24,140 nucleotides of DNA, taken from IMG/VR virus record IMGVR_UViG_3300042869_000408, positions 1 to 24,140 of that record. One strand, given 5' to 3'. The notes beneath the pieces were generated by a model. That model worked only from the letters and a program-made list of their open reading frames with translations, ran no database searches and was not told the DNA's origin. Shown here in pieces: positions 1-24,140 of this stretch (positions are counted from its first letter, which is position 1; every line of letters begins with the position of its first letter). Origin of the DNA: a virus. Made by a program: the position numbers and the translations under genes.

Positions 1-1
1 A

Positions 2-154
2 GATGGTAAATGGATTCAGAAAGCCACTGCATCTATCAAACGTAGAGGTACAGAAGGTAAATGCACTCCTATCACCAAACCTGGATGCACTGGTAAAGCT
101 AAAGTCTTAGCTAAGACATTCAAGAAAATTGCTAAAGCTCGTAAGGGTAAGTAA
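2..154 (+). CDS. C-terminal end of a small, very basic protein (5' cut by window)
   Basis: An open frame enters from the window edge and ends at TAA 152-154, giving about 50 residues. It begins DGKWIQKATASIKRRGTEGK, has two Cys in a CTPITKPGC stretch, and ends in a Lys/Arg-rich tail (KKIAKARKGK). Short basic proteins with a KWIQKA-type segment recur in phages and large viruses, often near virion genes; that is recalled family knowledge, not tested here. Composition suggests nucleic-acid binding or packaging into the virion. It lies just 5' of a GIY-YIG gene and belongs to the plus-strand basic-protein cluster. The true start lies outside the window. Confidence 0.6.
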   Translation, partial: DGKWIQKATASIKRRGTEGKCTPITKPGCTGKAKVLAKTFKKIAKARKGK

Positions 155-160
155 TATAAA

Positions 161-835
161 ATGGCATATGTTTATAGACATATAAGAGTTGATAAAAATG
201 AACCATTCTATATAGGTATTGGTAAAGGTGATGGTTATGAATTCGAAAGGGCTTATTATAAATCTATAGAAAAAAGAAATAAAATTTGGATAGATATTAT
301 AAATAAGACATCTTATGAAGTAGAAATTCTATTTGATAATATTACTTGGGAAGAAGCTTGTCAAAAAGAAAAAGAATTTATCACTTTATATGGTAGAATA
401 AATTTAGGTACAGGAACCCTTGCTAATATGACTAATGGCGGTGAGGGTATGGTAGGAGTAGTTAGATCAGAAGAATATAAGTTAAAATTATCTCAAAGAC
501 AAAAAGATGGAAAAGCCTATTGGTTTGGTAAGAAATTTACAAATGAACACAAGGAGAAAATAATAAATTCTTTAAAAGGTAGACCTGTTTCTGAAAAAAC
601 TAGAGAAAAAATAAGTAACTCTTTAAAGGGAGAAAAACATCCTCAATACGGAAAAACTAGTTATAAAGCAATAAAAGTAATTGACACAAGCACAAATATT
701 ATATATGACTCTATTACTTTGTGTCAAAAACATACAAATTACAAAAAACTAGTTGATAAACTTTCTGGAAATAGAAAAAATAATACTCCTATAATTTATT
801 TAAAAGATTATAATAATAACTTAAGTGATTCATGA
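161..835 (+). CDS. GIY-YIG homing endonuclease with NUMOD3-type repeats
   Basis: This 224-residue protein starts with a GIY-YIG nuclease fold: YVYRHI near residues 3-8 and FYIGIGKGDG near 16-25 stand for the GIY and YIG strands, with a likely catalytic Glu around residues 70-72 (QKEKEF) followed by NMTNGGEG at 89-96. Residues 105-165 carry NUMOD3-like DNA-binding repeats (GKKFTNEHKEKI, GRPVSEKTREKI). A C-terminal NUMOD1-like part follows (YKAIKVIDTSTN). Such proteins nick or cut a specific site and spread their own gene. It begins 6 nt after the preceding stop and overlaps the next gene by 11 nt, as expected for a free-standing homing gene wedged between phage genes. No promoter of its own is apparent, so it is probably read with the cluster. 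Confidence 0.9.
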   Translation: MAYVYRHIRVDKNEPFYIGIGKGDGYEFERAYYKSIEKRNKIWIDIINKTSYEVEILFDNITWEEACQKEKEFITLYGRINLGTGTLANMTNGGEGMVGVVRSEEYKLKLSQRQKDGKAYWFGKKFTNEHKEKIINSLKGRPVSEKTREKISNSLKGEKHPQYGKTSYKAIKVIDTSTNIIYDSITLCQKHTNYKKLVDKLSGNRKNNTPIIYLKDYNNNLSDS

Positions 836-1025
836 ATTTATTAATAGAGTAGAGGTTTCGACTCCAAAAGGAGATGGTGTGCTATTTTATGTAATAGACT
901 ACGGTCATGAGACAGACACAATATACACTGTAATTATTAACAATACAGGTGAAATGTGGCAACTTAGACACAAAGACATTATTGTAAAGAACAATATAAC
1001 ATTCGGAAGAAATGGCAACAGTTAA
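825..1025 (+). CDS. small conserved-type phage protein, GTG start, next to homing gene
   Basis: A 66-residue protein with a beta-rich look (VEVSTPKGDGVLFYVIDYG, then DTIYTVIINNTGEMWQLRHKDI). I recall similar small proteins in phages of Bacteroidota but know no function; the pattern (small barrel, GDG turn, GEMW strand) could suit a SH3- or KOW-like fold, which is inference only. The only plausible start is GTG at 825, because TAA lies directly upstream in frame and the next ATG is deep in the gene. The start lies inside the end of the GIY-YIG gene, so insertion of that gene may have replaced the original 5' end. It overlaps the next gene by 14 nt. Confidence 0.65.
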   Translation: MIHEFINRVEVSTPKGDGVLFYVIDYGHETDTIYTVIINNTGEMWQLRHKDIIVKNNITFGRNGNS

Positions 1026-1293
1026 AAAATCTGCAGCCTGGCAAAGGAAAGAAGGTAAATCAGAATCAGGAGGATTGAACGCTAAAGGTGTTGCAAGCTA
1101 TAGAAGGGAAAATCCAGGTAGTAAGCTCAAGATGGCAGTAACTACACCTCCTTCAAAGTTAAAGAAGGGTAGTAAGGCTGCTAAGAGAAGACGTAGTTTT
1201 TGTAGTAGAATGTCAGGAGTTAAAGGACCTATGACAAAACCTAACGGTAAACCTACTAGAAAATCACTGGCACTTAAAAAATGGAACTGCTAA
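1012..1293 (+). CDS. DUF6321-like basic protein
   Basis: A 93-residue basic protein. The core reads AAWQRKEGKSESGGLNAKG, then YRRENPGSKLKMAV, KAAKRRRSFCSRMSGVKGPM, and ends KPNGKPTRKSLALKKWNC. This order (KEGK..GGLNAKG, RR.SFC.RM.G..GP, RKSLALKKW) matches from memory the DUF6321 family, common in phage genomes and of unknown function. Two Cys are seen, one being the last residue. The N-terminus MATVKK is shared with the next gene. High charge and position suggest a virion or DNA-associated protein; this is inference. Confidence 0.75.
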   Translation: MATVKKSAAWQRKEGKSESGGLNAKGVASYRRENPGSKLKMAVTTPPSKLKKGSKAAKRRRSFCSRMSGVKGPMTKPNGKPTRKSLALKKWNC

Positions 1294-1310
1294 CCTATTA
1301 AAATAAAAAT

Positions 1311-1754
1311 ATGGCAACTGTAAAGAAAGTTAAGAAAGCACAAGATGGTCTTAGAGCTAAAGCTGATAACACTAGTGTTAAAAAACCTGTAACAAGTAAA
1401 GTTCCTGGAACTAATTATAAATATTTAGATAACTGGACTGCGTCAGGAAAAACACCTAGTTCACAAGACAGTGCTGAATATAGAAAAGGATATAGTATAG
1501 GAGTTAGTGGAAGAAAACCAGGAATATTTGAACCTTTACGTACACATATTGGAGCACAAGAAGGTTTGGAGAACAGTAAAAAGTATGAGAAAAAGAAATC
1601 TGGTGGAAAGGTGATGATTAAACGCGCAGATGGATCTGTATCTCAAAGAGGACTTTGGGATAACATCAGGGCTAATAAAGGATCTGGAAAGAAACCTACA
1701 GCACAAATGCTCAAGCAAGAAAAGAAGATTAAGTCACAAACTAAAAAGAAATAA
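1311..1754 (+). CDS. Lys-rich KAQDG protein, possible virion DNA-associated
   Basis: A 147-residue Lys-rich protein starting MATVKKVKKAQDGLRAKAD. It shares MATVKK with the upstream DUF6321-like protein and a KAQxG motif with the downstream gene. The middle is Ser/Gly/Pro-rich (ASGKTPSSQDSAEYRKGYS, GVSGRKPGIFEP) and the end is nearly all Lys, Gln and Ser (KQEKKIKSQTKKK). There are no membrane segments or enzyme motifs. It starts 17 nt after the previous stop and ends 2 nt before the next ATG. Function is unknown; a packaged, intrinsically disordered DNA-condensing or virion protein fits the composition, as inference only. Confidence 0.75.
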   Translation: MATVKKVKKAQDGLRAKADNTSVKKPVTSKVPGTNYKYLDNWTASGKTPSSQDSAEYRKGYSIGVSGRKPGIFEPLRTHIGAQEGLENSKKYEKKKSGGKVMIKRADGSVSQRGLWDNIRANKGSGKKPTAQMLKQEKKIKSQTKKK

Positions 1755-1756
1755 TA

Positions 1757-2176
1757 ATGGCAAAGGTATCAAAAGCTCAAATGGGCAAAGCTGTAGTTAA
1801 AAAGAAAGCTGTTAAAGATTCAGTTGAAAGTGAAATGAATCCTGGTAAGATGATTCCTAAATCTGCTGTAACCAAAGGACCATACATCACTACTAAAAAG
1901 AAAGAAGAAGCTCCTAAGAAGAAAATGAAAGATGGTGGTTCTCTTGGAATGAAATCAGTGAAAGCTGGTTATGACAGCAATCCAGGTGTAACTCGTGCTG
2001 ACATCATTGTAGCTGCTAAAAAGAAAGCTAAAAGTGGTGCAACTCTTGCTCCTTCTAAAAAAAGCGTTTCTTCTAATCTTGGTGGATATAAGAAAGTTCT
2101 TGGTAAGAACTATTCAAAAGCTAAGAGTGGAGTAAAAATGATGATGGGTGGTGGTAAATGTAAATACGGTTGCTAA
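1757..2176 (+). CDS. Lys-rich KAQMG protein with Cys tail
   Basis: A 139-residue basic protein starting MAKVSKAQMGKAVVKKKAVK, so it carries the KAQxG motif near its N-terminus like its upstream neighbour. It is full of Lys, Gly and Ser, with a repeated AAKKKAKSG / KAKSG element in the second half. It ends in a Met/Gly/Cys tail, MMMGGGKCKYGC. No enzymatic motif is seen. Its stop codon overlaps the next ATG (TAATG). It is probably a disordered, nucleic-acid-binding or virion protein; the C-terminal CxxxC pair could bind metal or form a disulfide. Both ideas are inference. Confidence 0.75.
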   Translation: MAKVSKAQMGKAVVKKKAVKDSVESEMNPGKMIPKSAVTKGPYITTKKKEEAPKKKMKDGGSLGMKSVKAGYDSNPGVTRADIIVAAKKKAKSGATLAPSKKSVSSNLGGYKKVLGKNYSKAKSGVKMMMGGGKCKYGC

Positions 2177-2334
2177 TGACATCAGGTAAAGCTAAGAAAT
2201 CAGGTAAGCCACGTAAAGCACCAAAGGTACCAGCTCCTAAACCAATTAATGGTAATTATATGAAGGAGTCTGATACAAAGTTACAAAGAAAGAGTCCTAT
2301 GCTTCCTATGAAGCAGAAGAGGCTTTCAAAATAA
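2176..2334 (+). CDS. 52-aa Lys/Pro-rich small protein
   Basis: A short ORF whose ATG overlaps the previous stop (TAATG), a translational-coupling arrangement. The product begins MTSGKAKKSGKPRKAPKVPA and ends KSPMLPMKQKRLSK. It is rich in Lys, Pro and Ser, matching the composition of the four genes before it, which supports it being real. It is the last gene of the plus-strand cluster and is followed by a structured region and terminator. Function is unknown. Confidence 0.6.
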   Translation: MTSGKAKKSGKPRKAPKVPAPKPINGNYMKESDTKLQRKSPMLPMKQKRLSK

Positions 2335-2465
2335 TTGTCTTCTCCTGCATCCCAACGAACTGCACGCTCAGGTTGATCCTCCAGTTTCTAGAACTGTGGT
2401 CTTAAAGAAGAGTCATTTCCCCCCTATAGTCTCAGTATTATAGGTCTGCTCCCACTGGGAGAAAA
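2335..2465 (+). other. structured non-coding stretch with tandem hairpins
   Basis: Between the plus-strand cluster and the terminator lie three short perfect hairpins: CAGTT/AACTG at 2382-2396, CCTATA/TATAGG at 2423-2444 and CTCCC/GGGAG at 2449-2461. An outer pairing TCTTCT (2338-2343) with AGAAGA (2406-2411) is also possible. GC content is higher than in the neighbouring intergenic DNA. It could be a 3' UTR structure or a small RNA made from the end of the transcript. It does not fold into a convincing tRNA. Confidence 0.35.
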
Positions 2466-2466
2466 G

Positions 2467-2491
2467 AAAAGCCCTCAATTAGAGGGCTTTT
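2467..2491. terminator. bidirectional intrinsic terminator
   Basis: A perfect 10-bp stem AAAAGCCCTC / GAGGGCTTTT with loop AATTA lies between the convergent plus-strand cluster and the minus-strand glycosyltransferase cassette. It is followed by six T on the plus strand; on the minus strand the T-run is TTTTCTTTT. It can end both transcripts. Confidence 0.85.
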
Positions 2492-2494
2492 TTA

Positions 2495-3148
2495 TTAAAT
2501 GTTTACGATCGTTTTATAGGAAGAAGCATTTGTTGCATTGTTCATGTAGAACATAAACTCCTCATTGTTCTTAGCTTCCTCAATAGAGAATTCCCATGGG
2601 TAGTGTTTGGCTACATAAGGAAATGTAGTGGATGAACCTCCTATGAAATACACAGGGGGTTTATATAAAGCAAATGTAGTGTCTATTTGCACTTCAAGAG
2701 CCACTCCATCCTTCTTAGGAGATTTGACCCATCTATCTTTTTCATATAAATGAAGACGGTCGTAATAAGGAGATTTACTTTCCACTCTCTGCCAGTCCAG
2801 ACCAAGCCCCACCTTATCTAATTGTAAACTATTGAGTTTGTCCAATAGATAAAGTAGGGTGTCTTTTGGTGTATCATTTAGACCAAGATCTGGATCAGTT
2901 ACAACATATGGAACACCTTTTAAGCTTTCTACCACTCCTGATATCCAAGGAGCAGCTACACCAACATTGTTATTTAATCTTTCTATTCTACAGGGATTAG
3001 TAGCATACCATTCTAGTAAAGGTGGATAGGTGGAAGCATTGTCCACAATAATTATTTCTCCCACTCCGTCATATTCTTTTATCTTCTCCACCATAGCCTT
3101 AGGCCATGTGACAAAGTTACGGTTGTTTATTATAACAGGAATCTTCAT
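2495..3148 (-). CDS. GT2-like glycosyltransferase
   Basis: A 217-residue protein with a GT-A fold signature. The N-terminus has PVIINNRNFVTWPKAMVEKI, then the nucleotide-sugar strand EIIIVDNAS (31-39), and a DxD-type metal/sugar-nucleotide site at VVTDPDLG (82-89, Asp85 and Asp87). It is short compared with bacterial GT2 enzymes, has no membrane anchor, and resembles phage-encoded cytosolic transferases. It is the last gene of the minus-strand cassette; its ATG overlaps the methyltransferase stop (ATGA). Sugar donor and acceptor cannot be told. Three GT2 genes together suggest assembly or decoration of a short glycan on virion protein, DNA or host surface. Confidence 0.8.
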   Translation of the reverse strand: MKIPVIINNRNFVTWPKAMVEKIKEYDGVGEIIIVDNASTYPPLLEWYATNPCRIERLNNNVGVAAPWISGVVESLKGVPYVVTDPDLGLNDTPKDTLLYLLDKLNSLQLDKVGLGLDWQRVESKSPYYDRLHLYEKDRWVKSPKKDGVALEVQIDTTFALYKPPVYFIGGSSTTFPYVAKHYPWEFSIEEAKNNEEFMFYMNNATNASSYKTIVNI

Positions 3149-3690
3149 CGTTTCTGAATAATAAGAAGCTTTGTATCAAGCAGTAGGGTCATAAAATAGG
3201 ACTGACCAGCTATAAACTCTGTAACAGTTTTAATGGTCTCTTGCCTATTAGCATGTCCTGCATGCAAGTCTTCAATGAAATAATATCCTCCAGGCTTTAG
3301 ATGTTGCCACAACATCTTAAATGATGCTGTAATATGATGACCTACGTGGCTTCCATCATCTATGATGAAGTCAAATGGACCACCGTTATTAGTAATCTCA
3401 TCTATTATAGAAGCATCTGTCTGATCTCCAATATAAATGTGATAGGGATTGGGTTGTTGTATCCATTGATTAACGTTCTCATCTATATCAATTGCATAGA
3501 TTTCTAACTCTGGGTTATATTCTTCCCACATCCTTAGAGAATCTCCGTGATATATTCCTATCTCAAAGAGCTTGTACTTACCAGCTTCAGGAATATATTG
3601 ATCATACACTTCTGTATATCCGTGTTTTTCAAAATGTTCTGTACCCTTGTCAGTTTTCTGACGGTTAGCAATATCTGTAAGTCTTCCCAT
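3145..3690 (-). CDS. class I SAM-dependent methyltransferase
   Basis: A 181-residue protein with Rossmann-type SAM motifs: motif I KLFEIGIYHGDSLRMW (40-55), the acidic end of strand beta-2 at YAIDID (65-70), a GDQTD segment at 88-92, and FDFIIDDGSHVGHH (106-119), a post-motif with a DDGSH cluster. The N-terminus (NRQKTDKGTEHF) and LKPGGYYFIEDLH resemble sugar O-methyltransferases of the MycE/CmcI type, which use a metal held by DDGSH-like acidic residues. It sits between two glycosyltransferase genes, so a methylated sugar product is likely. The exact acceptor is unknown. Confidence 0.85.
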   Translation of the reverse strand: MGRLTDIANRQKTDKGTEHFEKHGYTEVYDQYIPEAGKYKLFEIGIYHGDSLRMWEEYNPELEIYAIDIDENVNQWIQQPNPYHIYIGDQTDASIIDEITNNGGPFDFIIDDGSHVGHHITASFKMLWQHLKPGGYYFIEDLHAGHANRQETIKTVTEFIAGQSYFMTLLLDTKLLIIQKR

Positions 3691-3694
3691 AAAA

Positions 3695-4264
3695 TTAGTT
3701 GTGTACGAATAGCACTTTCTCCACTTTAATAATCTGTTCTTTTGGAAACTTTTGTTTAAACTGCTCTACAAACCATCCATCAGCAGCAAAATCTATTCCT
3801 AATGAGATTTGTTGAGCTAAGTCTCTACGGGTGGCAAATGCTCCCATATCAATTTGTCCTCCTGCTGGTCTGCATTTAAAATATGCATAATCATAATGAG
3901 AATGCACCATATCCCAATAAATCATACCCACTTCCACTTCACATAATGATCTAATCTCTTTAATGAAATTAGGAGTGTAATAATTGTCATCACCAGTCAT
4001 GATGATGTATTCAGCAGTGCTCATTTGCTTACCAATTTCTCTTGGTGTGTGTCCCCAATCATTATATCTCTTATCTGTAACCGTATAGGTTATCCTAGAA
4101 TCATTAATAGATTTAATAACCTCTAATGTTTCATTGAGATGATCTGTCCCATCAATAACAACATTAGCTCCCCAGTGCCCATCGGTTTGGGCAACTAGGG
4201 ATGCTAACATGCATTTCAAGGGAGCTGGACGATTATATGTTGGAATTATGAAGTCTACTAGCAT
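3695..4264 (-). CDS. GT2 family glycosyltransferase
   Basis: A 189-residue GT-A protein: the opening VDFIIPTYNRPAPLKCMLAS (residues 3-22) is the classical GT2 start, NVVIDGTD follows at 34-41, and the metal-binding DxD equivalent is MTGDDNYYTPNF (89-100). AADGWFV near residue 140 may supply the catalytic acidic residue. No transmembrane helix is present. Its 5' end overlaps the upstream GT2 gene by 32 nt in another frame, which suggests coupled translation. Donor and acceptor are not predictable from the sequence. Confidence 0.85.
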   Translation of the reverse strand: MLVDFIIPTYNRPAPLKCMLASLVAQTDGHWGANVVIDGTDHLNETLEVIKSINDSRITYTVTDKRYNDWGHTPREIGKQMSTAEYIIMTGDDNYYTPNFIKEIRSLCEVEVGMIYWDMVHSHYDYAYFKCRPAGGQIDMGAFATRRDLAQQISLGIDFAADGWFVEQFKQKFPKEQIIKVEKVLFVHN

Positions 4265-4997
4265 TGAAGTCTTTTAATAGTTGAATATAATCATGTCTAA
4301 AATAAGGATCTAACTTAATTTCTCCTGTTGGAATTGTTCCTTTAACTCTTTGGAGCTCAATGTAGGCACTGTGTCTTTGAATAACATTAGGTGAGCCTTC
4401 TTTATCATGTCCTTGTCCAGACATGTGATAGCCTCTACCACCCCACATATAGAACCAACTCACTTCATCATTAGGAGGCTCTGCAAGAACAATGTTTCCA
4501 AGACTATGCATCTTTTCTACAAGAGTCATATCATACCCAGCATTCTCAATAGGATGCCTACCAATACTTTCCCATGCCTGTTTTGTATAAACAATTCCAG
4601 AGTTTCCTATCCATGTAATGTCTGTAATGTTTGGATCGTTATAATACACTCCTTTCTTCCAATGTAACAGATTTGTTCCAGGGGTGAAATATTTGGCTAT
4701 GTTCATCAGATGATTAGGCATTGCTATATCATCATCATCCCATTGTACAATGATGTCAAACTGACATTGCTCTACAGCAAAGTTTTCTTTTTCACCTATT
4801 GTATCAAATGTTTTGTCAAGATTTAAAATCTTCACATCTGGATGATCATACACCAATTTCTGAAGAGGGTAATCGTTAACAATTACCAACTCCTTCTTCC
4901 CAGGATATTCCTGTTTGAGGAAAGAATTAAGAGATTCCTCTAGAAGATGAACTCTTCCATAGGTGATCATTTTACATGAAATAGACGGATAGTTCAT
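4233..4997 (-). CDS. GT2 family glycosyltransferase (DDDD-type)
   Basis: A 254-residue protein with clear GT2 hallmarks: SISCKMITYGRVHLLEESLN at the N-terminus, ELVIVNDYP (36-44), a conserved Lys/Glu segment IGEKENFAV, and the metal site IIVQWDDDDIAMP (82-94), typical of GT2 enzymes acting in the cytoplasm. The region MWGGRGYHMSGQG probably forms the acceptor side. This is the largest and most complete of the three transferases in the cassette. Its ATG overlaps the preceding stop by 1 nt, so it belongs to the same transcription unit as the 99-aa, HNH and endonuclease VII genes. Confidence 0.88.
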   Translation of the reverse strand: MNYPSISCKMITYGRVHLLEESLNSFLKQEYPGKKELVIVNDYPLQKLVYDHPDVKILNLDKTFDTIGEKENFAVEQCQFDIIVQWDDDDIAMPNHLMNIAKYFTPGTNLLHWKKGVYYNDPNITDITWIGNSGIVYTKQAWESIGRHPIENAGYDMTLVEKMHSLGNIVLAEPPNDEVSWFYMWGGRGYHMSGQGHDKEGSPNVIQRHSAYIELQRVKGTIPTGEIKLDPYFRHDYIQLLKDFNASRLHNSNI

Positions 4998-5296
4998 TAT
5001 ATAGAAGTCAATTCAAAAAATCTTTTAGCGTCTTCTGGTTCTAAATAGATTTCAGACTGGAAAGTGTTACGCTGCCTCTTAACACCTTTAACCTTGTTAG
5101 TACGAACATCTACATCAGGAACCTCTTGGGATCTTTCATGCAAGTCATCTAACAGAATAAGAACACGACCGTCCTCAATTCCTACGCTTCTTACTACTTT
5201 TTCCATGTTAAAGCTGTCTCTAAATTCGTTGTACACAGGGTTCTCTGGTGTACCACTCTTCAACTCTTTGCGAGTGTAGAAAAACTGATTCTTCAT
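4997..5296 (-). CDS. 99-aa hypothetical phage protein
   Basis: A 99-residue soluble protein without a recognised domain. It begins MKNQFFYTRKELKSGTP and contains VGIEDGRVLILLDDLHER, then a basic loop (TNKVKGVKRQRN), and ends in a QSEIYLEPEDAKRFFEL helix. The pattern suggests a small alpha/beta phage protein. It is coupled on both sides (TAATG with the HNH gene, 1-nt overlap with the GT2 gene). Function is unknown. Confidence 0.7.
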   Translation of the reverse strand: MKNQFFYTRKELKSGTPENPVYNEFRDSFNMEKVVRSVGIEDGRVLILLDDLHERSQEVPDVDVRTNKVKGVKRQRNTFQSEIYLEPEDAKRFFELTSI

Positions 5297-5685
5297 TATA
5301 ATTCGTATTTGATTTTTAATAATTCACGTCTTCTGTTAACTTCTGGATACTTATATACATCCCTTTCAACATTGTCATGCTCTTCTAATGTCAAAAGTAT
5401 GATATTTTCTTCATCAAACATAGCCTGAGGATATTTTTCTTTTGGAAGAATGTGATGAAAGAATACTGACATAGGTTCTTTGCCTAAATAATCCATGCTC
5501 ACCTCTGAATGGTGTGGTCTTTTTCTCCAAACACGTAAGAAAAACTCTTGCATTTCGGATATTTGTTGAATTTCCTCTTCAGATTTGTCAAGTTTTTTGC
5601 TAGAAGAAACAGCTAAAGGCTTTTTTCGTTTATGAAGAAAACAATACTCAGTTTCTGCATTTTTTCCACAGATTTTACATTTCAT
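5296..5685 (-). CDS. HNH-type (NinG-like) zinc-containing nuclease
   Basis: A 129-residue protein with an N-terminal zinc knuckle, MKCKICGKNAETEYCFLHKR, with Cys3, Cys6, Cys15 and His18 as ligands. The C-terminal half has an HNH-like motif: HHILPKEKYP (77-86), then ENIILLTLEEH (93-103), which match the first His pair, the middle Asn and the last His. The plan (Cys cluster followed by HNH) resembles NinG/Rap-type phage recombination nucleases, but a homing role cannot be excluded. It overlaps the endonuclease VII-like gene by 4 nt (ATGA). Confidence 0.7.
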   Translation of the reverse strand: MKCKICGKNAETEYCFLHKRKKPLAVSSSKKLDKSEEEIQQISEMQEFFLRVWRKRPHHSEVSMDYLGKEPMSVFFHHILPKEKYPQAMFDEENIILLTLEEHDNVERDVYKYPEVNRRRELLKIKYEL

Positions 5686-6125
5686 CTTTTTTTGTACTTT
5701 TTTAAATATTGAATAGCTTTTTTCATAACATGTTCATATTCCTTAAAAAAACCTATACCAGAATTACAATTATTACACAATAGTCCTCTTACTTTTCCTG
5801 TTATATGACAATGATCTACACAAAACTCCTTAGGATAATCATCTTTATGTATATCACATATTCCACAAGAGTAGTTTTGTTCTTTTAACTTTAAATCATA
5901 CTCTTCTTGAGTTAAATTGTACTTAATCTTTCTTTGATAAGCTTTATGGTAATTGATATTTCTGCCAATATGAGCACAAAATTTACAAGGAGAATTAAAT
6001 CTGTAACGGTTAGTGTTTTTATCAGCTTTTATATGAAATTCACTAACTGGTAACATTTCATTGCATTTATTACATTTTCTAGTAGCACCAGCAGCTATTA
6101 GTTCCTCTAATTTTTCTTTTGTCAT
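5682..6125 (-). CDS. recombination endonuclease VII-like (His-Me finger) nuclease
   Basis: A 147-residue protein with two CxxC knuckles at the N-terminus (Cys18/Cys21, Cys47/Cys50) and an endonuclease VII core: YSCGIC (86-90), FCVDHCHITGKVRGLLCNNC (101-120) and NSGIGFFKEY (121-130). The DHCH motif gives the His of the His-Me finger, and the four Cys (87, 90, 117, 120) hold the structural zinc. The family includes T4 gp49, which resolves branched DNA, but many relatives with N-terminal zinc knuckles are mobile free-standing nucleases. It is first in the glycosyltransferase transcription unit, directly behind a promoter. ATG is 13 nt from the -7 box. Confidence 0.88.
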   Translation of the reverse strand: MTKEKLEELIAAGATRKCNKCNEMLPVSEFHIKADKNTNRYRFNSPCKFCAHIGRNINYHKAYQRKIKYNLTQEEYDLKLKEQNYSCGICDIHKDDYPKEFCVDHCHITGKVRGLLCNNCNSGIGFFKEYEHVMKKAIQYLKKYKKR

Positions 6126-6139
6126 ATCCTCTTTTTTGT

Positions 6140-6169
6140 AAAGATATAACTAATTTTTCATATTGTCAA
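6140..6169 (-). promoter_or_regulatory. promoter for the endonuclease VII/glycosyltransferase unit
   Basis: On the minus strand, TTGACA (6164-6169) is followed by 17 nt and TATCTTTA (6139-6146). As a Bacteroidota promoter this is TTG-N20-TAnnTTT(A), one base off the TAnnTTTG consensus seen at five other sites in the window. It also looks like a sigma70-type -35/-10 pair. The expected leader is only about 8 nt. Confidence 0.65.
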
Positions 6170-6172
6170 GAA

Positions 6173-6211
6173 AAATGTCAAGAAGTTTTATGTGCAGAAA
6201 ACTTGACATTT
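6173..6211 (-). terminator. terminator hairpin after the recA unit
   Basis: A perfect 10-bp inverted repeat, AAATGTCAAG (6173-6182) and CTTGACATTT (6202-6211), lies just after the last gene of the recA unit. On the minus strand it is followed by a short T-run. The arm itself contains TTGACA, and the next promoter starts a few bases on. The loop is 19 nt, so an operator role is an alternative. Confidence 0.55.
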
Positions 6212-6221
6212 CTGCTTCATG

Positions 6222-6452
6222 TTACACCTTGTTGTAAGTTTTAAATTTAGATCTAGAGTTGTACATATGAATTAGGAAGTTTATCCTTTCTTTCCATTCT
6301 GCAACTTGTTTCTTCTTTCTACCGTCGATTTGTTTTCCTTCTTCAAAAAGCTTCTCAATCTCTTCGTGTAGGTCTACAAGGCTAATGTATTGTTTGTTGA
6401 ACAATTTTAAATCATCTTCTGCTACACTGAGGATTAATTTACTCTTCGCCAT
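6222..6452 (-). CDS. 76-aa hypothetical helical protein
   Basis: A 76-residue protein, largely charged and helical (LVDLHEEIEKLFEEGKQIDG, then KKKQVAEWKERINFLIHMYN). It could form a short coiled coil. No known domain is recognised. It starts inside the end of the zinc-ribbon gene (14-nt overlap) and is the last gene of the recA transcription unit. Function is unknown. Confidence 0.65.
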   Translation of the reverse strand: MAKSKLILSVAEDDLKLFNKQYISLVDLHEEIEKLFEEGKQIDGRKKKQVAEWKERINFLIHMYNSRSKFKTYNKV

Positions 6453-6831
6453 ACATTCTATATTGTTTTTCCATTAGAAATAATATCAGATATTCATCAC
6501 GCATTGTTGCTGTTTGTGCAGGAGATGGAATGTAATATAGAAGAATAGCTTGTAACCAATCATCAGGAATGTCTTTGAGAAGAACATATTTCCCAATAAC
6601 ATTATTCCATCTATAGAAATACTGTCTAATGATAGAAAATGGGTGGTCCTCTATGAACATACTAAAATCAATTACACTATTCTCTTCACGCCACCCCCAT
6701 CTAGCATAGTTTAATCCCCCATCCACCATGGCATTCCCACAAGAACAATGCTTGTAGTCATGACCATAGTAGCTTTGTATATTGTCACCACATAGATTAC
6801 AATGTACAGAGTTATAGAATAGGGTTTTCAT
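6439..6831 (-). CDS. zinc-ribbon phage protein
   Basis: A 130-residue protein with an N-terminal zinc ribbon: CNLCGD (Cys11, Cys14) and CSCGNAMVDGG (Cys29, Cys31), followed by LNYARWGW. This short CxxC...CxC ribbon with a NAMVDGG turn recurs in phage hypothetical proteins. The rest is hydrophobic and aromatic (FYRWNNVIG, WLQAILLYYIPSP) but has no clear transmembrane helix. Function is unknown; nucleic-acid or protein binding through the ribbon is likely. It starts 1 nt after the stop of the Arm-domain gene. Confidence 0.7.
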   Translation of the reverse strand: MKTLFYNSVHCNLCGDNIQSYYGHDYKHCSCGNAMVDGGLNYARWGWREENSVIDFSMFIEDHPFSIIRQYFYRWNNVIGKYVLLKDIPDDWLQAILLYYIPSPAQTATMRDEYLILFLMEKQYRMYGEE

Positions 6832-6832
6832 C

Positions 6833-6976
6833 TTAGTTCACGATTAATGATTCCAGCCACATTTTAGCAGCTTTCATTGTAGTGAAATTCTTGCTAATGC
6901 GTACACCATTTACATACTTCCTAGCTCTGTAGGTTCCGCTAATGGTCTTGTACATGTTTGTTGTCTTCTTTTTCAT
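6833..6976 (-). CDS. stand-alone Arm/AP2-type DNA-binding domain (47 aa)
   Basis: A short gene between dut and the zinc-ribbon gene. The 47-residue product reads MYKTISGTYRARKYVNGVRI (residues 8-27) then SKNFTTMKAAKMWLESL: three beta-strands followed by an amphipathic helix. This is the layout of the Arm DNA-binding domain at the N-terminus of tyrosine recombinases and of AP2-like domains, with a KNFTTMKAAKMW segment like the KxFxTxxEAxxW core. No catalytic integrase domain follows. It may be a small DNA-binding regulator. The stop is 1 nt from the next ATG. The start was chosen as the first ATG after the dut stop. Confidence 0.65.
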   Translation of the reverse strand: MKKKTTNMYKTISGTYRARKYVNGVRISKNFTTMKAAKMWLESLIVN

Positions 6977-6994
6977 GCTATTTGGTTTTTATTG

Positions 6995-7441
6995 TTATTT
7001 AGTTCCTGTGGATCCAAATCCACCCTCACCTCTTTCTGACTCATTAAGACTATCCACTTCTTCAAACTCTACATTCTCAATCTTCTCAAAATAGATTTGA
7101 GCCACTCTTTCTCCAGCTTCATAAGGGAATGGATAAAGCCAAGCGTTATCTGTAACATTGGTAAAGACTGCCATCCATTCTCCTCTATAATCACTGTCAA
7201 TTATTCCTATAGAGTTGTTCATAATCCAGTTATGCTTTGTAAAATTACTACGTGGAACCAATACGCCTCTATAGCCCTCTGGAATCTCTGTAGCAAACCC
7301 TAGTCCTACATATCTCTTGTTAGGAAACTTAGCATTATAGGTTACGCTCTGTGCGTAAACATCAAAACAAGCAGCATGCAAACTACCCTTTATAGGTAGT
7401 TTTGCATCTGGGTAGAGTTTTTTAAATTTCACTTTTAACAT
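6995..7441 (-). CDS. dut: dUTP diphosphatase (trimeric dUTPase)
   Basis: A 148-residue enzyme, the usual size for a trimeric dUTPase, which hydrolyses dUTP to dUMP and PPi, keeping uracil out of DNA and feeding dTMP synthesis. All five motifs are seen: 1 ACFDVYA (24-30), 2 PRSNF (63-67), 3 GIIDSDYRGEW (79-89) with the catalytic Asp in GIID, 4 GERVAQ (110-115), 5 RGEGGFGSTG (137-146), the flexible P-loop-like lid. Motif 1 is slightly unusual (ACFD rather than AGYD). It overlaps recA by 20 nt and fits with the UDG-like protein and RNR elsewhere in the window. Confidence 0.95.
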   Translation of the reverse strand: MLKVKFKKLYPDAKLPIKGSLHAACFDVYAQSVTYNAKFPNKRYVGLGFATEIPEGYRGVLVPRSNFTKHNWIMNNSIGIIDSDYRGEWMAVFTNVTDNAWLYPFPYEAGERVAQIYFEKIENVEFEEVDSLNESERGEGGFGSTGTK

Positions 7442-8450
7442 GTTCTTCAGATTTTATTTCTGTTTGTTTAATTTTAGATTTAATCTTTTCTTTAATGTCG
7501 TTATAGAACTCTTCGTTATCTAACAATAGTGCACTAAATTGCTCAAGATCATACTTAGTCTCTCCAAATGTAATGGTTTTACCCCACTTCTTGAAAATCT
7601 CAAACTCACTACCAAGTTCCATAATCTCTTTCTCCTTATCAATTCCCAGACCATAAACAATCTCAAATTGATGAACTTTGTAGGGAGGAGACATTTTGTT
7701 CTTTGTAGCCTTCACCTTTGTCAGATTTGCATAGTTTACGTCACCCTCTTTCAACAAGCTTTTGCTCACCTCAATGCGACAGTCTGAATAGTATTTCAGC
7801 GCATGTCCACCTTGAGTGGTAGTGGGATTACCAAACATTACACCAATCTTCTCACGGTATTGACTGATTACAATTACACAAACATTGTGCTCAGCAAGAG
7901 CAGATTTCATTTTTGGATAGGCAGAGCTATTCAACAAAGCTTTCCTACCAATAGAAGAATCTCCTACATCACCATCCAACATCTTTTTAGGAATCAATGA
8001 GCTGTCACTATCTATGATTACAAGATCAATAGTTCCAGTGCTAATCATTTCCATAGCAATATTAAAACCTTCTTCACCGCAACTAGGCTGAGCAATTAAC
8101 ATCTTTGTAGTGTCTACACCAATAGTTTCAAAATACTTCTTATCTACAGCATGCTCACCATCTATATACAATACAACACCACCTTTCTTCTGACATTCTG
8201 CCACAGCATGACCACATATTGTAGACTTACCTGAACCCTCCCATCCCATAAGTTCGTACATCCTACCTTTAACGAATCCACCTGTACCAAGTGTAATCCA
8301 ATCAAATCCAATACTTCCTGTGCTGATTACATCATAATCACCTTCTGTCTTGCTGTCTAATGTGAGGATTGTACCTACACCATAAGTCTTGTTCAACTTG
8401 TCCATTGCATCCTGGAACTTATTTCCAGTTGGTTCTTTTGTCTTTGCCAT
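7422..8450 (-). CDS. recA: RecA recombinase
   Basis: A 342-residue protein that aligns by eye with bacterial RecA along its length. The Walker A motif is GWEGSGKST (69-77; bacteria GPESSGKTT), the catalytic Glu is in YIDGEHAVD (Glu99), Walker B is DLVIIDSDSS, and the L2 region is very close to bacterial RecA: SQYREKIGVMFGNPTTTQGG. It forms ATP-dependent filaments on ssDNA and promotes strand exchange. The C-terminus ends in a Lys/Glu-rich tail, shorter than in E. coli. It is first in its transcription unit with a strong promoter 16 nt upstream, so it could be highly expressed. The gene overlaps dut. Confidence 0.95.
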   Translation of the reverse strand: MAKTKEPTGNKFQDAMDKLNKTYGVGTILTLDSKTEGDYDVISTGSIGFDWITLGTGGFVKGRMYELMGWEGSGKSTICGHAVAECQKKGGVVLYIDGEHAVDKKYFETIGVDTTKMLIAQPSCGEEGFNIAMEMISTGTIDLVIIDSDSSLIPKKMLDGDVGDSSIGRKALLNSSAYPKMKSALAEHNVCVIVISQYREKIGVMFGNPTTTQGGHALKYYSDCRIEVSKSLLKEGDVNYANLTKVKATKNKMSPPYKVHQFEIVYGLGIDKEKEIMELGSEFEIFKKWGKTITFGETKYDLEQFSALLLDNEEFYNDIKEKIKSKIKQTEIKSEEHVKSEI

Positions 8451-8466
8451 AGTTTTTTTCTTTTAC

Positions 8467-8498
8467 CAAATATACAAAATATAATTAATCGGGCCAAA
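8467..8498 (-). promoter_or_regulatory. promoter of the recA unit
   Basis: On the minus strand, TTTG (8495-8498), 20 nt, then TATATTTG (8467-8474). This exactly matches the Bacteroidota -33/-7 pattern (TTTG, TAnnTTTG). The ATG of recA lies 16 nt after the -7 box, in an A-rich leader without Shine-Dalgarno. The -33 box lies just after the T-run of the preceding terminator. Confidence 0.85.
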
Positions 8499-8511
8499 TA
8501 ATAAAAAAAGA

Positions 8512-8535
8512 GCCCCAGGATAGAAATCCCAGGGC
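8512..8535 (-). terminator. terminator after the RNR unit
   Basis: An imperfect hairpin GCCCCAGGAT / ATCCCAGGGC (CA/CA internal loop, loop AGAA) lies 24 nt after the DUF5522-like gene. On the minus strand it is followed by a T-run (T7 after GGGCTC). It separates the RNR unit from recA. Confidence 0.75.
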
Positions 8536-8558
8536 GTAAATCGAAAAACAGATATACG

Positions 8559-8735
8559 TTATAATTCTTTCTTTTTCTCCAGTTCTTTGTTACCCTTTAC
8601 AGGGGGCTTTGTAAACGGACAATGCCTACATTTGTTGCCACAGCACGTGCCCCTCTGTAAAAAGTAAGCTTCTGTGAAAATCACTTTATCCCCATCGAGA
8701 TAGTAGTGTACGTCTCTTATAAATTCTTGTTTCAT
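8559..8735 (-). CDS. DUF5522-like small Cys-rich protein
   Basis: A 58-residue protein whose ATG overlaps the stop of the ribonucleotide reductase gene (TAATG), so translation is probably coupled. It reads DVHYYLDGDKVIFTEAYFLQ, then RGTCCGNKCRHCPF (29-42), followed by a Lys-rich tail. The motif TE.Y.L.RG.CCGN.CRHCP is what I recall from DUF5522, a family of very short cellular proteins common in Bacteroidota and of unknown function. The four clustered Cys could bind zinc or an Fe-S cluster or act in thiol redox chemistry. Its location right behind a thiol-dependent reductase makes a redox link attractive, but that is inference. Confidence 0.8.
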   Translation of the reverse strand: MKQEFIRDVHYYLDGDKVIFTEAYFLQRGTCCGNKCRHCPFTKPPVKGNKELEKKKEL

Positions 8736-10660
8736 TAGATGTTGATTTCACATGCACCACCTCCGCATGCCTGTATAGCACCAAAATCAACTGAATCATC
8801 CATTTCAGTCACCTTAGTTAAATCAATAGATGTCAATGAGGTGATACGTTTGTTGTATTCTTCTTCAGTAATGTCCTCGAAAGGTGCTTGAGAATAACTA
8901 CCTCCCCAATAGGGCAATACCGACAAACCATTATACACTTCACGATTGTTAAACATCCAATTTCCTACAATTTCCCATTCATTATCTTCTCCCTTCTCAG
9001 ATGGAGTGTAATTAGGTGATCCATCAGGAGTAATACAAGTTGAATATTTTCTACTACTATCAATAGAAATTGTAGCACTTACGTTATGTGTATTATCACC
9101 ATTAATGTGTCCTGGTTTGATCCATTCTAGAGAGAACCTTTTAACACGTTCTAATGTGTCAATAGCTGTTTCTGTCCTGAATATAGATCCTTCTGGGGCT
9201 TTAACAGGAATACGTACACAAACTGTGTCTGTAGGTCTGAGGACATCATCTTCACAGAGCTCTGGATGATTTACCATTAGGTAAGCTGCCATGTCTTCAT
9301 TCTTATTAAACCTCATAGTCCTGAGGTAATAAGGAGCATGCCATGCATGAATACCACTAGCTGTACCTAACACTAGACTGGTTGTACCACTAGGCTTAAT
9401 ACATGTAATCCTAGCTGCCTCATTAGTTCCTATTACATTACTAATCATGCTATTCATCACCTTGGCTACATGTGCTGCTATGTCAAGATCATACTTAAGA
9501 ATCTCACCAGATCCTATTCCTGTCATACCAATTCCCAATAGAGCATCCTTTTGTGTTGTCTTTTGCCAAATTGGACGGAGATAATGAAAATCTGTAAACC
9601 CAGCCTGAAGAGTTCCAAAGAATGCTGCTGTAGCAACACGCTCATTCAAATCCTCTTGACTAGTTACATCGCTTACATTCACCTCACACAGGTTACAGAA
9701 TTGATATGGTCTGAGAGCAATCTCACAACATGGATTAGTTCCCCAATCTTTATTGTTTGTCCAATAGATTCCTGGTTCACCAGATCCACTTGCTTCAATC
9801 CTCTTCCATAGAGCATTGAATTCTTCTTCACCTACCACTCCTCTTTCAAGTACAGCACTGTTATTAGCCCTACCACGCTGCTCATTTAGCATATACCACT
9901 CACCATACTTACATGTTACCATTTCCTCATCATCATGGCTAAACAAAGCAATCATAGCACTTCTGCGGATACCACCAGCAAGTACACTGTTAGCAATATG
10001 ACAAAGCATATCATGACACTCTAGAGGTGTGAGATGTTCCCCTTCTTGTTTCCTATCAAGAATAGCTTGTACGTGAGACAAACAAAGCTTAAGAGGTTCA
10101 GGACCAGGAGCTTTACCACCAGCTGTAATCAATCTAGCACCCTTCTGACGGATGGATCTAAAGTCAAACTCAGGCATAAACTTTCCCTCTAAATAGGCTT
10201 TAAACAGCACTTTTACAGCATCTGCCCATCCCATAATAGAATCTTCCACCAAATAGTGCCTTTTCTTGCCTGTTTTAGTGATTGCAGGAAGTTGTGCTAC
10301 ATGATGCTTCTGTACAGAATATCCAACTCCTGTTCCTCCTAATAGCAAGAACATAGTTTCACTGAAGCTATGTAAGCTATCTATTGGAAGAAAACAACAG
10401 TTATAAATCCTTGAATTGTTCACTTCAGCAGCTGGACCAGCAAATTGAAGAGCTCTCATAGAAGGTAAGATCTTCTTATCCCTGATCATTTTAGCACTAC
10501 TTACAATAGCGTTTTCTAATTTAGGATATTTCTTAATCATCATACCCTGGTACCTGTCTACAATTTCATCCCAGGTTTCTCTGCGTTTTTGTTCTGGCAA
10601 ATATTTTGAATATTTACTAAACACGGTTATTTTACTCAATGCGTCCAATCCTAAATCCAT
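8735..10660 (-). CDS. nrdJ: class II (adenosylcobalamin-dependent) ribonucleotide reductase, monomeric RTPR type
   Basis: A 641-residue enzyme that reduces ribonucleotides to deoxyribonucleotides by a radical made from coenzyme B12, with no need for oxygen. Active-site features: NCC near residues 87-89 (first redox Cys), NPCCEIALRPYQFC (309-322) carrying the thiyl-radical Cys311, Glu313 and second redox Cys322 with the spacing of Cys408/Glu410/Cys419 in the Lactobacillus enzyme, and IKPSGTTS (421-428) in the phosphate-binding loop. The C-terminal CGGGAC (Cys632, Cys637) is the swinging dithiol. It is about 100 residues shorter than the 739-residue Lactobacillus RTPR and has no ATP-cone at the N-terminus. 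There is no NrdB-like gene nearby. It heads its own unit, with the DUF5522-like gene coupled behind. Confidence 0.92.
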   Translation of the reverse strand: MDLGLDALSKITVFSKYSKYLPEQKRRETWDEIVDRYQGMMIKKYPKLENAIVSSAKMIRDKKILPSMRALQFAGPAAEVNNSRIYNCCFLPIDSLHSFSETMFLLLGGTGVGYSVQKHHVAQLPAITKTGKKRHYLVEDSIMGWADAVKVLFKAYLEGKFMPEFDFRSIRQKGARLITAGGKAPGPEPLKLCLSHVQAILDRKQEGEHLTPLECHDMLCHIANSVLAGGIRRSAMIALFSHDDEEMVTCKYGEWYMLNEQRGRANNSAVLERGVVGEEEFNALWKRIEASGSGEPGIYWTNNKDWGTNPCCEIALRPYQFCNLCEVNVSDVTSQEDLNERVATAAFFGTLQAGFTDFHYLRPIWQKTTQKDALLGIGMTGIGSGEILKYDLDIAAHVAKVMNSMISNVIGTNEAARITCIKPSGTTSLVLGTASGIHAWHAPYYLRTMRFNKNEDMAAYLMVNHPELCEDDVLRPTDTVCVRIPVKAPEGSIFRTETAIDTLERVKRFSLEWIKPGHINGDNTHNVSATISIDSSRKYSTCITPDGSPNYTPSEKGEDNEWEIVGNWMFNNREVYNGLSVLPYWGGSYSQAPFEDITEEEYNKRITSLTSIDLTKVTEMDDSVDFGAIQACGGGACEINI

Positions 10661-10689
10661 AGTTTTTTTTTGTTTATTAGTTAAAAAAA

Positions 10690-10716
10690 GGGGATTGCAA
10701 ACTTACTGCAATCCCC
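10690..10716 (-). terminator. terminator before the RNR gene (end of unit D)
   Basis: A perfect 10-bp stem GGGGATTGCA / TGCAATCCCC with a 7-nt loop. On the minus strand it is followed by seven T (10683-10689). It ends the 14308-10744 unit. The same hairpin contains the -7 box of the RNR promoter in its loop. Confidence 0.85.
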
Positions 10717-10728
10717 TCTAATAACCAA
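10698..10728 (-). promoter_or_regulatory. promoter of the RNR unit, inside the terminator hairpin
   Basis: On the minus strand, TTG (10726-10728), 20 nt, then TAAGTTTG (10698-10705), an exact TAnnTTTG box. The -7 box covers the loop and edges of the stem, so folding of the upstream transcript and initiation of the next use the same bases. The leader before ATG at 10660 is about 32 nt. Confidence 0.7.
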
Positions 10729-10743
10729 GACATTTTGAAAATT

Positions 10744-10998
10744 CTATCTAACTAACATTCTTATTTTCACTCCCAATTCCATATCATTTGAAGTGGTTTT
10801 AACAAGATTGATTATCTCAGCATTCTGGCTAATAATCTTCTCAATGTACAATGTAGCATCTTGAAGTTCCTCTTGGAGATGTAATAGATAGTTGTCGTGA
10901 TTGTTTTCATATAACGTTGTGTTATACTTTCTTATTCCAACAGCACTTCTCTGTTGAAACTTTTCAATCACTTGGTCTACAATTGGGTCTGTTCGCAT
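10744..10998 (-). CDS. 84-aa hypothetical protein, possibly MazG-like
   Basis: An 84-residue protein: DPIVDQVIEKFQQRSAVGIR, KYNTTLYENNHDNYLLHLQE, ELQDATLYIEKI. I recall a common phage family with the pattern RSxxGIxKYxTTLxxNN.DxxxHxxEELxDAxxYxEK. The EELxDAxxY helix resembles metal-binding helices of MazG-type nucleotide pyrophosphohydrolases, so a nucleotide-cleaning role is possible but unproven. It begins inside the upstream gene (22-nt overlap) and is last in its unit, just before the terminator. Confidence 0.7.
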   Translation of the reverse strand: MRTDPIVDQVIEKFQQRSAVGIRKYNTTLYENNHDNYLLHLQEELQDATLYIEKIISQNAEIINLVKTTSNDMELGVKIRMLVR

Positions 10999-11357
10999 AT
11001 TTTATCATTTAATAGTTTAAACGCATCTAGAATAGCAATCTTCTCCACTTCCTTCCTAGTGTCATACCATACAACATCTAAGAATTTAATATCTCTAGGA
11101 TATATTTTGTAAGAAAACTTATCATTTGATACACTTATTTCAATGTATATTTGATTTTCATCAAAAACATCAAATAGCGCTCTTGGAGAACCGTCAATGA
11201 TTTTAGCTATTTTATCATTGCCAACTCCCATTTCTCTTACAAACTCCTTAAAGTTTTCAGGAAGACTGTCATCATTCAAACTTTTTAACATAATTTCTAG
11301 GTAGTAGTTATTTACCACCTTTGCTGCTTCTGGATACTTCTCTAATGTTTCTAGCAT
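10977..11357 (-). CDS. 126-aa hypothetical protein
   Basis: A 126-residue acidic protein with helical N-terminus (LETLEKYPEAAKVVNNYYLE) and a central segment VREMGVGNDKIAKIIDGSPR followed by beta-strands (IYIEISVSNDKFSYKIYPRD). It has no recognised domain or membrane segment. It overlaps both neighbours (7 nt upstream, 22 nt downstream), so the genes of this block are probably translated together. Function is unknown. Confidence 0.65.
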   Translation of the reverse strand: MLETLEKYPEAAKVVNNYYLEIMLKSLNDDSLPENFKEFVREMGVGNDKIAKIIDGSPRALFDVFDENQIYIEISVSNDKFSYKIYPRDIKFLDVVWYDTRKEVEKIAILDAFKLLNDKICEQTQL

Positions 11358-11557
11358 GGTTCATTATTTTTTAAACGTTCTGCTCTTTCAGCCCACCAGT
11401 CTCTTTCATACTTAATCTCTGATATAGATATGGCATCACCCATATCCATCTCTTCATACTGCGCACCGTATTTATCACTCTCAATCTGACAAAATATAAT
11501 AGCTTGGTCTACACCATGCTCATAAATCACTTTTTGTAAAAACTCTTCGTTATACAT
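11351..11557 (-). CDS. 68-aa hypothetical protein
   Basis: A 68-residue acidic protein (MYNEEFLQKVIYEHGVDQAI, then YEEMDMGDAISISEIKYERD, and a C-terminal WWAERAERLKNNEPC). It is helical, with a single Cys as last residue. No family is recognised. It overlaps its neighbours by 8 and 7 nt. The unbroken overlap chain supports it being expressed. Confidence 0.6.
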   Translation of the reverse strand: MYNEEFLQKVIYEHGVDQAIIFCQIESDKYGAQYEEMDMGDAISISEIKYERDWWAERAERLKNNEPC

Positions 11558-12101
11558 GTTCTTTAAGTTTATTAATGTCTAATGTTTCGTTTTCTTCTAT
11601 AAATCCTTGCCAAACTTCCATAGAATCATCAAATTCTACACCAAGCTTTTCCTCCCAGAATTTCTTCAAATCCTCTGTCTTATTAAATATACGATATTGC
11701 AAAGAAATCTCATCTTTATGCAATCCGTTCTTTTTAATCTTGATGATCTTTGGAAACATAGCTTGGAACTCTCTTGATGTTTTGGAATATTTACCCATCT
11801 TTATAAGAGAGAAGTCCTTTTGAAACTTCTTGTTGAGTTCATAAACAACCACTACAAATCCACCAGAATGGTCATAATCATCTACGATTAATTTTGTACG
11901 CTCATACTCATCGTCTAGAAACAGTTTGAATTTGTCCAAACTAGTAGGATGAAACAGTAGATATATAGAATTCTTATACTGTACATCTCTACTTCCGTCG
12001 ATTATATAAGCATTTATAAAACCATTATCTCTCAATCTTTCTCTGTCAACTTTAAGAGTCGGCACCATGAATATACTTGTAATAGTTTTCTTAAGCTCCA
12101 T
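11550..12101 (-). CDS. 183-aa hypothetical protein
   Basis: A 183-residue protein of mixed alpha/beta type. It begins MELKKTITSIFMVPTLKVDR, has IYLLFHPTSLDKFKLFLDDE in the first half, then GGFVVVVYELNKKFQKDF and an acidic helical end. It contains no Cys and no clear catalytic motif. From memory, similar proteins occur as uncharacterised ORFs in phages of Bacteroidota. It starts 2 nt after the PD-(D/E)XK nuclease stop and overlaps the next gene by 8 nt. Function is unknown. Confidence 0.68.
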   Translation of the reverse strand: MELKKTITSIFMVPTLKVDRERLRDNGFINAYIIDGSRDVQYKNSIYLLFHPTSLDKFKLFLDDEYERTKLIVDDYDHSGGFVVVVYELNKKFQKDFSLIKMGKYSKTSREFQAMFPKIIKIKKNGLHKDEISLQYRIFNKTEDLKKFWEEKLGVEFDDSMEVWQGFIEENETLDINKLKEHV

Positions 12102-12103
12102 TC

Positions 12104-13150
12104 CTACCTCCTTATGTTTACTAATCCATTAGATAAATAATTCTCTCTTGATATATTCCATACATCATTCTCCTTAGCCCATTTCAAATCTTCAATTAGA
12201 CTAGTTACACCTGGATAGTTACGTCCTTTATGCTCAAATCCAGTGAGAGCATCCTGCATGTCGTCTGTATCAAGTGTGTAAATCAAAGGATTAAAATAGT
12301 TTGTACTGTCACAAACGATAAACTTTGGATATTCTACATAATAATCTACAATATCAAGTTCTTCCTTAAACTTAGTACAAGCCACCCAATACAGATAGGC
12401 TTGAATATATGCTCTTCTATAGAGATAGTATTCTTCATAGAATCCTTCTACAGCCCAAACACATTTAAGGTCATAAACTTGTACAGTCTTGTTGGTATGA
12501 TCGACAATCAATTTATCCATCATACTCTTAAACTCAACTCCTCCAACTTTATATCCTTCTATCTGCACTTGATTGAACACTTCCCATCTTGCGCTGTTTA
12601 TAAGATTAACCACTTCTGCAGTGACACTATTAGTCTTCAGTTCTGTCACAATCTTTTCAGAATTTGTGACATCTTCTGTTGTAATCACTGTTAGTCCTTT
12701 GCTTCTTACAGTTCTGATTTCATTGTAATAAATCTCAGCATCTGTTCCTACAAATTTACCAATTACAGCATCAAATTTGATTTTGAAACCGCTTTCAACA
12801 TATGCATCTTTTGCAATTTCCTCAAACTGCCTGGAAATATTACCAAATTCATCTGTAGCATCTTTAGTAAACTTATATAAAGCTTCTACAAATGCAAGCA
12901 TTAGTCCTGTAGGAGCTGTTGCGCAGCTAGACATATAGAACCTATTGTCAAACTCTTCTGGTTCTAATAGCAATGTTTCTACAATTCTACCAATTGTAGC
13001 AGCCTGGGTGTCCTTATCATCAATCTTCTCTCCAAGAACATACTTACGATGGTATTTCTTTCTGTCCATGGAGAACTCTTTTAATGAACTAGAGCTATCC
13101 ATTTCGATAGCCCTGTACATTGCTTCAGTTTTCTTCTTTCCTTCTATCAT
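12104..13150 (-). CDS. PD-(D/E)XK nuclease, RecE/YqaJ-like exonuclease
   Basis: A 348-residue protein, counted from ATG at 13150 (a TTG at 13174 would add 8 residues but overlaps the upstream gene more). The signature is an N-terminal helix region with ATIGRIVETLLLEPEEFDNR (51-70), like the GxxxHxLLLxPxxF segment of RecE/PDDEXK_12 exonucleases. The catalytic strand pair follows: VEFKSMMDKLIVDHTN (205-220, Asp212) and VQVYDLKCV (223-231, Asp227, Lys229), a D-x14-DxK pattern. Family members digest DNA ends for recombination or replication, so it could make 3' tails for RecA. crAss-like phages carry a PD-(D/E)XK gene in the same module type. It overlaps the upstream gene by 26 nt. Confidence 0.82.
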   Translation of the reverse strand: MIEGKKKTEAMYRAIEMDSSSSLKEFSMDRKKYHRKYVLGEKIDDKDTQAATIGRIVETLLLEPEEFDNRFYMSSCATAPTGLMLAFVEALYKFTKDATDEFGNISRQFEEIAKDAYVESGFKIKFDAVIGKFVGTDAEIYYNEIRTVRSKGLTVITTEDVTNSEKIVTELKTNSVTAEVVNLINSARWEVFNQVQIEGYKVGGVEFKSMMDKLIVDHTNKTVQVYDLKCVWAVEGFYEEYYLYRRAYIQAYLYWVACTKFKEELDIVDYYVEYPKFIVCDSTNYFNPLIYTLDTDDMQDALTGFEHKGRNYPGVTSLIEDLKWAKENDVWNISRENYLSNGLVNIRR

Positions 13151-13430
13151 ACTTAATTTGTTTATAAGATTCAATAATACTATTGTACATCATTCTCACT
13201 TCTCTAGGGACATTCTTGAAGAACCATCTACATTCTATTTCATATTCACTTCCTTCAGGATCTATAATCCAGAACTGATGTTTCTTTCCTTGGTATTCTA
13301 TAACTCCTTCATACCAAGTTTCAACAAATGATGGTGTCTTCTCAACAGCAATGCTAATTTCATTCTCTTTTTCGTTCTCTTTGTTCCACATAATGTGGTT
13401 TGGGTCTTCTTGATCGCTATAAATTGCCAT
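13125..13430 (-). CDS. 101-aa hypothetical protein
   Basis: A 101-residue protein counted from ATG at 13430; an in-frame TTG at 13460 would run into the GIY-YIG gene, so ATG is preferred. It begins MAIYSDQEDPNHIMWNKENE, then has beta-like SFVETWYEGVIEYQGKKHQF and WIIDPEGSEYEIECRWFFKN, and a charged helical end. No domain is recognised. It is separated by 17 nt from the GIY-YIG stop and overlaps the exonuclease gene, with which it may be coupled. Confidence 0.65.
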   Translation of the reverse strand: MAIYSDQEDPNHIMWNKENEKENEISIAVEKTPSFVETWYEGVIEYQGKKHQFWIIDPEGSEYEIECRWFFKNVPREVRMMYNSIIESYKQIKYDRRKEEN

Positions 13431-13447
13431 TCTTTTCGTTTTGAGTT

Positions 13448-14308
13448 TTAATATTTCCAAAAATAGCCTCCAGCTGTTTTAGCTATTCCAGATAAACAAT
13501 TTCTAATTGCTCCTCTATGAATACTTAATTCTTCTGAAGGTTGTTTTGTACCATTCCATTCTTTAACTAAAGTGTTATCTAAAGAATATTGATAAACTGT
13601 TTTACAAACTCTTGAGAAAGCATCAATGTTATCTTTTTTATACAATCTCCATTGAAATCCTCCAGCTGTAGAATGTCTCTCTGAAGCAGCATTGTAAATA
13701 TCACAAGGATATTCTTTGATAGCATCTGTAATACTTGGAAAAGACTTTAAGTAATTACCATCTAAATCATATTGATGAACTTCTTTAAAGTGAGCTTTTA
13801 ATCTAGATCCTTTTGTCTTAGCTCTCATTTTTTCAATAGTCTCTTTAGAAAGTTTCTTACCTTTTCTCCATTCAGACATTTTTCTTTTACTTTCTTCAGA
13901 ATGTTTAAATCCTTTATTAGATTTTCTATTTTTAAGTATTTTAGCAATACTCTCCTGAGAAAGCTGCTTTCCTTTATTAGATTCACTAATTTTACGTTTA
14001 GTTTCTTCTGAACAAGGTCTACCTAAAGTACAATCCATACCAGATTCAGGCATAAGATTAGCAAACTCTTTAGATTCTACTATATTAAATTTTTCTGAAT
14101 ATTCTAAAGCAACAGAATTAACTTCTTCTTCTATAATAGAAGAAAAAACTATTTCTGTTTTAATATCTGAAGATGAAAAATTGTGAGCTTTTAAATGTCT
14201 TCTCCAATACTTACCACTTCCTAAATACTTGTAAGGATCCCTTGTTGTAATACCTAAGTATTTCAAACCAATAGGACTTTGTTTAAGGTATAAATAATAT
14301 GTTTTCAT
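13448..14308 (-). CDS. GIY-YIG homing endonuclease with NUMOD3 and NUMOD1-type repeats
   Basis: A 286-residue protein counted from ATG at 14308; a longer TTG-started frame runs into the HNH gene and has no support. Order: GIY-YIG-like nuclease (YYLYLKQSPIGLKYLGITTR, residues 4-23; YLGSGKYWRRHLKAH 28-42; likely catalytic Glu near 69-72, EYSEKF), NUMOD3 repeats at 97-167 (GRPCSEETKRKISES, GFKHSEESKRKMSEW, GKKLSKETIEKM), then two NUMOD1/4-like modules with VHQYDLDGNYLKSFPS (177-192) and VYQYSLDNTLVKEW (238-251), each ending AGG(F/Y)xW. It cuts DNA to spread its own gene. It carries its own near-consensus promoter and is probably translated from a leaderless mRNA. Confidence 0.9.
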   Translation of the reverse strand: MKTYYLYLKQSPIGLKYLGITTRDPYKYLGSGKYWRRHLKAHNFSSSDIKTEIVFSSIIEEEVNSVALEYSEKFNIVESKEFANLMPESGMDCTLGRPCSEETKRKISESNKGKQLSQESIAKILKNRKSNKGFKHSEESKRKMSEWRKGKKLSKETIEKMRAKTKGSRLKAHFKEVHQYDLDGNYLKSFPSITDAIKEYPCDIYNAASERHSTAGGFQWRLYKKDNIDAFSRVCKTVYQYSLDNTLVKEWNGTKQPSEELSIHRGAIRNCLSGIAKTAGGYFWKY

Positions 14309-14312
14309 ATGA

Positions 14313-14344
14313 CAAATATAACAATAAAAGAGTAAACTACCAAA
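14313..14344 (-). promoter_or_regulatory. promoter of the GIY-YIG gene, leaderless
   Basis: On the minus strand, TTTG (14341-14344), exactly 20 nt, then TATATTTG (14313-14320). Only four bases (TCAT) lie between the -7 box and the ATG at 14308, so transcription should begin at or next to the start codon. This also fixes the start of the GIY-YIG gene. Confidence 0.8.
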
Positions 14345-14348
14345 TATT

Positions 14349-14750
14349 TTATAATCTACTTTCTCTTTCTTTAGCTGTCTTTTTGTCATGACAAATTGAA
14401 CATAATATTTGTAAACCTTCAACTTCTACAAACAGTCGTTCAACAAACCCTGGTAGGTCATTAGCACAATTCAAGCTTCCTGCAGGAAGCACATGGTCAA
14501 CGTTAATGTTCTTCTCAGCAAACCATTTCTTACAGCTATTACATTGATATTCAAACTTTTGACGCTTATTAGGACCTTTATACGTTCTCTTAGCATTTAG
14601 TTTGCATTGTGTAATAGGCTTCCACCATCTACTCTTTTGTCTAAGACCACTTCTTATAAAACTCCAGAACGCACTCTCTGTCATAGTGCCATTGTTCCTA
14701 GTCTTAGGTGCTGCATTTGCTCTGGGCTTTCTTACTGTTTTCTTCCTCAT
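14349..14750 (-). CDS. HNH endonuclease
   Basis: A 133-residue protein from ATG at 14750; a TTG two codons upstream also fits but ATG is preferred. A very basic N-terminus (MRKKTVRKPRANAAPKTRNN) precedes the zinc-held HNH core: YQCNSCKKWF (68-77, Cys70, Cys73), NINVDHVLPAGS (81-92, Asp85, His86), then LQILCSICHDKKT (113-125, Cys117, Cys120, His121). This is the standard CxxC-DH-CxxCHxxK arrangement. Family members nick DNA in homing or packaging; here a small free-standing HNH protein lies between rIIB and a GIY-YIG gene, so a mobile nuclease is likely. A terminator and promoter directly upstream give it its own transcript. Confidence 0.85.
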   Translation of the reverse strand: MRKKTVRKPRANAAPKTRNNGTMTESAFWSFIRSGLRQKSRWWKPITQCKLNAKRTYKGPNKRQKFEYQCNSCKKWFAEKNINVDHVLPAGSLNCANDLPGFVERLFVEVEGLQILCSICHDKKTAKERESRL

Positions 14751-14769
14751 AATCAATGATTTATAAAAA

Positions 14770-14808
14770 GGGCTTGTAACAAATTTACTACATTTTTGTT
14801 ACAAGCCC
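14770..14808 (-). terminator. terminator after the rIIB-like gene
   Basis: A perfect 14-bp stem, GGGCTTGTAACAAA (14770-14783) and TTTGTTACAAGCCC (14795-14808), with an 11-nt loop. On the minus strand it is followed by TTTTTATAA. It ends the transcript that carries rIIB six bases after the stop codon. Confidence 0.85.
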
Positions 14809-14810
14809 AA
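14780..14810 (-). promoter_or_regulatory. promoter of the HNH gene, inside the terminator hairpin
   Basis: On the minus strand, TTG (14808-14810), exactly 20 nt, then TAAATTTG (14780-14787), an exact TAnnTTTG box. The -33 box sits at the foot of the first arm and the -7 box spans the loop and second arm of the terminator. The leader to the ATG at 14750 is about 24 nt. Confidence 0.7.
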
Positions 14811-14814
14811 TTTA

Positions 14815-16284
14815 TTACTTGATTATATTCACCCTGTTAGAGATGGAATACTTCATCTCTTCCAAAGAAGCAACGATGTTCTCAATCTGAACATGTGTCA
14901 TTGCTGGAATGTTAAACTGATGCTTAGAAGCTTCTAACACAAATCCTCCTTTAACCTTCTCAGCCAAGTTTTCCAATTCGTGAATTGCGAAAGCCTCATC
15001 AAGCTCAAGAGTGTCAAAATCAAGATCGTGTAGAATTTCTGTAGACTCTTCACGAGATACAGTCATAATAGGAAGATATTCATAACACCTACCCTTAGCT
15101 TCACCAATACCTACAACCTTCATAGGATTGATAAGGATAAGAACAGACTGGTCACCACATCCTACATAATTAATCTCATCAGCTGTGAAATGCAATCCTG
15201 CATGTGCACAATCTGCTGTAGACCAATTACACTCCTGTGGAGGCATGTTTACCACTTGTCCTACACGAATGTCAAATGTCCTTGTGTGAGCATCTGTAAA
15301 CCTATTCTCATGCCTATTAGGAAGATCTAGATAGAGTTCTGTGAGATTACCAATTTTCTCTCCATGATTAATTTGATTCATGTTGTCGCATTGACCTACA
15401 CCATCACAAAACTCACACACAGAATCTTCATCGTTTTCACAACTCCAATCAATTCCTTGACCATCACAATCCTGACATTCTACTAGTTCAGTTTCATAAA
15501 GATCATCCTCATGTACCAATTTATATTCACAATTCTCAAGAAACACAGTGTACTTATCAGGACTCTTCTTCCATACAGCTTTCACTTTATTATAAGCATT
15601 GCTTACAAATTGTACAAGCTCTACGCTACCACGTAATGTAACTACATTCCTAAGAGCTACAAAGAAACCTTGTTTTGTAATCCTGAAACTATTCTTATTC
15701 AGGAAGTCATACAAATCATTAGCTACTTCTGCCCTAGGATTGAGGCAACACCACATAAAGAATCTCTTAAGAGCTTGATACTCTTGATCATCTGTTACAT
15801 CATTGTATGGATCTACATCATAGAGGTCTACCAATTCAATGAACTTCTCTACAAGAAGCTGTGGCATAGTTCTACCAGTTCCAGCCAGCTTAACAGAATT
15901 ACCTTCTATTTCAAAATCAGCTAGTCCTTCTAGCCTTTTGATTCCTTGCTGAACAGCTTTAATCCTAGCAATCTCTGCTTCTTGCTTTCTCTTCTCTTCC
16001 ATTACAGTTGAATCAGCACAAATACTGTACAAAGAACCTTCTGTCCTAGCATTCACTGCCGCATAATAATCATCCTTTGTAGCATTTGGTTTACTCAATA
16101 CAGATCCATCATTAAGAACAATTGTTAGTGAATCATTTACTAACTTAACATTCAAATAAGGCTTCTTGTCTAAATCAACGCCTAACTCTTTCTTTAAAAT
16201 CTCATTCTTGAGCTGTTGTTCTTCAATAACCAAGTTTTCTAACTCTGACTGTCTTTTGAACCATGATAGCGAAAAAATACTCAT
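14815..16284 (-). CDS. rIIB: rIIB-like protein with inserted DnaJ-type zinc finger
   Basis: A 489-residue protein. The rIIB identity rests on the middle and C-terminal part: EYQALKRFFMWCCLNPRAEV and LYDFLNKNSFRITKQGFFVA (168-210), then VGQVVNMPP (341-349), CAHAGLHF (359-366), ILINPMKVVGI and GRCYEYLPI, which follow the T4 rIIB order (GKVVKMP, CSRGLHVC, VKVHPRDVVSI, CQYEVV). Between the two blocks lies CQDCDGQG (270-277) and CEFCDGVG (290-297), a CxxCxGxG pair as in DnaJ zinc fingers, absent from T4 rIIB. The N-terminus is a coiled-coil-like helix (residues 13-35). In T4, rIIA and rIIB protect infected cells, for instance against superinfection and the lambda Rex system. It is downstream of rIIA. 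Confidence 0.82.
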   Translation of the reverse strand: MSIFSLSWFKRQSELENLVIEEQQLKNEILKKELGVDLDKKPYLNVKLVNDSLTIVLNDGSVLSKPNATKDDYYAAVNARTEGSLYSICADSTVMEEKRKQEAEIARIKAVQQGIKRLEGLADFEIEGNSVKLAGTGRTMPQLLVEKFIELVDLYDVDPYNDVTDDQEYQALKRFFMWCCLNPRAEVANDLYDFLNKNSFRITKQGFFVALRNVVTLRGSVELVQFVSNAYNKVKAVWKKSPDKYTVFLENCEYKLVHEDDLYETELVECQDCDGQGIDWSCENDEDSVCEFCDGVGQCDNMNQINHGEKIGNLTELYLDLPNRHENRFTDAHTRTFDIRVGQVVNMPPQECNWSTADCAHAGLHFTADEINYVGCGDQSVLILINPMKVVGIGEAKGRCYEYLPIMTVSREESTEILHDLDFDTLELDEAFAIHELENLAEKVKGGFVLEASKHQFNIPAMTHVQIENIVASLEEMKYSISNRVNIIK

Positions 16285-16305
16285 ATACTTGTTTTTAAAA
16301 GTTAA

Positions 16306-16328
16306 GGAGGGGATATATTGTCCCCTCC
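16306..16328 (-). terminator. hairpin between rIIA and rIIB (terminator or attenuator)
   Basis: A perfect 8-bp GC-rich stem GGAGGGGA / TCCCCTCC with a 7-nt loop lies in the 51-nt gap between rIIA and rIIB. On the minus strand the following bases are TTAACTTTTAAAAA, so the T-run is weak. It may be a partial terminator or an RNA-processing or stability element. No consensus promoter is found here for rIIB; a TAACTTTT next to it lacks a matching -33 box. Confidence 0.55.
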
Positions 16329-16335
16329 TGATAAA

Positions 16336-18621
16336 TTAAGATAATTCTTCTACATCCACTGATGCTTCTGCAACCACTTCATCATTCAATTTGATGTTGT
16401 AGTGTTTCCAGTCAACACGCTGTTTGTAATACTTGAAGAGATCACGAACTGCATCATTAACACCATTGCTATTAGACCCATATCTGCTCATCATACCAAA
16501 CATAGGTTTAAGGAATGGAAGCATTGCAAACACATCTTTCACTTCATTATAAACAGAATAAACGGAAAGGTCAAATAGATTTTTCTCTTCAGCCAACTTA
16601 ATGATAGATTGATATAAAGAATTATCACCGCTTAGATAATATTTCTTTTTGTAACTATCCAACATCAACATCTTCTTATAGAGTTCTGTTGATATGTCAC
16701 CAATTTTATCTATTCTATTGAACACTTCTGCGTAATCTTTAGTCAGCTCATTAATCAAATAAGCTGTAGCTGCTCTTTTAAAAACTATGTGATCTCCTTC
16801 CATAAATTTGTCTATATGTATCCAGTTATGTAAATCTATTTCTTCCATGCGCTTAAGTTCTCTTTCAGAAAGAACCATGAATCTAGTGCTATGAAATGGA
16901 AATACAGAAAACATCTTATCAAATGTAGTTTGATGTGTAGAGTTTCCGTAAACCAGCAAATAAGGATTCCTATGGGCATTCTTCATTTGAAACACGGTGG
17001 GAACAAATTTAGCATGCTGACCATATACAGCTCTCTCTAGAGCTGTAGCCACCTTACCTGTCAATTCACCCTCAAGTTTCTTCCTTCTTTCTTTAGGACC
17101 AGCAACACCATTGGTGAAAGAAACCTTCTTCTTGCTATCAATGAATGCTTGATGAACTTCGAGAGTGTCAAGATTGATAAAGTTAGCTGTAACACGCCTA
17201 ACCATCTCCTGGAACTCCTTAATTACATTTCTCCATTCACTCTTTTGAAACTTGTTAAGCTGAAGAATCTTGTAATAGTTCTCATATCCTGCAAGAGCCT
17301 CTTTATCAGTTCCCAATTTGAAACTCTTTTCCTTCTTAACAATATACTCAGTGTATCCTCTTTTATTAATACTCTTCAGGTATTCTTTCTTAATACCACT
17401 AAGTCTATCTGAATAAACATATATCTTCTCACCATACCTCCTAGATAAGTCCCAATAAGAGCTAGCTTTACAGAATCTTCCTCTAGACACCTCATGTTTC
17501 ATTACATATTCACCAAACATGGATTCCCTGATGCGATTGTAATACTCAACAGTTTGATAATACACACCATCTACCTTTGGAGATGCAAAACCTATTGTAG
17601 CATACTTGGCAAAATAGGAAACATTCAAACCATTTTTACCAAACAAGTTAAGGTTTCTATCTGAGTTACGGAAGTGCTCCATTGCTTTCCATATATCGGT
17701 TGTATCTTGTACATTTTCGTTATACTTCTCAATAAAGAAATTAGCTACACTCTGTAACTTATTCATTATCACAGCTTTAGCTTCTGTAGTGTAACGAAGA
17801 GATTCTCTGTTTGGTGTAGGAAACAAACCATCTGTCAAACTAAATCTAAGACCAACAGGAAAATAGATAGTGTCTATTCCAAGTTTAACAAAATCAATAG
17901 GATAGTAGACATTGTCCAGACAGATGTGCAAATTACTATTTGCAGACAGAGGACTCCATTGAAAATGATCATGCCTCATGATGGTGAAATCATTATCTAT
18001 ACCATCAACATTGAAATATACATTCTCAAAATAAGCCAATTGCTCTTTAATCTTAGTTACAAAGCTGCTTCTGTCATAGAACCTAACAGGAACAATCACC
18101 TTTACACCATTCTTTTGGTCTGTAGAGGTTTCATAGAGAAGATCGATTGTGTTTACATCTTCTCCTTCATACATCATGTATTTACGTTCTACGCCATTCT
18201 TTCTACACACAAAATAGAAGCTGGAGCAATAGGCAAGAGGAGCTTTAAAGCCCAAGCCCATCATACCTAACTCGTTGGCTGAATTACGCTTTGTACTCTT
18301 ACCATACTTACTAATGATGTTCTTTACATCTTCTGCATCTAGACCAATACCAAAATCTTCTACAGAGAACTCATAATTGCCATCTTTGTTTGCACCAAAA
18401 GATACAATAATTGGATCTGTGGTCCCAGCTCTTCTGTGACTGTCCAGTGCATTAGATGCACACTCACGGACAGTGGAGCCTATATCATCTGAATACAGAT
18501 TCTTACTTAACATCTGCATCAAAATTTGAGCAGAATCTAAGTCAAGGGACATACCAATTGAGTCTTGTGTTTGTTCTCCTTCTTGAAGAACTACAGCTTG
18601 TGTTTGTTTTTCTAAGATCAT
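16336..18621 (-). CDS. rIIA: rIIA-like GHKL ATPase
   Basis: A 761-residue protein, close to the length of T4 rIIA. The N-terminal 200 residues form a GHKL ATP-binding domain: the N-box STVRECASNALDSHRRAG (49-66; Glu53, Asn57), the G1 box VEDFGIGLD (87-95, Asp89), the G2 box LGMMGLGFKAPLAY (118-131) and the strand GVKVIVPVR. T4 rIIA has the same order (VVRELITNMIDAHA, RDFGPGM, GGFGLGSKSPF). The remainder is a large helical C-terminal part without recognised domains. It partners with rIIB, encoded just downstream, in functions known genetically in T4 as rapid lysis and exclusion control. Its ATG overlaps the preceding stop (ATGA). Confidence 0.9.
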   Translation of the reverse strand: MILEKQTQAVVLQEGEQTQDSIGMSLDLDSAQILMQMLSKNLYSDDIGSTVRECASNALDSHRRAGTTDPIIVSFGANKDGNYEFSVEDFGIGLDAEDVKNIISKYGKSTKRNSANELGMMGLGFKAPLAYCSSFYFVCRKNGVERKYMMYEGEDVNTIDLLYETSTDQKNGVKVIVPVRFYDRSSFVTKIKEQLAYFENVYFNVDGIDNDFTIMRHDHFQWSPLSANSNLHICLDNVYYPIDFVKLGIDTIYFPVGLRFSLTDGLFPTPNRESLRYTTEAKAVIMNKLQSVANFFIEKYNENVQDTTDIWKAMEHFRNSDRNLNLFGKNGLNVSYFAKYATIGFASPKVDGVYYQTVEYYNRIRESMFGEYVMKHEVSRGRFCKASSYWDLSRRYGEKIYVYSDRLSGIKKEYLKSINKRGYTEYIVKKEKSFKLGTDKEALAGYENYYKILQLNKFQKSEWRNVIKEFQEMVRRVTANFINLDTLEVHQAFIDSKKKVSFTNGVAGPKERRKKLEGELTGKVATALERAVYGQHAKFVPTVFQMKNAHRNPYLLVYGNSTHQTTFDKMFSVFPFHSTRFMVLSERELKRMEEIDLHNWIHIDKFMEGDHIVFKRAATAYLINELTKDYAEVFNRIDKIGDISTELYKKMLMLDSYKKKYYLSGDNSLYQSIIKLAEEKNLFDLSVYSVYNEVKDVFAMLPFLKPMFGMMSRYGSNSNGVNDAVRDLFKYYKQRVDWKHYNIKLNDEVVAEASVDVEELS

Positions 18622-18935
18622 TTTATTATGTTTTCTAGTTTCAAAATTTCAATTGCTTTCTCGTAGTTTATTGCATCATCTTCGTTATATAATATATCTG
18701 GGGTCACCTTTACCACCCTATATTGTGTATTATCTCCATGTATGTAAGCTTTGTAAAATATTGGTTTTTTACCCTTTTTACTAGCACTTTCAGCATTATA
18801 AATAATACCACTAGGTGTGTAAAACTGAATTGTACCTCTACCATATCCTGCAAATAGTCCAAATTCCATACAATGTGCATAACTAACAAGAATAGGATCA
18901 CCTATTTCTAATGTTCCGCCTAATTTAAGTTTCAT
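18618..18935 (-). CDS. 105-aa hypothetical protein upstream of rIIA
   Basis: A 105-residue protein starting MKLKLGGTLEIGDPILVSYA. It has a beta-rich first half (GRGTIQFYTPSGIIYN) and a helical end (YNEDDAINYEKAIEILKLEN). The opening could form a small beta-barrel of SH3 type; no family is recognised. It is coupled to rIIA by an ATGA overlap and follows the UDG-like gene by 11 nt. Function is unknown. Confidence 0.65.
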   Translation of the reverse strand: MKLKLGGTLEIGDPILVSYAHCMEFGLFAGYGRGTIQFYTPSGIIYNAESASKKGKKPIFYKAYIHGDNTQYRVVKVTPDILYNEDDAINYEKAIEILKLENIIK

Positions 18936-18946
18936 TGTTTTTCGAT

Positions 18947-19663
18947 TTAAAATGGCACATCATAGAGCCACATGATTTGATAATTGTTGTTGTCTTTAAG
19001 CACTTTGTTCACCATACCAAACTTTCCTTCTGTGTCCCATTCAGATTGTTTATATGCTGCAGATGCTGGATGAGACAAAACAAAATTCCAAGCAAATGGA
19101 CTTGTATATTTCTCATACTTACTAGCATCCTTTCCTAAGAATATTGTTGGTACACCTGTAGGCGTAACAATCTCCTCTAGAACATATTTGGTAAATGGTT
19201 CCCAGATGTCTATATGACTTCCTGCTTTATTCATTTCTGTCGTAAGAGCAGCATTGAACATAAGAACACCTTGCTTAGCTAAATAACTTACATCTGCTAG
19301 CTTCTGATATTTGAGATTGAGTCCATCAAATAATTCTTTCTCTACACCTTCATAGAACTTCTCTAGAGAAGGTTGTAGTTTACCTGTATTACTACAGCCC
19401 ATAAGCAGACCATCTGCTACAGGATTTCCATCTTTAAATGTGTGATAGGGACACATACCCATCATCACCACCTTCAAATCATCCAATGAGGTTTCTTTAA
19501 AACATCTATAAGTAACAGAAGAAGAAGGTGCAATTTTCTTGCCCCTCTTTCCCTCTGTCTTTAGATATTCATAGATCTTATCGCACTCCTCACTTTCAAT
19601 AAAAGGTTGCATTTTACTGTGCCAACTCTCGTGAAACTGATCTCTGAATAAATCCCATTTCAT
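18947..19663 (-). CDS. uracil-DNA glycosylase-like protein with altered catalytic motif
   Basis: A 238-residue protein of the UNG fold family. Motif A is VVMMGMCPYHTF (65-76), where UNG has GQDPYHGP: Gly69, Pro72, Tyr73 and His74 are kept but the catalytic Asp is Cys71 and the Gln is Met70. ADGLLMGCSNTGKLQPSL (83-100) matches AHGLAFSV...PSL. GVLMFNAALTTEMNKAGSH (132-150) matches the GVLLLN..LTV....SH segment, and FLGKDA (175-180) the LWG.xA segment. Motif B is SHPASAAY (197-204) in place of HPSPLS, keeping His198. UNG removes uracil from DNA in base-excision repair. This version may be weak, specialised or a binder. It lies 2 nt after the DUF932-like gene. Confidence 0.82.
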   Translation of the reverse strand: MKWDLFRDQFHESWHSKMQPFIESEECDKIYEYLKTEGKRGKKIAPSSSVTYRCFKETSLDDLKVVMMGMCPYHTFKDGNPVADGLLMGCSNTGKLQPSLEKFYEGVEKELFDGLNLKYQKLADVSYLAKQGVLMFNAALTTEMNKAGSHIDIWEPFTKYVLEEIVTPTGVPTIFLGKDASKYEKYTSPFAWNFVLSHPASAAYKQSEWDTEGKFGMVNKVLKDNNNYQIMWLYDVPF

Positions 19664-19665
19664 AA

Positions 19666-20451
19666 TTAAAACATTTCTAATTGAATAAGCTCTGCAGGAA
19701 TCTCAATAGTATTTTCCTGAACTGTTGTATTAACAAATACACCACTCTCGTTCACAAAGAAGTTATGAGCTTTAATGTGATTGTTCATACGAATAGATGG
19801 ATGCAATTCCTTCATAGCAAATGTGGCGTAGTTATACAACTCCCACATGCTATCTGGAGCACCATAATTGTGTGTAGGATTCTCTAGCTCTCTAGCCATA
19901 ATGTTCATCTGTGTAGAGCTAATGAATTGCTCTTCAATCAACATTCTACCAATGAGCTCAGCCTTAACACGTTTGGTCATTTCAATTTGCTTCATAGCTT
20001 CACGCTCTGTTTGCATTTGTTGGAATGTATCACCAGCTTGTTTGATGTATTCACTAATAGCATTTGGTGTGAATTCCTGTACAGATCCTTGGTGTTTCTT
20101 CTTGAAAGAACCCATATCACCATGAACCATACCATTCTGACAAATGAATATACGTGCACCTATTGCAAACTTAAGACTCAATGACTTGTTATAACTGTTC
20201 TGCCAACCAATTTGCAATTGCATTTCTTTATCCGCAACGTTTCTAATACTAAACTGACCATTAGCAATAGCACCACCTTGTGCCATTGAATAGGTTTCTT
20301 TGTCCAATGTAAATCCTGCTTTCTCAATACTGTTCAATGTCAGATCAATAAGACTAGCATGTGTAATTGGTTTGTAAGTCCTTGTCTGTTGAGGAACTTC
20401 AGCTGTCATAATCATTCCTCTGGTTGTGTTGTACGTTGGTGTTGTGCTCAT
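19666..20451 (-). CDS. DUF932-like phage/plasmid protein
   Basis: A 261-residue protein with the DUF932 plan: PITHASLIDLTLNSIEKAGF (28-47), a middle beta-rich part with LQIGWQNSYNKSLSLKFAIG (79-98), and GARIFICQNGMVHGDMGSFK (98-117), which fit the family pattern (vgi.NSyd.s.s.....G..v.vC.NG.......). DUF932 proteins are common in phages and plasmids; their role is unknown, though they are often thought to take part in DNA processing. The second half is helical. It starts inside the end of the 66-aa gene (ATGA). Confidence 0.78.
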   Translation of the reverse strand: MSTTPTYNTTRGMIMTAEVPQQTRTYKPITHASLIDLTLNSIEKAGFTLDKETYSMAQGGAIANGQFSIRNVADKEMQLQIGWQNSYNKSLSLKFAIGARIFICQNGMVHGDMGSFKKKHQGSVQEFTPNAISEYIKQAGDTFQQMQTEREAMKQIEMTKRVKAELIGRMLIEEQFISSTQMNIMARELENPTHNYGAPDSMWELYNYATFAMKELHPSIRMNNHIKAHNFFVNESGVFVNTTVQENTIEIPAELIQLEMF

Positions 20452-20648
20452 TTGTTTTCTTTTAAATAGTTCTTGAAATAACTGTAAACTTCTGGAATAT
20501 GTTTTTTATAGTAAGGCTGATTATCCTTACACCATTTCTTTAGATCATCATCACTCTTAAAAGTTTGATATTTGATCATTGGTAATAAATCATCTATAAA
20601 ATCCTGGGCAGTCCATCCCTCCCATATGTGTCTGTTTAAATTACTCAT
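20448..20648 (-). CDS. 66-aa hypothetical protein
   Basis: A 66-residue protein rich in aromatic and charged residues (NLNRHIWEGWTAQDFIDDLL, then KKWCKDNQPYYKKHIPEVYS and YFKNYLKENK). It is all-helical in appearance and has no membrane segment. No family is recognised with certainty. It is joined to both neighbours by 4-nt ATGA overlaps, so it is translated as part of the primase unit. Confidence 0.65.
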   Translation of the reverse strand: MSNLNRHIWEGWTAQDFIDDLLPMIKYQTFKSDDDLKKWCKDNQPYYKKHIPEVYSYFKNYLKENK

Positions 20649-20797
20649 TCTTGTGTGAGTTTAATTTTAAAATCAAAATACCTACTTAATATACCTTCTA
20701 GGCTTTCTATACTTATACATTCTACCTCATCTCCTTCAGATGTTGATAGAAATTCTACTTCTGCCTGAATAGCGTCAATTAATGCTTGTACGTTCAT
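20645..20797 (-). CDS. 50-aa acidic small protein behind primase
   Basis: A short ORF whose ATG overlaps the primase stop (ATGA) and whose own stop overlaps the next ATG (ATGA). The product begins MNVQALIDAIQAEVEFLSTS and continues EGDEVECISIESLEGILSRY; it is acidic and probably helical. The two precise 4-nt overlaps are the main evidence that it is a real gene. Function is unknown. Confidence 0.6.
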   Translation of the reverse strand: MNVQALIDAIQAEVEFLSTSEGDEVECISIESLEGILSRYFDFKIKLTQE

Positions 20798-21795
20798 ATC
20801 AATCCTTTTTTCTTTAAATAATCTTCTATCACTCCCATTCCATGTTTCCTACCAAGATCAGCCCAATCTTTGATTCCTTCTGTTAGATACTTACGTGGAA
20901 CATTTGCATATCCAAAGTTAAACAGTTTGGTGATTTGCTGACTGTTCTGTACGCCTGTAACATCACTATCAAAGCTTAAGATTTGTTTCTGTGAATTAGC
21001 TTTCAGGTAATCGACATTCTCTTGAGAGAAACATGCTATACCCTCATTCTGAACAGCACAGCTACATGGGAATATCTTCTTCATCACCATATAGTCTTTC
21101 TTGCTTTTGTTAATGAATGCCACAGGACAATCAACTATGTCAGCTTTACCATCCATAGCTGTAATAGGTACATTGTTGGGAATCCATTTGTTCTTCTTAT
21201 CTCCATACGGTCTATAGATCTTCCAATGTCCATCATACAGATAACCAAACGTAAGTTCGCTATCGCTAATGTAGAACAATTGTTTGTTCAAATACACCTT
21301 CTTAATGGCATAAACATTGTTAGCTTTAAGGTCGTCTATAGATTGGTGATATTTGTTCCAGTATTCAAGTTCTTTGTTTGTGAACTTTCTTGTTACAGCC
21401 TGAATCAAAGCTGAACGCTTGACAATTTCTGGTTGTTTATACTGAGAGATTATTTGTTTATAGTCCTCTTTGGACTCACCAGAGGTTATACCAAGATCAA
21501 AATCTCTATCAATCATCCTTAGAACATCATCATGTGTAGGTAGATTGAATAGCATTTTGACAAAATGGAAACAATTACCACGCAAGTTTGTATCTGCAAA
21601 ATCAATGAAGGATATAAATCCATTCCTGTTGCTGATTAGAAAAGATGGATGGTTCTCTTTCCTGAATGGAGAATATGTAACATGATTTAACTTCCAAGAC
21701 TTATCAGGCATGTAAAATCTAAAAACATCATAATCACTAATCTTCTCTAGAATGGCATCTGCTGTAAGATTTATCTTTTTGTTCCCTTTAATCAT
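20794..21795 (-). CDS. DnaG-type primase, zinc ligands lost
   Basis: A 333-residue protein. Residues 41-83 are laid out like the DnaG N-terminal zinc domain (YSPFRKENHPSF, then FISFIDFADTN, and GNCFHFVKMLFNL) but keep almost none of the Cys/His ligands. The TOPRIM domain shows AFINKSKKDYMVMKKI (226-241), where Lys-Ser-Lys-Lys-Asp replaces the usual EGxxD, and LSFDSDVTGVQNSQQ (273-287) with metal-binding Asp276 and Asp278, then KLFNFGYAN. It would make RNA primers for replication. It is first in its unit, with a promoter that leaves 5 nt before the ATG. Similar primases are found in crAss-like phages. Confidence 0.85.
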   Translation of the reverse strand: MIKGNKKINLTADAILEKISDYDVFRFYMPDKSWKLNHVTYSPFRKENHPSFLISNRNGFISFIDFADTNLRGNCFHFVKMLFNLPTHDDVLRMIDRDFDLGITSGESKEDYKQIISQYKQPEIVKRSALIQAVTRKFTNKELEYWNKYHQSIDDLKANNVYAIKKVYLNKQLFYISDSELTFGYLYDGHWKIYRPYGDKKNKWIPNNVPITAMDGKADIVDCPVAFINKSKKDYMVMKKIFPCSCAVQNEGIACFSQENVDYLKANSQKQILSFDSDVTGVQNSQQITKLFNFGYANVPRKYLTEGIKDWADLGRKHGMGVIEDYLKKKGLI

Positions 21796-21800
21796 AGTTA

Positions 21801-21832
21801 CAAATATAAAAAAAAGCCCCTATATATTTCAA
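21801..21832 (-). promoter_or_regulatory. promoter of the primase unit, nearly leaderless
   Basis: On the minus strand, TTG (21830-21832), 21 nt, then TATATTTG (21801-21808), an exact TAnnTTTG box. TAACT alone separates it from the ATG, so the mRNA should have little or no 5' leader. The -33 box lies in the loop of the upstream terminator and its T-run forms the end of the spacer. Confidence 0.75.
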
Positions 21833-21839
21833 TAGGGGC
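21816..21839 (-). terminator. terminator of the helicase/ATPase/SSB-like unit
   Basis: A perfect 8-bp stem GCCCCTAT (21816-21823) and ATAGGGGC (21832-21839), loop 8 nt, followed on the minus strand by eight T. It lies 24 nt after the stop of the putative ssDNA-binding gene and overlaps the primase promoter. Confidence 0.85.
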
Positions 21840-21849
21840 CCTTAATTCT

Positions 21850-21868
21850 ATTAATCAGTTTGATTAAT
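21850..21868 (-). repeat. inverted repeat over the stop of the SSB-like gene
   Basis: An 8-bp perfect inverted repeat ATTAATCA / TGATTAAT with a 3-nt loop spans the stop codon of the putative ssDNA-binding protein gene, 10 nt before the terminator. It may be an operator or simply aid mRNA stability. Confidence 0.5.
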
Positions 21869-22736
21869 AATCAGCTCCATCTTCAGAGATGACAGCATCA
21901 GATGCTACCAAATTATCTCCTGAGTTGTATTCTTTCATATCCTTAAGAATATAGAAGTCTTTACATCCATATTCACCAGTTACACCAAGAACAAACCTTT
22001 CGTGAGGCTTCAAGTCTTTGCTTTTCTTAGACCTAACGCTGCTCAATACTGATGGATTGCTATAATCAACCAACCTGAATTGCTTAAGATTGTAAGAAGC
22101 AAGGAAACCTCTATTGTAAACAGACTGATATTCTTTAGTGTCATCATCTTTTACAACAGTTTTGATTGTAGCAAGAGCTACGACAGTTGTGCAATACTCT
22201 CCATCAATTTGAGATTTCAAATCTTTGAGATTACCCTTCATTAGGGTTTTCCAATCAAGCTGAAGAGTTGTTTCTGCATCACGGTAGTCAAGATTACCCA
22301 ACCATGTCTTTACAAAGGTGTACAAATCCTCTTCTCCTGTAAATGCTACACGATAATCCCTATTTGCAAACCAGTTAGGGAGATTGTTAGCATCATCAGC
22401 CCAAGAACATGTACCAATGTTGTTAATGTACTGCTTCTTAGTTTCGTCCTTGTTAGTCCTTTCTTTGTCCTCAAGAAAAAATGTCACCTTAAACTTGTCT
22501 TTTTTCTTAATTTCCTCAAGCCAGAAATCAACACGAAGTGTAGTGTTACCATCTTGGCTTTTACCTAAATACTCAACAGCTTTGCTGTCTTCTTTCAATT
22601 CCATACCAAGAATGTCTTTGTACCATTCCATAGTGGGATTGATTGCAATTACACTAGCCTCAAATAGACCAACTTTCTTTGCATACTCTCTCTGTTCTTG
22701 TGCTTGTTCTTTCTTCTTTCCTCCAATGTTACTCAT
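21864..22736 (-). CDS. putative single-stranded DNA-binding / replication protein
   Basis: A 290-residue protein with a charged N-terminus (MSNIGGKKKEQAQEQREYAK), then VDFWLEEIKKKDKFKVTFFL and a motif-like NWFANRDYRVAFTGEEDLY (121-139), and an acidic C-terminal end (SDAVISEDGADY). An OB-fold-like body plus acidic tail is typical of phage SSBs, and in crAss-like phages a protein like this lies next to the ATPase and primase, as here. I recall the NRDYRxAxxGEE pattern from phages of Bacteroidota. No sequence match to a known SSB is proven; the function is inferred from position and the acidic tail. Confidence 0.55.
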   Translation of the reverse strand: MSNIGGKKKEQAQEQREYAKKVGLFEASVIAINPTMEWYKDILGMELKEDSKAVEYLGKSQDGNTTLRVDFWLEEIKKKDKFKVTFFLEDKERTNKDETKKQYINNIGTCSWADDANNLPNWFANRDYRVAFTGEEDLYTFVKTWLGNLDYRDAETTLQLDWKTLMKGNLKDLKSQIDGEYCTTVVALATIKTVVKDDDTKEYQSVYNRGFLASYNLKQFRLVDYSNPSVLSSVRSKKSKDLKPHERFVLGVTGEYGCKDFYILKDMKEYNSGDNLVASDAVISEDGADY

Positions 22737-22760
22737 TGTTTTCTTGTTTTTGTTTTGTTA

Positions 22761-23432
22761 TTAATTATAATACTCGTCTAACTTTTTACATACATAATCC
22801 AAATTGTTTGGTATTTTAATTTCATCAAACATACCATCTGGACTTTTTGCTGGATACTTTTTAAACCTATTGGTAATTAAGTGATAGCTTGCTGAACCAT
22901 CTTTGTTCTCTTCTACATGTGTATATAGACAAACTGTCAACAATCCCTCAAGAAGCACCTGATTGTCAATCATCTTACCTGCTGTCTTAATCTTATATCC
23001 AATAATCTCACCACCATCTTCAATCGTTTCAGGATGTGAAAGATAGAAAATCTTGATATCATCACGAAGTTTCCTAGCTTCTCTCATAAGTTCCACCATA
23101 TCCCTAGCCATTACAGAAAACTTGGTGTAACCAATCTCTGTAGCTTTTGATACAATGTTAAAACCCATGATGTAATTGCTGTCCTCAATGATGATGTTCT
23201 TGATGTGAGGAGCTTTGTCTGAAATAGTCCTAAGAAGTCTTGTGATCTCATTAGCATCATCCACTTCCTTGTAATTCTTGTTTTCTGTGTTGTACAGCTT
23301 TTCTGATCCTTTGAAAGGAAGTTCTTTCTTTGCTACATTAATGATGTAGGTTTCCTTAGGATCTAAATGTTTGATAGATGTGGATTTTCCTGTGCCTGTA
23401 GCACCAACAATCCCAATTAATTTGCTTGCCAT
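22761..23432 (-). CDS. P-loop ATPase, AAA_24/Sak4-like
   Basis: A 223-residue protein of RecA-like fold with Walker A GIVGATGTGKSTS (7-19), Walker B HIKNIIIEDSNYIMG (77-90), and FYLSHPE (129-135), whose polar end serves as a sensor. The order matches AAA_24 phage NTPases, which include Sak4-type single-strand annealing proteins and crAss-like ATP-binding proteins found near primases. It probably binds ssDNA with ATP hydrolysis in recombination or replication. It starts 2 nt after the stop of the 76-aa gene and is followed by the putative SSB gene. Confidence 0.85.
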   Translation of the reverse strand: MASKLIGIVGATGTGKSTSIKHLDPKETYIINVAKKELPFKGSEKLYNTENKNYKEVDDANEITRLLRTISDKAPHIKNIIIEDSNYIMGFNIVSKATEIGYTKFSVMARDMVELMREARKLRDDIKIFYLSHPETIEDGGEIIGYKIKTAGKMIDNQVLLEGLLTVCLYTHVEENKDGSASYHLITNRFKKYPAKSPDGMFDEIKIPNNLDYVCKKLDEYYN

Positions 23433-23434
23433 GT

Positions 23435-23665
23435 TTAAAATTGTTTTTTAGTGTCCTCCGAAGATACGATAAATTCTGCAGAATGCAAAATATTTCTTAC
23501 TGGTTTTAGTATACTTGGGTCACTAATAATCTCAAAATAAAGTTTCTTTGTTTTGAACTCATGCATTGAAGAAGTGCCTGATAAAAGTTTACCATCCACC
23601 TCGATGTGATACCATGTTTCATTACTAAACTGATGATCTTTTGTCTCAATAATTTCTACTTTCAT
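23435..23665 (-). CDS. 76-aa hypothetical protein
   Basis: A 76-residue protein with beta-strands at the start (MKVEIIETKDHQFSNETWYH, then IEVDGKLLSGTS) and a helix after (KKLYFEIISD). It has no Cys and no recognised family. It begins inside the end of the helicase gene (ATGA) and ends 2 nt before the ATPase gene, so it is part of the replication unit. Function is unknown. Confidence 0.62.
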   Translation of the reverse strand: MKVEIIETKDHQFSNETWYHIEVDGKLLSGTSSMHEFKTKKLYFEIISDPSILKPVRNILHSAEFIVSSEDTKKQF

Positions 23666-24140
23666 ACATATCTAATTTTACTTTTGTCAAAAAATTCTAA
23701 TGCCTTCTTTAGCCATTTAAGCTCTACTTCTTCTGTAGAAGATATGATGTATATTTGGGCTTTCTTGTCTGGATTGTTGTATTCCATAGCCATACATCTA
23801 TTAATCTTCTGAGCAAGATTCTCTGCATTACTATCGAAGTAGTTGATAATCACACGATTAAGTGGTTTATATGTAACACCTGTGTTACCTATCTTCACTA
23901 CAGCCATATGATTACCCTGTCCTTCTGTAAAATCAGTGAATGTTTCATCATCCTTAGACTTACTGTGATGTGATGGTATCCCTAGAGAATCAGCTATTTT
24001 AGTTGTACCACAGAAAACAAGAATACGCTTATCTTTATGAGCATTCAATATCTTCTTGGTCATCTTTAATTTAGCTAAGCTACTCTGTATAATTCTCATC
24101 CTGGCTAGCCTAAGAAACATTGTTGCTTTTCCTTGTCTCT
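23662..24140 (-). CDS. SNF2/SF2 helicase, C-terminal part (5' cut by window)
   Basis: The frame runs in from the right edge without a stop (RQGKATMFLRLARMRIIQSS). The internal Met at 24120 is unlikely to be the start. The remaining 159 or so residues form the second RecA-like lobe of a superfamily 2 helicase: DKRILVFCGTTKIADSLG (motif IV region), HMAVVKIGNTGVTYKPLNRV (motif V; the GxxGVxxxxL pattern) and FDSNAENLAQKINRCMAM (motif VI, with Gln and Arg). The domain pattern and neighbours fit the SNF2-type helicase of crAss-like phages. It translocates on DNA using ATP and is part of the replication module. Confidence 0.8.
   Translation of the reverse strand, partial: RQGKATMFLRLARMRIIQSSLAKLKMTKKILNAHKDKRILVFCGTTKIADSLGIPSHHSKSKDDETFTDFTEGQGNHMAVVKIGNTGVTYKPLNRVIINYFDSNAENLAQKINRCMAMEYNNPDKKAQIYIISSTEEVELKWLKKALEFFDKSKIRYV

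Follow-up and report, generated by a model that had tools for sequence, protein, structure and literature searches.

The rII gene pair has been under study since the 1950s, and RexAB is the known E. coli example of an exclusion factor that it counters. The products of the two genes, rIIA and rIIB, counteract RexAB exclusion (PMC11879866, PMC9391042), the same holds for divergent rII pairs from several groups of phages (PMC11879866), and the specificity of the rII-Rex interaction has been described as unclear (PMC11879866). Canonical rIIB proteins, represented by T4 rIIB and by the families phrog_609, phrog_11221 and phrog_36818, have an N-terminal beta domain and a helical block, display the motif ITxxGxFxA(x)K/R(x)V and a core of the form GxVV...GLH...NPxxVV...KxR..Y, and have rIIA directly upstream. 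All of these features are shared by the phage clade described here, whereas the canonical proteins lack the insertion, with its exchangeable tip, that occupies residues 215-325 in our representative. Two families of zinc-binding proteins offer comparisons for that insertion. The DnaJ central domain (PF00684) carries its CxxCxGxG knuckles in a beta hairpin and has two zinc sites, and DnaJ combines four such knuckles with a J domain. Anti-TRAP (RtpA, PF15777), a stand-alone protein of 53 aa that forms trimers and has a helix at its C-terminus, has two knuckles of the CxxCxGxG type and one zinc site. It acts by protein-protein contact on the RNA-binding surface of TRAP, where its zinc-binding arms dock (PMC11255114).

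The window analysed here is the whole 24,140-nucleotide stretch of IMG/VR record IMGVR_UViG_3300042869_000408, a 24-kb fragment of a freshwater virus related to the gut crAss phages. The fragment itself is without terminase and portal genes, and its primase matches mostly crAss-like phages; its assignment as Crassvirales-related comes through longer relative contigs of about 107-118 kb (a clade of ~110-kb crAss-related phages), in which homologues of the cr116_1 TerL (E 1e-14 to 1e-20) and portal (E 1e-38 to 1e-45) are found in 14/14 cases. A scan of genome contigs for a host link gave no relative. On the minus strand, at 14815..16284, the window encodes a 489-aa rIIB homologue with an ATG start (P0001), which matches phrog_609 RIIB at E=5e-16, phrog_36818 at E=1e-7 and phrog_11221 at E=6e-6; these PHROG families cover the C-terminal core and helical block and are matched in all or nearly all of 50 relatives. 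An rIIA homologue of 761 aa (16336..18621, minus strand; phrog_612 RIIA, E=1e-58) with a GHKL-type ATPase domain at residues 45-148 (PF13589/PF02518) lies 51 nt upstream, and rIIA adjoins rIIB in 76/76 sequences with both genes resolved. Among annotated proteins the best relative comes from cr116_1, a crAss-like phage (Pamirivirus); its rIIB matches P0001 in two collinear blocks, 49-214 and 326-477 (BLASTP, E=4e-13 and 7e-7). The two phages share terminase and portal ancestry, rIIA upstream and a uracil-DNA glycosylase nearby, but the cr116_1 protein is 320 aa long and has neither the insertion nor the knuckles.

P0001 is a genuine rIIB, the partner of the adjacent rIIA ATPase in a crAss-related phage. 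An rIIB-like identity had been proposed in a preliminary description of the sequence, which placed the likeness to T4 in the C-terminal part and named rIIB similarity outside the zinc finger as one test of its proposal. Profile comparison found such similarity: 50 clade relatives align with 10 canonical rIIBs (T4 included) at a probability of 99.8% and E=4.6e-28 (hhalign), with residues 49-469 matched around one large gap, so that the C-terminal likeness stands while its restriction to that part does not, the N-terminal part aligning too. BLASTP of P0001 against T4 rIIB returned two collinear blocks, 182-214 and 329-403. Residues 41-92 (16009..16164, minus strand) form a KTSC-resembling beta domain, whose counterpart in the hhalign comparison is the beta domain at the N-terminus of canonical rIIBs, and which gives a modest match to the KTSC protein 7x8c (VIA-align Z 5.2, rmsd 2.4 Å, 54 residues). 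The conserved helical block spans residues 172-214 (15643..15771, minus strand), is collinear with T4 rIIB 185-217, contains invariant columns and ends in ITKQGFFVALRNV. The conserved C-terminal core, delimited by the phrog_609 match at residues 326-414 (15043..15309, minus strand), reads ENRFTDAHTRTFDIRVGQVV...GLHF...INPMKVVGI...KGRCYEY and has a mean pairwise identity of 81% within the clade.

Structure prediction of rIIB alone, which the same description had put forward as a check, agrees with this identity. The AF2 model reached a pLDDT of 87.9 and a pTM of 0.78 (100 aligned sequences) and gave 30 viral fold matches at E<=0.001, the informatively named ones nearly all of rIIB type and with TM by target up to 0.70, although the input alignment contained canonical rIIBs and this fold evidence is therefore not fully independent of sequence homology. 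A run with clade sequences only had a mean pLDDT of 59 and left the core unmodelled, and was replaced by the run with 55 distant rIIBs. The top BFVD match, A0A516MIR7 (486 aa), may be a more distant rIIB bearing an insertion. In a phmmer search of the PDB the whole of P0001 had no match, and PDB fold matches beyond the KTSC-like N-terminus were weak and were set aside.

The alignment of rIIB profiles is broken by one gap, which delimits a clade-specific arm of ~111 residues, 215-325 (15310..15642, minus strand), between the helical block and the C-terminal core. The preliminary description had placed an insertion just here, with the helical block before it and the GQVV/GLHF block after it, and T4 rIIB does lack the zinc module, as claimed; what it is missing, however, is the entire segment 215-325 and not the module alone. 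The interval from the helical-block motif to CSxGLH is exactly 34 residues in 81/81 of the canonical rIIBs from IMG/VR whose motifs could be measured, and 101-162 residues (median 146) in this clade. No CxxC pair occurs at the position of the insertion in ten annotated rIIBs of diverse phages (T4, N4 and cr116_1 included), and tblastn with the insertion alone against 50,697 phage records found no annotated phage carrying it, all matches being unrelated or due to chance (homing endonucleases and Q-like proteins, at an E-value of 0.1 or weaker). Viral-contig scans queried with single canonical rIIBs returned few loci. The insertion is predicted to fold as a helix and stacked beta hairpins: in the AF2 model, a helix (222-236) is followed by a first hairpin (strands 245-250 and 253-258), by a second hairpin that carries the knuckles at its tip (strands 263-269, 278-281, 286-289 and 298-304), and by the GNLTELYLDLPN strand and a helix, which return the insertion to the rIIB core. 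Mean pLDDT across residues 241-320 is 90-97 per block of ten, and the knuckle hairpin is modelled at 90-96.

The two CxxCxGxG knuckles reported within residues 270-297 are present as described, CQDCDGQG at 270-277 (15454..15477, minus strand) and CEFCDGVG at 290-297 (15394..15417, minus strand), and no ORF of the window other than rIIB contains this motif. The knuckles recur within the clade, where 70 of 88 distinct rIIBs have all four Cys and the paired-knuckle site is absent from 18/88; outside it, the 50,697 phage records yielded no annotated protein with the insertion. Among the finger-bearing relatives, both Cys are kept in 70/70 for either knuckle, and the two glycines in 66/70 and 64/70 (knuckle 1) and in 67/70 and 68/70 (knuckle 2), while the linker between the knuckles varies from 6 to 28 residues. 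Invariant Cys around so variable a linker form the pattern of a metal site and not of a chance motif. We infer that a single structural zinc ion, held by the four Cys, stiffens an acidic hairpin and would thus serve as scaffolding and not in chemistry. Three rIIBs show possible zinc-loss intermediates or alternative sites: L023 (DCDCH...CDDC), L036 (CLEEC...CFDDC) and L056 (CECY...NCDEH). CxxCxGxG also occurs outside rIIB on the contigs of L008 (G001:49178-49303) and L010 (G014:47127-47213), the first of which carries a fingerless rIIB.

Between the knuckles, residues 278-289 (15418..15453, minus strand), IDWSCENDEDSV, make up the acidic hairpin tip. Across the clade the net acidic fraction of the linker has a median of 0.47 per residue, compared with 0.06 for whole proteins, and an acidic loop is kept in 16/18 of the rIIBs that are without the zinc site (net 0.19 to 0.44). 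The remaining two of these 18, L071 and L077, have almost no tip and are without both knuckles and acidic loop, indicating that neither feature is essential. The charge, as read from sequence, speaks for protein contact, or for nucleic-acid mimicry, as the business of the tip.

The fusion is not confined to a single gene but characterizes an entire phage clade, in which it was gained or lost at least 9-11 times and has been exchanged by recombination. Mapped on a tree that omits the insert columns, the zinc trait requires 11 changes, at least 9 of them on well-supported branches; the count was the same with an outgroup added, whose branch is too long, so that the changes are counted without direction (gain versus loss). 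Between a base and a core that hardly vary, the tip is hypervariable, and it is present or absent in near-identical rIIBs: the core of the window rIIB is 91% identical to that of L004, in which the knuckles are absent, and L066 and L079 have opposite zinc states with cores 93% identical. In L034 the core is 97% identical to that of the fingerless L024, while the tip most resembles that of the L061 group, whose core shares 69% identity with that of L034. The best exchanged segment in L034 is residues 216-326, that is, the insertion (0/2000 shuffles), and the edges drawn by profile alignment (215-325) and by recombination thus agree. L066, L102 and L045 give a signal like that of L034, again at 0/2000 shuffles each, a figure that is not a corrected probability since the triplets were chosen after inspection.

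A control scan of the whole rIIB in 60-residue windows, with a criterion of a close relative at >=88% identity outside the window and <=55% inside it, found such discordance in 23/52 and 14/47 rows at the two tip windows. Beyond the tip, discordant rows numbered 0 in twelve other windows and 4/38 in a single C-terminal one. A second measure counted rows for which the nearest neighbour within the window was distant elsewhere; these numbered 13 and 11 in the tip windows, 6 in the window just before the tip and 0-3 in the remainder. The scoring of gaps as mismatches raises the first measure at the tip and affects the second less. Chimeric assembly may account for a swap in any one contig but is unlikely as the source of the swaps as a whole, given that the discordance is seen repeatedly, in many independent contigs, and is concentrated at one segment. 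The rIIA of L034 is 93% identical to that of L024 and 54% to that of L061, and the exchange of tips therefore does not include rIIA. Tips are exchanged between lineages by recombination, and the rIIB core and rIIA stay put.

An rIIB with a zinc-knuckle insertion is a new form of a known family, and its evolution is unusually modular; in the literature searched, which left subscription journals and preprints outside, we found no rIIB described as carrying a zinc module. The tip probably docks on a variable protein partner. Our preferred reading, held tentatively, is of an rIIB with a modular protruding tip, in which one structural zinc site braces an acidic hairpin for docking on a host-variable protein. 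The arm would present the hairpin tip to a partner differing from host to host, a candidate being a prophage- or host-encoded exclusion factor to be neutralized by the rII pair; zinc would pin the hairpin structurally, without a catalytic part, and swapping of tips would retarget one conserved rIIA/rIIB engine. An anti-exclusion function for the present pair would follow by homology with the rII biology of E. coli phages. It is possible, with somewhat less confidence, that the acidic tip, for which zinc is optional, is swapped in order to retarget rIIA/rIIB counter-defence to different exclusion systems. The preliminary description had imagined a new sensor for the rII system, which we hypothesize, more narrowly, to be a protein-docking tip.

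The main rival to a docking tip is that the tip is a dispensable, tolerated surface ornament, with knuckles that merely stabilize a loop and a diversity that reflects relaxed constraint and ordinary homologous recombination with its anchors in conserved codons on either side. Relaxed constraint on a surface loop can also yield fast divergence and exchange, and the conserved flanks of the insertion (84% and 78-81% identity) would favour recombination anywhere within those flanks. The zinc site has been lost repeatedly with little other change, and the near absence of a tip in L071 and L077 fits as well. Yet the four Cys are invariant in 70 rIIBs whose linkers and neighbouring residues vary freely, and their loss is all-or-none where drift should leave many half-lost sites; the intermediates are few, L023 and perhaps L036 and L056. 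The all-or-none behaviour of the Cys, together with an acidic character that survives zinc loss, argues against mere ornament, which we consider unlikely.

The insertion might instead regulate the interaction or oligomerization of rIIA and rIIB, with the tip as an internal contact with rIIA. The two genes are always adjacent and their products are expected to act together, in keeping with such a role, but tips are swapped without rIIA, as the L034 comparison above shows. Nor does any rIIA column cleanly separate finger-bearing from fingerless phages: among rIIA columns no clear site tracks the zinc trait, the best mutual information being 0.52 bit and spread over many residues. An internal contact of this kind is accordingly improbable.

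The nature of the knuckle module bears on a third possibility, that the zinc tip recruits the host's DnaK or binds unfolded proteins, as the cysteine-rich domain of DnaJ does. The finger had been called DnaJ-type, and in its CxxCxGxG signature it is: among solved structures the insert profile best matches the DnaJ zinc finger 1exk (E=6.5e-4), ahead of UvrA and BSD2 and of Anti-TRAP and antitermination protein Q, the last two at weak E-values. A full DnaJ domain is not present, since P0001 has half of one, two knuckles forming one site in place of four CxxCxGxG repeats. P0001 scores 12.2 bits against PF00684 (E 0.24), below the curated cut-off of 32.7, and no relative among the 14 contigs exceeds that cut-off. 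At E<=0.1, DnaJ_CXXCXGXG (PF00684) is matched by 30/50 relatives and Anti-TRAP (PF15777) by 22/50, so that the Anti-TRAP model fits about as well as the DnaJ model, and the DnaJA3 zinc finger 2ctt appears among PDB fold matches only at E=5.3 over 37 columns. A chaperone-like role would sit well with the CxxCxGxG spacing, with the rank of DnaJ among solved structures and with the GHKL/HSP90-like ATPase domain of rIIA. Against it, no J domain (PF00226) is found in P0001 or in the 14 long relative contigs, rIIBs without the finger persist in an unchanged gene context, and the hydrophobic face of the DnaJ domain is not evident in the acidic tip; we regard this role as quite improbable.

The paired CxxC with conserved glycines places the insertion among two-knuckle CxxCxGxG modules of the Anti-TRAP and Q-like kind. 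It does not belong to the Anti-TRAP family itself, whose members are stand-alone small trimers with a C-terminal helix, unlike a module internal to a 489-aa rIIB. Anti-TRAP, with its two knuckles and one zinc site (the latter predicted in rIIB), is the nearest mechanistic parallel, a likeness that carries no claim of descent. That the tip binds DNA or RNA, as the preliminary description had also suggested, for instance phage nucleoid DNA or a transcript, is highly improbable: similar two-knuckle sites exist in antitermination protein Q and UvrA, and phrog_6060 'anti-termination protein Q-like' is matched in 4/50 members, but the strong acidity of the tip (linker net charge about -0.47 per residue, fingerless versions acidic too) argues against direct binding of nucleic acid, and such a surface could mimic nucleic acid instead.

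Natural rIIBs that differ almost only in a swappable tip constitute a ready-made natural experiment, and the tip marks where specificity may lie. Natural mutant pairs with and without the zinc site are available in the window and L004, L066 and L079, and L034 and L024.

Several further observations concern the rII genes and their surroundings. The phrog_609 profile spans 1055 positions, its start matching rIIA and its end rIIB, and the protein Q56C47 (1049 aa) of phage RB43 is annotated RIIA-RIIB, indicating that a natural fusion of the rII pair exists. Directly downstream of rIIB and outside that feature, an HNH endonuclease-like ORF (14349..14756, minus strand; phrog_1985, E=8e-26) has relatives in 79 scanned sequences and therefore looks resident rather than mobile. 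Two homing endonucleases (NUMOD1/NUMOD3, phrog_314), at 13448-14422 and 161-835, are sporadic, the first having relatives in only 14 of the scanned sequences. ORFs with TTG starts overlap at 13125-13460 and 12104-13174, which brings their start codons, or a mobile insertion, into question. No Rfam match was found in the window. Upstream of rIIA, a divergent uracil-DNA glycosylase (18947-19663; phrog_12143, E=2e-32) lies in a crAss-like gene neighbourhood. Finally, a ribonucleotide reductase of 641 aa (8735-10660; phrog_367, E=3e-117) aligns from end to end, at ~55% identity, with proteins from Microcystis phage Mel-JY01, from a Vibrio phage and from an Oceanospirillum phage, and because these matches are far closer than any other in the window, its sequence suggests horizontal transfer.
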